Shown here piece after piece: positions 1 to 64,000 of a stretch of 64,000 nt of DNA (the first letter of the stretch is position 1; the number at the start of each line of letters is the position of its first letter). Source of the DNA: Bacteroidales bacterium. GTDB taxonomy: Bacteria; Bacteroidota; Bacteroidia; Bacteroidales; ML635J-15. Location of the stretch: positions 18,811-82,810 of the forward strand of contig JAFGVU010000101.1 of assembly GCA_016937855.1 (NCBI GenBank), written 5' to 3'. Both the position numbers and the translations under genes were made by a program. The notes beneath the pieces are model-generated. The model made no database searches, was not told where the DNA came from, and worked only from the letters and a program-made list of their open reading frames with translations.

Positions 1-63
1 GCAATATTCCCAATTAGAAGAGCAATAAAAATGAATCCGGCAGAGGTTTTACGAACGGAGTAA
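1..63 (+). CDS. C-terminal end of an FtsX-like ABC transporter permease (partial)
   Basis: Reading frame 1 is open from the window edge and encodes about 20 residues ending PAEVLRTE before TAA at 61-63. A proline-alanine-glutamate stretch followed by LRTE/LRYE is the usual extreme C-terminus of MacB/LolC-type permeases, just after the last membrane segment. The next gene downstream is the matching ATPase, so the two very likely form one transporter. Only the tail is visible, so substrate and start cannot be judged. Confidence 0.6.
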   Translation, partial: AIFPIRRAIKMNPAEVLRTE

Positions 64-170
64 GTTAAAATATACGTAAAATTAAAAAGAAATAGAATGA
101 AACACATTAACAACTACATAAAAAACACTCTCGCCACTTTAGACACTTTAGGCACTTAAAATTATACATC

Positions 171-854
171 ATGAAAATAATAGAAATCAAAAACCTACAC
201 AAAATTTACACCGAGACAGCAGTTCCGGTAAAGGCGGTAAACGGAATAGATTTAAGCTTTGACCAAGGTGAATTTACGGCAATTGTTGGTCCTTCGGGAT
301 CGGGAAAAACGACTTTTCTAAATATGCTTGGCGGCTTGGATAAACCTAGCGAAGGCGAAGTAATAATTGATGGAATTAATATCGGAAGTTTGAGTTCAAA
401 ACAAGTAATCGATTTCCGATTAAGGAATATTGGCTTTGTTTTTCAGGCATATAACTTAATTCCGGTTTTAACGGCAAAGGAGAATGTCGAATTTATTATG
501 CAGCTGCAAAATCAAGACAAAAAAGAAAGAGAAGCTCGTGCTATTGAAATGCTAAAAGCAGTTGGGCTGGGCGAAAGAATAAATAATAGACCGGCAAAAC
601 TCTCCGGAGGAGAACAGCAACGAGTAGCTGTAGCAAGAGCTTTGGCTTCAAAACCAAAATTCATTCTTGCCGACGAACCAACGGCAAATCTCGATTCTGC
701 ATCAACAAATAATTTGCTCGAAATAATGCAGGAGCTTAATAAAAAAGAAAATATCACATTCATTTTCTCAACTCACGACCAACGTGTAGTTAACAAAGCA
801 AGAAGAGTGATTACAATCGATGATGGCAAGGTAAAAACTGATGTTAAGATTTAA
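171..854 (+). CDS. ABC transporter ATP-binding protein, LolD/MacB type
   Basis: A 227-residue cytoplasmic ATPase that would power the permease ending at position 63. All nucleotide-binding motifs are visible: Walker [10 protein letters not shown] near residue 40, Q-loop in [18 protein letters not shown], signature [15 protein letters not shown] near 141, Walker [14 protein letters not shown] and H-loop STHD near 205. Length and motifs fit the LolD/MacB/FtsE subfamily, which handles lipoproteins, macrolides or peptides; the substrate cannot be read from the sequence. It starts at ATG 171 after a leader of about 100 bp containing two copies of CACTTTAG. It is probably co-transcribed with the upstream permease. 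Confidence 0.93.
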
Positions 855-907
855 CAATTGTGAATAAATTAAAGTCGATTATCTTTTTACCTTTAATCAT
901 CCTTTAG

Positions 908-915
908 TATCTTTA
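908..915 (+). promoter_or_regulatory. Bacteroidota -7 box (TATCTTTA) for the Bro-N gene
   Basis: The sequence matches TAnnTTTG at seven of eight positions and lies 17 bp before the ATG at 933. The gap after the ABC ATPase shows no terminator, so read-through is also possible. Confidence 0.45.
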
Positions 916-932
916 CAACAAACACATTTGCT

Positions 933-1769
933 ATGACAAAAGAAAATTCAATAAAAGTTTTTGAACAGAAACAAGTTCGCACACATTGGGAAGCAGACCA
1001 AGAAAAATGGTATTTTTCGATTATTGATATTATCGGGATATTAACTGACAGTCCTAATCCAAGAAAGTATTGGAGCGTTTTAAAATCTAGACTTAGAAAA
1101 GAAGGAAGCGAGTTGGCAACAAATTGTAGTCAACTGAAAATGTTGTCAACTGATGGTAAATATTATAAAACCGATGTTGCTGATACTGAGCAAATTTTCA
1201 GATTAATTCAATCTGTTCCTTCGAAAAAAGCCGAGCCTTTTAAACTTTGGTTAGCACAGGTTGGGCGTGAACGAATTGATGAAATTGAAGACCCCGAAAT
1301 TGGTATTGACCGACTTATGGAGACATATTTGCGAAAAGGCTACAGCAAAGATTGGATTAATCAACGTTTAAAAAGTATAGAAGTAAGAAAAGAGCTGACA
1401 GACGAGTGGGAAACACGTGGTGTTCAAAAGGGGCAGGAGTTTGCAATACTAACCGATGATATTACAAAAGCATGGAGCGGTCTGTCCACAAAAGATTATA
1501 AGGTCTTAAAAGATTTGAAGAAAGAAAATCTTCGCGACCACATGACTAATCTAGAATTAGTTCTTAATATGCTCGCCGAGGCAACAACAACTGAAATCTC
1601 GAAAGAAAAAAAACCTAATACATTTAATGAAAATCGCAAAATCGCAAAGCAAGGTGGTACAATTGCCGGTAATACCAGACGAGAAATTGAAGAAAAGACA
1701 GGAAAAAAAATAGTAAGCGGTAAAAATGCTAAAGAAATTAATCCTAAGAAAAATATTAAATTAGATTAA
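933..1769 (+). CDS. Bro-N domain protein (antirepressor / DinD-like)
   Basis: A 278-residue soluble protein. The N-terminal 110 residues (for example EKWYFSIIDIIGILTDSPNPRKYW and later LWLAQVGRERIDEIEDPE) resemble the Bro-N domain of phage antirepressors and DinD-like chromosomal proteins, which bind DNA. The C-terminal third is lysine-rich and contains a helical KEKKPNTFNENRKIAKQGG segment. No signal peptide or membrane segment is seen. The gene stands alone between the ABC ATPase and a DUF4143 ATPase, with no other phage genes, so a prophage remnant or a resident accessory regulator are both possible. The family call is fairly firm; the role is unknown. Confidence 0.75.
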   Translation: MTKENSIKVFEQKQVRTHWEADQEKWYFSIIDIIGILTDSPNPRKYWSVLKSRLRKEGSELATNCSQLKMLSTDGKYYKTDVADTEQIFRLIQSVPSKKAEPFKLWLAQVGRERIDEIEDPEIGIDRLMETYLRKGYSKDWINQRLKSIEVRKELTDEWETRGVQKGQEFAILTDDITKAWSGLSTKDYKVLKDLKKENLRDHMTNLELVLNMLAEATTTEISKEKKPNTFNENRKIAKQGGTIAGNTRREIEEKTGKKIVSGKNAKEINPKKNIKLD

Positions 1770-1789
1770 GAATAAAACAGGCAAAGAGT

Positions 1790-1845
1790 TTCGACTATAC
1801 TCGAAATAATACGCAATAAATTCAAATGATTCGACTGTAGTCGAA
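1790..1845 (+). promoter_or_regulatory. Pair of 16-bp palindromes, candidate operator
   Basis: TTCGACTATACTCGAA (1790-1805) and TTCGACTGTAGTCGAA (1830-1845) are each near-perfect inverted repeats with outer arms TTCGA/TCGAA. They start exactly 40 bp apart, about four helical turns, so both would face the same side of the DNA. The second lies just upstream of the -7 box at 1856, in the -33 region of the following gene. The neighbouring Bro-N protein is a plausible binder (inference). The core TTCGA..TCGAA is shared with the dispersed palindrome family described elsewhere in the window. Confidence 0.5.
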
Positions 1846-1855
1846 ATAAAATTTG

Positions 1856-1863
1856 TATATTTG
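1856..1863 (+). promoter_or_regulatory. Bacteroidota -7 box (TATATTTG) for the DUF4143 ATPase gene
   Basis: Exact TAnnTTTG match, 15 bp before the ATG at 1879. It supports that ATG over the in-frame TTG at 1861, which lies inside the box. Confidence 0.65.
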
Positions 1864-1878
1864 CATAAAACAAATATT

Positions 1879-3090
1879 ATGATTACAAGATACAAATATT
1901 TACAAAGAATAATTCCGTTTATTGATAAACCTTTGATTAAAGCAGTTACTGGAATACGTAGATGTGGAAAAAGCACCTTTCTCAAGCAGATTATCACACA
2001 TTTAATCGAAAACGGTATCCGTCAAGAACAAATAATCAGTATAAATAAAGAATTGCTTGAATTTGATTCTATTCGCAATTATTTCGATTTGCATAAATTT
2101 GTAAGTTTAAAGGCAAAGAAAACCGATCAAAAATATTATTTGTTTATTGATGAGGTACAAGAAATCGAAGAATGGGAAAAAGCAGTTAATTCATTTCTGG
2201 CAGAGGACAAGTATGACATTTATATAAGTGGTTCAAACGCAAGGATGCTTTCTTCGGATTTAGCAACATTGATAACAGGCAGATACATAGAATTTAAAAT
2301 TTACACTCTAAATTTTTCTGAATTCAAAGAACTTTATTTGACTCATCAAAAGAATCTCGATGAGGATTTTGTTTTTACAGAATACATTAAATATGGCGGT
2401 TTTCCCGGATTGCATAATCTTGTTTGGGAAGAAAGTATTTTAAGACAATATCTCGAATCTATTTATAATACGGTAGTTCTAAAAGATGTTATTTTAAAAA
2501 ATAAAATCAAGGATGTTTCAATGCTCAACAAAATCATTGTGTTTATCGCTGCAAATACAGGAAATATTACAAGTGCGAAGAGTATTAGTGATTTTGTAAA
2601 ATCTCAAGGAAACAAAGTATCTCCCGACACAGTTTTAAACTATCTACAATACGCAATGGATGCTTTATTAATTCATAAAATTAAGAGGTATGATATTATT
2701 GGTAAGACAATACTCGAAACCTTCGAGAAGTATTTTCTTGCTGATACCGGCTTAGCATTAAATACTTTGGGAAATTCTCCGGATACGATTTCGGGAAAGC
2801 TAGAGAATATAGTTTTACACGAATTGCTGTCGCGTGGATATAAAGTTAATATTGGTAAAAGTAAGGAAAAAGAGATTGATTTCATTGCTACACTCAACAG
2901 CGAAAAAATATACATTCAGGTATGCACTACACTAACAGACGAAAAAGTAATTAATCGCGAATATGGTGCATTTACCGGAATATCTGACAATTATCCCAAA
3001 TATGTTTTGTCTATGGACAAATCAGGGTTTACTACAGATTCAAACGGGATTAAATGGAAAAATCTTATTGATTTTCTCTTAGATAGATAA
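1879..3090 (+). CDS. AAA-family ATPase with DUF4143 C-terminal domain
   Basis: A 403-residue cytoplasmic protein of the common AAA_14/DUF4143 family. Walker A is GIRRCGKST near residue 26; Walker B is YYLFIDEVQEIEEWE; the family motif SGSNARMLS follows. The C-terminal part (KEKEIDFIA and the preceding SRGYKVNIG) fits the DUF4143 segment, which carries a PD-(D/E)XK-like fold. The family is widespread and mobile, with no agreed function. ATG 1879 is chosen because the -7 box overlaps the earlier TTG. Two palindromes lie upstream. Confidence 0.85.
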   Translation: MITRYKYLQRIIPFIDKPLIKAVTGIRRCGKSTFLKQIITHLIENGIRQEQIISINKELLEFDSIRNYFDLHKFVSLKAKKTDQKYYLFIDEVQEIEEWEKAVNSFLAEDKYDIYISGSNARMLSSDLATLITGRYIEFKIYTLNFSEFKELYLTHQKNLDEDFVFTEYIKYGGFPGLHNLVWEESILRQYLESIYNTVVLKDVILKNKIKDVSMLNKIIVFIAANTGNITSAKSISDFVKSQGNKVSPDTVLNYLQYAMDALLIHKIKRYDIIGKTILETFEKYFLADTGLALNTLGNSPDTISGKLENIVLHELLSRGYKVNIGKSKEKEIDFIATLNSEKIYIQVCTTLTDEKVINREYGAFTGISDNYPKYVLSMDKSGFTTDSNGIKWKNLIDFLLDR

Positions 3091-3160
3091 AATATGAAAC
3101 AACTCGAACTAAACAAATGAGTAATAATAGAATTGTTTCAATAAACAAAATGAAAACGGA

Positions 3161-4336
3161 ATGAAAAAAATTCTCTTAATATTAGCATTTATAGTTTCGA
3201 TGTTCTCAGTTTTCGCTCAAGAATCCAGTCCTAAGTTCGAGGCAGGTGGATATCTAAAATACATGCAAACGACTTCGTTTAGCGATATATCTGACTATTG
3301 GATAACTGACAACTTGATACATAATCGTCTGGATTTTTCGTATTATCCTGCCCAGTGGCTAGATGTAAAACTTAGTATTCGTAATCGCTTTTTCTTTGGT
3401 CAGCAGGTGAGCATGATGTCGCTCGCAGGATCAGGAAATCTTTACTCAGATATGATTGATAAAAACAGTGGATTTATTGATTTGTCGTGGAATTATCTCG
3501 AAAACAAATCGTTTTTCTTCAACACTTCAATCGATCGTGCATTTATCGACATTCAAAAAGGCAAATGGAATATTACAGCAGGTCGTCATCGCATCAACTG
3601 GGGACAAACTTTTGTGTGGAATGCAAACGATATTTTTAATGCTTACTCATATTTCGATTTCGACTACGAAGAAAAACCAGGTAGTGATGCCATGCGCATA
3701 CAATATAATCTCGATTATGCGTCACGAATAGACCTTGCTGCATCGGTAAACAATGACACAAGCATTACTGCTGCCGGATTATTTGTCTTTAACAAATTTA
3801 ATTACGACTTTCAGTTAATGGGAGGAATTTTTCGCTCCGAAGATTATGTAGCCGGACTTGGATTTACAGGAAATCTTTTCAACGGCAGTTTTAGAGGCGA
3901 AGCAAGTTATTTTCATAACATCACAAACTTTGCCGACACAAGCGGAACAATCTCAGCATCAATAGGTTACGATTATGTTTTAAAAAATGCAATGATGCTT
4001 CAAGTCGAAGCTCTTTTCAACACCTCAGCACCAAAAAATTCCGAATTTAGTCTAACAGATTTATATGCAATGCAACTTAGTGCTAAAAATTTATGGTTTT
4101 CGCGTTTTGCGATGTTTGCAGCAATTTCTTATCCTGTTTCTCCTATAATTAGTGTTTCTCTTGGAGGTATGTATAGCCCACAAAACAATTTTATTTTCGC
4201 CGGACCTTCTGTGTCGCTATCAATGTCGGATAATTTTTTGATAGACTTTAATGTACAAACTTTCCAAAGCGACATTTCAATAAGCGATGGCGGAAAAGGA
4301 ACTTATGCGTTTTTGAGGGGAAGGTGGAGTTTTTAG
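3161..4336 (+). CDS. Outer-membrane beta-barrel protein, unassigned
   Basis: A 391-residue protein with a clear signal peptide (MKKILLILAFIVSMFSVFAQ) ending in the SVFAQ cleavage site typical of Bacteroidota. The mature part alternates aromatic and polar residues, with many short amphipathic strands and a final strand ending in RGRWSF, as expected for a barrel assembled by BAM. The stretch GRHRINWGQTFVWNANDIFN is reminiscent of porin-like families (alginate-export or DUF1302-like), but the match is loose. The start is the ATG at 3161, which follows a short AT-rich gap. Substrate unknown. Confidence 0.75.
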   Translation: MKKILLILAFIVSMFSVFAQESSPKFEAGGYLKYMQTTSFSDISDYWITDNLIHNRLDFSYYPAQWLDVKLSIRNRFFFGQQVSMMSLAGSGNLYSDMIDKNSGFIDLSWNYLENKSFFFNTSIDRAFIDIQKGKWNITAGRHRINWGQTFVWNANDIFNAYSYFDFDYEEKPGSDAMRIQYNLDYASRIDLAASVNNDTSITAAGLFVFNKFNYDFQLMGGIFRSEDYVAGLGFTGNLFNGSFRGEASYFHNITNFADTSGTISASIGYDYVLKNAMMLQVEALFNTSAPKNSEFSLTDLYAMQLSAKNLWFSRFAMFAAISYPVSPIISVSLGGMYSPQNNFIFAGPSVSLSMSDNFLIDFNVQTFQSDISISDGGKGTYAFLRGRWSF

Positions 4337-4559
4337 AGAATCCAGAAACTAAAACTCAGAAAATCTGCAAATTTTTAGAATTGTAGAAGAAATCGGAATC
4401 AAACCGCAAAATTAACGTTAAAATTGCGATTACAATCCTAATATTTCAAGTTTCCATTATATAATTCTCAATATTGTCTGGTCTTACTACATGAAATTAT
4501 TTCTCAGTAGTATTATAATCTTTCAAGTACAAATGCAAATCCCATTCTCACCATAGGTC
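4337..4559. other. Intergenic stretch before a sorting-domain remnant
   Basis: No gene, hairpin terminator or promoter box is seen in this AT-rich stretch after the barrel gene. The sequence that follows it (4560-4621) is the broken end of a T9SS cargo gene, so part of this stretch may be decayed coding sequence. Confidence 0.4.
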
Positions 4560-4621
4560 TTTACTTTGTAAAACTTATTGCTGGCGATAAGATTTCGGTT
4601 GGGGAATTGGTGGAGGAGTAA
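4560..4621 (+). pseudogene. Orphan 3' remnant of a T9SS sorting domain
   Basis: In frame this encodes YFVKLIAGDKISVGELVEE and then TAA, nearly the same as the last 20 residues of the two T9SS cargo proteins ending at 9773 and 12854. By eye it differs from the 12854 copy by three bases over 62 bp. No signal peptide or open frame leads into it, so the rest of the gene has been lost or replaced. It indicates that this locus once held another cargo gene. Confidence 0.8.
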
Positions 4622-4676
4622 AAAATGTTGTTTAAAGAAACAAAACATTTCATTTTGCTATTACAAAAACACTTCA

Positions 4677-4684
4677 TATATTTG
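4677..4684 (+). promoter_or_regulatory. Bacteroidota -7 box (TATATTTG) for the large T9SS cargo gene
   Basis: Exact TAnnTTTG match 67 bp upstream of the ATG at 4752, giving an AT-rich leader of about 60 nt. It lies after the sorting-domain remnant and so separates it from the new gene. Confidence 0.55.
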
Positions 4685-4751
4685 TATACTTAAACATCTC
4701 TTTGCTTTATTAAGCTTTTATTATAGTATTTTTATTATTTACGTTCGTTTT

Positions 4752-7700
4752 ATGAAAAAAATTATAATCACATTGGTCTTATATCTACTTTGTTCTAATT
4801 CATATTCTCAGGAGAAACAAAACGTTTATATTGAAGATAAGGAACAAAAGAATACAGGTCTAAACTATATTAAATCAAATTGTAGGATCGAGAGATTTAA
4901 TAGAACTATTGATACAGTTGTAATCAGTAAGACAGTTGAAAAATCAGGAGAGACTTTTTACGTTTATGCCGATGCTTATACTCCTCAGATTTTGGTTGAA
5001 GATATTTTAGCTTCTGGTTGTATAAGCATTTCTAATGTTGTTTATAATGGTTCAGAGGAAGCGATTGGATATTTCGATGGAGCACAAGACATAATAGGAA
5101 TGAATCGAGGAATTATTTTATCTACTGGGAAGGCAATTAATTCCGCAGGTGAAAACACAGTATCATATACAAGCGACAATCTCAATTCTCCAGGAAATGC
5201 CGCACTTGAAACAATAATATCTGAGGGAACAAACGATGCTGCTGTTTTAAAATTTAATTTTATTCCAGCTTCAAATATGGTTAAACTTGAGTTTGTTTTT
5301 GCAAGTGAAGAATATCCTGAATTTATTGAAATGCCTTATGCTGATCCTTTTGCAATTTTTATTTCCGGAGGACCCGAACAATATGATAATGTGAATATTG
5401 CCTTAATACCAGAAACTCAAACTAATATATCATCTATAACTATAAATTCAAATGTGAATAGTCAATATTACATCAGTAATTGGAATCCCGCAACTCTTAA
5501 TACTGTATTTGATGGTCTTACAACAACACTCACTGCTAAATCGAATGTTACTCCAGGCGCCGAATACACTTTAAAAATTGCTATTGCTGACGGTGCGGAT
5601 TGGTCATATAATTCGGCAGTTTTTTTAAAAGCAGGAAGCTTCACTAATTTTGTTGATGATATGCCTTTTAGTGTTAACACAGAGTTAGTTGATGTGCCAA
5701 ACGCATCAACAGGTTCATTTACTCTGTACAGAACAGATGTTTTGCCAACAAATCAACCTATCGACATATTATTATCTTTTTTCGGATCGGCACAGATGGG
5801 TGTTGATTATTCAATGATTCCTAATATTGTTACAATCCCACCAAATACCGATTCAATTAACGTAAATTTTGAAACATTTCACTATTGTGGTCCAGATGAA
5901 AAAAATATAATTATTAGTTTTCAAGACAATTGCAATTTCAATCTTGAAAACACGAATTTCGATAAAGAGTTCAGAATCATTCCAGTAGGACTGGAAGTTG
6001 ATTTCTCAGTTATTAGTCTTCCTGATTGTGGTATAGGGAACGGTGTTGTTCAGGCATTAGTTGTTAATGGTACTGAACCATATACTTATGTTTGGGAAAA
6101 TCCCGAATATGGCACAGAGCATATAGCCTCTAACCTAATGGCCGGAGCAATTTCTGTCACAGTTTCTGAAACAACAGGTTGCTCAGCCACGAGCAGTTTT
6201 ATGCTTGATAGTAATTATGATTTTATTTTATCTGCAGAAGAGCTATCTCCTGTAACATGCAATAGTGGTAATGATGGAATAATTAAAATCATTTTCAACG
6301 GCGAAATGCCGTATAATCTATTTTGGTCAAACGGATCGGATGTAGGAGAACTTAATGACATCAGTGTTAATGAGTTAAATCTTGAGAATTTAGTTGCTGG
6401 TAATTATGGTTTTACAGCAACAGATGCCAATAATTGTATGAAGTATTTTTCTATTGAAGTAACCCAGCCAGAAGCAATCATTTGTCCAGAAGATCTTTTA
6501 TTGGAGATAAATGCCGAAGCATTTACTTTTAATGGATACATTCAACCGGAGGGGGGAATATATTATGTTGATGGAGTTGTTCAAACAGAGTTCTTGCCTG
6601 CCATGTATGGTCTTGGTGAGTATAATGTGTTTTATGAATATATAGATGCACAGTTATGCTCAAACACCTGCAACTTTAATCTAATTGTTTATGAAGATGA
6701 GAGTTTACCAGACATAACAACTCTTGCTGCAAATGAAATAGGGTATTTTCATGCTATAGCATCAGGTGTCGTTACAAATAATAACGGATTCACAGTTATT
6801 AACAGAGGTTTTGTTTGGAGCACGACCGAATATCCAACAATATTAGAAAATACTGGTCATATTAGTCAAGCTGGTTCTTTAGGTGAATTTCAAAATCAAC
6901 TTGTTCTTTTAAACCCTTCAACCTCATATTTTGTCAGAGCATACGCTATTAACATTAACGGAATTTCATATGGACAAAGCATCTGTTTTACAACCGAACC
7001 ATCTCCAGAGGAAATAATATTAATGCAGAATGGAGTCGTGTCAACTTGCAACGCCGCATTCTATGATTCAGGGGGTGAATTGTCGAATTACTCGGATAAT
7101 TCAAATTATGTCTTAACTATCGAGCCTAGTGAACCAAATTCAAAAATATGCTTGAAATTTGGAATGCTTGAAATTGAAAATATATTTGATATATTATCTA
7201 TTTATGATGGACCTTCTATAGAAAGTCCACTAATTGGTCAGTATATAAGTACAGATAATCTCATTACAGTGCGTTCAAGTCACCCTTCAGGTTCTTTGAC
7301 AATAAAATTTGTGTCTGATGGAACATTAACAAAAGAAGGTTGGCAGGCACTTATTAGCTGTGAAACGACAATTCCTTGCCAAAACTACTCAACACAAATT
7401 GTTTCTAGTCTTCCCGAGCCTTTTTCGACAGACTCTCTATGGATTAATCTATGCCTTGGGCAGGAGCTAGCAATGTCAGCAGAAGTTGATTTTGTTGAAA
7501 ATGGACTATATTATACTCAGTCCGAAGCAGGTCTAAATACTAAATGGATAGTATCTTCTCAAAACACATATAATCTTTATCCATCGCAGGGGTTAAGCAA
7601 TTTTAGTCATGTGTTTGATAGCACTGGCTTGTTTTTTGTGTTTTTGATTAACACAGACGAAAGAGGTTGTATCTCTTCAATTCCTGAAGCATACAAAGTG

Positions 7701-9773
7701 CTTGTTCATGATACAGCAAGTATGTTGAATATTATGGTATCAGACGATATTATTTGTTCTAACGAACAATTAAGTCTTTTTGCCGAAACACCAGTAAGTA
7801 TTTACAACTATGAATTGAACTCGCGTCTTGAAGTAAATTCATGTCTTATCGATTACGAAGAAAATGAATGGGCTCTATCATTTAATGAGTTTGAAGCGGG
7901 AAGACAAATCACTTCCTCGAGCGATATTTCCGAAATTTGTTTGGGAATTGAACATTCCTATATTGGTGAGCTAGAAATTTACATTCGTTGTCAGAACGGA
8001 CAGCAGATAGAACTTTTACACTCTCCAAATGCGTGTAGTTCTTCTTTCTTTGGTGTCCCAATAGATGGCACAGGCACAGATTGTGTTCCTGGGGAACTTT
8101 GGAACTACTGTTTTAGTGAAAGTGCAACTGATACTATAACATCTGTTTGTCAAAGTCAGAATTCTGTTCCCGCTGGAAGTTATGCGCCTTTTCAATCCTT
8201 TGAGGGATTGATCGGCTGTCCATTAAATGGAGAATGGTATTTTGGAATAAAAGATAATTTATATTCTGATGATGGTACAATAAGTTATTTTGAAATAAAT
8301 TTTAGCGAAGACCTTTTATTCGATACAGTGATTTCTAATTATCCAACAAATTCTATTTCATGGTTTGGAGATGGTATAGATTTTAATGAAGACGGTATTG
8401 CAACTGCTTACCCATCGACAGCTGGTCTTAATCAATATACACTTCAGTTTGATGGAATTTGTGGAAGTTTTGATACAATAATTAATATTTTTGTTGAAAC
8501 AGCGTTAAATGATTTTAGTATTTCTCCATCTACTGATATCGAGTTTTTACAAGGGGATTTTGTTGTTTTGTCTGTCGAGGCTGTTGATTCGGCACAATAC
8601 CAATGGTTTAGAGATGGGATTCCTATTAATAACAGTTCTTCACATAATTTAACAGTATATCAAACGGGTATATATTCAGCTGTAATCTACAACTCTTGCA
8701 ATTCTGTTTTAAGCTCTAATAGTGTATTAGTTACTGTCCTTGACAGTATAATATGTCCAGAAAACAGTATTGTTTGTGCTAATTCAGCTCCCTTTATTCT
8801 CGATCAAGCACAACCTGCCGGGGGTGAGTACACATGCACGACTCAGCCAGATGCAATAATAAATGGTTACTTTGATCCTGAGATTGCTTTTGGAACACAA
8901 AATATCCATTACGAATTAGGTTCAAATAGTTGTAGTTACACAATTTCAGTTGTCGATTATCCTTCATCTGTACCCGATATTGAAATTTGTTTGGTTACCG
9001 TTGACGAAAATAATCACAATAAAATTATGTGGGAAAAACCGGTAACAGATTCAATTGAGGCCTTCAATATTTATAAGGATAATGGAACAAATTTCTTTTA
9101 TATTGGCAACACAATCTATAGCGACGATAGCTATTTTATAGATGAAATTTCTGAGCCTCAAACACAGTCATATAGGTATAAAATTGCCGGATTCAGCACT
9201 TGTGGTTTCGAGTCAGCACTTAGCGATTTTCACCAAACTGTCTTGCTTGAAATAACTGAACAAACCGACTCGTGGTATTTATCATGGACACCATACGTTG
9301 GAATTGATGACTTTTCTGTTAATGTATTAAGAGGAACTGCTCCGGACAATCTTGAGATAATAGCAAGTTTTGATAATACTGTAACAGAATATACAGATAA
9401 TGATCCTCCGTCTGGATATGTTTATTATCAAATTGAAGTTGTGTTGTCAACACCTTGCGATGTCAGTAAAACTATTTCGCAACTTTATTCAAATATTGCG
9501 ACAAATGATCCTGAATATTATTTAACTGTTGATATTGATGAATATGTCTTAACAAACAGCATCTTCCCCAACCCCACCACAAATTCTTTTATTATAAAAT
9601 CAGCAAATACCCCTGCAAATGTCCAAATCATTGACATTAACGGAAAACTTGTAAAATCAATTAACAAATATTCGGGCGAAAATATTGATATTACCGACTT
9701 ACAAGGTGGAATTTACTTTGTAAAACTAATTGCAGGCGATAAAATTTCGGTTGGGAAATTGGTGGTGGAGTAG
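4752..9773 (+). CDS. Giant multidomain secreted protein with T9SS sorting domain
   Basis: A 1673-residue surface or secreted protein. The signal peptide is MKKIIITLVLYLLCSNSYSQ; the ATG at 4752 is chosen because the frame upstream is not signal-like. Approximate order: choice-of-anchor L domain 83-296 (FVFASEEYPEFIEMPYADPF); a Calx-beta-like segment 296-406; SprB-like repeats 416-573; an Fn3-like segment 646-750; a CUB-like domain 756-870 (LSIYDGP); a proprotein-convertase P-like domain 1036-1190; an Ig-like segment near 1260; two Fn3-like segments 1400-1580; and a T9SS type A sorting domain 1599-1673 (SIFPNPTTNSFIIKS). The mix suggests an adhesin or binding protein; no catalytic domain is seen. 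The sorting domain is about 94% identical in DNA to that of the gene ending at 12854. Confidence 0.88.
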   Translation: MKKIIITLVLYLLCSNSYSQEKQNVYIEDKEQKNTGLNYIKSNCRIERFNRTIDTVVISKTVEKSGETFYVYADAYTPQILVEDILASGCISISNVVYNGSEEAIGYFDGAQDIIGMNRGIILSTGKAINSAGENTVSYTSDNLNSPGNAALETIISEGTNDAAVLKFNFIPASNMVKLEFVFASEEYPEFIEMPYADPFAIFISGGPEQYDNVNIALIPETQTNISSITINSNVNSQYYISNWNPATLNTVFDGLTTTLTAKSNVTPGAEYTLKIAIADGADWSYNSAVFLKAGSFTNFVDDMPFSVNTELVDVPNASTGSFTLYRTDVLPTNQPIDILLSFFGSAQMGVDYSMIPNIVTIPPNTDSINVNFETFHYCGPDEKNIIISFQDNCNFNLENTNFDKEFRIIPVGLEVDFSVISLPDCGIGNGVVQALVVNGTEPYTYVWENPEYGTEHIASNLMAGAISVTVSETTGCSATSSFMLDSNYDFILSAEELSPVTCNSGNDGIIKIIFNGEMPYNLFWSNGSDVGELNDISVNELNLENLVAGNYGFTATDANNCMKYFSIEVTQPEAIICPEDLLLEINAEAFTFNGYIQPEGGIYYVDGVVQTEFLPAMYGLGEYNVFYEYIDAQLCSNTCNFNLIVYEDESLPDITTLAANEIGYFHAIASGVVTNNNGFTVINRGFVWSTTEYPTILENTGHISQAGSLGEFQNQLVLLNPSTSYFVRAYAININGISYGQSICFTTEPSPEEIILMQNGVVSTCNAAFYDSGGELSNYSDNSNYVLTIEPSEPNSKICLKFGMLEIENIFDILSIYDGPSIESPLIGQYISTDNLITVRSSHPSGSLTIKFVSDGTLTKEGWQALISCETTIPCQNYSTQIVSSLPEPFSTDSLWINLCLGQELAMSAEVDFVENGLYYTQSEAGLNTKWIVSSQNTYNLYPSQGLSNFSHVFDSTGLFFVFLINTDERGCISSIPEAYKVLVHDTASMLNIMVSDDIICSNEQLSLFAETPVSIYNYELNSRLEVNSCLIDYEENEWALSFNEFEAGRQITSSSDISEICLGIEHSYIGELEIYIRCQNGQQIELLHSPNACSSSFFGVPIDGTGTDCVPGELWNYCFSESATDTITSVCQSQNSVPAGSYAPFQSFEGLIGCPLNGEWYFGIKDNLYSDDGTISYFEINFSEDLLFDTVISNYPTNSISWFGDGIDFNEDGIATAYPSTAGLNQYTLQFDGICGSFDTIINIFVETALNDFSISPSTDIEFLQGDFVVLSVEAVDSAQYQWFRDGIPINNSSSHNLTVYQTGIYSAVIYNSCNSVLSSNSVLVTVLDSIICPENSIVCANSAPFILDQAQPAGGEYTCTTQPDAIINGYFDPEIAFGTQNIHYELGSNSCSYTISVVDYPSSVPDIEICLVTVDENNHNKIMWEKPVTDSIEAFNIYKDNGTNFFYIGNTIYSDDSYFIDEISEPQTQSYRYKIAGFSTCGFESALSDFHQTVLLEITEQTDSWYLSWTPYVGIDDFSVNVLRGTAPDNLEIIASFDNTVTEYTDNDPPSGYVYYQIEVVLSTPCDVSKTISQLYSNIATNDPEYYLTVDIDEYVLTNSIFPNPTTNSFIIKSANTPANVQIIDINGKLVKSINKYSGENIDITDLQGGIYFVKLIAGDKISVGKLVVE
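9548..9773 (+). repeat. Duplicated T9SS sorting-domain cassette, copy 1
   Basis: This 226-bp 3' end aligns without gaps to 12629-12854, with about 13 mismatches by eye, while the bodies of the two genes are unrelated. That points to recent duplication or gene conversion of the sorting-domain tail alone. Confidence 0.85.
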
Positions 9774-9774
9774 G
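9753..9774 (+). repeat. 22-bp direct repeat, left copy, bracketing the AbiE cassette
   Basis: The sequence begins GGGAAATTGG and ends GGAGTAGG, covering the last seven codons (including TAG) of the giant T9SS gene plus one base. It recurs exactly at 11521-11542, just past the toxin gene. Flanking bases on both sides differ. Confidence 0.85.
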
Positions 9775-9790
9775 TAAAGCCAGTATAATC

Positions 9791-9860
9791 TGTAACAAAT
9801 GTTTGATAAATTTGTTACAAAACCACATAAATGTAACAAATATTTACTATTTTTGTTACA
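9791..9860 (+). promoter_or_regulatory. Double inverted-repeat operator of the AbiE operon
   Basis: Four copies of the 9-mer TGTAACAAA / TTTGTTACA form two 29-bp inverted repeats, 9791-9819 and 9832-9860, placed 41 bp apart. The second overlaps the -7 box at 9848-9855, so a bound protein would block the promoter. AbiEi antitoxins studied in streptococci bind two inverted repeats and repress their own operon, which fits; here the antitoxin gene follows at once. Confidence 0.8.
9848..9855 (+). promoter_or_regulatory. Bacteroidota -7 box (TATTTTTG) of the AbiE operon
   Basis: Exact TAnnTTTG match inside the second inverted repeat, 15 bp before the ATG at 9871. It favours that ATG over the in-frame ATG at 9799, which lies within the operator. 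Confidence 0.65.
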
Positions 9861-9870
9861 AATTTACATA

Positions 9871-10473
9871 ATGGTAAGCATAGAAAGAAAAATAAGAGAT
9901 CAAATTGAATCACTACCACGAGGTGAATTATTATTTCCTGTGGATTTTTTTAATCTCGGTTCGTCCGAAGCGATTAGAATATCATTGTTCCGGCTCGAGA
10001 AGGAAGGAGTGATTGTTAGAGTTGCACAAGGTATTTACGTTCGGCCAAAGGAAAGTCAATTAATTGGTCAAGTATTGCCTTCAGCAGAGGAGGTTGCAGA
10101 AGCAATTGCAAAAAGAGACAAAATAAGAACCATCCCAACTGGAATATATGCATTGAATGCGCTTGGTCTAAGCACTCAAGTGCCAACGAAAATTGTACTT
10201 CTTACAGATGGATCACCTCGTGAAATAAAAGTTGGAAAAAGAGTTATTGTATTTAAAAAAACTACTCCAAAAAATCTTCTTACAAAAGGAAAAATAAGTA
10301 GTTTGGCAATTCAGGCACTAAAAGAAATTGGTAATGGAAAGGTTTCTAGAGAAGAAGAAAATGCAATTATAAAACTACTTTTATCTGAACAACCTGACGA
10401 TTTAAAGCATGATATTATATTAGCCCCGGTATGGATTCAAAAAATAATGAAAAAAGCATTGACAAATGACTAA
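9871..10473 (+). CDS. AbiEi-like antitoxin / operon repressor (DUF6088 type)
   Basis: A 200-residue protein with an N-terminal winged-helix segment (EAIRISLFRLEKEGVIVRVAQGIYVRP near residues 35-60), the typical DNA-binding part of AbiEi-like antitoxins. The rest fits the DUF6088 antitoxin domain. It would neutralise the downstream nucleotidyltransferase (type IV toxin-antitoxin) and repress transcription through the inverted repeats just upstream. ATG 9871 is chosen over 9799 because the earlier start would put the operator and promoter inside the gene. The stop overlaps the toxin start by 8 bp, so translation is probably coupled. Confidence 0.85.
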   Translation: MVSIERKIRDQIESLPRGELLFPVDFFNLGSSEAIRISLFRLEKEGVIVRVAQGIYVRPKESQLIGQVLPSAEEVAEAIAKRDKIRTIPTGIYALNALGLSTQVPTKIVLLTDGSPREIKVGKRVIVFKKTTPKNLLTKGKISSLAIQALKEIGNGKVSREEENAIIKLLLSEQPDDLKHDIILAPVWIQKIMKKALTND

Positions 10474-11509
10474 GAATAAATTTAACTATTTAGACAATAG
10501 TGAGAAAGAAAACATCTTTCAGGAAGTTGGAAATCAAATTGGCATGAGCGCCTTTGCTGTGGAGAAAGACTGGTGGGTAAGTCGCACGCTAGATATCATA
10601 TTTAGTATGAGTATTGCACAACATTTGATTTTTAAAGGAGGTACGTCACTAAGTAAAGCATGGAAATTATTACAACGTTTTTCGGAAGATGTAGATCTTG
10701 CAATTGGTAAAGAATTTTTTATTTCTTCAAAAAAGCAAATTACGAAAAAGGAGATTACAAGTTTGAGAAAGCGTGCAGGGGCTTATTCAACTGGAATCTT
10801 TTTTGACGAGTTGCAGCAAAATTTCAAGGAACAAGGGTTTGCGAATCTTGGGTTTAAAGTTGTTGAAGCGAAAGACAGTGATCAAGACCCGAGGATAATA
10901 GAAATTTACTATCCGAATATTATTTCCGCACCATCCGAATATGTTTTACCTCGAGTTCAAATCGAAATTGGTTGTCGCTCTTTAATGGAACCATACTCAA
11001 TGCAAACTTTCGGCTCTTTGATTGACGAAATATTTATTGACAGAGATTTTGTTGCTCCCTTATTTAAGGTGCCAACTGCGAATCCTGAAAAAACATTTTT
11101 GGAAAAACTATTTTTATTACATGAAGAGTTTCAACGCCCCGATGAAAAAATGCGAGTAAATAGGCTAAGCAGGCATTTGTATGATATCTATCAGCTGACA
11201 AGAGTGGGAATTGAAATTACTGCGATTAATAATAAAGAACTGTATGAAACGATTGTTGTGCATCGTCACAAATTCTCGAAAGTAGGCGGCGTGGACTATA
11301 ATTTACACAAGCCAAGTACAATAAATCCTATACCAAATCAAAAAATTATTGACTCCTGGCGGATGGATTATGCAAAAATGCGCGAAGAAATGATTTACGA
11401 AAATAATCCTCCATCTTTCGATGAATTAATACATAACCTTATTGATTTAAAATCTAAATTAGTAAGTGTGGATTGGAAATTTGATTTGTTCTTTCCTATT
11501 CAGAGCTAA
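10466..11509 (+). CDS. AbiEii/AbiGii-type nucleotidyltransferase toxin
   Basis: A 347-residue protein of the AbiEii/AbiGii nucleotidyltransferase family, the toxin half of type IV systems. Homologues can transfer nucleotides to tRNA and halt growth during phage infection. The family core is visible: LIFKGGTSLSKAW near residue 55 and FSEDVDLAI about 15 residues later, giving the Gly-Gly-Thr-Ser and Asp-x-Asp motifs. A further conserved stretch, NPEKTFLEKLFLLHEEF, lies near 210. It overlaps the antitoxin by 8 bp. The pair sits between two exact 22-bp direct repeats, which suggests insertion as a unit. Confidence 0.87.
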   Translation: MTKNKFNYLDNSEKENIFQEVGNQIGMSAFAVEKDWWVSRTLDIIFSMSIAQHLIFKGGTSLSKAWKLLQRFSEDVDLAIGKEFFISSKKQITKKEITSLRKRAGAYSTGIFFDELQQNFKEQGFANLGFKVVEAKDSDQDPRIIEIYYPNIISAPSEYVLPRVQIEIGCRSLMEPYSMQTFGSLIDEIFIDRDFVAPLFKVPTANPEKTFLEKLFLLHEEFQRPDEKMRVNRLSRHLYDIYQLTRVGIEITAINNKELYETIVVHRHKFSKVGGVDYNLHKPSTINPIPNQKIIDSWRMDYAKMREEMIYENNPPSFDELIHNLIDLKSKLVSVDWKFDLFFPIQS

Positions 11510-11520
11510 AGTCTCCAGTA

Positions 11521-11542
11521 GGGAAATTGGTGGTGGAGTAGG
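11521..11542 (+). repeat. 22-bp direct repeat, right copy, bracketing the AbiE cassette
   Basis: Exact copy of 9753-9774. Here it is not part of any gene: it lies 11 bp after the toxin stop and carries an orphan reading of the sorting-domain end (GKLVVE, stop). Confidence 0.85.
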
Positions 11543-11609
11543 AATATTTATTTTTGCAGTAATACGACAAAGCAAATTGTTTTTAATATAAGGGCAACGA
11601 AATATTTGT

Positions 11610-11617
11610 TATATTTG
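11610..11617 (+). promoter_or_regulatory. Bacteroidota -7 box (TATATTTG) for the T9SS gene at 11637
   Basis: Exact TAnnTTTG match 19 bp before the ATG. It lies downstream of the right 22-bp repeat, so this gene has its own promoter independent of the AbiE cassette. Confidence 0.65.
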
Positions 11618-11636
11618 TCTATTAAAACAAAAAATC

Positions 11637-12854
11637 ATGAAAAACACACTAACCGCAATTGCCTTTATTTTAGTATTCGTAAATATTTCGTATTCGCAAC
11701 AAAATTGCGCAGATGCAATTGAAATCACATTTGAAGAGTATTCTACATGTGGACAGATAGCAATAACAAATGCCAACTTAACAGATGCCGTTCCATCAAT
11801 AGATTTGCCATCTCCAGAATGCGGTAACTTTGACGCAAGCACAAATGATCTTTGGTATTTAATAACAGTTCCCGATGGAGTAACAGAACTTGCGTTTCAT
11901 GTAATGAATGCACCAACACCTATGCCGCTTGACGAATATCATCATCAGCCAGGTTTAGCTATTTATTCCGGGGAATGTGGAAATCTTACTTTACTAAATT
12001 GCTTTTATGAGGAAGGTAATTTTATAAATAATGGTGAAATTAGATTCGAAATAATTTCAGGACTTACCCCTGGAGAAGTAATCTTTCTAAGAGTTTGGGA
12101 TATGAATAATTTTGCTGTTCCATTTTTCATAGCAGCATCTGTTCGAACAGAGATACCTGAACATAGTTGTGAAACTCCTGCTTTGCTAAGCGATGGAGGT
12201 TGTAACATACTTGCTCCCAAAGGAACTATTAATGCTCCAGAAGAGTGTGGCTGGAATGTTTCTGATAATACAATTTACTACTATTTTGTAGTCAATCAAT
12301 CTGATCTGCAACCTGTAATAATTGATGCAAATTATGTTTTTTGCTTTGAAAATGGTAGTTCAATAGAAAACCCTGATGAATCTGAACTACAAATGGCTAT
12401 ATATAAATGGAACGAAGTCGATTGTACTGGAGTTGGAGGTTCTGACGAATCAACATATTTTGGCTGTAACAATGGGACGGGAATGGTTAGTTTATCAGCA
12501 CAACTTGATCCAGGATCATATATCCTTGCGATAGACGGTTATAGCACAATAACCGGAAACTCTTTATGCACTTTTGAGTTTAGTACAAATTTCACTAACA
12601 GTATTTTTAGTTTCAATAATACTTTAGACTTAACAAACAGCATCTTCCCTAACCCCGCCACAAATTCTTTTATTATAAAATCAGCAAATACCCCTGCAAA
12701 TGTACAAGTCTTTGACCTTAACGGAAAACTTGTAAAATCAATTAACAATTATTCGGGTGAAAATATTGATATTACCGACTTACAAGGTGGAATTTACTTT
12801 GTAAAACTTATTGCTGGCGATAAGATTTCGGTTGGGAAATTGATGGTGGAGTAA
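11637..12854 (+). CDS. Secreted protein with T9SS sorting domain
   Basis: A 405-residue protein with signal peptide MKNTLTAIAFILVFVNISYSQ and a T9SS type A sorting domain at 331-405 (SIFPNPATNSFIIKS), so it is exported through the outer membrane. The body (about 22-325) is cysteine-containing and beta-rich, with two similar halves (CADAIEITFEEYSTC and later CETPALLSDGGC) that look like pre-peptidase C-terminal or related carbohydrate-binding segments. No catalytic motif is seen. Only its sorting domain resembles the giant gene upstream. Confidence 0.82.
   Translation: MKNTLTAIAFILVFVNISYSQQNCADAIEITFEEYSTCGQIAITNANLTDAVPSIDLPSPECGNFDASTNDLWYLITVPDGVTELAFHVMNAPTPMPLDEYHHQPGLAIYSGECGNLTLLNCFYEEGNFINNGEIRFEIISGLTPGEVIFLRVWDMNNFAVPFFIAASVRTEIPEHSCETPALLSDGGCNILAPKGTINAPEECGWNVSDNTIYYYFVVNQSDLQPVIIDANYVFCFENGSSIENPDESELQMAIYKWNEVDCTGVGGSDESTYFGCNNGTGMVSLSAQLDPGSYILAIDGYSTITGNSLCTFEFSTNFTNSIFSFNNTLDLTNSIFPNPATNSFIIKSANTPANVQVFDLNGKLVKSINNYSGENIDITDLQGGIYFVKLIAGDKISVGKLMVE
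12629..12854 (+). repeat. Duplicated T9SS sorting-domain cassette, copy 2
   Basis: Ungapped partner of 9548-9773 (about 13 mismatches in 226 bp by eye). The orphan remnant at 4560-4621 is closer to this copy than to copy 1. Confidence 0.85.
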
Positions 12855-13221
12855 ACTTACTCATTTGTAGTATTTTAGGATAATTTGTATTTTTAGGGCT
12901 GGTTTGTGATAAGAATATGTATTATAATAAATTCTTCTATCGAGCCAACAAAATAATTACTATCTTTCTCCTCCAAAACCTTGCTTTTTATAAAAAATTC
13001 TACTTAATTTGCTATAAGTAATAAAATATACTATACACCCGATAAATGATAAAAGGTAAAGATATACAACAAGCGTTTAATGGCTTTGGTCCCGATAATT
13101 TCGAGATGTGTGAGGTGGGAGGTGTAGGTGTGAGCGGGTTACCAGCAAGCATAAAACCTCCACCGATCCTATTTACAAATATCTACACTTCATATCTTAA
13201 ACTTTTTAAAAGAACTTAATT
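12855..13221. other. Intergenic region with a weak 57-codon ORF
   Basis: No clear promoter box or terminator is seen. One open frame runs from ATG 13046 to TAA 13219 (begins MIKGKDIQQAFNGFG) and ends 2 bp before the next gene. It has no recognisable domain and no visible promoter, so it could be a leader ORF, a decayed gene end or chance. Confidence 0.3.
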
Positions 13222-15711
13222 ATGAAATGCATTATAACAAGTTCCATTATTTTCCTTTTTCTAGGTTTAAATGTGATGTTTTCGCAAATAGTTGCCGACA
13301 CTTTCTATGTTCCTAATTATCCAATACCTCAAATCTACTACACTGACGATGCTCCCGAACTTAAAGATGATGCATGGAACCATACTTTAAAATATTTTCC
13401 GGATAGTATAATTTGCCAACTAGGATCAACCTGTGGTCAAGTTACCAGTATTTTCAATTGCTTAACTTATATGTTTAACAGAGCTTATAACAGAGAAGCT
13501 GATTCAAGTAATACTTTCCCTCCAAATCATACATTTAATCAAATTAGCAAATACTATGGAGTAAACTCATTTGACTCTTGGAATATTGTAAAAAGCCAGG
13601 GGCATCCCAGCCAATTAGAATATGAAACAATTAATTTTAACGCTGTTCATTTTTACGGAGAATTCAATCACGATCATGTTTTTCAATTCTGGATGAATGG
13701 TTATGATAATTATTACAAGTCTTTCTTTAACAGAATTTCAGAATATTATAGTTTAAATGTAAATTCAGATGAAGACCTAAAACTTCTACAGCACTTCTTT
13801 AGCGATGGATTTGACGAAGGTTCAGATAGTGGTGGCATTGCAATAGTTTACACTAATGGTCATATATTACAAATGTATGCCGGTTATCGGATATGGGAAC
13901 CGGAACTTCACATCGGAAACACCACCAACAAAAATTATTGTTATGTGGTTGATTATCTATATCCATACACAGACCGTTATTTCAGTCATAGTTTAACAAT
14001 AAATGGATATTACAAAAATGACTCTGTTGATTTCAATGATGATGGCATTATATCAGATACTATTGACATAAACAATGATGGTATAATAGATTTTCACGAC
14101 AATGAAACAGTTTTATGGATAATTACAAACTCTGTCGGATATGGACCAATCATGTTATTAAAGTATGATGCAATAGAACATTTCTGGAATCAACAAGTGT
14201 TTTTTGCAGTTCCTGATATTTACTATCAACCAGAATTAACGTTTAAGATTAAACTTAAGCATTCTGAAAGAGGAGATATAAAAATTAGTGCCGGTATTTC
14301 CTCTGATTTGAAGTCTGAAAAACCTGAAATAGAAATTGATTTTCCTGTATTTAACTTTCAAGGCGGAGATGTGTGCATGACCGGAGTTGATTCCCTTGCA
14401 GAACCAAATGTGCTGGAATTTGGTATTGATATTACAGATTTGAAAAACTATATTTCAGAACCTGGCACATATAAAGTCTTTATGCGTATCGAAAACGAAG
14501 GTTTGGCTGAAGGAGAATTACAATTCGCTTCAATAATTGATTATTCAAGTGGACAAGCTGTTGAAAAAAAACTTGTCAATTCCTCAGAGATTCTACCTAG
14601 AATTTTTGACAATTATTATTCTGAAATACTATACTTACAACCCCGAGATTTTAATAATCACATACATATCTCAAACGAAAGTTTATACACACTTGAAACA
14701 AATACCTCTTTTTCGCTTAACCTGGAAGCTATTTACGGCCAGCCACCTTATGAATTTTATATACTTGATACTAATGAGTATCTGGTAGAGTTATCAAAAA
14801 AAGAATTTCCATCTGATGAAGGTTTTATATATGACACAATCAAATCAGTTGACATAAACCCCGACTGGTACATCCCATTTGCACGGGAAGATTGGGACCA
14901 AATTCATCTTTTTAGTACCGGGGAATTAAGGTTTAGAAATGATACTATTTCAGATATAGAGTTATATCCATATCAAAATAATATGCGAGATGAGAGGAAA
15001 CTTGATTTTATGCCATTCGAGATTGATAAACTATATATCAAAGACCGGCCAATAGCATTTAATCTAACAAATAGTAAAATTCAGGTTTTCATAAAAAACT
15101 TCTTTAAGATAGAAGGGCAGGAAGACGAAATTAAACACGAAAGCTACATCGAAATGTCCAAAGATGGCGTAATAGAGATCATATATGCAGACACAGTCCC
15201 AAGTTATTCTATTTTCGCAAATATCAAAACAAACTGCAATAAGTATTTCATCCCATTCGACATCTCAATTGCAGGAACATACAACACTGTTACCTTCACT
15301 CCTAATCCTATTGACAGTTTATTTACTATTGACAATGCCGGTGTTTTAAGAATGCAACCAGTTTCTGAACCCGGTAAATACGAAACTTATGTACTTGCTC
15401 GTGATGCAAACGGGCAAGAGTTTACAAAACGAATAGAAGTAAATGTTATTGATGAAAACATCATCGGAAATTTATATCCCAATCCAACAAAAGGCAACTT
15501 ATATTGCGATATTTATAATCCAATAAAACAAAATACTACAATAGAGATTTTTACAATTTCCGGACAATGTGTTTATAAAGAAAGTCTATTGCTTGCAGCT
15601 GGTATCAACGAACATATTTTTGACACTTCACATTTTGGGCAAGGAGTTTACCTTTTAAAAATCAGTATGGGAAAAGAATCACAAACGCAAAGATTTGTAG
15701 TTACTAAATAA
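13222..15711 (+). CDS. Secreted papain-like (C1A-type) cysteine peptidase with T9SS sorting domain
   Basis: An 829-residue protein with signal peptide MKCIITSSIIFLFLGLNVMFSQ. Three papain landmarks occur in order: CQLGSTCGQ (Gln66, Cys71, oxyanion glutamine and nucleophile), FSHSLTINGYY (His256), and LWIITNSVGYGP (Asn303, matching the NSWG motif with Trp changed to Val). Between His and Asn lies an insert, residues 270-293, with two dockerin/EF-hand-like calcium loops (DFNDDGII and DINNDGIID). A cadherin-like segment follows near 700, and a T9SS domain (NLYPNPTKGNLY) ends the protein. The peptidase call rests on motif order; the Gln-Cys spacing is one residue shorter than in papain, so activity is uncertain. 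Confidence 0.72.
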   Translation: MKCIITSSIIFLFLGLNVMFSQIVADTFYVPNYPIPQIYYTDDAPELKDDAWNHTLKYFPDSIICQLGSTCGQVTSIFNCLTYMFNRAYNREADSSNTFPPNHTFNQISKYYGVNSFDSWNIVKSQGHPSQLEYETINFNAVHFYGEFNHDHVFQFWMNGYDNYYKSFFNRISEYYSLNVNSDEDLKLLQHFFSDGFDEGSDSGGIAIVYTNGHILQMYAGYRIWEPELHIGNTTNKNYCYVVDYLYPYTDRYFSHSLTINGYYKNDSVDFNDDGIISDTIDINNDGIIDFHDNETVLWIITNSVGYGPIMLLKYDAIEHFWNQQVFFAVPDIYYQPELTFKIKLKHSERGDIKISAGISSDLKSEKPEIEIDFPVFNFQGGDVCMTGVDSLAEPNVLEFGIDITDLKNYISEPGTYKVFMRIENEGLAEGELQFASIIDYSSGQAVEKKLVNSSEILPRIFDNYYSEILYLQPRDFNNHIHISNESLYTLETNTSFSLNLEAIYGQPPYEFYILDTNEYLVELSKKEFPSDEGFIYDTIKSVDINPDWYIPFAREDWDQIHLFSTGELRFRNDTISDIELYPYQNNMRDERKLDFMPFEIDKLYIKDRPIAFNLTNSKIQVFIKNFFKIEGQEDEIKHESYIEMSKDGVIEIIYADTVPSYSIFANIKTNCNKYFIPFDISIAGTYNTVTFTPNPIDSLFTIDNAGVLRMQPVSEPGKYETYVLARDANGQEFTKRIEVNVIDENIIGNLYPNPTKGNLYCDIYNPIKQNTTIEIFTISGQCVYKESLLLAAGINEHIFDTSHFGQGVYLLKISMGKESQTQRFVVTK

Positions 15712-15989
15712 TCTAAAGGTTTACACAAACTCATATTCCGGAAGGAAAGAGTAAGAGAAGATAATACTAGTTTATAAAAATCGAAAATACAAATTATATA
15801 TTAAATAAATATAACAAAAATGCTAGCTGTTAACAACACCTATATTCCATGTAGAGTTTTATGCTGGTAATTCTGGAAGTCGAGCTTCCATTAACCGCCA
15901 AATTTTGTAATTTACTCACCATTTAATTATTTTGATACTCAAGATGAAATTCACAAAGATGATCGTCCTAAATAGTTGCCATAATTTTA
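15712..15989. other. Intergenic spacer before corA
   Basis: AT-rich with no ORF of note, and no terminator recognised after the peptidase gene. Its right end carries the corA promoter. Confidence 0.4.
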
Positions 15990-15997
15990 TATCTTTG
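15990..15997 (+). promoter_or_regulatory. Bacteroidota -7 box (TATCTTTG) for corA
   Basis: Exact TAnnTTTG match 17 bp before the ATG at 16015. Confidence 0.7.
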
Positions 15998-16014
15998 AAT
16001 ACAAATTATTTCTA

Positions 16015-17076
16015 ATGATAAACTTAAAACGAAATAAATCGAAAGTTGGATTACCTCCAGGAAGTCTTGTATTTAGCGGAACTGAACGCAGTCACGACAT
16101 TTCAATTGAGCACATCGCCTATTCTACAACTGAATATTTTGAAGAAACTATACATTCCATCAAAGAAATAGATATTTCTCCCGATTCCGGCAAAGTGCAT
16201 TGGATAAACTTAAACGGTGTACATGATTCTGATTTGATTAAAAATATCGGCGAAAAATTTAATATTCATAAACTTGTACTCGAAGACGTTCTTAATACCC
16301 ACCAACGGCCAAAAGTTGATATTTACGACGAGCATATTTTTGCAGTAATAAAAATGTTGGTTTACAATAAAACCGATAAAAGTGTTGACTCAGAACAAGT
16401 GAGTATTGTCGCCGGAAGTAATTACCTTATTTCTTTTCAAGAAAAAACCGGAGATGTTTTTGAGCCATTACGTAAAAGAATAAAAACCGCCAGCGGTAAA
16501 ATCAGAACTCTAGGGTCAGATTACTTACTTTATGCAATTCTCGACATTATTATTGATAACTATTTTATCCTTCTCGAAAACCTTGGTGATGAAGTCGAAA
16601 AATATGAAACCGAGCTAATTGATAACGCGAATAAAGACATCCTTAACAGAATATACTACCTCAAACGCGAAAACCTTCTATTGAGAAATGCTGTTTGGCC
16701 TGTTAGGGAACTTGTTTCACAATTCGAGAAAACCGAATCGACTCTTATAAAAAAGAAAAATCTAATCTATTTCCGCGATTTGTATGATCATACAATTCAG
16801 GTAATTGATAATGTTGAGATTTATCGAGATTTATTATCTGGCTTAATCGAACTGTATTATACCGGAACCAGTAATAAAACCAACGAGGTAATGAAAGTGC
16901 TGACAATCATTTCAACCATTTTTATCCCATTAACATTTATTGCCGGTGTTTATGGAATGAACTTTAAATATATGCCCGAACTTGAATGGCATTGGGCTTA
17001 CTTTAGTGTTTTAGGTTTAATGATTGTAATATTTATACTAATGATTTGGTACTTTAAACGTAAAAAATGGCTGTAA
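16015..17076 (+). CDS. corA: CorA-type Mg2+/Co2+ transporter
   Basis: A 353-residue inner-membrane channel for Mg2+ (and Co2+). The large N-terminal cytoplasmic domain is followed by two C-terminal membrane segments. The signature YGMN sits at the end of the first (FIPLTFIAGVYGMNF), then the loop KYMPELEWHW and the second segment, ending in the basic tail YFKRKKWL. Length and layout are normal for the family. It faces the leftward sugar operon convergently, 59 bp apart, with no strong terminator visible between them. Confidence 0.95.
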   Translation: MINLKRNKSKVGLPPGSLVFSGTERSHDISIEHIAYSTTEYFEETIHSIKEIDISPDSGKVHWINLNGVHDSDLIKNIGEKFNIHKLVLEDVLNTHQRPKVDIYDEHIFAVIKMLVYNKTDKSVDSEQVSIVAGSNYLISFQEKTGDVFEPLRKRIKTASGKIRTLGSDYLLYAILDIIIDNYFILLENLGDEVEKYETELIDNANKDILNRIYYLKRENLLLRNAVWPVRELVSQFEKTESTLIKKKNLIYFRDLYDHTIQVIDNVEIYRDLLSGLIELYYTGTSNKTNEVMKVLTIISTIFIPLTFIAGVYGMNFKYMPELEWHWAYFSVLGLMIVIFILMIWYFKRKKWL

Positions 17077-17135
17077 ATGCAATCGCAAATCCCCGCCAGC
17101 CTGTGAGCTCGCGCTAAAGGTTCAGTAGCCCCTAA

Positions 17136-17999
17136 TTACAATTTTTCCAACATTAGACGACAAGAATTTGTCCAATAGGGGATTTCAACCCCAAAGACAT
17201 CAACTATTTTACGTTTATCTAAAACGCTATATGCAGGACGCTGTGCTTTAGTAACAAATTCACTGCTTCGTACCGCAAAAACAGGAGTTGCAATTTTGTT
17301 TTCCTGCAATAAAAACACAGCAAAATCATACCACGAGCAAACGCCAAGATCTGAATAATGATAAATTCCCGATTGCCACATATTATCCGAAAAATAGTTG
17401 TTTACAATTGTTAAAATTGCATTTGCAAGACTTCCGGCATAAGTTGGTGTTCCAACCTGATCGAAAACAACATTCAGGCTTTGTTTTTGTGTTGCGAGCC
17501 GTAATATTGTTTTTGCAAAATTATGTCCGTATTCGCTGTACAGCCACGATGTGCGAATAATCACACTTTCCGGGGCATTGTTTAAAACCTGCTTTTCGCC
17601 TTCGAGCTTTGATTTGCCGTAAACAGAGACAGGATTTTCTATATCCGTTTCGGTGTAGGGCGTGTTTGCTGATCCATCAAAAACGTAATCAGTTGAAATG
17701 TGTATTAATTTGATTTTATTTTGGCTCGCAATTTCTGCTAAAAATCCTGGACCAAAAGCATTTACCTTGTATGCATTTTCTGCGTCATCTTCGGCTTTGT
17801 CAACAGCAGTGTATGCAGCGCAGTTTACTATTAAGTCGATTCGATGATTATTGAAAATTTTCTCGATTTGATTTTTATCTGTGATATCAGTTTCGGGAAG
17901 GTCGCATGCAATTATGTTTAGTGATGAAAAATCAACAGCTAGATCAGAGAGCTTTTGCCCTAATTGTCCTTTTGCTCCGGTTATCAGAATGTTCCTCAT
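17136..17999 (-). CDS. rfbD: dTDP-4-dehydrorhamnose reductase
   Basis: A 287-residue short-chain dehydrogenase that makes dTDP-L-rhamnose, the last step of the pathway. It has the Rossmann motif TGAKGQLGQKL at the N-terminus, the family stretch VNCAAYTAVDKAED, the catalytic STDYVFDG and the YGKSKLEGE (Tyr-x3-Lys) motif. It is the last gene of the operon and its start overlaps the rfbC stop by 4 bp (ATGA type), so translation is coupled. Confidence 0.95.
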   Translation of the reverse strand: MRNILITGAKGQLGQKLSDLAVDFSSLNIIACDLPETDITDKNQIEKIFNNHRIDLIVNCAAYTAVDKAEDDAENAYKVNAFGPGFLAEIASQNKIKLIHISTDYVFDGSANTPYTETDIENPVSVYGKSKLEGEKQVLNNAPESVIIRTSWLYSEYGHNFAKTILRLATQKQSLNVVFDQVGTPTYAGSLANAILTIVNNYFSDNMWQSGIYHYSDLGVCSWYDFAVFLLQENKIATPVFAVRSSEFVTKAQRPAYSVLDKRKIVDVFGVEIPYWTNSCRLMLEKL

Positions 18000-18550
18000 A
18001 TAGTAAAATTCTTTTCAGAAACTGCAAATGCAGGATTTTTGGTGTCTTTATCTGAAATTATGCGGTCTTGTGCTGCAATTTGCCAATCGATTTTAAGATC
18101 GGGGTCATCAAATTTAATTCCTCTTTCCGAATTTGGATTGTAATACTCGTCGCACAAATATGAGAAAACTGCTCTTTCGGATAAAACTGCAAATCCATGA
18201 GCAAATCCTTTTGGGATAAAAAATTGCAATTTATTTTCGCCGCTAAGTTCAACAGCATGATGCATCCCATAAGTTGGAGAGCCTTGTCGTAAATCAACCG
18301 CAACATCAAGCACTTTGCCGTAAACCACTCTCACTAGCTTCGACTGTGCATGTGGATTTAATTGATAATGCAATCCTCTGATAACTCCGTATCCCGAGCT
18401 GGATTCATTGTGTTGAATAGGATTAAAAATAAGCTTATTTTCCAAGGCTAACTTCTGATTCCACGACTCAAAAAAGTAACCACGTTTATCCTCAAAAACT
18501 TTTGGTTCAATAACAACTAATCCTTTAATATTTGTTTCTTTAATTATCAT
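17996..18550 (-). CDS. rfbC: dTDP-4-dehydrorhamnose 3,5-epimerase
   Basis: A 184-residue cupin enzyme acting before RfbD. Family landmarks are [10 protein letters not shown] near the N-terminus, the catalytic His in [18 protein letters not shown], and later [15 protein letters not shown]. It overlaps rfbA upstream and rfbD downstream by 4 bp each, so the three are a tightly coupled operon. Confidence 0.95.
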
Positions 18551-19425
18551 AATGGAATGTCATCATTTAAGATTTTTAATAAATATTGACCATATTGGCT
18601 TTTTTGCAGTGGGATTATTAGTTTTTCGAATTGTTCTTTATTTATAAAACCTCTACGGTAAGCAATTTCTTCGATACACGATGCCTTTAATCCTTGACGC
18701 ATTTCTATAGTTTCGATAAAATTTGCTGCTTGCAATAAGCTCTCGGGAGTTCCTGTATCAAGCCATGCAAATCCGCGACCCAATAATTTAATTTGGAGAC
18801 GTTTTTCTTCTAAAAACAAATTGTTGAGATCGGTAATCTCAAGTTCTCCACGCTTTGAAGGTTTAAGATTCTTAGCTTTTTGAACCACATCATTACTATA
18901 AAAATATAATCCCGTAACGGCATAGTTTGATTTTGGATTTTCGGGTTTTTCTTCAATCGAAAAAACATTTCCATCTTTGTCAAATTCTGCAACGCCATAT
19001 CGTTGTGGATCGTTTACATAATATCCGAAGATTAATGCACCATCGTCTAATTTTGCTGCGTTAATAAGTACTTCTCCAAATCCCTGACCATAAAAAATAT
19101 TGTCTCCAAGAACAAGACAAACATTATCGTCGCCGATAAATTCATCTCCCAAAATAAATGCCTGGGCCAGTCCGTCGGGTGAGGGTTGAACTTTATATTG
19201 GATATCCATTCCAAGTTGAGAACCATCACCAAAAAGTCTTTCGTACAAAGATATGTCCTGAGGAGTTGAAATGATTAAAACTTCGCGTATTCCTGCAAGC
19301 ATTAACACCGATAGGGGATAGTAAATCATCGGTTTGTCGTAAACGGGAATAATTTGCTTTGATATGCTTATAGTCATTGGGTGCAAACGCGTTCCGGCTC
19401 CTCCGGCTAAAATAATACCTTTCAT
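18547..19425 (-). CDS. rfbA: Glucose-1-phosphate thymidylyltransferase
   Basis: A 292-residue nucleotidyltransferase that activates glucose-1-phosphate with dTTP. The N-terminal signature [11 protein letters not shown], the [15 protein letters not shown] stretch, LGDNIFYG and the C-terminal [13 protein letters not shown] are all present. It starts 6 bp after the uxs stop. rfbB, the 4,6-dehydratase that normally follows this step, is not in the operon. Confidence 0.95.
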
Positions 19426-19431
19426 AGTTTC

Positions 19432-20367
19432 TTAAATTTTATTTTTAAAATAATTGATTGTTTTTATCAGACCTTGTTCAAGATCAATTTCGGGATTCCA
19501 ATTGTCAAGCACTTTTTTTGCTAAGGAAATATCGGGTTTGCGTTGAGTAGGATCATCTTCCGGTAAAGGATAATATTCAATTGTGCTTTTTGATCCTGTT
19601 AAAGAAAGAATTTTTTCAGCAAGTTCAATCATTGTAAATTCGCCCGGATTGCCGATATTAACTGGACCTGTAACGCTATCGTCTGTGTTCATCATTCTTA
19701 TTAAACCTTCAACCAAATCGTCAACATACTGAAAGCTTCTTGTTTGAGTTCCATCACCGTATATTGTGATTGGTTTGTTTTGCAAAGCCTGTACAATGAA
19801 ATTAGAGATTACTCTGCCATCGTTTGGGTGCATATTGGGTCCGTAAGTGTTAAAAATCCTGACAATTTTTATTCGTACATTATTTTGTTTATGATAATTT
19901 ACGAATAATGATTCGGCACATCTTTTTCCTTCATCGTAACAAGAACGTGAGCCAATAGGATTAACATTTCCCCAATATGTTTCTGGTTGTGGATGAATGT
20001 CGGGATCGCCATATACTTCGCTGGTAGATGCTTGCAAAATTTTTGCTTTAATTCTTTTTGCTAAACCCAGCATATTGATCGACCCCATCACCGAAGTTTT
20101 TATTGTTTTGATAGGATTATACTGATAGTGAACCGGCGATGCAGGACATGCAAGATTGTAAATCTCATCCACCTCAATAAAGAAAGGCATAGTAATGTCG
20201 TGTCGCACCAGCTCAAAGTACGGATTGTCGATTAAATGTATAATATTTGATTTTGAACCAGTAAAGTAATTGTCGAGACAAATTACCTCGTTGCCATCTT
20301 TTAAAAGACGTTCACATAAGTGAGAACCAATAAATCCGGCACCTCCTGTAACTAAAATTTTCTTCAT
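19432..20367 (-). CDS. uxs: UDP-glucuronate decarboxylase (UDP-xylose synthase)
   Basis: A 311-residue extended short-chain dehydrogenase converting UDP-glucuronate to UDP-xylose. The NAD motif [10 protein letters not shown] is at residue 8. [20 protein letters not shown] and [10 protein letters not shown] (Tyr-x3-Lys) identify UXS rather than the dTDP-glucose dehydratase RfbB, which it replaces as the first gene of an rfb-type operon. Its length is that of the short bacterial form, without the membrane anchor seen in eukaryotes. The product may be a second precursor for the same surface glycan (inference). A weak -7-like box (TATTTTTA) lies on the minus strand at 20392-20399. Confidence 0.9.
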
Positions 20368-20688
20368 AGATAAATTGTTTTTATCACGAAGTAAAAATAT
20401 AAGTTATTTTCCATAAAAGCAATTTTATCATGAATTATGCAAATCTGTAATATGGTTACCTACGTTTTACACAAATAAACCCAACAAAAATAATTTAACA
20501 TATTCCTAAAATCGTTATGAGAATTTGATTTTTTTGTATAGTTTTACGGGGTGGAATGATTATTAGTTTTATGGAGGGTTGTTTTGGGGAGGAGTGAGTT
20601 TGGTTGAAATTAAAACATCCCTTAGTCTGCCAATATAAATTATTTAATAACTTTGTATCGAAAATATTGAACTTGCATTATTACAGAA
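20368..20688. other. Divergent intergenic region, uxs / HNH module
   Basis: Holds the presumed uxs promoter on the left and the rightward -7 box at 20648 on the right. The centre contains a short G-rich run (20550-20600). No gene is seen. Confidence 0.4.
20648..20655 (+). promoter_or_regulatory. Bacteroidota -7 box (TAACTTTG) for the HNH module
   Basis: Exact TAnnTTTG match 41 bp before the small ORF at 20689 and 145 bp before the HNH gene. Transcription from here would include the small ORF. Confidence 0.55.
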
Positions 20689-20787
20689 ATGATAACGGAA
20701 AACGCTGAAAATACAATAAATACTTTTTCCGTATGTGACTCTTTCAAATGCCGACAACTTTGGTTGAAAAAGGAAGATGTTAATTAG
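20689..20787 (+). CDS. Possible 32-residue leader ORF
   Basis: An ORF beginning MITENAENTINTFSVC and ending in WLKKEDVN, five bases before the HNH start and downstream of the -7 box. It has two cysteines and no known domain. Its placement in the transcript is suggestive of a leader or a small partner protein, but length alone could be chance. Confidence 0.3.
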   Translation: MITENAENTINTFSVCDSFKCRQLWLKKEDVN

Positions 20788-20792
20788 AATAT

Positions 20793-21902
20793 ATGAATAG
20801 TGAAGTATTTTATAATATTAGCAAAATTGTAGAACGAGACAGTAAGGCAACAACTTATAAGTTTGCTCTAATGCGTGGAGTTATAGATATTATTCAGGAC
20901 AATTCTCCTTATATTATATTTGAAGAAAATCGTGTTCATATACCAACTGGACTTCTTATTGAAAAATGGTTGATGTATTATTATCCGATTTTAAAATCAC
21001 AAACTTCAATTCCTCAAATCAATGGTAACACGAATTTAGCTTTTAGCAATCAGTTTTACAAATTAATTTTGGATTATGAAGCTCGGGGCGGTTTTTCTGC
21101 ATTTTATAACGACCTAAAGAATAAAGGAATACCTGAAGATTTGCAAGGTGAGTTTTTTGAACTTGCGAAAAAGTTAAGAGATACTATTACTAAAATGCCG
21201 ATGAAATATATTGGGCGTTCCATAACTAATGACTTCTATTCCATTTTTAATTATAAAAACCAAACAACTAGAAGAAAATCGACAATAGACATTGAAGACT
21301 TAATCAATGAATTTGGAACATTTTCAATCCCAGACGAATATTACGAGGCGTTTAGGATTTTAGGTAGTTTCATTAGTGGACGAGATTCAATTCTTTTTAA
21401 ATGGGCTGAATTTTCTGTGAAAGCTTCGGGCAACAATCTCTCTGTGCACAAAGTTCTTAATGAGGTTTTAAAGAGCCCAATTACATTGAGAGATATCAAA
21501 GAATCGAAAAAACTATATAAAGAGATTCTTCAAAAAACTGGAGATGTTTATTGCGTTTGGACTGGTAGAAAAATTTCAAAATATGATATTGACCATTTGA
21601 TTCCGTTCTCCGTTTGGAAAAATAATGATCTATGGAATTTACTTCCATCAGATTCAAAAACTAACAACCAAAAGAGAGACAAAATACCAACACCAGAAGT
21701 TATTGAAAGACAAAAAAGTTTAATTGTCGATTATTGGGGCATTATATATGAACACCAATCAAAGCGTTTCAGAAAAGAAATTCAAGTTGCACTATTAGGA
21801 AATTATTCTTTTGATTCTTGGAAAAATAGTGGTATTTTGCAATTACAAAATAGTTGCAACTATCTAATTGAAAACAGAGGTTTTGAAGGATGGAAAATTT
21901 AA
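20793..21902 (+). CDS. HNH endonuclease domain protein
   Basis: A 369-residue soluble protein with a C-terminal HNH nuclease core: CVWTGRKISKYDIDHLIPFS (His268 after Asp267), WNLLPSDSKTNNQKRDK (Asn282, Asn291). The first ~245 residues are helical, with no recognised domain; they could hold target recognition. No signal peptide is seen, so it acts in the cytoplasm. The end overlaps the methyltransferase-HIT gene by 13 bp, so the two are coupled. The pair resembles a small restriction- or repair-type module (inference); no target-recognition subunit or typical RM methylase motif is seen in this protein. Confidence 0.8.
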   Translation: MNSEVFYNISKIVERDSKATTYKFALMRGVIDIIQDNSPYIIFEENRVHIPTGLLIEKWLMYYYPILKSQTSIPQINGNTNLAFSNQFYKLILDYEARGGFSAFYNDLKNKGIPEDLQGEFFELAKKLRDTITKMPMKYIGRSITNDFYSIFNYKNQTTRRKSTIDIEDLINEFGTFSIPDEYYEAFRILGSFISGRDSILFKWAEFSVKASGNNLSVHKVLNEVLKSPITLRDIKESKKLYKEILQKTGDVYCVWTGRKISKYDIDHLIPFSVWKNNDLWNLLPSDSKTNNQKRDKIPTPEVIERQKSLIVDYWGIIYEHQSKRFRKEIQVALLGNYSFDSWKNSGILQLQNSCNYLIENRGFEGWKI

Positions 21903-22756
21903 ATCTTAACCCAAACAGTCATTTAACAGCCAAGGAACGAGAAACACTTTCTTTCCCAGCCAAAATTGTATTTAATAGGAATGCTTTAGTTGGTGATGTT
22001 TTGGATTTTGGTTGTGGGTTTGGCAGTGATGTAAAATTACTAAAAGAAAAAGGCATTAATATTGTGGGATACGACAAACAATATTTTCCAGAATATCCAA
22101 CCAAAAAGTTTGATACAATAATTTGCTTTTATGTTTTGAATGTGCTTTTGCCTAAAGAGCAAGCTATCGTCTTAATGGAATTGTCTCAACTCATCAAACC
22201 AACAGGCAAAGTATATATTGCTGTGAGAAGAGATTTGAAGTATGAAGGATTTAGGGTTCATAAAATACATCAGAGGAAAACATACCAATGCAATGTCATT
22301 TTAAATTCAAGATCTTTTTTTAGAAATGAGAATTGTGAGATTTATGAGTATCAGCATTATAATCAATTAAATAGCATTGAGAAATCCGATTGCCCATTTT
22401 GTAATCCTAGTTCAGATAGAGAATTATTAGTTGAATCTGCTACTGCTTATGCTATTTATGATAAATTTCCCGTTAATGATGGACATGCTTTAATTATACC
22501 TAAAAGGCATTGTGCAGACTATTTTGATTTGACATTCAAAGAGCAAGCTGCTTGTATTTTTATGTTGAATAGAGTAAAAGAAATTCTTGCAGCGAGATTT
22601 AATCCTGATGGATTTAATGTCGGAATTAATGTGGGAAATAAAGCCGGACAGACAATTTCTCATGTTCACATTCACTTAATACCAAGATATAATGGGGATG
22701 TTGAGGAACCTCTAGGAGGTGTGAGAGGTGTAATTCCTAGTAAGCAAAAATATTGA
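21890..22756 (+). CDS. Fused SAM methyltransferase / HIT-domain protein
   Basis: A 288-residue two-domain protein. Residues about 30-150 are a class I methyltransferase (motif I LDFGCGFGSD near 38-47, then IICFYVLNVL). Residues 168-288 are a HIT domain with CPFC at 169-172 and the histidine triad HVHIH at 258-262. HIT enzymes cleave nucleotidyl phosphates and phosphoramidates such as AMP adducts. This fusion is known as a protein family, but its substrate is not. Being coupled to an HNH nuclease (13-bp overlap) suggests joint action on nucleic acid or a nucleotide product (inference). The methyltransferase half is short, lacking an obvious substrate domain. Confidence 0.85.
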   Translation: MENLNLNPNSHLTAKERETLSFPAKIVFNRNALVGDVLDFGCGFGSDVKLLKEKGINIVGYDKQYFPEYPTKKFDTIICFYVLNVLLPKEQAIVLMELSQLIKPTGKVYIAVRRDLKYEGFRVHKIHQRKTYQCNVILNSRSFFRNENCEIYEYQHYNQLNSIEKSDCPFCNPSSDRELLVESATAYAIYDKFPVNDGHALIIPKRHCADYFDLTFKEQAACIFMLNRVKEILAARFNPDGFNVGINVGNKAGQTISHVHIHLIPRYNGDVEEPLGGVRGVIPSKQKY

Positions 22757-22858
22757 TTATGAAAAACTTTTGTATTAAATACGAAAAAGTGTTTCGAAAT
22801 TGGCAACAATAGCAAATCACCAAAACCTTACGTAAATCTGACACTTTCTTTAATTCAT

Positions 22859-23206
22859 TCACATAACTTCCGGGCATAAACTAATCCCAATGTCAGCCTC
22901 AAGATATTTGGCTTTGCGGATAATTCTGTCGTCGAGGTCAAAATAATTGCTTTTTACGCATTGCTTAAGCCAATAAATAACTTCCTGAATACTGCTTTTG
23001 GCTTTCTCGAGCTTTGCAACAACATCTTCGTGCCTGTAGGCAGTTTGTGCATCAAATAAAAATGAATTTATTTTAACGGCTGCATTCATAATTTTTAATG
23101 CAATAGGCCTATGGTGATTTTGTTCAAGTATCTGAGAATACTTTATTAAATCGGAGGTAAACTCGAAACTCGATTTCAAAAGCTGATATTTGTCTATTGT
23201 CCTCAT
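22859..23206 (-). CDS. Four-helix-bundle protein (23S rRNA intervening-sequence type)
   Basis: A 115-residue all-helical protein of the four-helix-bundle family first found within 23S rRNA intervening sequences and related to the Avd accessory protein of diversity-generating retroelements. Helix-rich stretches such as DLIKYSQILEQNHHRPIALK and KAKSSIQEVIYWLKQCVKS support this. It stands alone, and is not in an rRNA gene here. A 70-bp repeat begins 12 bp upstream of its start, which suggests association with repeated DNA. The function of stand-alone copies is unknown. Confidence 0.75.
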   Translation of the reverse strand: MRTIDKYQLLKSSFEFTSDLIKYSQILEQNHHRPIALKIMNAAVKINSFLFDAQTAYRHEDVVAKLEKAKSSIQEVIYWLKQCVKSNYFDLDDRIIRKAKYLEADIGISLCPEVM

Positions 23207-23217
23207 TTAATTTAAAG

Positions 23218-23287
23218 ACAATAATTTTCGCAGATTGGTTGCCTTTGTTTCTAAAATGAAAAGCTTAAAATTCAAAAGACCCTATTT
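23218..23287. repeat. 70-bp direct repeat, left copy
   Basis: Identical base for base to 23706-23775, offset 488 bp. It lies just upstream of the four-helix-bundle gene. Confidence 0.9.
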
Positions 23288-23329
23288 AATTATGTAGATT
23301 CAATAAATAGACTGTCAAGCGAAAATTGA

Positions 23330-23610
23330 TTTTGTTTTTTGACAAGTCCTTTATAACGTCCTTTATTTGTTCGTATAAAGCGATTTTTTTTCTTCGAAGC
23401 GCCGCGGGATGGAAATGAAGAACCGCCGGGCCAGCTCCGGCCTTGTGAAAGCTGAAATAATTAGAACTGTAGCAATGTTCCGAAAGCTTTCGGAATATCC
23501 CGCCTTGCTAAACAGTTCTATTATTTCAGCTGAGCGGGTTGAAGGATCGGTTCTTCTTGATTTCTTTGTAACTTTCTTTATCAAGAAAGAAAGTTTGAAT
23601 TTTTATAAAA
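23330..23610. repeat. Highly structured GC-rich element (MITE/REP-like)
   Basis: Nested inverted repeats: GAAGAACCG (23417) with CGGTTCTTC (23548); arms of about 20 bp at 23450-23470 and 23512-23531 differing by one base; and a central perfect palindrome TTCCGAAAGCTTTCGGAA (23478-23495). A further stem ACTTTCTT / AAGAAAGT lies at 23571-23594. GC content is plainly higher than the surroundings. The fold and the flanking direct repeats fit a non-autonomous mobile or REP-type element; no transposase is present. Confidence 0.7.
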
Positions 23611-23705
23611 AATGATTTAACCTACATTAAGTGATAGTACTTCGTAATAGATTTGCTAATGCATAATACGGGTTAAATAGGGTGTCCCAGTGTCGAAGTA
23701 AGGAA

Positions 23706-23775
23706 ACAATAATTTTCGCAGATTGGTTGCCTTTGTTTCTAAAATGAAAAGCTTAAAATTCAAAAGACCCTATTT
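23706..23775. repeat. 70-bp direct repeat, right copy
   Basis: Second copy of 23218-23287. Its right end contains the stop codon (23770-23772 on the minus strand) and the downstream region of the GNAT/FemAB-like gene, so the original copy is probably this one. Confidence 0.9.
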
Positions 23776-24663
23776 GACAATCTTATTTAAAGGAAAAAGC
23801 AATTTGTTTTTATTTAGAATCGGATAATACTCGGGAATAGCTCCAAATCCTTTGTAAAACCTTGCAACTCCTTCTATTGATGATCCTTCAAAATCTAATA
23901 TTGTTGGAGTATTGCTGTTTTGCCTTATTATTTCGGCTAATATCAAATACATAGCAAAATTTTGCTTCCCTAGTTCAGATGAGGATGGCATAAGATAGTA
24001 AATCCTGTTTTTCCATCTTAAAATCAATACCGACGCAATTATTTGGTTTGTTTGTTCATCATTTACCGACCAAATTTCAGCAAAATGCTCATTTTTAATC
24101 CTTTGCAGTAAAGTATTTAATGCGGACAAAAAGCCTTTTGGCGGAGTAAAATTCAAATTGTTTTCAGTAAATGTCTTAAAATTATCAAAATCATTGTCTT
24201 TAAAAACCGTCTGCTCTATCTCTTTTGCTTTTTTGATGTTGCGGTTACAGTTTTTCGAGAAATTATTACTAATCTCCTCGAAACTTGATTGTAATTCTAA
24301 AATAAAATTCGGTTTTAGATTGTTAGTTTGGTGGTTATTGCCGGAGTTTAACTGAAGACGGTAAAATCTATAAGGAATAAAATCAAGAAATGTTTCTAAA
24401 AGATCTGAGCTGATAATATTTTGCGAAAATAATCCTAATTGTTGCGAAAGGTAAGGTTGAGTTAAATATTTTAATCCGGATTTTTTCTTTACAGGTAAGG
24501 GCATTACATGTTCATAATTGTTGGTAACAATAGCCTCCCATTTAGGCGACATGCAATCGAGATACCACGACATAGCATATATTGTCCCGTTTAAAGAATT
24601 TAGAATAGTTTTATCCCATAAATCTTTGTCAATCTGATTATGTTTTAAGTGCTTAATATCCAT
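23770..24663 (-). CDS. GNAT/FemAB-like acyl- or aminoacyltransferase
   Basis: A 297-residue cytoplasmic protein. The second half (FTPPKGFLSALNTLLQRIK, then QIIASVLILRWKNRIYYLMP and FDFEGSS-like LDFEGSSIEGVARFYKGFGA) matches the FemAB-like GNAT domain (Acetyltransf_6), which transfers acyl or aminoacyl groups to sugars, lipids or peptidoglycan precursors. The substrate is not evident. The stop lies inside the right 70-bp repeat. It is 26 bp downstream of the MORN-repeat gene and probably co-transcribed with it. Confidence 0.75.
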   Translation of the reverse strand: MDIKHLKHNQIDKDLWDKTILNSLNGTIYAMSWYLDCMSPKWEAIVTNNYEHVMPLPVKKKSGLKYLTQPYLSQQLGLFSQNIISSDLLETFLDFIPYRFYRLQLNSGNNHQTNNLKPNFILELQSSFEEISNNFSKNCNRNIKKAKEIEQTVFKDNDFDNFKTFTENNLNFTPPKGFLSALNTLLQRIKNEHFAEIWSVNDEQTNQIIASVLILRWKNRIYYLMPSSSELGKQNFAMYLILAEIIRQNSNTPTILDFEGSSIEGVARFYKGFGAIPEYYPILNKNKLLFPLNKIVK

Positions 24664-24689
24664 TAAAGCCTGAAATTGAAACCGTTTGT

Positions 24690-26246
24690 TTACTTTTTAC
24701 CTTTTTTGCTCAGTCTTTTTCCGTCGATTTTTATTAATTCGTCGTTTCGATATGTAAATGTCATGTAAATTGATCCATCCGGCTCGTATTTTTTCCAGTC
24801 TTTAGTTTTGCTGCCAACACGATATTCGCCAAAAAGTTCAACATTTCCATTTGTGTAAAACCATTTGTGCATTCCGTCGGCATCACCTTTACGAAACTTA
24901 CCGACAAAACGCAATTGTCCTGTTTCTGCATAATAGTGTTTCCACTCGCCATCTTTTTCGCCAAGTTCGTAATTGCCCTCTTCAATAATATCGCCAACAA
25001 AATAAAACCATTCGCCAATTCTTACATCATCAAAATATTCGCCTTTTAAAATTACATTTTCAACCGAATCATATTCTACATACAATCCTTCGAGTTTGCC
25101 CATCAGGTAAGATTCTTCGCGTTTTTTTAGTCCGTTTGGATAATACCAAATCCATTCTCTGTCGGGTTTGTCGCGATTAAAGTATCCTTCCATTTCGAGT
25201 TTACCGTCTTTATAGTAAAATTTCCAGATTCCGTCGCGTTTTCCTTCAACATAATTGCCGATAGCATAAAAATATTCGTTATACTCATCGTAGAGTTTCC
25301 ATTCTCCTGTACGTCTTCCTTGTTCGTCAAATAAACCTTCGCCCAGCAATATGCTTTTGGGTGTATATTCTTTAACTTTTACAAGCTTCCCATCTGTATT
25401 ATACTCTTTGTGAATCCCAACAGGCATATCCTCAAGAAAAGCACCCTCGAACTGTATTTTGCCGTTTGGGTGATACGATTTTTTAACTTCGGCTTTTAAT
25501 ACGATTTCGTCTTCGGGTTTTGGCACAAAAATTTCTCCATTTACGTATTTTCGCTCAACAGTCATTTTCCCTGATAGATCGTATTCACGATAAATTCCGT
25601 GTAGCTTTCCGTTAAAATAATTGTACTCAGTTTTTTTATTTCCGTTTGAGTAAAAATCTATCCATTTGCCATGTTTTTGATTTTCGGAATTATATCTATT
25701 AATTTTTTCGCTCTCGATACGATAACCATTGTAATATTTATAAAGAGTGATTACCATTCCGTCTTTGTTAAACTCTTTAGCATCGCCATTTTTTATCCCG
25801 TTTTTATACTGATATTCGTATTTAGCAAAGCCCGAAGTGTCGTAATAGTATGATGTGCCTTCCAAAATTCCGTTAAGAAACAACTCTTTAGAGCTTAGGA
25901 AGTGTATTTTTATCGAATCGCTTGTAAAATAATAATCATGTGTAAAACTATATCCGTTTTTCTTATCGTTTCTATAACTAATTTGTTCGGCTATTTTTCC
26001 ATCAGGGAAATAGAAATTCCAAATGCTATCGAGCTGAAAAAATTGTCTTTTACCTTCTGATTTTAGCACTCCTGTTTCATAATAACTCTTCCAATATCCA
26101 TCGGGTTTTCCATCTTTCATCCAACCTTCGCTTGAAATTTGTCCGTTTGGATAATAAAAACGATTAAAACCATTTGGGTCTATATCTTGCCCATACAAAC
26201 CAATGGAAAATAAAATAAGTGCTAATATTATAAATCTTGTTTTCAC
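24690..26246 (-). CDS. Secreted MORN-repeat protein (YwqK-like)
   Basis: A 518-residue exported protein with signal peptide MKTRFIILALILFSIGLYGQ, followed almost entirely by about 20 MORN_2-type repeats with the pattern YYPNGKxxxEGxFxxGKxxGxW (for example YYETGVLKSEGKR, FYYKDGKLEMEGYFN). Such proteins are often labelled YwqK-family antitoxins, but there is no partner toxin here, so that label should not be taken as function. The repeats probably form a long beta sheet for binding. It starts at GTG. A -7-like box (TAAATTTTA-type, minus strand) lies near 26252. The promoter region is shared with tgt, which runs the other way. Confidence 0.82.
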   Translation of the reverse strand: MKTRFIILALILFSIGLYGQDIDPNGFNRFYYPNGQISSEGWMKDGKPDGYWKSYYETGVLKSEGKRQFFQLDSIWNFYFPDGKIAEQISYRNDKKNGYSFTHDYYFTSDSIKIHFLSSKELFLNGILEGTSYYYDTSGFAKYEYQYKNGIKNGDAKEFNKDGMVITLYKYYNGYRIESEKINRYNSENQKHGKWIDFYSNGNKKTEYNYFNGKLHGIYREYDLSGKMTVERKYVNGEIFVPKPEDEIVLKAEVKKSYHPNGKIQFEGAFLEDMPVGIHKEYNTDGKLVKVKEYTPKSILLGEGLFDEQGRRTGEWKLYDEYNEYFYAIGNYVEGKRDGIWKFYYKDGKLEMEGYFNRDKPDREWIWYYPNGLKKREESYLMGKLEGLYVEYDSVENVILKGEYFDDVRIGEWFYFVGDIIEEGNYELGEKDGEWKHYYAETGQLRFVGKFRKGDADGMHKWFYTNGNVELFGEYRVGSKTKDWKKYEPDGSIYMTFTYRNDELIKIDGKRLSKKGKK

Positions 26247-26350
26247 CGATGTAAAATTACTAAATAAAATTTATATTGCACAATTTGGAGTAAATTATTC
26301 GTTTGCCACGACTGATAATCTTCAAACTAATGTAATTAATAAAAATTCAG

Positions 26351-26358
26351 TATCTTTG
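26351..26358 (+). promoter_or_regulatory. Bacteroidota -7 box (TATCTTTG) for tgt
   Basis: Exact match 12 bp before the ATG at 26371, leaving a leader of only a few bases. It rules out the long in-frame extension to 26203, which would overlap the divergent gene. Confidence 0.75.
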
Positions 26359-26370
26359 CGGCGCAAAATT

Positions 26371-27501
26371 ATGAAATTTAATATCTCACATAAAGACTTA
26401 TCATCTGCTGCGCGTTGTGGAAAAATATGCACAGATCATGGTGATATTGAAACTCCTGTATTTATGCCGGTTGGCACAGCAGGCACAGTAAAAGCTGTTC
26501 ATATAACCGAATTAAAATCTGAAATAGATGCAAAAATAATACTTGGTAATACTTACCATTTGTATTTGCGCCCGGGCGTTGAAATCATTCATAAAGCCGG
26601 AGGATTGCATAAATTTAATGGTTGGGATCGACCAATATTAACCGATAGTGGAGGATTTCAGGTATTTTCTCTTGCAGATAATCGGAAATTAACCGAAGAA
26701 GGAGCGGTGTTTAAAAGTCATATCGACGGATCTAAGCATATTTTTACTCCCGAAAATGTTGTTGATATTCAACGAAAAATCGGTTCAGACATTATGATGG
26801 CATTTGATGAGTGTACTCCTTACCCTTGCGAAAAACAATATGCATCTAAGTCGCTTGATTTAACTCATAAATGGCTTATTCGAGGATGGAATCATTTTAA
26901 TAACACAAGTTCTGTTTACGAACACTCACAAACATTTTTCCCAATTGTGCAAGGATCGGTTTACGAAGATTTGCGTCGCGATTCGGCTAAATTTATTGCT
27001 GATATTGGTGCCGAAGGCAATGCAATTGGAGGATTATCGGTTGGCGAACCTGCACAAATGATGTACGATATGATTGATGTGGTAAACGAAATATTGCCTC
27101 AAGACAAACCACGGTATCTCATGGGTGTTGGCACGCCGGCAAATCTTCTCGAAGGAATAGCAAGAGGAATTGATATGTTTGATTGTGTTATGCCAACACG
27201 TAATGCTCGAAATGGAATGCTTTTTACCGAAGATGGCACAATAAATATTAAAAATAAAAAATGGGAAGACGATTTTTCTTCAATCGATCCTGATGGACAT
27301 ACATTTGTCGATACCTTTTACTCAAAAGCATACCTCAGACACTTAATTATATCGGGAGAATTACTCGGTGCGCAAATTGCAAGTATTCATAATCTCGGAT
27401 TTTACATACGATTAATGAAAAACGCCCGTTTACACATAAAAAATGGGGATTTTAACAGCTGGAAAAATTCAATGCTTCAAAAATTAAACAACAGATTATA
27501 G
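26371..27501 (+). CDS. tgt: tRNA-guanine(34) transglycosylase
   Basis: A 376-residue enzyme that swaps guanine-34 for preQ1 in tRNAs decoding Asn, Asp, His and Tyr, toward queuosine. Diagnostic stretches are ILTDSGGFQVFSL (with the catalytic-fold Asp), GGLSVGEP, and the nucleophile region FDCVMPTRNARNG. The zinc site usual near the C-terminus (Cys-x-Cys-x2-Cys, then His) is not there: the aligned stretch reads IDPDGHTFVDTFYSKAYLRH, with no cysteine. I recall this as common in Bacteroidota Tgt. The stop is directly followed by the GTG of the next gene, so the two form an operon. Confidence 0.95.
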   Translation: MKFNISHKDLSSAARCGKICTDHGDIETPVFMPVGTAGTVKAVHITELKSEIDAKIILGNTYHLYLRPGVEIIHKAGGLHKFNGWDRPILTDSGGFQVFSLADNRKLTEEGAVFKSHIDGSKHIFTPENVVDIQRKIGSDIMMAFDECTPYPCEKQYASKSLDLTHKWLIRGWNHFNNTSSVYEHSQTFFPIVQGSVYEDLRRDSAKFIADIGAEGNAIGGLSVGEPAQMMYDMIDVVNEILPQDKPRYLMGVGTPANLLEGIARGIDMFDCVMPTRNARNGMLFTEDGTINIKNKKWEDDFSSIDPDGHTFVDTFYSKAYLRHLIISGELLGAQIASIHNLGFYIRLMKNARLHIKNGDFNSWKNSMLQKLNNRL

Positions 27502-28581
27502 GTGAGAAAAATTGATATATATATCATCAAAAAATTTCTGGGAACTTATTTTCTGGCTTTATTCCTAATCATTTGTGTTGCAATTATTTTTGATGTCTCA
27601 GAAAAAATGGATGATTTTCTCGATAAAGGAGCTCCATTAAAATCGATTTTATTTGATTATTATCTGAACTTTATACCATATTTTGCAAATCTTTTTAGTG
27701 CATTATTTGTTTTTATTTCTGTAATATTTTTTACATCGCGCATGGCTGCCAAGACTGAATTTATTGCAATGTTTAGCAGTGGAATAAGCTTAAGCAGATT
27801 GCTAGTTCCCTATTTTGTCGCAGCAGCTCTAATTACAATTTTATCTTTTTCCCTTGGCAACTACGTTATTCCCGATGCAAATAAAAGAAGACTCGATTTC
27901 CAAAACACATATTTAAAAGGCGGGGATAATAAAATTGGAAGTTTTAATATACACCGACAAATAGAGCCAGGTGTGTATTTTTATGTCGAGAGTTATAACC
28001 GCGAGAGAAATGTGGGAATGCGCATGACATTAGAAAAATTTGATGGAGTAAAATTAGTATCAAAACTGAATGCCGACATGATGATTTGGGATTCTATAAA
28101 TCAAACATGGATTTTACAAACTTATTTTATTCGTGATTTTGGCGAGAATAGCGAAAACCTAATTTCGGGTTTGCGTTTAGATTCTACTTTTAGAATAAGA
28201 CCAGAGGATTTTGAAAGCAAACTAAATGTTGTTGAAGCAATGAACCGACGAGAACTGAACGAATTTATCGCAGAGCAAAGACTTTCAGGAACTTCGGCTG
28301 TTGTAAGTAGTGAAATAGAAAAGTATTCACGTATTTCTGCACCATTTGCAACTTTTATTCTTACAATTATAGGATTCTCATTATCTGTAAGAAAAGTCCG
28401 TGGTGGGTTAGGAATAAATATTGGAATAGGCTTATTGTTAAGCTTCTCATATATTTTATTTATGAGGTTTTCAACTGTGTTTGCAATTAACGGAACGTTT
28501 AATGCAGCATTTTCGGTCTGGATTCCAAATTTAATGTACGCAATAATTGCAGTATTTATTTATTTTACTGCACCCAAATAA
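27502..28581 (+). CDS. LptF/LptG-family permease
   Basis: A 359-residue inner-membrane protein of the YjgP/YjgQ (LptF/LptG) family, which extracts lipopolysaccharide from the inner membrane toward the Lpt bridge. Membrane segments are clear near residues 12-32, 55-80 and 100-120, then a periplasmic domain of about 150 residues (GVYFYVESYNRERNVGMRM), then three more segments at the C-terminus. It starts at GTG immediately after the tgt stop. A partner LptF/G and LptB are not in the window. Confidence 0.88.
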   Translation: MRKIDIYIIKKFLGTYFLALFLIICVAIIFDVSEKMDDFLDKGAPLKSILFDYYLNFIPYFANLFSALFVFISVIFFTSRMAAKTEFIAMFSSGISLSRLLVPYFVAAALITILSFSLGNYVIPDANKRRLDFQNTYLKGGDNKIGSFNIHRQIEPGVYFYVESYNRERNVGMRMTLEKFDGVKLVSKLNADMMIWDSINQTWILQTYFIRDFGENSENLISGLRLDSTFRIRPEDFESKLNVVEAMNRRELNEFIAEQRLSGTSAVVSSEIEKYSRISAPFATFILTIIGFSLSVRKVRGGLGINIGIGLLLSFSYILFMRFSTVFAINGTFNAAFSVWIPNLMYAIIAVFIYFTAPK

Positions 28582-28607
28582 AATTTGTTTAACCAATTAT
28601 TAATCAT

Positions 28608-30152
28608 ATGAGTAAAAATGAAAAAGTTGAAGCTTTAAACCAAAAACGCCGGGAAGTAATGCTTGGCGGAGGCGAAAAAGCTATTCAAAAACAAAAAGAC
28701 TCTGGCAAATTAACGGCCAGAGAAAGAATTGATCTGTTACTTGATCCGAATTCATTTAATGAGTATGATCTCTTTGCACAACACGAAGCCAGAGATTTTG
28801 GAATGATGGAAAAAGTTCTTAATGGGGATGGTGTAATTATTGGGACAGGAACCATTGATAACAAACCGGTATGCGTATTTGCACAGGACTTTACCGTTGT
28901 GGGAGGTTCGTTGGGATATATGCACGCAAAAAAAATCACAAAAATACAAGATGTAGCAATGAAAATGCGCGTACCTTGTATTGGAATTAATGACTCGGGC
29001 GGAGCAAGAATACAAGAGGGCGTAAGCTCTTTGGCAGGATATGGTGAGATATTTTTTCGAAATACTCAAGCTAGCGGTGTAATTCCACAGATATCTGTTA
29101 TCCTAGGCCCTTGTGCCGGTGGTGCAGTGTATTCTCCTGCTCTAACAGACTACGTTTTTGTAGTTGACAAAGTGTCGAAAATGTTTATTACTGGTCCAGA
29201 AGTTATTAAAACTGTACTTGGCGAAGAAATTTCACAAGAAGACCTTGGTGGAGCAAGAGTTCATAGCGAAATTACCGGGAATGCCCACTTTTTTGCTCAC
29301 GACGAAAAAGAATGCTTTGCACAAATTCGCAAATTATTATCTGTTATCCCTCATAATAATAAGGATGGTGCCGAGAGAAACGAAACCAAAAATCCAAAAA
29401 CAAATATCGACATCAATAATGTTGTGCCAATTGACCCAACAAAACCTTACGATGTGCGCGATGTAATTAAAGCGGTGACCGACGATTCTGATTTTGTAGA
29501 AGTAATGGAAAAATTCGCTCAAAACATAGTTATCGGATTTGGACGTATCGATGGAAAAACTGTAGGATTTATTGCAAATCAGCCTTATTATCTTGCCGGG
29601 GTACTGGATGTGGACTCATCCGACAAAGCTGCTCGTTTTATTCGGTACTGCGACGCTTTTAATATTCCTGTGGTAACTCTTGTTGACCTACCCGGCTATT
29701 TACCCGGAGTCGATCAGGAGCACAGCGGTGTTATTCGTCATGGAGCAAAGGTTCTTTATGCATATAGCGAGGCCACTGTGCCAAAAATTACAGTTATTCT
29801 TCGTAAAGCCTATGGTGGTGGTTATATTGCAATGAGCTCAAGACATTTAGATGCTGATTTCGTTTATGCATGGCCAACTGCCGAAATTGCAGTAATGGGA
29901 CCGCAAGGTGCAGCAAATATCATCTTCCGTAAAGAGATAATGGAAGCCGAAAATCCTGAGGAAATGCGCAAACAAAAAGTTGAAGAGTACAAAGAAAGAT
30001 TTGCAAATCCTTATGTTGCAGCTGCTAAAGGTTATGTCGATTCTGTTATCGAACCGGCCGAAACCAGAAAAATGCTTATCCATTCGCTAAAAGTTTGTGA
30101 GAATAAAGCAGAAATTAAAATTGATAAAAAACACGGAATCCCACCATTTTAA
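28608..30152 (+). CDS. mmdA: Biotin-dependent acyl-CoA carboxyltransferase (methylmalonyl-CoA decarboxylase / propionyl-CoA carboxylase subunit)
   Basis: A 514-residue crotonase-fold carboxyltransferase. Landmarks are LTARERIDLLLDP near residue 35, GINDSGGARIQEGV and GPCAGGAVYSPALTD (N-terminal half), and KAYGGGYIAMSSRHL with the C-terminal VYAWPTAEIAVMGPQGA. It would move a carboxyl group between biotin and propionyl- or methylmalonyl-CoA. The biotin carrier follows 10 bp later. No decarboxylase membrane subunit (OadB-like) and no biotin carboxylase is in the window, so whether it works in the carboxylation or Na+-coupled decarboxylation direction cannot be decided. Confidence 0.9.
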   Translation: MSKNEKVEALNQKRREVMLGGGEKAIQKQKDSGKLTARERIDLLLDPNSFNEYDLFAQHEARDFGMMEKVLNGDGVIIGTGTIDNKPVCVFAQDFTVVGGSLGYMHAKKITKIQDVAMKMRVPCIGINDSGGARIQEGVSSLAGYGEIFFRNTQASGVIPQISVILGPCAGGAVYSPALTDYVFVVDKVSKMFITGPEVIKTVLGEEISQEDLGGARVHSEITGNAHFFAHDEKECFAQIRKLLSVIPHNNKDGAERNETKNPKTNIDINNVVPIDPTKPYDVRDVIKAVTDDSDFVEVMEKFAQNIVIGFGRIDGKTVGFIANQPYYLAGVLDVDSSDKAARFIRYCDAFNIPVVTLVDLPGYLPGVDQEHSGVIRHGAKVLYAYSEATVPKITVILRKAYGGGYIAMSSRHLDADFVYAWPTAEIAVMGPQGAANIIFRKEIMEAENPEEMRKQKVEEYKERFANPYVAAAKGYVDSVIEPAETRKMLIHSLKVCENKAEIKIDKKHGIPPF

Positions 30153-30162
30153 ATCTTGAGTT

Positions 30163-30477
30163 ATGGAAGAAAATAAAAAATTACAAATGAGAATAGATGA
30201 TGAGATCTATGAAACATCTTCTACTCCGGCTTTCGAACGAAAGACCAAATGGGAATTACCAGACGATAGAATAATTAATTCAATTATCCCCGGTACAATT
30301 GTCGAAGTTCTGGTTCAAAAAGGACAACAAGTAAAAGAGGGAGAAATGATGCTAATTATCGAAGCAATGAAAATGAATAATCGACTTGTTTTTTCAAAAG
30401 ATGGTGTTGTTGATGAAATTTGTGTAAAACCAGGCGATATTGTTTCAAAAGGGCAAAAACTTTTGGTACTTAAATAG
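30163..30477 (+). CDS. Biotin carboxyl carrier protein (biotin/lipoyl domain)
   Basis: A 104-residue protein whose second half is a biotinyl domain with the attachment motif EAMKMNNRL (biotin on the first Lys) near residue 70. It follows the carboxyltransferase by 10 bp and is its obvious partner. The first 40 residues are a charged linker (ERKTKWELPDDR), without the Pro/Ala-rich linker often seen. Confidence 0.9.
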   Translation: MEENKKLQMRIDDEIYETSSTPAFERKTKWELPDDRIINSIIPGTIVEVLVQKGQQVKEGEMMLIIEAMKMNNRLVFSKDGVVDEICVKPGDIVSKGQKLLVLK

Positions 30478-30500
30478 TAGCTACAAAATCATTTAAAATG

Positions 30501-30530
30501 AGCCAAGCATTTGTTTGGCTTATTTTTTTT
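30501..30530 (+). terminator. Intrinsic terminator after the biotin carrier gene
   Basis: A stem AGCCAA / TTGGCT with an eight-base loop is followed by TATTTTTTTT, 24 bp after the stop codon. Confidence 0.8.
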
Positions 30531-31007
30531 ATCAGAGCTTGCTCCAAACTTAAAATGTTCAAGCGTGAAGCAATCGAGAGTTTTGATCGAATCCCTTAAA
30601 ACGTTAAAGCGCGAATCAATCGAGAGTTTTGAGCCAATCCCTTAAAATGTTCAAGCGCGACTCCATCGCGTTTGGACATTTTAAGAACACGAGAACCTAT
30701 TTACTACTTTAAATTATTTTTAAAAAGATTGGGATAGAGAGGTAAAATTAATTGAAACGCCCCCCCAAAACCAATTGAAACGCGACAGAACCCCGAAGGG
30801 CTCGCTGAAAGCAATCGCGCTCCAACTGTTTTTGGGGATTCGCTACTCCGGTTTTAGGATTTTTTTGAGCATATCCCTAAAATGTTCAAGCGTGAAGCAA
30901 TCGCGTTTGGATATTTTAAGAACAATTATTGACAAAAAAGAAAAGGTTCATTCAAATAAAAGAATAAACCTTTTTTTTTGGAAATCAAATTCCAGATAAT
31001 TTTATCC
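30531..31007. repeat. Cluster of four 46-bp REP-like repeats
   Basis: Units begin at 30549, 30595 and 30641 (period exactly 46) and at 30877, each starting with (CT)TAAAA-GTT-AAGCG-GA. Units 3 and 4 fold: the left arm CTTAAAATGTTCAAGCGCGA pairs, with two G-U positions, to TCGCGTTTGGACATTTTAAG. Between units lie a poly-C run and GC-rich sequence. The remaining bases of this 477-bp gap hold no gene I would support. Confidence 0.7.
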
Positions 31008-31238
31008 CTAAACAGAAACAACCTCTTTTACTTCCGGTACATCTTTTTTGAGTTTATCTTCAACTCCTAATTTTAGTGTTTGAATACTAAACGGACACGA
31101 TCCACATGCGCCTAAAAGTTTAACTTTTACAACGAAATCAGGAGTAACCTCAACAAGACTGATGTCACCACCGTCGGCTTGTAAATATGGTCTTACTTCC
31201 TGAATTGATTGTTCTATTTTCTTTACAATTTCTTCCAT
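31008..31238 (-). CDS. NifU C-terminal-domain protein (Fe-S scaffold/carrier)
   Basis: A 76-residue stand-alone NifU-like domain. The metal-binding pair is LLGACGSCPFS (Cys-x2-Cys near residues 45-48), and RPYLQADGGDISLVE is the family signature. It carries or delivers Fe-S clusters. It lies downstream of mrp on the same strand, with a 186-bp repeat-containing gap between. Its size is typical of the domain alone. Confidence 0.93.
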   Translation of the reverse strand: MEEIVKKIEQSIQEVRPYLQADGGDISLVEVTPDFVVKVKLLGACGSCPFSIQTLKLGVEDKLKKDVPEVKEVVSV

Positions 31239-31264
31239 CTTGTTATGTTTTTATTTGTTAAACA

Positions 31265-31446
31265 AAATTTTCGAGTTTCTCGAAAATTTACCTATTTCCT
31301 CTTTTTTTATTTAATTATTACTTGTTTTCTTTTCTTGTCCACCGCGCCCCTTCGTCCCTGAAGGGAAGCCAGCGCGCTTATCTCTTTCAAATTTTCGAGT
31401 TACTCGAAAATTTACCTATTTCCCTTATTTAATTATTACTTGTTTT
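31265..31446 (-). repeat. Composite palindromic repeat with duplication of the mrp 3' end
   Basis: Two imperfect direct copies (31265-31328 and 31389-31446), each made of the palindrome (arms AATTTTCGAG / CTCGAAAATT, loop TTT or TAA) plus the last codons of mrp including its stop region. Between them is a GC-rich core (31338-31378) with GCGCC and CCCTGAAGGG. The reverse complement of this composite recurs at 41025-41153. Confidence 0.75.
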
Positions 31447-32525
31447 GTTGGAGGCAATTCCTTATTTCTTTTTTCCACAGCATCTAAGAACTTATCTGCA
31501 AAATCCGAAAAGGCTTTACCAATTACCGAGCTAATGTCAACAGCTGCAGGTCTTCCTCCATCGCCACTTTCGCACACCGACTGAACCAAAGGTATTTGCG
31601 CAAGAACTTGAGTATCAGCCTCTTCTGCTAATTTTTGAGTTCCACCTTTTCCAAAAATATAGTATTTATTATCGGGTAATTCGGCAGGAGTAAACCAAGC
31701 CATATTCTCGACCAGTCCTAAAACCGGGACTTCTATTCCTTTCGACTTAAACATTGCCACACCTTTTCGGGCATCAGCAATTGCAACATCCTGAGGAGTG
31801 CTTACAATCACTGCACCTGTAACAGGAACCGACTGAACAAGAGTTAAGTGAATATCGCTTGTTCCGGGAGGCATGTCAAAAAGTAAATAATCGAGTTCTC
31901 CCCATTTTGCCTGATCGATAAGTTGTTTTAAAACTCCTGTAGCCATTGGGCCACGCCAGATTGTAGCATCTGCAGGATTCACAAAAAATCCAACCGAAAG
32001 CATCTTTATTCCATATTTCTCGACAGGAATAATAAATTCCTTACCATCCTCTTTTGTGCCGGTTGGCTTAATATCTTCGACACCAAACATTTTTGGAATA
32101 CTTGGACCAAAGATATCAGCATCAACAACACCAACTCTGTATCCTTTTTGTGCTAAAGCAACAGCAAGATTTACAGTAACTGTCGATTTACCAACACCCC
32201 CCTTTCCACTTGCAATTGCTATGATGTTTTCGATACCTTCGATTCCATTTGCATTTTTAGGTGGAGCTTTTGGCTTAACCTTTACTCTTGAAGTAATATT
32301 AATAATCAAATCGTCGCCAAAATGTTTTTCTATTTCTGATTTAACAGATCGCTTTATCGAATTGATAAACGGATCGGTAGATTTCTCGAAAACTAAAACA
32401 ATTTCAACATTTTCTTCATCTATGTTTATATTGTCAAGAATATTTAAACTGACAATATCTGTCCCGCTTTCAGGATGAACAACATTTTTAAGTATTTCTT
32501 CAATTATTTGATTATTAAGCTCCAT
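31425..32525 (-). CDS. mrp: Mrp/NBP35-family Fe-S cluster carrier ATPase
   Basis: A 366-residue cytoplasmic P-loop ATPase that loads Fe-S clusters onto target proteins. Residues 1-95 are the MIP18/DUF59-type domain (VVHPESGTDIVSLNIL). The deviant Walker A is GKGGVGKSTVTVNLA near 110, with LLFDMPPGTSDIHLTL and VLGLVENMAWFTPAE later. The Cys-x2-Cys pair of many Mrp proteins near VENMA is not seen here. The neighbouring NifU-like gene fits the same job. Its 3' end is duplicated just downstream. Confidence 0.92.
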   Translation of the reverse strand: MELNNQIIEEILKNVVHPESGTDIVSLNILDNINIDEENVEIVLVFEKSTDPFINSIKRSVKSEIEKHFGDDLIINITSRVKVKPKAPPKNANGIEGIENIIAIASGKGGVGKSTVTVNLAVALAQKGYRVGVVDADIFGPSIPKMFGVEDIKPTGTKEDGKEFIIPVEKYGIKMLSVGFFVNPADATIWRGPMATGVLKQLIDQAKWGELDYLLFDMPPGTSDIHLTLVQSVPVTGAVIVSTPQDVAIADARKGVAMFKSKGIEVPVLGLVENMAWFTPAELPDNKYYIFGKGGTQKLAEEADTQVLAQIPLVQSVCESGDGGRPAAVDISSVIGKAFSDFADKFLDAVEKRNKELPPTKQVIIK

Positions 32526-32710
32526 TTTAAAAGTTTTAACCTATACAGAAATAAATAACAAATTAACAGATTAACTGTTCAATCCCGTTAAAACTGAAAT
32601 TGCATCTGCATTAAAAAAAAATCCAATTACAATTTTTCGGGATAGATAAGGTGACTGAGGAGTCCGACAATAGGAGGACGTCTCGAAGGCACCGTTCAAC
32701 TAATTAAGTT

Positions 32711-34000
32711 TTACAAACTCCAGTAAGTTAAATCGTTAATCTTACCTCTAAAAATGCCTTTAATATCAACTAAAATCCCGTTATCATTCGACAATTCTTT
32801 AAAATAAGATTCGTTTAATTCTGTATAAGGTTTATGATTAACAGCAACTACAACAGCATCGTATTTTCCTGTTGGATTAGCAACTAAATCAACGTCATAT
32901 TCTTCTTTTACTTCATGCGCATCAGCAAATGCATCAACGACATCATACTTTACATTATACTTGTCAAGCTCGTCGAGAATGTCGATAACTCTAGAGTTTC
33001 TGATATCAGTAACATCTTCTTTAAAAGTCATACCCATTACTAAAACTCTTGAAGTCGTAATTTCTTTTTTCTTAGAGATAATTAATTTAACAATTTTACT
33101 TGCAACATAAGCTCCCATACCATCGTTAATCGCACGACCAGAATTAATCATTCTTGCATGATATCCCAATTCTTTTGCTTTGTGCAATAAATAATACGGA
33201 TCAACGCCAATACAGTGACCACCAACAAGACCCGGGATGAATTTAAGGAAATTCCACTTTGTTCCGGCAGCTTCGAGTACTTCAAAAGTATTGATTCCCA
33301 TGTGGTCGAAAATAATTGACAACTCATTCATTAATGCGATATTTACATCACGCTGAGTGTTTTCAATAATTTTTGCCGCTTCGGCAACTTTTATTGAGCT
33401 AGCGCGATGAACACCTGCTTTAATAATTATTTCGTAAGTTTTTGCAATTTCTTCGGCCGATTCGGCATCGCAACCTGATGATACTTTAACGATACTTGTT
33501 AGAGTGTGAACTTTATCGCCCGGGTTTATTCTTTCGGGAGAAAAACCTACTTTAAAATCTTCTACAAATTTTAATCCTGACAATTGCTCAAGAACCGGAA
33601 TACAATCTTCTTCGGTACAACCGGGATAAACTGTTGATTCATAAACTACGTAATCTCCTTTTTTAAGAATTTTACCAACAGTTTCTGATGCCTTTAATAC
33701 TGGAGTAAGGTCCGGTAAATTATGTTCGTCGATTGGAGTTGGAACAGCAACGATATGAAAATGGCAATCTTTTAAGTCTTCAGCATTTGCAGTAAAAACG
33801 ATATCACAGTTTTCAAACTCTTCAGGAGCAAGCTCATTACTTGGGTCGATACCCTTTTTCATCATCTCAACTCTTTCGGGTTTAATATCGAAACCAACAA
33901 CTTTAACATGTTTTGCAAATTCTAATGCAATTGGTAGTCCCACATATCCCAGTCCAATTACTGAAATCTTTTTTTCTTTTTTAATGATTGAATTGTACAT
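32711..34000 (-). CDS. wbpA: UDP-N-acetyl-hexosamine 6-dehydrogenase (WbpA/WbpO/TviB type)
   Basis: A 429-residue nucleotide-sugar dehydrogenase that oxidises the C6 alcohol of a UDP-HexNAc to the uronic acid. The NAD motif is GLGYVGLPIALEF near residue 16; YESTVYPGCTEEDC and the catalytic Cys in GGHCIGVDPYYL near 265 are present. The family separates from UDP-glucose dehydrogenase (KfiD/Ugd). The WbpB- and WbpD-like genes upstream point to UDP-GlcNAc as the likely substrate (inference). It is the last gene of the operon. Confidence 0.9.
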   Translation of the reverse strand: MYNSIIKKEKKISVIGLGYVGLPIALEFAKHVKVVGFDIKPERVEMMKKGIDPSNELAPEEFENCDIVFTANAEDLKDCHFHIVAVPTPIDEHNLPDLTPVLKASETVGKILKKGDYVVYESTVYPGCTEEDCIPVLEQLSGLKFVEDFKVGFSPERINPGDKVHTLTSIVKVSSGCDAESAEEIAKTYEIIIKAGVHRASSIKVAEAAKIIENTQRDVNIALMNELSIIFDHMGINTFEVLEAAGTKWNFLKFIPGLVGGHCIGVDPYYLLHKAKELGYHARMINSGRAINDGMGAYVASKIVKLIISKKKEITTSRVLVMGMTFKEDVTDIRNSRVIDILDELDKYNVKYDVVDAFADAHEVKEEYDVDLVANPTGKYDAVVVAVNHKPYTELNESYFKELSNDNGILVDIKGIFRGKINDLTYWSL

Positions 34001-34062
34001 AATTTTATATTGTTAAATATTTCACAAAAATAAGTTGTAAAAATAAATTATTTATTTAATCT

Positions 34063-35013
34063 TCAAAATGACTTTTTTAATAATGGATGAAATTCTCCGT
34101 TTATTCCAGTTGGAGAAGCATTACGAATGTCGAAAACCATATTAATTGAGTTACGCGCATCCTGCAAACCAAAACCATTTCCGGATAATATATGCTTATA
34201 ACTCTCGGTATGCAGGTCGGTAAAGCCGTCGCTAAACTCAATTTCCTGATTTTCTAATTTTATAGATCTAAAAGTTCTTTGCCCTTTCGCTTTAATGTCA
34301 TCGGGGAGCATATTTTCGTCTATTGACAATACCCAACGAACTCTTGCGCGTTCCAGCTCTAGAAAACCGGCAGCTTTATCAATTTCGCTAAGTTGAACTG
34401 TACTTGATTTTACCGGTCCAAAAATCCAACTAAGCATATCAAAAAAGTGTACTCCGATATTAGTTGCTATTCCGCCCGATTTTTGCATATCGCCTTTCCA
34501 TGAATAGTGATACCATTTTCCGCGTGATGTTATGTACGCCAAATCGACATCATAAATTTTATCTTTTGGTCCGTTATCGATTTTATGTTTTAGGTCGATA
34601 ATTGATTTATGCAACCGTAATTGCAAAATATTATATATTTTTTTCCCGGTTTCTCTTTCTATTTCTTCGAGAGCATCGATATTCCATGGGTTTAACACCA
34701 AAGGTTTTTCGCAAATTGCATTAGCCTTATGGCGCAAAGCAAAACGGATATGCGAATCGTGCAAATAGTTTGGTGAACAGATACTTACATAATCGATTTT
34801 TTTATCTGATCGACTAAGCTTATCGACATGACGCTCGAAACGTTCGAATTCGTGAAAAAAGTCAGCATCAGGGAAATGAGCATCTAAAAAACCCACACTA
34901 TCAAACGGGTCGAGAGTTGCTATTAAGTTATTTCCTGTTTCTTTGATTGCTTTTACATGTCTTAAGGCGATATATCCGCCAACACCAACAAGGGCAAAAT
35001 TAATGTTTGACAT
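34063..35013 (-). CDS. wbpB: WbpB-like UDP-sugar 3-dehydrogenase (Gfo/Idh/MocA family)
   Basis: A 316-residue oxidoreductase. The NAD motif ALVGVGGYIALRHVKAI is at the N-terminus; the ICEKPLVL motif (Glu-Lys-Pro) lies near residue 110; and SGGIATNIGVHFFDMLSW follows. In the WbpABED pathway this enzyme oxidises C3 of UDP-GlcNAcA to give the 3-keto sugar. ATG 35013 is chosen because the longer frame would run into wbpD; the gap to the wbpD stop is then 2 bp. The WbpE aminotransferase that should follow it in the pathway is not present in the window. Confidence 0.87.
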   Translation of the reverse strand: MSNINFALVGVGGYIALRHVKAIKETGNNLIATLDPFDSVGFLDAHFPDADFFHEFERFERHVDKLSRSDKKIDYVSICSPNYLHDSHIRFALRHKANAICEKPLVLNPWNIDALEEIERETGKKIYNILQLRLHKSIIDLKHKIDNGPKDKIYDVDLAYITSRGKWYHYSWKGDMQKSGGIATNIGVHFFDMLSWIFGPVKSSTVQLSEIDKAAGFLELERARVRWVLSIDENMLPDDIKAKGQRTFRSIKLENQEIEFSDGFTDLHTESYKHILSGNGFGLQDARNSINMVFDIRNASPTGINGEFHPLLKKSF

Positions 35014-35015
35014 AA

Positions 35016-35591
35016 TTATAATTTTGTTACAACATTGTTTTTTAATTGATATTTCTCTTTGCTTTCGGGGCAAACGGCAAACCCATCTGCATCAAAGTTT
35101 AGCTTATGTCCGTATTCACTCATCCATCCTGTTTGACGAGCGGGATTACCAACCACAAGTGCATAATCGGGAACTTCTTTTGTAACCACAGCACCTGCAC
35201 CAATAAATGCAAAACGACCGATATTATGACCACAAACAATAGTAGCATTTGCTCCAATTGATGCACCGTGCTTTACAACTGTTTTAAGATATTCGCTTTT
35301 TCGATTAACGGCACTACGAGGATTTATAACATTTGTAAAAACCATAGATGGGCCAAGAAATACGTCGTCTTCGCAAACAACTCCGGTATAAATCGACACA
35401 TTATTTTGGACTTTAACATTATTTCCGAGAACCACATCGGGCGAAACAACAACGTTTTGACCAATATTACAATCCTTGCCAATATTGCATCCTGTCATGA
35501 TATGTGAAAAATGCCAAATCTTTGTTCCGGCACCTATTTTACAATTATCATCAACGACTGCTGTCTCGTGAGCAAAAAAGTCTAAACTCAT
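35016..35591 (-). CDS. wbpD: WbpD-like UDP-amino-sugar N-acetyltransferase
   Basis: A 191-residue left-handed beta-helix acyltransferase. Hexapeptide repeats are visible from IGAGTKIWHFSHIM through GNNVKVQNNVSIYTG, IGANATIVCGHNIG and FIGAGAVVTKEVPDYALVVGNPA. WbpD acetylates the 3-amino group of UDP-GlcNAc(3NH2)A. It is the first gene of a three-gene operon (wbpD-wbpB-wbpA) with its own minus-strand promoter. Confidence 0.9.
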   Translation of the reverse strand: MSLDFFAHETAVVDDNCKIGAGTKIWHFSHIMTGCNIGKDCNIGQNVVVSPDVVLGNNVKVQNNVSIYTGVVCEDDVFLGPSMVFTNVINPRSAVNRKSEYLKTVVKHGASIGANATIVCGHNIGRFAFIGAGAVVTKEVPDYALVVGNPARQTGWMSEYGHKLNFDADGFAVCPESKEKYQLKNNVVTKL

Positions 35592-35608
35592 ACTTTCAAA
35601 ATTTTAGA

Positions 35609-35616
35609 CAAAAGTA
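35609..35616 (-). promoter_or_regulatory. Bacteroidota -7 box (TACTTTTG, minus strand) for the wbp operon
   Basis: On the minus strand this reads TACTTTTG, an exact TAnnTTTG match, 17 bp before the wbpD start. Confidence 0.65.
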
Positions 35617-35622
35617 AATAAA

Positions 35623-35703
35623 ATAAGGTAAATTTTCGAGAAACTAGAAAATTTTGTTTAAAAGAAGGAGAATAGGTTAAGTTTTTGAGAAACGTAAAAG
35701 TTT
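35623..35703 (+). repeat. Copies of the dispersed palindrome family upstream of wbpD
   Basis: One near-complete copy (35623-35660, AATTTTCGAG-type arm with one base changed in the other arm) and one decayed copy (35670-35703). Same family as at 31265, 41025, 42050, 49497 and 63750. Confidence 0.65.
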
Positions 35704-36274
35704 AATAAAGTTTTGCGATTTTTTACGATGTATGTCCTGCTGCCTTCATCACCTATAAAATAACCTAAAGATATTGTGTTCTGACTACTTGATTTGCAGT
35801 TGTAGATTATTAAATAATTGTAGCCATTGCAAATTATTAGAGCCAAATCATTTTCATTGTTAGAATAGCCCTTACATTATCCAGCAAATCCTTATTAAAA
35901 ACTATATTCGCATTAAAAAGGGGCTTCTGAACCTATAGCTCGGCAGATAGTTTTCCTGATTCCAGAAACACTTTTTTTTCATGCAGCAAAATATTGATTT
36001 AAGCAGATTGTTAGAAATGGACATAAACTTTCTACGTAGAGGCTCTTAATTTGCCGTATTGTTTTGGTTGATCCAGTGTTTGAAAACGGCACATGTCTCT
36101 AGTTTTAAATAGTTATTATTTTTAAAAAGATTGTTTTAACAGAAGTTTGTTTAAGAAATTGGCAAGGATGTAAATTTTATATGATTTACTATTTTCAATT
36201 ATTTGTATTATTTATCCCAAAACAGATAAAAAAAATAAATATAAAAAATGTTTTTTAAATAGTGAAAAGTTATG
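35704..36274. other. Long intergenic stretch without a supported gene
   Basis: The stretch between the wbp operon promoter and the next rightward gene. A 62-codon frame on the minus strand (35658-35846) has no promoter, no domain and overlaps the repeat, so I do not call it. Otherwise AT-rich sequence with no clear feature until the -7 box at 36275. Confidence 0.4.
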
Positions 36275-36282
36275 TATCTTTG
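36275..36282 (+). promoter_or_regulatory. Bacteroidota -7 box (TATCTTTG) for the T9SS gene at 36391
   Basis: Exact match, 108 bp before the ATG, implying a leader of about 100 nt. Confidence 0.6.
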
Positions 36283-36390
36283 GAGAAAACATTGTGGATT
36301 TAAAAGCATTTTGCAATTTAAGTTTTCAAGTGTGAGATGTGGAATAGTCTGAATCTGAGTTTTGGAGTAAGACGTAAATAAAAATTATAT

Positions 36391-37287
36391 ATGCATAATA
36401 TATTCCGGAAAATGAAGTTAATATTAGTTCTTTTTGTATCAATTAATATAACGAGTTTTGCTCAAATTTATCCGATAGTAGCAGGATTAAATGACGCAAC
36501 TATCTTTTATAATGATCTTAATCCCGATGGAGATTATAATGCACCACATTGTTCGGGACCCTATTATTTTGATTTAGATATTGACAATAATGGAAGCGAT
36601 GATTTTAGCTTCTCTGTTTATTCTAGTTGTGGTAGCGGGGTTGTCGTACGCTATTCAAGAATAACACCTTATGGAGAAAATAAAATAGCGATAAATCGAA
36701 ATCAAATATCAAACGTGCACCCAGAATATTGGCCGGATACAACATATCTTCCTGTAGCTCAAATATTTAATTACGGAGACACTATAAATGAGAGTTATGT
36801 ATATACAAATGATCTTACTGTGCTATGTGAGTCGTATTTTATCGCTTATCCATTTACAGTATTTGACATAGATGATTGGCTTAACGAAATTGATAATTTT
36901 ATTGGTTGCCAAATAACCAGAAATGATACTTTGATTCATTGTTGGATAAGGGTTGATGTACCTAGTACTTCGCACGTTATTATGAAAGATTATGCTTGTG
37001 TAAACCCAAATTCAACTAACAATATTTTCACAATTGATTCTTATAGTGACATAGGTATATATCCAAATCCTGCCGAGGACTTTTTTATTATTGAGAATAA
37101 AGACGAATATTTGAATGATATTAGAGTTCAGATTGTAAATCTTCAAGGACAAGTTGTTTATCAGAAGGAAATATTTACCAATCAAAACACTTATGAAATT
37201 AGTCTTGAAAATATTGAGCCTGGTTTATATTTTGTGATAATATCTGACTCGAATAAAATATATAAACAGAGGATAATTGTAAACTAG
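36391..37287 (+). CDS. Secreted protein with T9SS sorting domain, unknown body
   Basis: A 298-residue protein. The N-terminus is either MHNIFRKMKLILVL (ATG 36391) or starts at the in-frame ATG 36412; both give a signal peptide ending ITSFAQ. The body (about 28-215) has DLDIDNNGSDDFSF, a calcium-loop-like stretch, and no recognised enzyme motif. The last 75 residues are a T9SS domain (IGIYPNPAEDFFIIE ... GLYFVIIS). It precedes two FISUMP lipoproteins by 53 bp and may share their transcript. Confidence 0.78.
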   Translation: MHNIFRKMKLILVLFVSINITSFAQIYPIVAGLNDATIFYNDLNPDGDYNAPHCSGPYYFDLDIDNNGSDDFSFSVYSSCGSGVVVRYSRITPYGENKIAINRNQISNVHPEYWPDTTYLPVAQIFNYGDTINESYVYTNDLTVLCESYFIAYPFTVFDIDDWLNEIDNFIGCQITRNDTLIHCWIRVDVPSTSHVIMKDYACVNPNSTNNIFTIDSYSDIGIYPNPAEDFFIIENKDEYLNDIRVQIVNLQGQVVYQKEIFTNQNTYEISLENIEPGLYFVIISDSNKIYKQRIIVN

Positions 37288-37340
37288 CAAGTGTGAAAAT
37301 ATGAAGACTTGTTACGCTTCTCCTATAAAGAAATAAAATT

Positions 37341-38681
37341 ATGAATATGAAAAAGTTCTTTATTTGTGGAATGGTTTTATTTGCAACGCTTTTAATTTTA
37401 ATAAGCACAAGTTGTAAAAAAGAAGAATTGCCAATTTTAACAACCGTTTCGGTTAGTAATATAACTAGCAATTCGGCCGATTGTGGTGGAGATATTACTT
37501 TTGATGGAAATACAGATATTCTATCACGAGGAGTGGTATGGTCCGAATCAAGTAACCCAACAATTGAAAATCACGATGGAATAAGCATTGACGGTACTGG
37601 TACAGGGATATTTAATAGTACTATTGTTGATTTAAAACATCAAACACAATACTATGTACGTGCTTTTGCTTCAAATAGTGTTGGTGTTTCTTATGGAAAT
37701 GAATTTAGTTTTACTACAGATACAATAATATCGATAATATCGATCGCTGATTTTAGTGCAAGTCATACTTTCATAGCCGCAGGAGGTACTGTAAGTTTTA
37801 CTGATGAATCCACGAATAATCCAACTAGTTGGGAGTGGAGTTTTTCTGGTGGCACTCCAAGCTCTTCAACACAACAAAATCCTTCTGTGACATATAACTC
37901 TACCGGTATTTTTACTGTTGGTCTGATAGTAACTTATGACAATATGTCAGACACTCTAATTAGATATGATTACATAAACGTTGGTACTAGCGGACTACCT
38001 TGTGCAAATATGCCGACATATACAGATAGCAGAGATGGTACAGTTTATCCTACTGTGCAAATAGGCAATCAATGTTGGATGGCAAAGAATCTTGCGTATT
38101 TGCCTAATGTAGTAGGCCCTGAAACTGGTTCTTTGAGCACTGCTTGTTATTATGTTTATGGTTATGATGGAATAAGTGTGACGGATGCTAAAGCAGTAGA
38201 TAATTACTCCACTTACGGAGTATTATATAATTGGTCTGCCGCAATGGGTGGACAAGAAAGCAGCACAACGAACCCAAGTGGAGTGCAAGGTGTATGCCCT
38301 ACAGGTTGGCATTTACCAAGTGATGAGGAGTGGAAGGAATTGGAAATGGTTATTGGACTTACACAAGAAGAAGCTGATGTTATGGGCTGGCGAGGAACAA
38401 ATGAAGGCAGTAAAATGGCAACTAATGCAAGTTTGTGGAATGATGGATTATTAGTTAATAATGAGGATTTTGGTTCATCTGGTTTTAAGGCCTTGCCGGG
38501 TGGCAGGCGTTACCTTAATGGTGTTTTCGAATATGTTAACGTAACAGGGAACTATTGGAGTGCTACTGAAACTTATAGCGATCACGCTTATCATAGGCTC
38601 TTGGGATATCAACAAAGCAATGTGTACAGAATAGACTACGATAAGCAGTTAGGTATTTCTGTTCGTTGCTTAAAGGATTAG
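37341..38681 (+). CDS. FISUMP-domain surface lipoprotein, copy 1
   Basis: A 446-residue lipoprotein: signal peptide ending in the lipobox ISTSC (Cys near residue 25). Then an Fn3-like segment (30-130), a PKD domain (about 137-215: SWEWSFSGGTPSSSTQQNPS), and a C-terminal FISUMP domain (220-446: DGTVYPTVQIGNQCWMAKNL, CPTGWHLPSDEEWKELE, LPGGRRY, YWSATE). FISUMP domains were named from Fibrobacter major paralogues and occur widely in Bacteroidota surface proteins; the function is unknown. A close paralogue follows. Confidence 0.87.
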   Translation: MNMKKFFICGMVLFATLLILISTSCKKEELPILTTVSVSNITSNSADCGGDITFDGNTDILSRGVVWSESSNPTIENHDGISIDGTGTGIFNSTIVDLKHQTQYYVRAFASNSVGVSYGNEFSFTTDTIISIISIADFSASHTFIAAGGTVSFTDESTNNPTSWEWSFSGGTPSSSTQQNPSVTYNSTGIFTVGLIVTYDNMSDTLIRYDYINVGTSGLPCANMPTYTDSRDGTVYPTVQIGNQCWMAKNLAYLPNVVGPETGSLSTACYYVYGYDGISVTDAKAVDNYSTYGVLYNWSAAMGGQESSTTNPSGVQGVCPTGWHLPSDEEWKELEMVIGLTQEEADVMGWRGTNEGSKMATNASLWNDGLLVNNEDFGSSGFKALPGGRRYLNGVFEYVNVTGNYWSATETYSDHAYHRLLGYQQSNVYRIDYDKQLGISVRCLKD

Positions 38682-38746
38682 CCTGAAATATTACAATTAT
38701 ATCGTTGATAAGAGTATGAAGCATTGAACAACTAAAATATGATTTT

Positions 38747-40111
38747 ATGAATATAAAAGAGATATCAATTTATGTATTGTTTTTATTTGCATTACTTTTG
38801 CTTGGATTATTTACAAGTTGTAAAAAAGAAAATCTGCCAACTTTAACGACTATTTCGGTTAGTAAAATTACTGATAATTCTGCCGATTGTGGAGGAAATA
38901 TTACTTCTGACGGAAACTCTGATATTACATCTCGAGGAGTTGTTTGGTCTGAAACTAGTAGCCCAACTGTTGAAAATCATGATGGCATAAGCTCAGATGG
39001 TAATGGTGTTGGAACATATAAAAGTGAGCTTGCAGATTTAAAACCTGAAACTAAATACTATGTACGTGCTTATGCTTCGAATAATGCTGGTGTAGCCTAT
39101 GGGAATGAAATAAGTTTTACCACAGTTTCTGATTCATTGCCTGTTGCAGATTCTACAGTCCCTGTCGCAGATTTCACAGCAAGTGAAACTTCTTTATCAG
39201 AGGGAGGCACAGTAAACTTTACTGATGTTTCAACAAATAACCCATCGAGTTGGGAGTGGAGTTTTCCCGGAGGCAATCCGAGCTCTTCATCACAGCAAAA
39301 CCCATCTGTAACTTATAACGTACCTGGTAATTATACCGTTACTCTAATAGCAACAAATTCTAAAGGGTCTGATACTCAAATAAAAACTGATTATATAAGG
39401 ATTACCACCAATGGAGTTCCCTGTACAGATATGCCGTCATTTATTGATAGCAGAGATGGCACAGTTTACCCTACAGTGCAAATCGGCAACCAATGCTGGA
39501 TGGCAAAGAACCTTGCATATTTACCAAGCGTTACTGAGCCTGAAACAGGTTCAGTGAGTACAGCACACTTTTATGTTTACGATTATTACGGGACGGATGT
39601 AGAAGCTGCAAAAACTAAAAACAATTACTCTACTTACGGTGTGTTATATAACTGGTCCGCTGCAATGGATGGGCAAGCAAGCAGCACAACTAACCCAAGT
39701 GGAGTGAGAGGTATTTGTCCAGAAGGTTGGCACTTGCCAAGTGATGATGAATGGAAGGAATTGGAGATTTCGCTCGGAATGACACAAACTGTCGCTGATG
39801 CTATGGCGTGGAGAGGGACTAGTGAAGGAAGTGAAATGGCTGGTAATGAATTGTTATGGTCTGACGGACTTTTAGAAAACAGTTTAGGCTTTAGAGAATC
39901 TGGTTTTACTTCCTTGCCTGGTGGTTGTCGCAACTATAATGGTTTTGTAAGATATGGTATCGATGGCAACTGGTGGAGTGCTACAGAGTTAAATGATGCT
40001 AGCGCATGGCATCGAAGCATATACCACAACTACAGCTCTGTATATAGAAACGTCAACTATAAGGAGTTGGGCTATAGTGTTCGTTGCCTTATGGATACAC
40101 CATCAGAATAG
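38747..40111 (+). CDS. FISUMP-domain surface lipoprotein, copy 2
   Basis: A 454-residue paralogue of the gene before it, with the same order: lipobox LFTSC, Fn3-like segment, PKD domain (SWEWSFPGGNPSSSSQQNPS) and FISUMP domain (QIGNQCWMAKNLAYLPS, CPEGWHLPSDDEW). Most of the sequence is alignable, with long identical runs, so the two arose by tandem duplication. Divergence is greatest in the FISUMP loops (for example the residues around LPGGCRN), as if they had been selected to differ. It starts 65 bp after copy 1. Confidence 0.87.
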   Translation: MNIKEISIYVLFLFALLLLGLFTSCKKENLPTLTTISVSKITDNSADCGGNITSDGNSDITSRGVVWSETSSPTVENHDGISSDGNGVGTYKSELADLKPETKYYVRAYASNNAGVAYGNEISFTTVSDSLPVADSTVPVADFTASETSLSEGGTVNFTDVSTNNPSSWEWSFPGGNPSSSSQQNPSVTYNVPGNYTVTLIATNSKGSDTQIKTDYIRITTNGVPCTDMPSFIDSRDGTVYPTVQIGNQCWMAKNLAYLPSVTEPETGSVSTAHFYVYDYYGTDVEAAKTKNNYSTYGVLYNWSAAMDGQASSTTNPSGVRGICPEGWHLPSDDEWKELEISLGMTQTVADAMAWRGTSEGSEMAGNELLWSDGLLENSLGFRESGFTSLPGGCRNYNGFVRYGIDGNWWSATELNDASAWHRSIYHNYSSVYRNVNYKELGYSVRCLMDTPSE

Positions 40112-40312
40112 GACTATTTGAAAATCCTGAACACCCATTTAAAGACTTGTGATGTTTGCATCCTTCTAATTTAACAAAATAGTTTCTTATTGATTTACTC
40201 CGTTGCCAATAATTGCTGTGACATTCTTCTAACACTGACGACTAATTCTGAAATTTGCTTTTCTTTTTCGGCATTTTTTTTGTAAATCCCTCTTGCGTTA
40301 ATACTTTTTTTA

Positions 40313-40320
40313 TAACTTTA
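40313..40320 (+). promoter_or_regulatory. Bacteroidota -7-like box (TAACTTTA)
   Basis: Seven of eight matches to TAnnTTTG, 18 bp before the ATG at 40339. Confidence 0.45.
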
Positions 40321-40338
40321 CACAAATATTAAAATTAT

Positions 40339-41013
40339 ATGGATATGAAAAAAACAGTTTTATTTTTAGCTATAGTATTTATCAGTGTTTCTTTGTTTGC
40401 TCAAAAAATAGTTGTTCAGGAAACAAGTGCAAAATTTTACAAGGAAAACCGTAATGCGCTTTCGACAATTGTGTATTACACTGATGCCGGAAGTGTTGAG
40501 AAAGAATTTAAAGATTTGCTTAAATCATATAAAGGAAAAGTAAATACAAAAAAAGGGGTAATGTTTGGCGACGATTTGGTTATCAGTTCAATTAGTGATA
40601 ATACTGTTGATGTTTATGCAACATTTAAAGACACAAAAAATGGCGAAGTAGAAGTTCTTGTTGGGTTTGATCTTGGTGGTGCTTTTATCTCTTCGGCAAC
40701 TCACCCCGAACAATTTTCAAGAGCGAGCGAAATCATCAGAGATTTTTCTTTTAACATTACCGAACAAGCATTTGCTGTCATTGTGAAAGAAGAGGAAAAA
40801 AATCTTGAAAAATTTACTAAAGATTACGAAAAAGTGGTTTCTACAAAAGAAGGTCTTGAAAAAGATAACGAAGACTATAAAAAACAAATCGAATCAAACG
40901 AAAAAGAAATCGAAAAATTAAGTAAAGACATCGAAACACTTTCGGGCGAACTTAAAGAGAAACAAGACTCTTTTGAGAAGCTAAAGAAAGAAGGAACAAA
41001 GATTAGTAAATAA
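40339..41013 (+). CDS. Exported coiled-coil protein, unknown
   Basis: A 224-residue protein with a signal peptide (MDMKKTVLFLAIVFISVSLFAQ). The first ~130 mature residues are mixed alpha/beta (GSVEKEFKDLLKSYKGKV, then VDVYATFKD), and residues 150-224 form a strongly charged coiled coil (heptads rich in E, K, L: KDNEDYKKQIESNEKEIEKL). It is probably periplasmic. I do not recognise the family. ATG 40345 is a possible alternative start. Confidence 0.6.
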   Translation: MDMKKTVLFLAIVFISVSLFAQKIVVQETSAKFYKENRNALSTIVYYTDAGSVEKEFKDLLKSYKGKVNTKKGVMFGDDLVISSISDNTVDVYATFKDTKNGEVEVLVGFDLGGAFISSATHPEQFSRASEIIRDFSFNITEQAFAVIVKEEEKNLEKFTKDYEKVVSTKEGLEKDNEDYKKQIESNEKEIEKLSKDIETLSGELKEKQDSFEKLKKEGTKISK

Positions 41014-41024
41014 AAAAAGGAATA

Positions 41025-41153
41025 GGTAAATTTTCGAGAAACTCGAAAATTGAAAAGGTAAGCGCGCAGGACTCCCTTCAGGGATTTAGGGGCGCGTTGG
41101 AATAAAAAGAAGAGGTAAATTTTCGAGAAACTCGAAAATTTTGGTTTAACGAA
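41025..41153 (+). repeat. Composite palindromic repeat upstream of purQ
   Basis: Palindrome (arms AATTTTCGAG / CTCGAAAATT, loop AAA) at 41025-41051, a GC-rich core with GCGCGC ... CCCTTCAGGG ... GGCGCG (41052-41112), and a second palindrome with a TTTAACGAA tail (41114-41153). The same arrangement in reverse complement occurs at 31265-31446. A third decayed copy with the tail GGTTTAACGAA follows at 41171-41222. Confidence 0.75.
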
Positions 41154-41318
41154 TTGTTCAAGAAAAGGAAGTAGTTATAAATTTTTGTGAAAATCGAAAA
41201 GCTTGGTTTAACGAAAATTTTGTTTCTTAAAAATAAGGTTCTTACTTATAAACAAGATTGCCGATAATTGTGTCGGCATTTTTTTTAAATAATCTTTTAT
41301 TTTTCTTGCCAATAATTC

Positions 41319-41326
41319 TATCTTTG
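41319..41326 (+). promoter_or_regulatory. Bacteroidota -7 box (TATCTTTG) for purQ
   Basis: Exact match, 23 bp before the ATG at 41350, immediately downstream of the repeat cluster. Confidence 0.7.
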
Positions 41327-41349
41327 GACAAAATTTAAAACATTACAAA

Positions 41350-42051
41350 ATGAAATTTGGAGTCATTATTTTTCCGGGATCAAATTGCGATCATGATATG
41401 GTTTATGCTTTACGAGATATTCTTCGTCAGGATGTGGTAGAATTGTGGCATAAGGACACTGATTTGCAAAATTGCGATGCGATTGCTGTACCAGGAGGTT
41501 TTTCTTATGGTGATTATTTACGCTCGGGTGCGATTGCTCGTTTTTCGCCAATTATGGAAAAAGTTATAGAATTTGCAAATAACGGAGGTTTTGTATTTGG
41601 CGTTTGTAATGGTTTTCAAATTTTATGCGAAGCCGGACTACTCCCAGGAGCTTTACTACACAACAACAATCAAAAATTTATTTGCAAAAATCAATATATA
41701 AAAGCCGAAAATGTTGATTCTGCAATGACAAAATTTGCATCAAAAGACAAATCACTAAAAATACCTATCGCTCATGGCGAAGGCAGATACTACGCTCCTG
41801 AAGAAACCCTCACCGAAATGGTTCAGAACGAACAAATTATCTGGAGATACTGTGACGAAAAAGGCGATTTATCGGAAAAAAACAACCCTAATGGTTCGGT
41901 TATGAATATTGCAGGTGTTTGCAATAAAGAAAAAAATGTTTTCGGAATGATGCCCCACCCCGAAAGAGCCGCCGACCCCGAATTACGTAATACCGACGGA
42001 ATAAGCATCCTAAAATCTATTATAGTTCATCTAAAGGAAAAAAATATATAA
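41350..42051 (+). CDS. purQ: Phosphoribosylformylglycinamidine synthase glutaminase subunit
   Basis: A 233-residue class I glutamine amidotransferase that supplies ammonia to PurL in the fourth step of purine synthesis. GGFSYGDYLRSGAIARFSP, the nucleophile region GVCNGFQILCEAGLLPGAL and the final MMPHPERA (catalytic His and Glu) are all present. It is a separate PurQ rather than a fused large PurL; PurS and PurL are not in the window. The stop codon lies inside a dispersed palindrome. Confidence 0.95.
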   Translation: MKFGVIIFPGSNCDHDMVYALRDILRQDVVELWHKDTDLQNCDAIAVPGGFSYGDYLRSGAIARFSPIMEKVIEFANNGGFVFGVCNGFQILCEAGLLPGALLHNNNQKFICKNQYIKAENVDSAMTKFASKDKSLKIPIAHGEGRYYAPEETLTEMVQNEQIIWRYCDEKGDLSEKNNPNGSVMNIAGVCNKEKNVFGMMPHPERAADPELRNTDGISILKSIIVHLKEKNI

Positions 42052-42130
42052 GGTAAATTTTCGAGAAATTCGAAAAAATGAAAGAGGTAAGCGCACAGGT
42101 TTAGAGAAACTCGAAAATTTGGATTTAACA
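42050..42130 (+). repeat. Dispersed palindrome pair downstream of purQ
   Basis: A shortened composite: first palindrome (42050-42076, one loop/arm base changed), then GTAAGCGCACAGG, then a second half (GAAACTCGAAAATTT) with the TTTAACAAAAT tail. Same family as at 41025, missing most of the GC core. Confidence 0.7.
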
Positions 42131-42137
42131 AAATAAA

Positions 42138-42458
42138 ATGAGCAAAATCAAAACAGGAGCTAAAGCAGGCATTGCATTGTTGGTTGTTGGAATATTAACC
42201 GGAGTTCTCAATCATTTTGCACTCGAAATCTGGAATTATACGCTTAAATTACTTATCGCATTTCCAATATTTTTCTTCTGGGGTTTGAGCCTAATAATAT
42301 TTCCCGGACCGAAAATGTATCATCCTCTTAAAACAGAAGATATTAACGGGTTCTGGAGAAATTCACCACTGTTACATCGAATTGGATGGATTGTTGGCAT
42401 TGCAATTGGCGCTGCAGGAACAGTGTTAGCAATGTTTTATTACAATATTGAGCCCTGA
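42138..42458 (+). CDS. Small membrane protein, unknown
   Basis: A 106-residue protein with three predicted membrane segments (about 10-30, 37-58 and 80-103). I do not recognise the family. It starts right after a dispersed repeat; the ATG at 42138 is the natural start. Low-level read-through from purQ is possible. Confidence 0.5.
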   Translation: MSKIKTGAKAGIALLVVGILTGVLNHFALEIWNYTLKLLIAFPIFFFWGLSLIIFPGPKMYHPLKTEDINGFWRNSPLLHRIGWIVGIAIGAAGTVLAMFYYNIEP

Positions 42459-42577
42459 TTATCAGACACTTACAAACACACAATGCGGGAAACCTGTTTT
42501 GAAAACACATGAGTTTAACTAAATCTAAATGAGTTTGCTCTGGCCAATAGAAATGAAAGGATTATCTACAAAAATTT

Positions 42578-42585
42578 TATCTTTG
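42578..42585 (+). promoter_or_regulatory. Bacteroidota -7 box (TATCTTTG) directly before mfd
   Basis: Exact TAnnTTTG match ending four bases before the mfd ATG at 42590. With the usual spacing the transcript would begin at or within a base or two of the ATG, giving a leaderless mRNA. Confidence 0.65.
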
Positions 42586-42589
42586 CAAA

Positions 42590-45500
42590 ATGAAAGATTT
42601 AGCAAGAGAAATTTTTGAAAAAAATCCAAATGCAAATTTGCTATTCGACAAACTTAAAAATTCAGGTGAGTCGGAAAACATATTAGTGCATGGTCTTGCA
42701 GGCTCTTCAAAAGCATTTTTGTTTTCATCATTATTTCTCCGCGAAAAACAACTCTCATGTGTTATTTTTCCAGATAAAGAGACCGCATCGTATTTTTTTG
42801 ACGATCTTGTAAATATTTTGGGCGATGAGTATGTTTTGTTTTTCCCAAGTGCCTATAAACGCTCAGTAGAGTATCTTAAAACCGATCGAACAAACATCAT
42901 TTTAAAAACCGAAGTTTTAAATAAACTGAGGACGGGTAAAAAACCATACATTATAGTAAGCTATCCCGGAGCAATCATCGAAAAAGTTGTTGATAATAAA
43001 GACTTAAAAAATAATACTCTTGAAATAAACATAGGCGAAAAACTATCTATGGAGTTTATTACTGACGTATTAAACGAGTATGGTTTTCGTCACGAAGAAT
43101 TTGTGTATGAGCCGGGAACATTTTCAATGCGTGGAAGCATAATTGATGTGTTTTCATTTAGTAACGAAGAGCCCTACCGAATCGACTTTTTTGGAGACGA
43201 GGTAGAAAGCATCCGAAGTTTTGACCCAAATACACAATTATCAAGAGACAGACATAAAAAAATATCAATTGTACCAAATATTCACGAGCATCTGGTTAAT
43301 GAACATAAAGTGTCATTTTTCGACTTTATCAATAAAAATTGTAAAATTTGGCTCGAACAACCGGAAATGATTATTGATAAGTTTCAAAAAACATGGGATG
43401 CCGCAAATATCAGATTTTCCGAAACCATTTCGCAGGATGAAGACGATGAGATTTGCATTGTAAATCCTGAATCCGGACTATTGTCTCCGGATGAGTTTAC
43501 CGATGAAATAAAAAAATTTCAAATAATTGAGTTGGCGCATCGCTCGCTATATAATTCTCAGCAGGAAATTGTGTTTGATATTGCTCCACAACCAGCCTTT
43601 AGTAAACAATTCGATTTACTCATTCAAAACTTAAAAGATAATCGTGAAAATTACTATAAGACCTACATTTTAAGTAATAATCAAAAACAAATACAAAGGC
43701 TGCGCGATATCTTTAGTGATAAGGACGAAGATGTAGAGTTTTTTCCTATTCTTCAAACTGTTCAAAATGGATTTATCGATAACACGAGCAGAATTTGTGT
43801 ATATACCGACCATCAGATATTTGAAAGATATCATCGTTTTAAGACAAAAAAGACTCCTACCAAGGAAGCTATAACTTTGCAAGAGTTAACCTCATTGCGT
43901 CCGGGCGATTATGTTGTGCACATAGACAATGGAGTGGGTAAGTTTGGCGGTTTGCAAAAAATCAATAACGATGGTCATGTGCAGGAAGTTGTTAGTATTA
44001 TTTATGATAACAACGACATATTATTTGTAAATATCCATTCATTACATCGAATTTCAAAATATCGCGACAAAGATGGCGAACCACCAAAAATTCATCGGCT
44101 AGGTTCGGGACACTGGAAAAGATTAAAAGAGCGAACAAAAAAGAATATTCAGGATATTGCACGCGATTTAATTGTTTTATACGCTCAAAGGCGCGATCAA
44201 AAAGGATATGCTTTTTCGCCGGATTCATATTTGCAGAATGAGTTAGAATCTTCATTTATGTATGAAGATACTCCCGATCAGGGAAAAACAAGCGATGCAA
44301 TAAAATCGGATATGGAGTCGGATATTCCAATGGACAGGCTGGTTTGTGGCGATGTTGGTTTTGGGAAAACTGAGCTGGCAATTCGTGCAGCATTTAAATC
44401 CGTTTGTGATAGTAAACAAGTTGCGGTTTTAGTCCCTACAACAATACTAGCTTTACAGCATTACCAGACATTTAGAGAACGATTAAACGGAATGCCTGTA
44501 AACGTTTCATATATCAGTAGATTAAAAACCAATAAAGAAATAAAGCAAACTCTCGATAAACTTAAGCAGGGAAAAGTCGATATTATAATTGGCACACATC
44601 GATTGATGAATAAAGATGTTGAGTTTAAAGATTTGGGTTTACTAATTATTGACGAAGAGCAGAAATTTGGTGTGGCGATGAAAGAAAGATTGCGCCAATT
44701 AAAAGTAAATGTGGATACTTTAACTTTAACAGCAACACCAATACCGCGAACTTTGCAATTTTCGTTGATGGGAGCACGCGACTTGTCAGTAATTAACACA
44801 CCTCCACCAAACCGTCAGCCAATTATTACCGAATTGCATTCCTTTAACAGCGATATCATCAGAGAAGCTATTTATTACGAGGTTGGACGTAACGGACAAG
44901 TATTTTTTGTCAACAATCGAATTCAAAACATTAATGAAATTGAAGCACTAATTAACAAAGTCTGTCCGGAAGTAAAAACTGTTGTTGCTCATGGTCAGAT
45001 GGAAGGAAATAAGCTCGAAAAAATAATTCTCGATTTTATGCGTGGTGATTACGATGTATTAATCAGTACATCGATAATTGAAAATGGTGTTGACATTCCA
45101 AATGCAAATACGATAATTATCAATAATGCCAATAATTTTGGATTAAGTGACCTGCACCAATTGCGTGGACGAGTTGGTCGTAGCAACAAAAAAGCCTTTT
45201 GCTTTCTGTTGGCGCCACCGCTAAATGTTTTAACTCCCGAAGCAAGACGCAGACTTAAAGCAATTGAGGAATTCAGCGATCTTGGAAGTGGTCTTAATAT
45301 CGCATTGCAAGACCTCGATATTAGGGGCGCAGGAAACATACTCGGAAGCGAACAATCGGGTTTTATTGCCGATATCGGATTCGAAACCTACAACAAAATC
45401 TTAAACGAAGCAATCGACGAACTAAAAGATGGAGAATTTAAATCGTTATTTGCTCAGGAATCAGAGCAAAAAGAAACAACTTCAGGCTACTCTCCTGCAA

Positions 45501-45967
45501 AAGATTGTCAGATTGATACCGACTTAACTATAATGTTTCCTGATTACTATATTTCCAGCACATCGGAAAGGATAAGATTATACAAAGAACTGGATGAGAT
45601 TAAATCGTACGAAGAGCTTGAGAAATTCCGCGAAATGATTATCGATAGATTTGGTGAAATCCCTTCCGAAGCCGAAAAGCTGTTTGACATAATAAAACTA
45701 AAGTGGGAAGCAATAAAACTTGGTTTCCAGAAAATCATAATAAAAAACAATGTCTTTATCGGATTCTTTCCGCTAAATCAGCAATCATCTTTCTATTCCT
45801 CTTCAATTTTTGCGAAAATTATTATGTATATCCAACAAAATCCCAAAAACATGATAATTAAAGAGCAGAAAGAAAAACTGACTCTCCGAATATCAAGTAT
45901 AAATTCGATTAACTCCCTTATGATTGTCTTGAAAGAAATTTCTGAGTTTGTTGGCGATCACACCTAA
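42590..45967 (+). CDS. mfd: Transcription-repair coupling factor
   Basis: A 1125-residue ATP-dependent translocase that removes stalled RNA polymerase and recruits UvrA. In order: UvrB-like N-terminal module (to about 300), CarD-like RNAP-interaction domain (near 435-500: GDYVVHIDNGVGKFGGL), helicase domain with Walker A VGFGKTELA near 590, IIDEEQKFG, TATPIPRTL, and C-terminal motif QLRGRVGRSNKKAFC, then the TRCF tail with RLRLYKELDEI-type sequence. The length is normal. The start may be leaderless (see the promoter). Confidence 0.95.
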   Translation: MKDLAREIFEKNPNANLLFDKLKNSGESENILVHGLAGSSKAFLFSSLFLREKQLSCVIFPDKETASYFFDDLVNILGDEYVLFFPSAYKRSVEYLKTDRTNIILKTEVLNKLRTGKKPYIIVSYPGAIIEKVVDNKDLKNNTLEINIGEKLSMEFITDVLNEYGFRHEEFVYEPGTFSMRGSIIDVFSFSNEEPYRIDFFGDEVESIRSFDPNTQLSRDRHKKISIVPNIHEHLVNEHKVSFFDFINKNCKIWLEQPEMIIDKFQKTWDAANIRFSETISQDEDDEICIVNPESGLLSPDEFTDEIKKFQIIELAHRSLYNSQQEIVFDIAPQPAFSKQFDLLIQNLKDNRENYYKTYILSNNQKQIQRLRDIFSDKDEDVEFFPILQTVQNGFIDNTSRICVYTDHQIFERYHRFKTKKTPTKEAITLQELTSLRPGDYVVHIDNGVGKFGGLQKINNDGHVQEVVSIIYDNNDILFVNIHSLHRISKYRDKDGEPPKIHRLGSGHWKRLKERTKKNIQDIARDLIVLYAQRRDQKGYAFSPDSYLQNELESSFMYEDTPDQGKTSDAIKSDMESDIPMDRLVCGDVGFGKTELAIRAAFKSVCDSKQVAVLVPTTILALQHYQTFRERLNGMPVNVSYISRLKTNKEIKQTLDKLKQGKVDIIIGTHRLMNKDVEFKDLGLLIIDEEQKFGVAMKERLRQLKVNVDTLTLTATPIPRTLQFSLMGARDLSVINTPPPNRQPIITELHSFNSDIIREAIYYEVGRNGQVFFVNNRIQNINEIEALINKVCPEVKTVVAHGQMEGNKLEKIILDFMRGDYDVLISTSIIENGVDIPNANTIIINNANNFGLSDLHQLRGRVGRSNKKAFCFLLAPPLNVLTPEARRRLKAIEEFSDLGSGLNIALQDLDIRGAGNILGSEQSGFIADIGFETYNKILNEAIDELKDGEFKSLFAQESEQKETTSGYSPAKDCQIDTDLTIMFPDYYISSTSERIRLYKELDEIKSYEELEKFREMIIDRFGEIPSEAEKLFDIIKLKWEAIKLGFQKIIIKNNVFIGFFPLNQQSSFYSSSIFAKIIMYIQQNPKNMIIKEQKEKLTLRISSINSINSLMIVLKEISEFVGDHT

Positions 45968-46033
45968 ACTGCTCACAAGAATACATAGTGGAATGTTTTT
46001 GCTGATTTTGTCGAGTACAAGGTTCTGCAGCCC

Positions 46034-48487
46034 CTAGATAGGATCAACATCTATTTCGAATAATGTTGAGCTTAATTCTTTGTTGGATCTTATAGCAGCA
46101 ATTTGACTGAGAATTAGATTTTTGATCTTTACAGCCGAAATGTCTTTTTCGAATCGCAAATGAATATTTAAGATATAATAGTTTTTAATTCTATTAATTA
46201 ATGGTTCTTCGGGCCCTTTTACTCTTTGATGGAGCTTTTTTTTGAGTTCATTTGCCAAAAATCCGGCAGCAGAATATACTTTTTGTTTGTCTTTGTTTTT
46301 TAACTTGATAATGATAAAGCTCCAGCTTGGCGGATATCTAAATATAGTCCTTTCAGAGATTTGATTGTTGTACATCTCCAAATAATCATTGTCGAGAACC
46401 TGTTTTAGAATAGGGTGAGTTGGATTAAATGTTTGAATTATAACTTTACCTTGTTTGTTTCTTCTTCCGGCGCGTCCACTAACTTGAGCAAATAGTTGAT
46501 ACGCTCTTTCGAAGGCTCTAAAATCCGGAAAATTTAGCATGTTATCTGCGTTAAGTATTCCAACCAGACTAAGACGCTCAAAATCTAAACCTTTTGTAAT
46601 CATTTGAGTGCCAACAAGAATATCGGTATTGTAGTTAGCAAAATCTTTTAGTATTTTTTCGTAAGATTTATTAGATTTGGCTGCATCGAGATCCAGACGT
46701 GCTACCCGTGCATCAGGAAAGAACTCAATGATTTCGTCTTCGATACGTTCGGTTCCCAAACCTTTTGTTTTAAGATTTGTGCTGCCGCATGATTTGCAAA
46801 TATATAACATAGGGAAAGATTCGCCACAGTAATGACAGTTTAGAGAATTACCATATTTATGGTAGGTTAAACTTACATTGCAAGAATTGCAGTATGGAAC
46901 CCAACCACAATCTTTACATTCGAGGTATGGTGAATAGCCTCTACGATTTTGAAATAAAATTACTTGTTCCTTGTTTTGTAATGCTGTTCCAATTGAATTT
47001 ATAAGATCGGGATGGAAATGGTTTTTCATTATTTTTCGTCGATATCCATCTTTTATATCCACAATGTGGATTATTGGTAAAGCAACATCCCCATATCGAG
47101 TATTAAGCTCAACAAGTTTGTATTTGTCTTTTTTTGCATTATTGTACGATTCAATAGATGGAGTTGCAGATCCTAAAACTACAGCACAATTGTGAATTTT
47201 ACTCATAACAATTGCCACATCACGAGCATTATATCGCGGGTCTGGATTTTGCTGTTTATAGGAGCTTTCGTGCTCTTCGTCAACGATAATTATTCCGAGA
47301 TTTTTGAAAGGTAAGAACACCGATGATCGCACACCTAGAATAACATCAAACTCGTTGTTCAAAAGTTTTTGATAGATTTCGCTTCGACTATTTAGGGAGT
47401 ATTTACTATGAAAGACACCAATTTTATTTCCGAAATATCGTCTTAATCGCAAAATCATTTGTGTTGTTAGAGCTATCTCAGGTAACATATACAATGCTTG
47501 TTTGCCTTCTGCGACAATATCCTCGATTAACTTAATGTAAATCTCGGTTTTGCCACTGGATGTGACTCCATGCAACAAAATAGGTTTTTTATCGTCAATT
47601 CCTTTTTTAACCAAATTATAGGCATCTTGCTGAGCCTTACTAAGAACCGGGCTTGGAGTATATTCTACATCAAATTGCTCTATTCTGCTTATTTCTTGCT
47701 TTGTTGTGTTGATGAGTCCTTTTTTTGCCAGACTTACAATACTTGTTTTACTAACTGATAGGTTTTTTATAATGTCAGATTCTTCTATATTTATTTCATT
47801 CTCATCTTTATTTGAAAGGGACTCAATCAGGAAATCAAGTATGTCTTTTTGACGCGAGTTTTTACTGGTGATTTTTTCAAATTCTAGCAGGTTTTTCTCT
47901 ATAAATTCATATTTGAATCTGATAAAATTTTTGTACACAGGTTTGTATGATTTGTACACTTGCTGATTAATACTAATTAACCCTTTTTGGTGGAGATTTT
48001 GAAGTTGATGCATAGGATATTTTATTCCTGTACCCTCAGTTATTTTATTAATTTCGGCGACCTTTGCATTTTGAAGAAATTCTATAATTTTAATTTCAGA
48101 ATCGTTTAAAATATCTTCAGAATCAGAATTTTCGTTAAAATAGAAATTAGACTGACTTGATGGAATAAGAGCAGAAGGAATGGCTGCGTTTAGCACATCA
48201 CCCTTAGAGCAGCAATAATAATTTGATATCCATTCCCATAGTTCAAGTTGTTTTGATGTAACAAATGATGACTCATCTTGTAGGTCCTCGATAGGTTTTG
48301 CGTCAAAATTAGGTTTTTTGTTATGCAGTGATACAACAATACCCGTATATAGCTTTCTTTTACCGAAGTTAACAACAACTCTGGCGCCGACAGAAATATT
48401 TCCCTGCATGTTTTCCGGTATATAGTAAGTAAAAGTTTGATTCGGAGGAACAGGGAGTAATATTTCGGCGTACAAATATGTTGACAT
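46034..48487 (-). CDS. priA: Primosomal protein N' (replication restart helicase)
   Basis: An 817-residue helicase that reloads the replisome at stalled forks. Walker A is GVTSSGKTEIY near residue 320, DEEH near 410, GSATPSIES, and a zinc-binding block of eight Cys between about 515 and 555 (CKDCGWVPYCNSC ... CHYCGE ... CKSCGS). QVSGRAGRRNKQGKV follows. It starts 8 bp after pfkA stops, so it is the last gene of the cmk-ispH-pfkA-priA run. It converges with mfd, 66 bp apart. Confidence 0.95.
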   Translation of the reverse strand: MSTYLYAEILLPVPPNQTFTYYIPENMQGNISVGARVVVNFGKRKLYTGIVVSLHNKKPNFDAKPIEDLQDESSFVTSKQLELWEWISNYYCCSKGDVLNAAIPSALIPSSQSNFYFNENSDSEDILNDSEIKIIEFLQNAKVAEINKITEGTGIKYPMHQLQNLHQKGLISINQQVYKSYKPVYKNFIRFKYEFIEKNLLEFEKITSKNSRQKDILDFLIESLSNKDENEINIEESDIIKNLSVSKTSIVSLAKKGLINTTKQEISRIEQFDVEYTPSPVLSKAQQDAYNLVKKGIDDKKPILLHGVTSSGKTEIYIKLIEDIVAEGKQALYMLPEIALTTQMILRLRRYFGNKIGVFHSKYSLNSRSEIYQKLLNNEFDVILGVRSSVFLPFKNLGIIIVDEEHESSYKQQNPDPRYNARDVAIVMSKIHNCAVVLGSATPSIESYNNAKKDKYKLVELNTRYGDVALPIIHIVDIKDGYRRKIMKNHFHPDLINSIGTALQNKEQVILFQNRRGYSPYLECKDCGWVPYCNSCNVSLTYHKYGNSLNCHYCGESFPMLYICKSCGSTNLKTKGLGTERIEDEIIEFFPDARVARLDLDAAKSNKSYEKILKDFANYNTDILVGTQMITKGLDFERLSLVGILNADNMLNFPDFRAFERAYQLFAQVSGRAGRRNKQGKVIIQTFNPTHPILKQVLDNDYLEMYNNQISERTIFRYPPSWSFIIIKLKNKDKQKVYSAAGFLANELKKKLHQRVKGPEEPLINRIKNYYILNIHLRFEKDISAVKIKNLILSQIAAIRSNKELSSTLFEIDVDPI

Positions 48488-48495
48488 TAATAAAA

Positions 48496-49476
48496 TTAAG
48501 AGTTTAAAATATCAACTATATTAAGCATTTTACGATCAATATCTTTATGATGTTTGATTGTTTGATTGAAAGGAACATGAGCTATTGTTCGGTTTATCAT
48601 ACCTACCATTATGCTACGCTGATCATCCAGAAGAGCCTCGACAGCAGCCACACCAAGTCTGCTTGCCAAATATCTATCATAAGCAGTTGGGCTTCCACCG
48701 CGTTGTATATGGCCTAATACGGTAACTTTCATGTCGAACTCTCCGCCGAATTTTTCCATTTCTTTTTTAATTCCAAATGCTCCCCCGGCATCATCACCTT
48801 CGGCAACAAGAATTATCGAGGAAGTTTTCTTTTTAGCCATATAATTAGTAAGGCGATTATGTAAATCTTTTAAATCGGTTTCGACTTCGGGAACTAAAAC
48901 AGCTTCGGCTCCACAGGCAATTCCGCTTCGTAATGCAATAAAACCAGCATCTCTGCCCATTACCTCGACAAAGAATATCCTTTCGTGCGATGCGGCGGTA
49001 TCTCTTATTTTGTCAACGGCTTCTATTACTGTATTAAGTGCAGTGTCAAAACCGATGGTCATATCTGTTCCGTATAAATCATTGTCAATTGTTCCAGGTA
49101 AACCAACAATCGGGAAATTATGCTCCTCAATAAAAATCCGGGCTCCTTTAAAAGTTCCATCTCCTCCAATAACTATCAGGGCATCACATTTATTCTTAAG
49201 AAGATTTTCGTAGGCTATTCGACGACCTTCTTCTGTTCTAAATTTTTCGCTTCGAGCAGTTTTTAATATTGTGCCGCCCCTCTGAATTATATTTCCAACA
49301 GTTTTGGAGCTCATCGGGATAAAATCGTTATTTATTAATCCTTCATAGCCTCGCAAAATTCCCATTACTTTTAAATTTTCTTGTAATGCTTTACGCACAA
49401 CTGCGCGAATGGCTGCATTCATGCCGGGAGAGTCGCCTCCGGAAGTTAAAACTGCTATTTTTTTTATTTTTGTCAT
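48496..49476 (-). CDS. pfkA: ATP-dependent 6-phosphofructokinase
   Basis: A 326-residue glycolytic kinase phosphorylating fructose 6-phosphate. SGGDSPGMNAAIRAVVR at the N-terminus, GGDGTFKGA near 103 (Gly rather than Asp after GGD, the ATP-using form), LPGTIDNDLYGTD with the catalytic Asp, and HIQRGGSPTAYDR are present. Its length matches the bacterial single-domain enzyme. It is 114 bp from ispH, with a degenerate repeat between. Confidence 0.95.
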   Translation of the reverse strand: MTKIKKIAVLTSGGDSPGMNAAIRAVVRKALQENLKVMGILRGYEGLINNDFIPMSSKTVGNIIQRGGTILKTARSEKFRTEEGRRIAYENLLKNKCDALIVIGGDGTFKGARIFIEEHNFPIVGLPGTIDNDLYGTDMTIGFDTALNTVIEAVDKIRDTAASHERIFFVEVMGRDAGFIALRSGIACGAEAVLVPEVETDLKDLHNRLTNYMAKKKTSSIILVAEGDDAGGAFGIKKEMEKFGGEFDMKVTVLGHIQRGGSPTAYDRYLASRLGVAAVEALLDDQRSIMVGMINRTIAHVPFNQTIKHHKDIDRKMLNIVDILNS

Positions 49477-49496
49477 AAAAATGTTTTTTTAATTTA

Positions 49497-49563
49497 TTTT
49501 TTTATGTTTCTAGAAAATTCACCTTATTTTTCTCTTTACCCTGCTGTGTACGCTTATAAAAAT
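49497..49563 (-). repeat. Degenerate copy of the dispersed palindrome family
   Basis: Read on the minus strand this resembles the composite at 41025: AAGCGTACACAGCAGG, then AATAAGGTGAATTTTCTAGAAAC. It lies between ispH and pfkA. Confidence 0.5.
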
Positions 49564-49589
49564 AAAATGTTTTGTTTTGTAAATTAAAT

Positions 49590-50459
49590 TTATGTAAAAT
49601 TGTTTTGTATAGAGTCTCGAATTTCTTCCATAAGCCACAATGGGGTTGAGGTGGCACCGCTAATACCAACAGAATGTTTCCCAAAAAACCAATCCTTTTT
49701 TAGATCATCTGATGCTGTTACAAAAAAGCTTTGGTTATTTGAATCGCTACAAACTTTGAAAAGCATGCTTCCATTACTAGATTTTGGGTCACTCACAAAA
49801 ATAATCAAGTCGTGTTTTTTACAGAACTCTGTTAATCGGGGTATTCGGTTTTTAACACTTGGGCAAATCGTTTGAAATACAGTTATATTGTCAATATTTC
49901 CATAAATCGAAATTGATTTTTCTTTTAAATATGTTTCAATTTTACAATAATCTGCAAAATTTGATGTTGTTTGTGAAAATAAAAATACCGGTTGAGAAAT
50001 ATCTATTTTGTCGGCTTCATTTATACTGCTTATTACTATTGCTTTACCATTTGTTTGTCCTACAAGTCCGTTTACTTCAGCATGTCCTTTTTTCCCGAAT
50101 ATTACGATTTGGTTTTTTGAGTTTTCGAGATGTTTTTCTTTGATTTTTTTTTGTAGGTTTAATACAACTGGGCAAGTAGCATCAATTAATTCGACATTTT
50201 GATTCTTTGCAATTTTGTATGTTTCGGGGGGTTCACCATGTGCCCGAATAAGCATTTTTTTTGATCCTAATTCTTTTATCTGGGAATGATCGATCGTTTT
50301 CATTCCAAGTTTTTTTAATCTGTCCTCTTCTTTTGCATTATGCACAATCTGCCCTAGACAAAATATGGGTTGATTGTCTTTGCTAAGCGATTCGGCGGTT
50401 TTTATTGCTTTGGTTACACCAAAACAAAAACCTGCATATTTGTCAATTTCGATCTTCAT
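49590..50459 (-). CDS. ispH: 4-hydroxy-3-methylbut-2-enyl diphosphate reductase
   Basis: A 289-residue Fe-S enzyme catalysing the last step of the non-mevalonate isoprenoid route. Landmarks are the first cluster Cys in YAGFCFGVTKAI, QIVHNAKEEDRL, RAHGEPPETY, DATCPVV (second Cys), FQTICPSVKNR (third Cys), and VSDPKSSNGSMLFKVC. Its start overlaps the end of cmk by 17 bp. Confidence 0.95.
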   Translation of the reverse strand: MKIEIDKYAGFCFGVTKAIKTAESLSKDNQPIFCLGQIVHNAKEEDRLKKLGMKTIDHSQIKELGSKKMLIRAHGEPPETYKIAKNQNVELIDATCPVVLNLQKKIKEKHLENSKNQIVIFGKKGHAEVNGLVGQTNGKAIVISSINEADKIDISQPVFLFSQTTSNFADYCKIETYLKEKSISIYGNIDNITVFQTICPSVKNRIPRLTEFCKKHDLIIFVSDPKSSNGSMLFKVCSDSNNQSFFVTASDDLKKDWFFGKHSVGISGATSTPLWLMEEIRDSIQNNFT

Positions 50460-51153
50460 AAATAATTTTGTTTGCCAAATCTAGTGCAATTTTTAACTGT
50501 TGTTCGCGCGTTAGCGATGTATTATCAATTAAAATAGCATCACTAGCTTGTTTTAGAGGACTTGTTTTACGAGACTTGTCATAGTTGTCGCGTTGGATAA
50601 GATTCTGTTTAACAGTGTCAAAATCAACATCAACATTTTGTGATCTTAGCTCTTCGTATCTTCTTTGTGCCCTAATATTAACATCTGCTGTAATAAACAG
50701 TTTTAACTCAGCCTTTGGAAAAACTACGGTTCCAATATCACGACCATCCATTACAACTCCATTATCTACGCTAAGTTTTCGCTGCAATATCACCATCTGC
50801 TTTCTTACTTCCGGAACAGCACTAACCTGACTTACATAAGAAGAAACATCTATTTGACGAATTTGTTTTTCGACATTTTTATTGTTTAAGAATGTTATAG
50901 GATTAAATTCATGGTCTGGTTCAAAATGTATTATAATTTTTTGGAGTGAGTTAATCAAATTTTGCTGATAAAAATAATTGTTTCCAATGAATTTTTTTTC
51001 GATGGCAAAAAGAGTAACAGCTCTATACATGGCACCACTGTCGATATAAATGTATCCAAGTTCTCCTGCAAGCTGACGAGCTAATGTGCTTTTGCCACAA
51101 GAGGAGTAACCGTCAACTGCAATTTTTATTTTTTTTATTGCTTCTAATATCAT
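50443..51153 (-). CDS. cmk: Cytidylate kinase
   Basis: A 236-residue kinase phosphorylating CMP and dCMP. The P-loop is VDGYSSCGKSTLARQLA near residue 12; YIDSGAMYRAVTL and VMDGRDIGTVVFP are diagnostic. ATG 51153 is chosen because the longer frame reaches back past the promoter box and its extra residues are not family-like. First gene of the operon cmk-ispH-pfkA-priA. Confidence 0.93.
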   Translation of the reverse strand: MILEAIKKIKIAVDGYSSCGKSTLARQLAGELGYIYIDSGAMYRAVTLFAIEKKFIGNNYFYQQNLINSLQKIIIHFEPDHEFNPITFLNNKNVEKQIRQIDVSSYVSQVSAVPEVRKQMVILQRKLSVDNGVVMDGRDIGTVVFPKAELKLFITADVNIRAQRRYEELRSQNVDVDFDTVKQNLIQRDNYDKSRKTSPLKQASDAILIDNTSLTREQQLKIALDLANKIIYEDRN

Positions 51154-51188
51154 TAATTTAAAAAATAAATTTTCAGTGTGTGTGAATG

Positions 51189-51196
51189 CAAATTTA
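51189..51196 (-). promoter_or_regulatory. Bacteroidota -7 box (TAAATTTG, minus strand) for cmk
   Basis: On the minus strand this reads TAAATTTG, an exact TAnnTTTG match, 35 bp before the cmk start. Confidence 0.6.
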
Positions 51197-51831
51197 CGAA
51201 AAGAAATAGATAAAACAGGTAATTTTTTGTTCAACTATTATTTTTTGTTTTCATCTTGCTGTTTTGTTGCTCGAAATATTAAATGAATTTGGGCATCCAT
51301 ATTTAATCCGCATTATGCTGGTTAAAACTAAGATGAAATATCTTTTTAACGGGATTCGCATGTTCAAATATTTCAACTAAACAATATTCAATGATTAATA
51401 AACTATTTGCCACGAAAACAATAAAAATACGAAAAGCTTGTCGCTGCGTCACTTACTTCGATTCCGAAAGATATCGGAGCTCAGCACAAGTCGTTTCTTG
51501 CTCCAAGAGATTTTAGACAACTAAATTCGTTCGTACTTCGATTATTCGCTTGTGCCGAGCCATAGGCTCCCCGACAAATCGGGACAGGCAGAGCATCCTC
51601 GTTAAAAAAAGAAATTGCCTTACATTCTTTTTTTTACGCAAATGCTAAAATAATAAATTGTATTTTTTGTCTGAGTAAATGCAATTTCTATCCCGCTAAA
51701 ATACGAGGATCCACGACTAGCCAAAGGCTGAGTCGGGAATTTAAGGGGATTCGTTTGTTCTTTTGTTCGTTTGTTCTTCCGTTCGATTGTTCGATTGTTC
51801 CCTAGTTTCCTAGTATAAATGTTCTGCTCTT
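51197..51831. other. Intergenic region with short hairpins and a GTTC-rich tract
   Basis: No gene is called in this stretch between porQ and cmk. It contains hairpin-forming bits (CCGACAAATCGGG near 51571; TCCGAAAGATATCGGA near 51469), possibly a decayed repeat copy, and a run of TTGTTC/TCGATTGTTC-like units at 51751-51800. No promoter other than the cmk box is evident. Confidence 0.45.
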
Positions 51832-52884
51832 TTAAAGATTAGTGCTTTTGTAGAATGCGTCAAGGTTTATTCCAAGTGTAAAGTGGTTTGAGCTTCCGGC
51901 AAGATGGTAGGATGCGAGGCCATAACTGATGTTAAATTTTGATAAATGAAGTCCAAATCCAACAGACATTCCTACTAATTTTGGCATAGTTGTAATAGCG
52001 AGTTCGGTTCGTCTCCGATAATTGTATCCTAAAGCAATGTAGAAATTAGGGTGAGGAACAATCTCAACGCCTAGAATAAAATGTCTTATAAATTCATCAC
52101 CAATATCCCCCATTTTATTAAAAAAGTTACCATCATTTCCTTCATCAAGTTGGTAGGTGTTCGAAAAGGCACTTGTGTATGATAAATTCCAGTTTAATAA
52201 ATCCATTGCCGTTACCGAAAACCGGAAAGGAGCATGTCGTAGCTTTTTTGTAATTCCAATTTGTACATCAAGAGGTAGTGGTTCTTGATTCCCGGGTGTG
52301 TAAGGTTTTAATTGTATTCCAAGATTTTTAACGACCAATCCAGTTGAAAAAAGATTTGCGGTGTCGATGTAGGCTAATCCTGCATCAATAGCTAATCCTG
52401 ATGAAAAATAAGAGAAAAATGATGAGTAAATGGTTTTTAGATTTACTCCATAGTGTAATTTTGGTAAGATGATTTTCGCATACGAGATGTTAAAAGAATA
52501 CTCTGAAGGAGTAAATTCACCTAAAATTTCGCCTGTTTCATCAGAATGTAAAAATGTGCCGTAGTTGATGTATTGAATTCCTCCGGCAAATGTTCCGATA
52601 TTTTTGAGGTCGTAAGCGTAAGAAACATATCCAAAGTTGATGTCGGAAAGATAATTTATGTAATTTATCGCCATACGATTGTGCATTTCGCCACGTAATA
52701 AAGCTGGATTGTTAAGAACAAAATTTACATCATTGTCATAATGCGAAACATTATTACCTCCAAGAGCAGCTAATCGTGACCCCGCCGGTAAATTAAGGAA
52801 CTCATACGTATTGTCTCCTCCGGTTTGAGCAAACAAACCTAAAGAAAAGAGAGAAATCATTATTACAATTATACTGAGTTTCAT
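51832..52884 (-). CDS. porQ: PorQ-like T9SS-associated outer-membrane barrel
   Basis: A 350-residue barrel with signal peptide (MKLSIIVIMISLFSLGLFAQ). The N-terminal stretch GGDNTYEFLNLPAGSRLAALGG and the repeating barrel strands fit PorQ, an outer-membrane component tied to the type IX system (members of the PorV/PorP/PorQ FadL-like group). Its neighbourhood with cmk/ispH/pfkA is one I recall for Bacteroidota. It would serve export of the four T9SS cargo proteins encoded in this window (inference). Confidence 0.82.
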   Translation of the reverse strand: MKLSIIVIMISLFSLGLFAQTGGDNTYEFLNLPAGSRLAALGGNNVSHYDNDVNFVLNNPALLRGEMHNRMAINYINYLSDINFGYVSYAYDLKNIGTFAGGIQYINYGTFLHSDETGEILGEFTPSEYSFNISYAKIILPKLHYGVNLKTIYSSFFSYFSSGLAIDAGLAYIDTANLFSTGLVVKNLGIQLKPYTPGNQEPLPLDVQIGITKKLRHAPFRFSVTAMDLLNWNLSYTSAFSNTYQLDEGNDGNFFNKMGDIGDEFIRHFILGVEIVPHPNFYIALGYNYRRRTELAITTMPKLVGMSVGFGLHLSKFNISYGLASYHLAGSSNHFTLGINLDAFYKSTNL

Positions 52885-52898
52885 TTAAAATATTTTTG

Positions 52899-52906
52899 CA
52901 AAAATA
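52899..52906 (-). promoter_or_regulatory. Bacteroidota -7 box (TATTTTTG, minus strand) for porQ
   Basis: On the minus strand this reads TATTTTTG, an exact TAnnTTTG match, 14 bp before the porQ start. Confidence 0.6.
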
Positions 52907-53067
52907 AAATAATATTACATAAACGATAAAACATTGATGATATTGTTTTGTTCAAAAATGTTTTAATATGTGTTGTTTGAGCCTGATTTGTTTATAAACT
53001 TTTCGGATTAAAAGGATTGTCAGATCAACCTTTCCTTCATATAGCTATCCAACAGATATCTGTTCTC

Positions 53068-54222
53068 TTAAAGCGCTTCCATATACAGCAATTCTGCTTG
53101 TTGAAGTGAGATTTGTCGTGGGTTGTTGTTTAGTAGTCGGGTGATTTTCATAACCTTTTGTGCAAGTCTGGAGATATCGGCTTGGGTAACTCCATAAAAT
53201 CGCAGGAATCTTTTTATATTTAGTTTGTCAATGATGTTGTCAAGTTCGATAAGCAATAGATGTGCAGCTTGATCATCGGTTTTTCCTCTAGTATCAATAC
53301 CAATAGCTTTGGCAGCTTGTGCGTATTTTTTTGGATTTGCCGATAGGTTAAATCTTAGTACAGAGCTCATCATAATAGAGTTTGCTAATCCGTGAGGGAT
53401 GTGATATTCTGCACCAATTGGATATGCAAAAGCATGAATAGCTCCTACACTGCTGTTTGCAAAGGCTTTTCCTGCAAGCATACTTCCATAAAGCATATTG
53501 CTTCGAGCTTCGAGGTTATGTCCATTGTTAAAAGCTTCAATAATATTTGAGTGCAATATCGATAAAGCTTCTAGTGCTAACATATCGCTTAGTGGATTTG
53601 ACATTACCGAGGTAAGAGCCTCAATTGCATGAATAATTGCATCCACTCCGCTATATGCTGTAACATCAGGAGGTAAATTTAGAGTCAATACCGGATCTAA
53701 AATTGCAACATCTGCATATAAACTTGGGTTTACTATTCCATTTTTCGTTTGTTCCAGATTGTCGCTTAGGATACTTATGTGTGTTACTTCGGAGCCTGTT
53801 CCGGCAGTTGTGGGAATTAAAATCAGCGGTAAACGATTGTTAATTTTCTCTTGGGCTGATATTAAATCTTTACAATTCCCGCCCGAAAGAACATTAACAG
53901 CCACAATTTTCGCTATATCCATTGCCGAACCACCTCCAATGCCAATAATTATATCGCATTTAGACAGTATTGCATTTCTACTTGCCAAATCTGCAACTTC
54001 ATAACCCGGATCAGGGCAAATTTCATCAAAAATCATTAAGCTAATAGATTCTTCTCTTGAGTTGTTTACAATATCTTGCCAAATATCGAAATTTTTAATA
54101 ACAGGATCACACACAAAAAAAGGCCTTTTTGCTTGCAGTTTTTTAACTTCATCAAATAGATTTTTAATGGCGTTTTCACCTAAAATAAGCTTTGGCGTTG
54201 ATTGAAATACGAATTGTTTCAT
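53068..54222 (-). CDS. Iron-containing alcohol dehydrogenase
   Basis: A 384-residue cytoplasmic dehydrogenase of the group III (Fe-type) family. The N-terminal nucleotide part has IIGIGGGSAMDIAKI near residue 90; the metal site is spread over DAIIHAIEALTS (near 190) and GAIHAFAYPIGAEYHIPHGLAN (histidines near 260-275). The substrate could be 1,3-propanediol-, lactaldehyde- or butanol-type alcohols; the sequence cannot say. ATG 54222 is chosen because the frame upstream is not family-like. It stands alone. Confidence 0.9.
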   Translation of the reverse strand: MKQFVFQSTPKLILGENAIKNLFDEVKKLQAKRPFFVCDPVIKNFDIWQDIVNNSREESISLMIFDEICPDPGYEVADLASRNAILSKCDIIIGIGGGSAMDIAKIVAVNVLSGGNCKDLISAQEKINNRLPLILIPTTAGTGSEVTHISILSDNLEQTKNGIVNPSLYADVAILDPVLTLNLPPDVTAYSGVDAIIHAIEALTSVMSNPLSDMLALEALSILHSNIIEAFNNGHNLEARSNMLYGSMLAGKAFANSSVGAIHAFAYPIGAEYHIPHGLANSIMMSSVLRFNLSANPKKYAQAAKAIGIDTRGKTDDQAAHLLLIELDNIIDKLNIKRFLRFYGVTQADISRLAQKVMKITRLLNNNPRQISLQQAELLYMEAL

Positions 54223-54322
54223 AATAATCTTATTTTTCGTAGCAAAAAAAAGCAATTATAAATAAAAAGCAAAACTAATGTAAAAGATAATTAATAAATA
54301 ATTATTATTTAATGAAAAAAGC

Positions 54323-54330
54323 TAACTTTG
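54323..54330 (+). promoter_or_regulatory. Candidate -7 box (TAACTTTG) of the TonB-nuclease operon
   Basis: Exact match but 162 bp before the ATG at 54493, giving a long leader. A direct repeat of AACTTTGCAA lies closer (54462-54476), without a proper TA at its head. Confidence 0.4.
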
Positions 54331-54492
54331 TAAGCTAAATTAATTTGAGAATAGATTGTTATAAGAAAAAGGAAAATAGTAGGAGGTTAAATCTTTCATA
54401 TGGTTTTTTAATCTTTTCTTAATGATAAAAAGATATTGAGTTATAAAATTTGTTAAAACTTTGCAAACTTTGCAAATAAATTAGAAAAGTAA

Positions 54493-56997
54493 ATGAAAAA
54501 AGGGATTTTAATTTTAACTGCACTACTGATAACGATTATTGGTTTTGCACAGGAGGCAGATACTTTGCCACAAAAAAGTCCTGAGATTCCGGTGATTACA
54601 CTTACTGATTCCGAACTGGATGAGGATAATCAATCACAGGATATATCAGGATTACTTAGTTCGTCCACTGACGTTTATGTAAATATTGCCGGATATACAT
54701 TTGGGCAAGCACGTTTTAGAATCAGAGGATATGACAATCAGAATACTTATGTTTTGATTGACGGAATTTATGTTAACGATGCCGAAACCGGAAGACCATA
54801 TTATGGTAATTGGGGTGGATTAAATGAGGTGATGAGGAATAAAGTTGTTTCTCCCGGTTTAGCATTTTCGGATTATTCGTTTGGTGGAATTGGAGGGGTA
54901 ACAAATATTATTACTCGCCCCTCTCAGCAAAGAGCCGGAACAAGCATTTCTTATGCATCCGCAAACAAATCTTATCGAAACAGAGCAATGTTTAGTCATT
55001 CTACAGGATTGATGGATAACGGTTGGGCTTTTACTCTATCGGGTTCGTCTCGTTGGGCAGAGGAAGGATATGTTCAGGGGTCATTTTATGAAGCTTATTC
55101 GTATTTTATTGGAGCAGAAAAGAAGATTAACGATAAGCATAGTATTGCTCTAACATTTTACGGATCGCCATCACGCAGAGGTAAAACCGGTGTTGGCACC
55201 GCCGAAGTTTATGAACTTACAGGAGACAATTTCTATAATCCAAATTGGGGTTACCAAAATGGAGTAATGAGAAATGCAAAAGTTGGAACATTTCATCAGC
55301 CACGCACAATGCTAAGTCATTATTGGCAAATTGATCCAACAATGAAACTTACAACTTCGGTTTCATATGCGGCAGGTAGAGCCGGTTCAACTGCACTTAA
55401 CTGGTATGATGCTGCCGACCCAAGACCAGACTATTACAGAAATTTGCCAAGTTATTACGAAGAGGGCGAATTTATGTATGACTACCTTACCGAAATGTGG
55501 CAAAACAGCGAAACTTTCCGTCAACTCGATTGGGATTCATTCTATCATGCAAATCGTAAAAATCTCTACACAGTAGAAGATGTTGGTGGAGAAGAAGGAG
55601 TTGATATTACCGGAAATCGTGCAAAATTTATTATTGAAGACAGACGATATGATCTTAACAGAATCGATTTTGCAACATTATTTAGCAAGGAGTTAAACGA
55701 AAAAACAAAACTGATTACAGGGATAAACTACTTGTCCAGTAAAACGCATAACTATAAACTTGTCGAGGACTTATTGGGTGCAGATTGGTGGTTAGATATC
55801 GACCAATTTGCCGAGAGAGATAATGCCGACGACGTGTATATTATTCAAAGTGATGTTAGTAATCCTAACAACGTGGTTTACGAGGGTGAGCTTTTTGGTT
55901 ACGATTATGTTACTAATATTACTAAATCAAGTGCGTTTGCTCAAGCCGAAACAAAACTGGAGCATATAGATTTATTTGCCGGAGTTGATGTTTCATATAC
56001 CGAGTTTTGGAGAACAGGTAATATGAGAAATGGCAAATTCCCTGCAAATTCTTATGGGAATTCACCAACTTATAAATTTTTGAACTATGGCGTAAAAGGT
56101 GGAGCAAATGTAAAAATTACAGGTCGTAATTTTGTACTGTTAAATGCTGCCTATTTAACAAGAGCTCCGTTTGTAAGAGATGCTTTTGTGTCGCCACGTA
56201 CAAGACACGATGTGGTTGATAATTTGACAAGCGAAAAAATTTATACAGGTGATATCAGCTATTTTTATCGTTCTCCATATGTTCAGGCCAAAATTACAGG
56301 GTTTTACACACAGTTTACTGATGGGTTACAATCATCTAGTTTCTATCACGATGAATTGAGAACTTTTGTTAACTATGCAATGACAGGAGTAAACAAAACT
56401 CATTATGGAGCAGAGTTAGGAATTGAGGCAAAACTCACATCAACTTTTACTGCAACATTTGCGACAGGATACGGAAAGTATTTATATAGCAGTCGTCCGA
56501 GCGTTACAATTGCTCAGGATAATAGCTCTGAAGTTTTAGCTGAAAACAGAACAGTATATATTAAAAATTATCACGTTGGATCGATGCCGGAATATGCTGC
56601 CTCAATTGGTGGAAAGTATTATGCACCTAAATATTGGTTTGTTGGGCTTAATGCAAATTACTTTGCCGAAAGCTATATTAATATAAACCCTGAAAAACAT
56701 ACTGCTGAAGCATTAAATATTTTCGTTACTGACGACCCACAAGTTGAACCAATACTAGAGCAAGAAAAACTCGACCCTGGTTATACTTTTGACATTTGGG
56801 GTGGTAAATCATGGAGAATCGAAGATTATACAATTGGGTTTACACTTAGTATTAATAATATTTTGGATAATACCGACCTAATAACTAACGGATACGAACA
56901 ATATCGTTTCGATCAAAACGATATAGATAAATTCCCAAATAAATATTTCCATTTATACGGAAGATCGTATTTCCTTAATGTGTATTTTAGATTTTAA
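54493..56997 (+). CDS. TonB-dependent outer-membrane receptor
   Basis: An 834-residue protein: signal peptide MKKGILILTALLITIIGFAQ; plug domain about 40-150 with RFRIRGYDNQNTYVLIDGIY and GGIGGVTNIITRP; then a 22-strand-type barrel ending in YFLNVYFRF (terminal aromatic). There is no N-terminal CarboxypepD-like domain and no SusD partner, so it is not a standard SusCD glycan pair. It heads an operon with two DUF5689 lipoproteins and a secreted nuclease (gaps 17, 36 and 41 bp), which suggests uptake of a nuclease product or a nucleic-acid ligand (inference). Confidence 0.9.
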   Translation: MKKGILILTALLITIIGFAQEADTLPQKSPEIPVITLTDSELDEDNQSQDISGLLSSSTDVYVNIAGYTFGQARFRIRGYDNQNTYVLIDGIYVNDAETGRPYYGNWGGLNEVMRNKVVSPGLAFSDYSFGGIGGVTNIITRPSQQRAGTSISYASANKSYRNRAMFSHSTGLMDNGWAFTLSGSSRWAEEGYVQGSFYEAYSYFIGAEKKINDKHSIALTFYGSPSRRGKTGVGTAEVYELTGDNFYNPNWGYQNGVMRNAKVGTFHQPRTMLSHYWQIDPTMKLTTSVSYAAGRAGSTALNWYDAADPRPDYYRNLPSYYEEGEFMYDYLTEMWQNSETFRQLDWDSFYHANRKNLYTVEDVGGEEGVDITGNRAKFIIEDRRYDLNRIDFATLFSKELNEKTKLITGINYLSSKTHNYKLVEDLLGADWWLDIDQFAERDNADDVYIIQSDVSNPNNVVYEGELFGYDYVTNITKSSAFAQAETKLEHIDLFAGVDVSYTEFWRTGNMRNGKFPANSYGNSPTYKFLNYGVKGGANVKITGRNFVLLNAAYLTRAPFVRDAFVSPRTRHDVVDNLTSEKIYTGDISYFYRSPYVQAKITGFYTQFTDGLQSSSFYHDELRTFVNYAMTGVNKTHYGAELGIEAKLTSTFTATFATGYGKYLYSSRPSVTIAQDNSSEVLAENRTVYIKNYHVGSMPEYAASIGGKYYAPKYWFVGLNANYFAESYININPEKHTAEALNIFVTDDPQVEPILEQEKLDPGYTFDIWGGKSWRIEDYTIGFTLSINNILDNTDLITNGYEQYRFDQNDIDKFPNKYFHLYGRSYFLNVYFRF

Positions 56998-57014
56998 CGA
57001 ATTAAAATTAAGAA

Positions 57015-57818
57015 ATGATGAAAAATAAAATAATAATATTAGTTTCTATCATGGCTGCATTTGCTTTTGCCTTTGTTAGCTGTGACGAAGAACTCGACAC
57101 GCCACCCATTGCAGAAGTTGATCAGAATAAAGTATTAACGATTGCAGATATTTATCAAATGTATGCCGATAGTGGAGAATACACTTTTGTGGATGATTAT
57201 ATGCTGTATGCAACAGTTATAATGGATGACTATTCAGGGAATATTTATAAAGAAGCTTATGTTCAGGACTCTACAGGGGGCATTAATCTTTATAAATTAA
57301 CTTATGCCGAATCTGTTAAGATTGGTGAATATATAAGAATTAATCTTAATGGAGTTAAAATAGTAAAGTATAGTGGAAAAATGGAATTGTCTTTTGTAGA
57401 GGTTTTGGATTCTGATAAAAAGATTGTTGTTCAAAACACAAATGTGCCAATAACCCCACAGGAGGTCACCATTGAGGATATTTTAACAGGTGCTTATGAA
57501 AACAAACTAGTTGAAATCAGAGATGTCCAATTTGCTAGCAACGAGTTAGGCTTGGTTTATTGTGTTGAGACGGCTAATGATCCTGATGAAGAGTCTTTTT
57601 ATGATAAAAATAGAACATTAGAGGATTGTGATAATAGGAGTATTATTGTTAGAACGAGCGAATATGCTTCTTTTGCTAAAGATACAGTAGCTCAGGGTAA
57701 GGGAAATATAATAGGTGTTGTAACTTTATTTTATCAATATAGTGGTGCTCCAGCTACATGGCAATTGTTGCTTCGCTCTATTGATGAAGTAAATATGGAT
57801 GACGAAAGATGTATCTAG
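57015..57818 (+). CDS. DUF5689-type surface lipoprotein with OB-fold-like segment
   Basis: A 267-residue lipoprotein; lipobox FVSC (Cys near residue 23). The body has the DUF5689 pattern. ATVIMDDYSGNIYKEAYVQD, followed by STGGINLYKL and EYIRINLNGVKIVKYSGKME, is the strand order of an OB-fold, comparable to the OB domains of secreted nucleases. A second half (TIEDILTGAYENKLVEIRDV) repeats the theme. It starts 17 bp after the TonB receptor and probably sits on the cell surface as its partner. Ligand binding is inferred, not shown. Confidence 0.8.
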   Translation: MMKNKIIILVSIMAAFAFAFVSCDEELDTPPIAEVDQNKVLTIADIYQMYADSGEYTFVDDYMLYATVIMDDYSGNIYKEAYVQDSTGGINLYKLTYAESVKIGEYIRINLNGVKIVKYSGKMELSFVEVLDSDKKIVVQNTNVPITPQEVTIEDILTGAYENKLVEIRDVQFASNELGLVYCVETANDPDEESFYDKNRTLEDCDNRSIIVRTSEYASFAKDTVAQGKGNIIGVVTLFYQYSGAPATWQLLLRSIDEVNMDDERCI

Positions 57819-57854
57819 AAATGATAGTTATTGAAAAAATTAAAAATTTAAAAA

Positions 57855-59147
57855 ATGAAAGTAAATCAGTTATTAAGAAACTCAAAAATTGCACTATTGT
57901 CATTTTTGGTGATATCTGTTAGTAGTTGTATTCACAATGAGTTTGAAGAACCTCCTACAAATGTTATACCTGTTGGAAAAGTTTATACTATTCAAGATTT
58001 ATATGCAATTTATGATTCAGTTTATTTTGCTGAAGAGACAGAGAGTGCAACATATAAATTTACAGAAGATTGCTCTGTTTATGCCGTAATATCAATGGAT
58101 GATAAATCCGGGAATTTGTATAAATCTGCATACATGCAGGATGGCATACGAGGAATAAATTTACATCTTTTGTCTTCTGGAGGATTGTATGAAGGTGATT
58201 CTGTTCAAATCTTCCTTAAAGATTTGGTTTTGGGTAAATATTCAGGAATGCTGCAACTTGATTCTGTAGATACTGATAAAAATGTTGTAAAAGTAGCAAC
58301 ATTAAGAGATATTGAACCAGAAGTTGTTACAATATCTGATTTAATTACATATGATGGAATTCTTGGTAGGCCATATATTGGAAGAATTGTCAAAATTGAC
58401 AACGTTCAATTTCAAGATAAAGAATTAGGTAAGACATATGCTGATGCCACTAATCTTATTACAGAAAACAGAGCTTTAGAAAATGAATATGGTGATACAA
58501 TTGTTGTAAGAACAAGTGGATATGCCAGTTTTGCAGATCAAAAGATTCCTGAAGGAAGAGGAAGTATAATCGCTTTGGCAGGTTTCTATAATGGAGATTG
58601 GCAGTTATTAATACGTCATGTTGGGGAAGTCAACTTCAATCAACGTCGTTTTGGTGATTATGATACTGTTTTATTTGCCGGATTTGATGGAATTGATAAT
58701 GGTATTGCAGTAAGTTTAACCGATTGGGAAAACTATCAACAAATTGGAAGTATTTCTTGGCTAGGGTCTAATAATGGCGAATCTGCAACTGTTAGAATTG
58801 CAGGTAATGATGAGGCAAATACAACATGGTTAATTACTCCACAGGTTGCTATAAATGGAGCAAAATTAAAGTTTAGCACAAGAGGTGGTTTTTTGACCGG
58901 AGCTACTCTAAAAGCCTATATATCAAATGATTATGATGGACAGGGAAATGCCGAGAACGCAACCTGGACAGAATTGTCAGCAAATATTGGTACAGGTCCT
59001 GTTAGCTCGTTTGGTGCTTGGACAGAATCTGGAACAATAGATTTGGCAAGTTATAACGGACAAGCATATATTGCATTCAAATATGTTACCGAAGCCGGAC
59101 AGAACGGTCAATTCTATGTCGACGACATACTAGTTTTTAATGAATAA
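57855..59147 (+). CDS. DUF5689 lipoprotein with C-terminal choice-of-anchor J-like domain
   Basis: A 430-residue lipoprotein; lipobox SVSSC (Cys near 24). Residues about 40-250 repeat the DUF5689/OB-like layout of the previous gene (AVISMDDKSGNLYKSAYMQD, EGDSVQIFLKDLVLGKYSGM), and the two are clearly paralogous there. Residues 260-430 form a jelly-roll of the choice-of-anchor J type (TTWLITPQVAINGAKLKFSTR, WTESGTIDLASYNGQAYIAF), often a glycan- or surface-binding module. The intrinsic terminator 9 bp after it may partly separate it from the nuclease gene. Confidence 0.82.
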   Translation: MKVNQLLRNSKIALLSFLVISVSSCIHNEFEEPPTNVIPVGKVYTIQDLYAIYDSVYFAEETESATYKFTEDCSVYAVISMDDKSGNLYKSAYMQDGIRGINLHLLSSGGLYEGDSVQIFLKDLVLGKYSGMLQLDSVDTDKNVVKVATLRDIEPEVVTISDLITYDGILGRPYIGRIVKIDNVQFQDKELGKTYADATNLITENRALENEYGDTIVVRTSGYASFADQKIPEGRGSIIALAGFYNGDWQLLIRHVGEVNFNQRRFGDYDTVLFAGFDGIDNGIAVSLTDWENYQQIGSISWLGSNNGESATVRIAGNDEANTTWLITPQVAINGAKLKFSTRGGFLTGATLKAYISNDYDGQGNAENATWTELSANIGTGPVSSFGAWTESGTIDLASYNGQAYIAFKYVTEAGQNGQFYVDDILVFNE

Positions 59148-59155
59148 AATATTTT

Positions 59156-59184
59156 AAGGGTGGCTCTCCGGGTCACCCTTTTTT
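59156..59184 (+). terminator. Intrinsic terminator between the second DUF5689 gene and the nuclease
   Basis: Stem AAGGGTG / CACCCTT with an 11-base loop followed by TTTTTT. It lies 9 bp past the stop and ends 5 bp before the next ATG, so it might attenuate nuclease expression. Confidence 0.75.
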
Positions 59185-59188
59185 GATT

Positions 59189-60442
59189 ATGAAGTACTGT
59201 TTTCTAATAATTGTTTTTATAGTGTTTGCATCTGTCAATTTTTATGCGCAGAGCGATACCATATCTATAAATAAAGTTTTAGACGAACTTAAGGTTGTCG
59301 AAAACAAACGTGATAGTTTGCTAAACTGCATCGAAGACATAAAATTAAACAATCTGAAATCCCAACTTCTCGCAAAAGGAATTCCGGAATTATTAGAAGG
59401 AGAAACCCTAATTTGTCATTCGGCATTTTGCCTTGTTTACAGTGAGGAACACGAAGTTGCAAAATGGGTGGCTCATGTTTTAAGTAATGAAATTGTAAAT
59501 GGAAATGTGTCACGGTCAAATGATTTTAGAATCGACACACTAATTATTACAGGATCATCGCAGGAAGAAGATTATTTTGTGAAAGAGCTAAAAGAGGATG
59601 GAAGTTACAAGTATGACGGATTTGGTTATGACAGAGGACACCTAGCCCCTTCGGCAGATTTTAGGTGGTCGGAAAAAGCCCTTAGCGAATCGTACTTTTA
59701 CTCTAATATGACCCCTCAATTACCGGATTTTAATCGTGAAATATGGGCAGATTTGGAAAGCTTTCTGAGAGCACATGTTTATAATAATCCTACTAAAGAT
59801 TTATTTGTTATTACAGCACCCGTTTTAACCGACAATCTGCCCAAACAAACTCGCGGTGTAAATAATATGTCTATTCCGGAACTACACTATAAAATTGCTG
59901 TCGATTTTGAAGATGAAAAAGGAATAGCTTTTTTAATTCCTCAAAAATATAACGACTACCCAATAGAGTCTTTTGTTGTAAGTATCGATTCGCTTGAAAC
60001 ATTAACAGGGATAAATTTTTATCCGAATCTATCCGAGAATCAAGAGAAAAAAATTGAGGCTAATTCTGATATTACTGTATGGCGAAGCGGAAAAGCAAAA
60101 AACGATGTGGCGCCCTTAAGCCCCGAAGATCTTCCACGAAATTGTTACAATACTATTCAAGCAAAACAGTTTTACGATTATCCAAAAGAAGTTAGTATTT
60201 GTGGCACAGTAGTAAGCACTCACAAATCCAGAAATGGACATATCTTTATCAATTTAGATAAAGCTTTTCCTAATCAAGTGTTTAGTGCTACAATTTGGAA
60301 ATCTAATGTGGTAAATTATAGCTATGAGCCGGAAGTTTTTCTCTTAAACAAAAAGGTTTGCATTAAAGGAAAAATTCAGGATTATCAGGGAACCCCATCA
60401 ATTTATCCCGAAAACGAAAAAGCAATTAAAATTCTCGAATAA
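59189..60442 (+). CDS. Secreted DNA/RNA non-specific endonuclease with OB-like C-terminus
   Basis: A 417-residue exported nuclease. Signal peptide about 1-20 (ends NFYAQ). A NUC1-type nuclease domain spans roughly 80-290: GYDRGHLAPSADFRWSE carries the Arg-Gly-His active-site motif, and MTPQLPDFNREIWADLE supplies the metal-binding Asn. The C-terminal 100 residues (VSICGTVVSTHKSRNGHIFI and VCIKGKIQDYQGTPSIY) look like an OB-fold. The start is ATG 59189; the TTG six bases earlier is rejected. The intrinsic terminator directly before this start suggests its level is tuned. Confidence 0.88.
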   Translation: MKYCFLIIVFIVFASVNFYAQSDTISINKVLDELKVVENKRDSLLNCIEDIKLNNLKSQLLAKGIPELLEGETLICHSAFCLVYSEEHEVAKWVAHVLSNEIVNGNVSRSNDFRIDTLIITGSSQEEDYFVKELKEDGSYKYDGFGYDRGHLAPSADFRWSEKALSESYFYSNMTPQLPDFNREIWADLESFLRAHVYNNPTKDLFVITAPVLTDNLPKQTRGVNNMSIPELHYKIAVDFEDEKGIAFLIPQKYNDYPIESFVVSIDSLETLTGINFYPNLSENQEKKIEANSDITVWRSGKAKNDVAPLSPEDLPRNCYNTIQAKQFYDYPKEVSICGTVVSTHKSRNGHIFINLDKAFPNQVFSATIWKSNVVNYSYEPEVFLLNKKVCIKGKIQDYQGTPSIYPENEKAIKILE

Positions 60443-60462
60443 CAAAATTTTGTTTAAAAACT

Positions 60463-61881
60463 TTATTTTGGAATTTCATTCATATCGTGTCCTTCGATAA
60501 TATTAAATAGATAGGATTCAAAATTATCAGTTGGGGAAAGAGCCGGAGACATTATTAATGTACCTTTTGGGCTAATAAAGTAATACGAAGGATATGTAGA
60601 AACTTTATAATGGCTTATAGTCTCGGAGTTTATTTCTGTAAATAAAAAAGTCCAGTTATAATTGTTCTTTCGCATAAAATTACTTGCAGCAGCGCGGTCT
60701 TCATCGGTTAGTACTGTTATAAAAGTGCAATAGCCATTATAACGATCGTATATTCTTTTCATGAGATCAAATTCCGTTTGAGAAGAATATGTTTGAGTAT
60801 TAGCAAAATGCAGATAAACGTATTTTCCTCTGTAGTCGAACAGTTCTTTTATATTGCCAGCGCTATCGGGCAATGCAAATGGAGGCGCAATTGTACCTTT
60901 TGCTAAACTCAGGGTATTGTCGGCAATGTTTTGTGCAATAATTTTGTGTTGAGGATATTGCGTTGTGATGTGTAACGAATCTAAAGTTAGGAGTAGTGGA
61001 AGCCACGAAAGATTTTTATTTGCAAAGCTATCATTTATTCCTTTGAGAATAACCAATTCTCGAAATTGCTTATTGCGTAACTCAAAATGTTCAGACAGGA
61101 GCATATTTAATCTTCTGATGCTATGACCATAATTTATAACTGCATACAAATATGCCCCATTTTTGGAAACCAAATATTTGTCAAAATAGTCGCTGTAAAT
61201 GTTGTTAAAAAGATCCATGTATGCTGGATTGTCATACAGAACAGAATCTTTTGTAAAATAGGCGTAAACTAAAGCTTTTTCGTATTGCTTTTGAGTAGCC
61301 AGGTTTTTTAGGGCAGCGATTCTGTATTTTTTATACGATTGGAAATAATCATTGTCGGCGTACTCATATTGTTTGTTTATTTCATTTATAAATGTGTCGA
61401 TATCTGTTTTAAGTCCTTGGGAATAAATATCGAGAAATTTTAAATCGTGATACCTAAAATAATAATAATCGAAATCGATAATCAAATAATTGAGGTCTGT
61501 TTTTTGTAAATTTTTGATTCCAATATGTACTTTTTCGGGAGTAAAAAATGGGTTAAAAATGTCCTTATTCTCTTTTTCGACAAGTGGAGGTAGTATTATT
61601 TCGTAGCTATTATTTGGCTCGGCAAAAAGATATGCGTGATAAATTCCAAATTCGCCAAAAACATAAGTTATTTCATCTAAGTCAAATGATGTTTTGAAAT
61701 TTCCCGATGTGTCAATTTGTAATCTAAAAACTTCTTCTTTGAGAAAAGTAATGCGGTCTTGATATCGATAAAAAATTAATTCGCTGCCGGCATAATCCTT
61801 TGCGTTACCATAAATTTCGGTAGCATGCAGATTTACAACCGAAAACAGAAACAATAATATGTAGATTATTATTTTATTCAC
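60463..61881 (-). CDS. Thioredoxin-fold (TlpA-like) protein lacking the redox CXXC
   Basis: A 472-residue exported protein (signal peptide MNKIIIYILLFLFSVVNLHA). Residues about 20-310 are an unassigned, mainly helical region seen in Bacteroidota TlpA-like proteins. The thioredoxin-like domain begins near 325 (GTIAPPFALPDSAGNIKEL). Where Cys-x2-Cys is expected after the first strand the sequence is HFANTQTYSSQTEFDLMKR, so both cysteines are missing and a redox role is unlikely. It converges on the nuclease gene, 20 bp apart. Confidence 0.75.
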   Translation of the reverse strand: MNKIIIYILLFLFSVVNLHATEIYGNAKDYAGSELIFYRYQDRITFLKEEVFRLQIDTSGNFKTSFDLDEITYVFGEFGIYHAYLFAEPNNSYEIILPPLVEKENKDIFNPFFTPEKVHIGIKNLQKTDLNYLIIDFDYYYFRYHDLKFLDIYSQGLKTDIDTFINEINKQYEYADNDYFQSYKKYRIAALKNLATQKQYEKALVYAYFTKDSVLYDNPAYMDLFNNIYSDYFDKYLVSKNGAYLYAVINYGHSIRRLNMLLSEHFELRNKQFRELVILKGINDSFANKNLSWLPLLLTLDSLHITTQYPQHKIIAQNIADNTLSLAKGTIAPPFALPDSAGNIKELFDYRGKYVYLHFANTQTYSSQTEFDLMKRIYDRYNGYCTFITVLTDEDRAAASNFMRKNNYNWTFLFTEINSETISHYKVSTYPSYYFISPKGTLIMSPALSPTDNFESYLFNIIEGHDMNEIPK

Positions 61882-61982
61882 TTTAAATATTAATATTTTG
61901 CAAATTTATTTCTTTTAAGCAAATTCTATACTATAACTTGCAAAACCTCAATATTATTATGTTTAAATGGTATAATTATCGG

Positions 61983-62861
61983 CTATTTGTTGTTTGCCAA
62001 GTTATCGAGAACAATTTTTACCAGTTTTTTTACGAACGGTTTGTAGTCTTTGCTGTATTGTTTTGCGTATCTGTTTGCAATAATTACACAAACTGTTGCT
62101 GCGCTATGTCCTAACAGAGCCGAAAGTCCGAAAAGAGCCGAGCTTTCCATTTCGTAGTTAGTAATACATTTGCCATCGAATCTAAAAGAGCGAATTTTGT
62201 CATTTATATCTCTGTCTTGAATTTGCAGACGCAATTCTCGTCCTTGTGGTCCATAAAATCCGGGCGATGAAATTGTCAACCCTCTTCTAAAGCCATTATC
62301 AATACGATTCATTAGTTTTTCGGAAGCATTAACAAAATATGGGGTTGCTATTTTAGGATTCCAGTTCATGTGTTTTAGGAATTCCGATTCAATTGTCAGG
62401 TTGCAAACAGTATCACGATCTTTATAAAAGTTTAATAGACCGTCGAAACCTATTGCCATTTCCGACATCAGAAATGAATCAACCGGCATATCTTCTTGTA
62501 ATCCTCCGGATGTACCAATTCTTACGAAATTTAAGCTTTTGTGTTCTTTTTTTATTGTGCGATTTTCGAGATCGATATTAACCAAAGCATCTAATTCGTT
62601 TAGCACAATGTCAATATTGTCGGTGCCTATACCGGTTGCTACAACCGAAATTCTTTTGCCTTTGTATGTGCCTGTATGTGTAATAAACTCGCGGTTATGT
62701 ACTATGTGTTCGATATTGTCGAAATGTGACGAAACTACTGCAACACGTCCCGGATCTCCAACTAAAATAATATCGTCAGCAATTTGATCAGGAGTTAGGT
62801 GCAAATGAAAAATACTACCATCTTGATTTATTATTAATTCTGAATTCCCAATTTTTTTCAT
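61983..62861 (-). CDS. Nucleoside phosphorylase (uridine phosphorylase type)
   Basis: A 292-residue cytoplasmic enzyme splitting nucleosides with phosphate. LVGDPGRVAVVSSHFDNIEH near residue 33 (phosphate-binding Gly-Asp-Pro), RIGTSGGLQEDMP and the NYEMESSALFGLSALLGH (Met-Glu-Ser-Ser) ribose/base site are diagnostic for the PNP/UDP superfamily; uridine versus purine use is not resolved. It fits breakdown of nucleosides from the neighbouring secreted nuclease (inference). It has no clear -7 box; its start faces the Usp gene. Confidence 0.88.
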   Translation of the reverse strand: MKKIGNSELIINQDGSIFHLHLTPDQIADDIILVGDPGRVAVVSSHFDNIEHIVHNREFITHTGTYKGKRISVVATGIGTDNIDIVLNELDALVNIDLENRTIKKEHKSLNFVRIGTSGGLQEDMPVDSFLMSEMAIGFDGLLNFYKDRDTVCNLTIESEFLKHMNWNPKIATPYFVNASEKLMNRIDNGFRRGLTISSPGFYGPQGRELRLQIQDRDINDKIRSFRFDGKCITNYEMESSALFGLSALLGHSAATVCVIIANRYAKQYSKDYKPFVKKLVKIVLDNLANNK

Positions 62862-62878
62862 ATCTTGTAAAATTATAA

Positions 62879-62886
62879 TATATTTG
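62879..62886 (+). promoter_or_regulatory. Bacteroidota -7 box (TATATTTG) for the Usp gene
   Basis: Exact TAnnTTTG match, 47 bp before the ATG at 62934. Confidence 0.6.
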
Positions 62887-62933
62887 TAAATGTATCAAAA
62901 TTTTTGGTCATTTCAAAATTGCAGAGAGAGTTT

Positions 62934-63749
62934 ATGATAAAAAATAGGATTCTAGTACCGACCAATTTTTCGCCTCAGGCAGAAATTGCATTAAAGCAAA
63001 GCGTGTTTTTCTCAGCCAAAACAAACGCTGATGTGTTTTTTATGCACATTATTCCTAGTCTAAAAAGAATAGACAATAACAGTAATGTCATAGAGAATAT
63101 CCAAAATCAAATGGATAAAATTATTAACTCGCTAAGCACTATGGGTGGAGGAAAAATTATTACAAGGATCGAAACCGGAAAAGTAATAACCCAAATTCTA
63201 AATGCAGAGAGAGAGCTAAAACCTTCCTATATTTTTATTGGAACAGATGTTAACTCTAAACCGAACTCTTCTACAACATTGAGGATTTTAAATCATGTTG
63301 ACTGTCCTTTGGTTGTTTTTACCGGGCGTTCTGATAAGACGGGATGCGAGAAAATTATTTTACCACTTGATTTGACAAAAGAAACAAAACAAAAGATTGA
63401 TCAAACAATTAAAGTTGCAAAAATTTACAAATCTGAAGTACACATTGTTTCTGCAACCAATTTTGAGGATGAGTTAATGTGTAATAAGATAAAAGACCAA
63501 ATGATGCAGGTTAAGGGCATTTTTGATAAACTTGAAATAAAGTCGGAAATTAAATTGCTTAAAACAAAAAACGATATAGAAATAATGGCAAATGCCATTA
63601 ACGACTATGCAGACGATATTGATGCAGACTTAATTGTAATAATGACACGCCAAGAGAATAAATTGCAAAAATTTTTCGTGGGAAGTATGGCAATTAAACT
63701 TATTCGCAAATCAACTGTTCCTATTTTGTGTATTAGTCCTAAAAATTAA
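62934..63749 (+). CDS. Tandem-domain universal stress protein
   Basis: A 271-residue cytoplasmic protein with two Usp-type domains, about 1-140 and 140-271. The first begins NRILVPTNFSPQAEIALKQS; the second begins KIILPLDLTKETKQKIDQ and ends with VGSMAIKLIRKSTVPILCIS. The ATP-binding Gly-x2-Gly-x9-Gly(Ser/Thr) pattern is only partly visible in either half. ATG 62934 is chosen over the longer frame (MVISKLQREF) because the extra residues are outside the domain. Function beyond stress response is unknown. Confidence 0.85.
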   Translation: MIKNRILVPTNFSPQAEIALKQSVFFSAKTNADVFFMHIIPSLKRIDNNSNVIENIQNQMDKIINSLSTMGGGKIITRIETGKVITQILNAERELKPSYIFIGTDVNSKPNSSTTLRILNHVDCPLVVFTGRSDKTGCEKIILPLDLTKETKQKIDQTIKVAKIYKSEVHIVSATNFEDELMCNKIKDQMMQVKGIFDKLEIKSEIKLLKTKNDIEIMANAINDYADDIDADLIVIMTRQENKLQKFFVGSMAIKLIRKSTVPILCISPKN

Positions 63750-64000
63750 AAAAAGAATATGGTGAATTTTCGAGAAACTCAAAAATTCATGTTAAGAAAA
63801 AGAAAAAAAGAAATATGGTGAATTTTCGAGAAACTCAAAAATTCATGTTAAGAAAAAGAAAAAAAGAATAAGGTGAATTTTCGAGAAATTCAAAAATTCA
63901 TGTTAAGAAAAAGAAAAAAAGAATATGGTGAATTTTCGAGAAACTCAAAAATTCATGTTAAGAAAAAGAAAAAAAGAATAAGGTGAATTTTCGAGAAACT
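63750..64000 (+). repeat. Tandem array of a 55-bp palindromic repeat, running off the right edge
   Basis: GGTGAATTTTCGAG starts at 63761, 63817, 63872, 63927 and 63982, a spacing of 56, 55, 55 and 55 bp. Each unit has a hairpin (GAATTTT.GAG, loop AAA, CTC.AAAATTC), then CATGTTAAG and an A/G-rich run. Copies differ by few bases (for example AATATGG or AATAAGG). It is the tandem form of the palindrome scattered elsewhere in the window. Confidence 0.9.

Follow-up and report, generated by a model that had tools for sequence, protein, structure and literature searches.

A probable DNA-import locus of a Bacteroidales bacterium related to the transformation locus of Riemerella anatipestifer

The window, as the whole analysed stretch of 64,000 nucleotides is called here, carries a locus that on sequence grounds is a variant of the Riemerella-type transformation locus in which the lipoprotein gene is duplicated and a NUC1 nuclease gene stands in line; it probably acts as an outer-membrane DNA-import module, feeding ComEC, nutrition or both. 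The crossing of the outer membrane by DNA is an open question in Bacteroidota, and the new element is that an ortholog of the Riemerella receptor and its partner are found, together with a recurrent nuclease, across many families within the window's order and also beyond it, in further orders of the class; this wide distribution and the partnership with nucleases are the most informative of the results.

The initial annotation had described four consecutive rightward genes encoding a TonB receptor without SusD, two DUF5689 lipoproteins and a secreted NUC1-type nuclease, and this description held (Table 1). The four co-directional open reading frames are separated by gaps of 17, 36 and 41 bases, the nuclease starting at the ATG at 59189 and not at the TTG at 59183.

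Table 1. Coordinates of the features at the locus (54493-60442 of the window)
Feature	Position	Strand	Remarks
TonB-dependent receptor (TBDR), P0001	54493..56997	+	834 aa, signal peptide, plug domain, without CarboxypepD_reg
DUF5689 lipoprotein 1 (P0002)	57015..57818	+	267 aa, Cys23 followed by DEELD
DUF5689 lipoprotein 2	57855..59147	+	430 aa; C-terminal choice-of-anchor J / DUF5017 domain
Terminator-like hairpin and T run	59156..59185	+	11 pairs with a 3-base loop
Secreted NUC1-type DNA/RNA non-specific endonuclease (P0004)	59189..60442	+	DRGH motif, C-terminal OB-like segment at about residues 335-409

Regarding the individual proteins, Pfam recognized the plug domain in P0001 (E 1.7e-8), DUF5689 in lipoproteins 1 and 2 (E 1.3e-45 and 8.2e-45, respectively) and Endonuclease_NS in the nuclease (E 1.7e-42), with its DRGH motif intact and invariant in all eight aligned NUC1 proteins; the DUF5017 / choice-of-anchor J domain of lipoprotein 2 was found with both Pfam and NCBIfam. 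SusD had zero Pfam matches among the six proteins scanned, and CarboxypepD_reg was found neither on the receptor of the locus nor on that of the same-genus locus L015. The two DUF5689 genes are the only ones in the whole genome. Cys23 of lipoprotein 1 is invariant among 45 aligned homologs, and the lipobox of DUF5689 proteins often has V-K-(D/E)2-F-D after it, a pattern that we take to resemble a lipoprotein surface-export signal. On its other side, the receptor gene neighbors an iron-type alcohol dehydrogenase; just upstream, at 50443-52884, lie a cytidylate kinase-like gene and the gene for PorQ, a protein of type IX secretion (NF033711, E 5.5e-114).

The connection with R. anatipestifer came from a transposon screen for natural transformation that names RA0C_RS04915 and RA0C_RS04920, the latter composed of DUF5689 and DUF5017 (PMC8459023). 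Markerless deletion of either gene gave zero transformants, against a wild-type frequency of 5e-5 (PMC8459023), and both TonBA and TonBB are required for transformation of this species (PMC8383284). The receptor had been reported from Flavobacteriaceae only (PMC8459023), and within the open-access literature searched, whose coverage leaves out most preprints and subscription papers, DUF5689 is named in that paper alone. The R. anatipestifer genome was located by means of the published comEC primer, and the region fetched, L088, has the order comEC, two genes, a divergent EEP nuclease, TBDR and DUF5689, which fits RA0C_RS04895 to RS04920. The window TBDR and RA0C_RS04915 are reciprocal best hits, with 36% identity over about 807 aa: P0001 scored 442 bits with RS04915 and 182 with the next Riemerella protein, and the Riemerella TBDR scored 444 bits with P0001 and 44.7 with the next protein of the window genome. 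Lipoprotein 2 is a homolog of RA0C_RS04920 (phmmer 1.8e-24). As a side observation, a Cas9-looking open reading frame of 1400 aa (15211-19413 of L088) is two genes from the R. anatipestifer transformation locus.

The core shared with Riemerella is the receptor and its DUF5689 partner; in both genomes an orthologous receptor is followed by a co-directional DUF5689 lipoprotein gene, with a secreted nuclease next door. The differences concern the surroundings of this core: the Riemerella nuclease is of the EEP type and divergent (RA0C_RS04910, a tag inferred from the gene order), whereas that of the window is a NUC1 enzyme encoded downstream; the window has two DUF5689 genes; the Riemerella receptor has a CarboxypepD_reg domain, unlike that of the window; and comEC, which lies a few genes from the receptor in Riemerella, is elsewhere in the window genome. 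Because the window locus has neither the EEP nuclease nor the CarboxypepD_reg domain, it is classed as a variant. The 695-aa HhH protein of the window genome had no detectable match to the Riemerella HhH protein. The initial annotation knew of no described system with exactly this set and missed the relation to Riemerella, in which a relative with the core pair and a divergent nuclease has been described.

As for its distribution, a search over 149 genomes of the order, nearly all from different families, detected DUF5689 in 87 genomes, at full length in about 70, and about 70 loci from the order were fetched along with 20 from further orders in the class and phylum; open reading frames were called greedily by length, and some labels of neighboring genes are approximate (the uridine kinase of L015, for instance, was hidden by this procedure). 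A TBDR homolog adjoins DUF5689 in nearly all the loci of the order, the exceptions including contig ends. Outside the order, 16 of the 20 loci are strong DUF5689 matches, with a TBDR in 15 of these 16 and a divergent EEP nuclease in 14; the four weak matches have no TBDR partner. When a tree was built by approximate likelihood, a single clade (support 87), set apart from other TBDRs, took in 81 of the 82 locus TBDRs, the window and Riemerella receptors among them; the one outside it is the second TBDR of L028. The four genes had been expected to occur together across Bacteroidota, and this applies to the core pair, adjacent in 83 of the 90 loci fetched, but not to NUC1, which is a minority nuclease.

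In 64 of the 83 TBDR-DUF5689 loci, a nuclease gene lies within four genes, and these nucleases belong to three unrelated families. The commonest is EEP (PF19580), which has a weak ExeM/NucH match and usually is divergent from the TBDR and carries a secretion signal; the others are endonuclease I (PF04231) and NUC1. The EEP gene is within four genes in 57 of the 83 TBDR-adjacent loci, and a high-scoring EEP nuclease occurs in 58 of the 70 genomes with full-length DUF5689 against 7 of the 79 without it (Fisher 2.6e-21, the genomes being related, though nearly all are from different families). The window genome has its high-scoring EEP gene on another contig, C51, and none beside the receptor. 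NUC1, with about 0.63 genes per genome, would be expected by chance as a neighbor of about 0.16 loci and was observed at 8, one of which (L039), with its gene on the opposite strand, may be fortuitous. Three further families (L032, L023 and L083) have exactly the order TBDR-DUF5689-DUF5689-NUC1, the second protein of L023 and L083 being placed in the DUF5689 group by a custom profile, with Pfam assigning that of L023 to DUF6359. Other arrangements include NUC1-EEP-TBDR-DUF5689 in L060, L078 and L080, with a 1462-aa protein of four DUF5689 copies beside this run in L060 (766-5151). Finally, DUF5689 is fused to EEP domains in two proteins, directly before EEP in L122 and between a lamin-tail domain and EEP in L120. 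These fusions, like the EEP type of the usual locus nuclease, recall the extracellular nucleases of the ExeM/NucH type; in the window, instead, separate lipoproteins carry DUF5689, and the enzyme beside them is of the NUC1 type.

What we infer for this organism is the role of the nuclease and the use made of the locus. The DUF5689 lipoproteins, presumably surface-exposed, would bind DNA or feed it at the mouth of the TBDR, and TonB, through the proton-motive force, would pull it through the receptor into the periplasm; from here, ComEC would take one strand into the cytoplasm for transformation or, alternatively, periplasmic enzymes would degrade the imported DNA as a nutrient. The NUC1 enzyme, which is secreted and probably less expressed behind its hairpin, would cut extracellular nucleic acid into pieces that can be imported or digested. 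Orthology, conserved pairing and the recurrent nuclease partnership, all computed here, speak for DNA import; against it, the transformation phenotype comes from a distant relative, at 36% identity, whose receptor differs in its CarboxypepD_reg domain, the locus occurs without a tie to ComEC, and Flavobacterium johnsoniae could not be transformed in the conditions that were tried (PMC7965970). Homologs exist in the genus Flavobacterium (PMC8459023).

The capture, cutting and import of nucleic acid had been proposed from the start as a way to obtain phosphate or nucleosides. The substrate and the team of TBDR, lipoproteins and nuclease are well supported, owing to the conserved pair, the three nuclease families, the DUF5689-EEP fusions and the Riemerella phenotype; the nutrient-only purpose is conjectural, and the phosphorylase does not belong to the unit. 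According to the nutrient-only account, the nuclease cuts, the lipoproteins capture and the TBDR imports oligonucleotides or nucleosides as a source of phosphorus, nitrogen or carbon, with no transformation, and this is unlikely: in Riemerella, the one organism tested, transformation by intact DNA, which requires long DNA and not nucleosides, does not occur without the orthologous genes (PMC8459023), and the window's phosphorylase gene has no conserved place beside the locus. In its favor are the recurrence at the locus of secreted nucleases of three families, the use of extracellular DNA as a carbon source by sediment Bacteroidota (PMC8289736), and the uridine kinase gene that in a same-genus genome (L015, 6954 onward) follows the second DUF5689 gene at a distance of about 25 bases, as well as the retention of the locus in lineages with ComEC missing or interrupted. 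ComEC had no match in 7 of the 70 locus-bearing genomes, among them G002, which is 99% complete, and the two f35 genomes sampled, its absence in locus-bearing compared with locus-negative genomes giving a Fisher p of 0.08. The two f9 genomes whose locus combines NUC1 with EEP both have a ComEC frame with one internal stop (matches at G008:C1:114722-115447 and G126:C5:31077-31796), while they keep the TBDR-DUF5689-nuclease locus. Since the locus is kept in such genomes, a nutritional use is conceivable, and the same machine may serve feeding in some lineages and transformation in others. The window genome does encode ComEC (G000:C186:33931-34725), which is near-universal in the order and counts for little; its presence across the order was discarded as support for transformation, being too common, with exceptions that point the other way.

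It is highly improbable that the receptor imports another cargo, for example an iron complex, the nucleases being coincidental or a defense against DNA nets or biofilm. Metal complexes are the cargo of most TBDRs, and the NCBIfam profiles nearest to P0001 are those of B12 and siderophore receptors, although these matches are weak and far below cut-off. Against this reading, the nuclease partnership is far above chance, DUF5689 is fused to nucleases, the Riemerella phenotype concerns transformation, and mutants without TonBA transform less well while their iron uptake is not reduced (PMC8383284). The Sus-type PUL (SusC/SusD) resembles the window locus in having a TBDR, then lipoprotein genes, and a degradative enzyme, but the window has neither SusD nor CarboxypepD_reg, its lipoproteins are DUF5689 proteins and its enzyme is a nuclease. 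Izemoplasma belongs to a different phylum and has no outer membrane, hence no TonB-dependent receptor. The DNA-degradation loci of this type share with the window the co-location of extracellular nucleases with import functions (PMC8289736).

Returning to DNA import as the preferred reading, it can be extended to Bacteroidia at large, in which a TonB-powered receptor with DUF5689 lipoproteins would replace the type IV pilus and secretin, and the adjoining nuclease would tune transformation versus feeding; we give this tentative extension slightly less than an even chance. If DNA import is the right reading, TonB-dependent receptors move DNA, and a defined gene set makes horizontal gene transfer testable in a phylum prominent in the gut and the environment. 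The window genome also has a secretin (L132, G000:C249) with GspL/PilN-like neighbors, which may be another outer-membrane route; neither the same-genus genome nor R. anatipestifer yielded a secretin.

The four genes had been taken for one operon, a reading at odds with the terminator-like hairpin that separates the third gene from the nuclease. This hairpin is GC-rich, with an 11-bp stem, a folding energy of -16.1 kcal/mol and a z of -3.2, and together with the T run it stops a few bases short of the nuclease ATG; with so strong a hairpin before its start, the nuclease may depend on read-through, and it is likely that it is expressed in this way or else apart from the other three genes. Taken further, the nuclease would be a separate unit behind a TBDR-DUF5689 operon and the functional unit would consist of three genes, an arrangement that is compatible with DNA import. 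The hairpin argues for it, as does the same-genus genome G081, without a nuclease at the locus; nevertheless, it is rather doubtful, given that there is no room for a promoter between the T run and the nuclease ATG and that the same gene order is found in three other families.

The nucleoside phosphorylase (61983-62861) had been placed next to these genes; instead, it is on the opposite strand, with a thioredoxin-like gene (60463-61881) in between, and had no match in any other fetched locus. The phosphorylase and thioredoxin-like genes were both rejected as members of the locus; they run opposite to its four genes and are not conserved beside it.

Three OB-like segments, two in the lipoproteins and one in the nuclease tail, were also part of the initial annotation. 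Only the tail matches PF01336, with an E of 2.2e-4 and 21.5 bits, below the curated cut-off of 27, so that an OB-fold is weakly supported for this segment, and the seven other locus-associated NUC1 proteins are without it. DUF5689, for which an OB-fold is conjectural, had no OB match in Pfam or in the PDB sequence search, although its position beside an EEP catalytic domain in the fusions L120 and L122 may be a hint; the PDB search with the nuclease tail gave chance matches only; profile comparison found no internal repeat in DUF5689 and no likeness between its two halves and the nuclease tail. Viral contigs were searched for homologs to fold with and gave none, and the predicted structures, of P0004 from a single sequence and of P0002 from a two-row alignment, have a mean pLDDT of 35-37.

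A last observation concerns the very end of the contig, where a tandem array (63748-64000) consists of 4.6 copies of a 55-base unit with an internal hairpin and a 96% match; the contig probably broke within this array.
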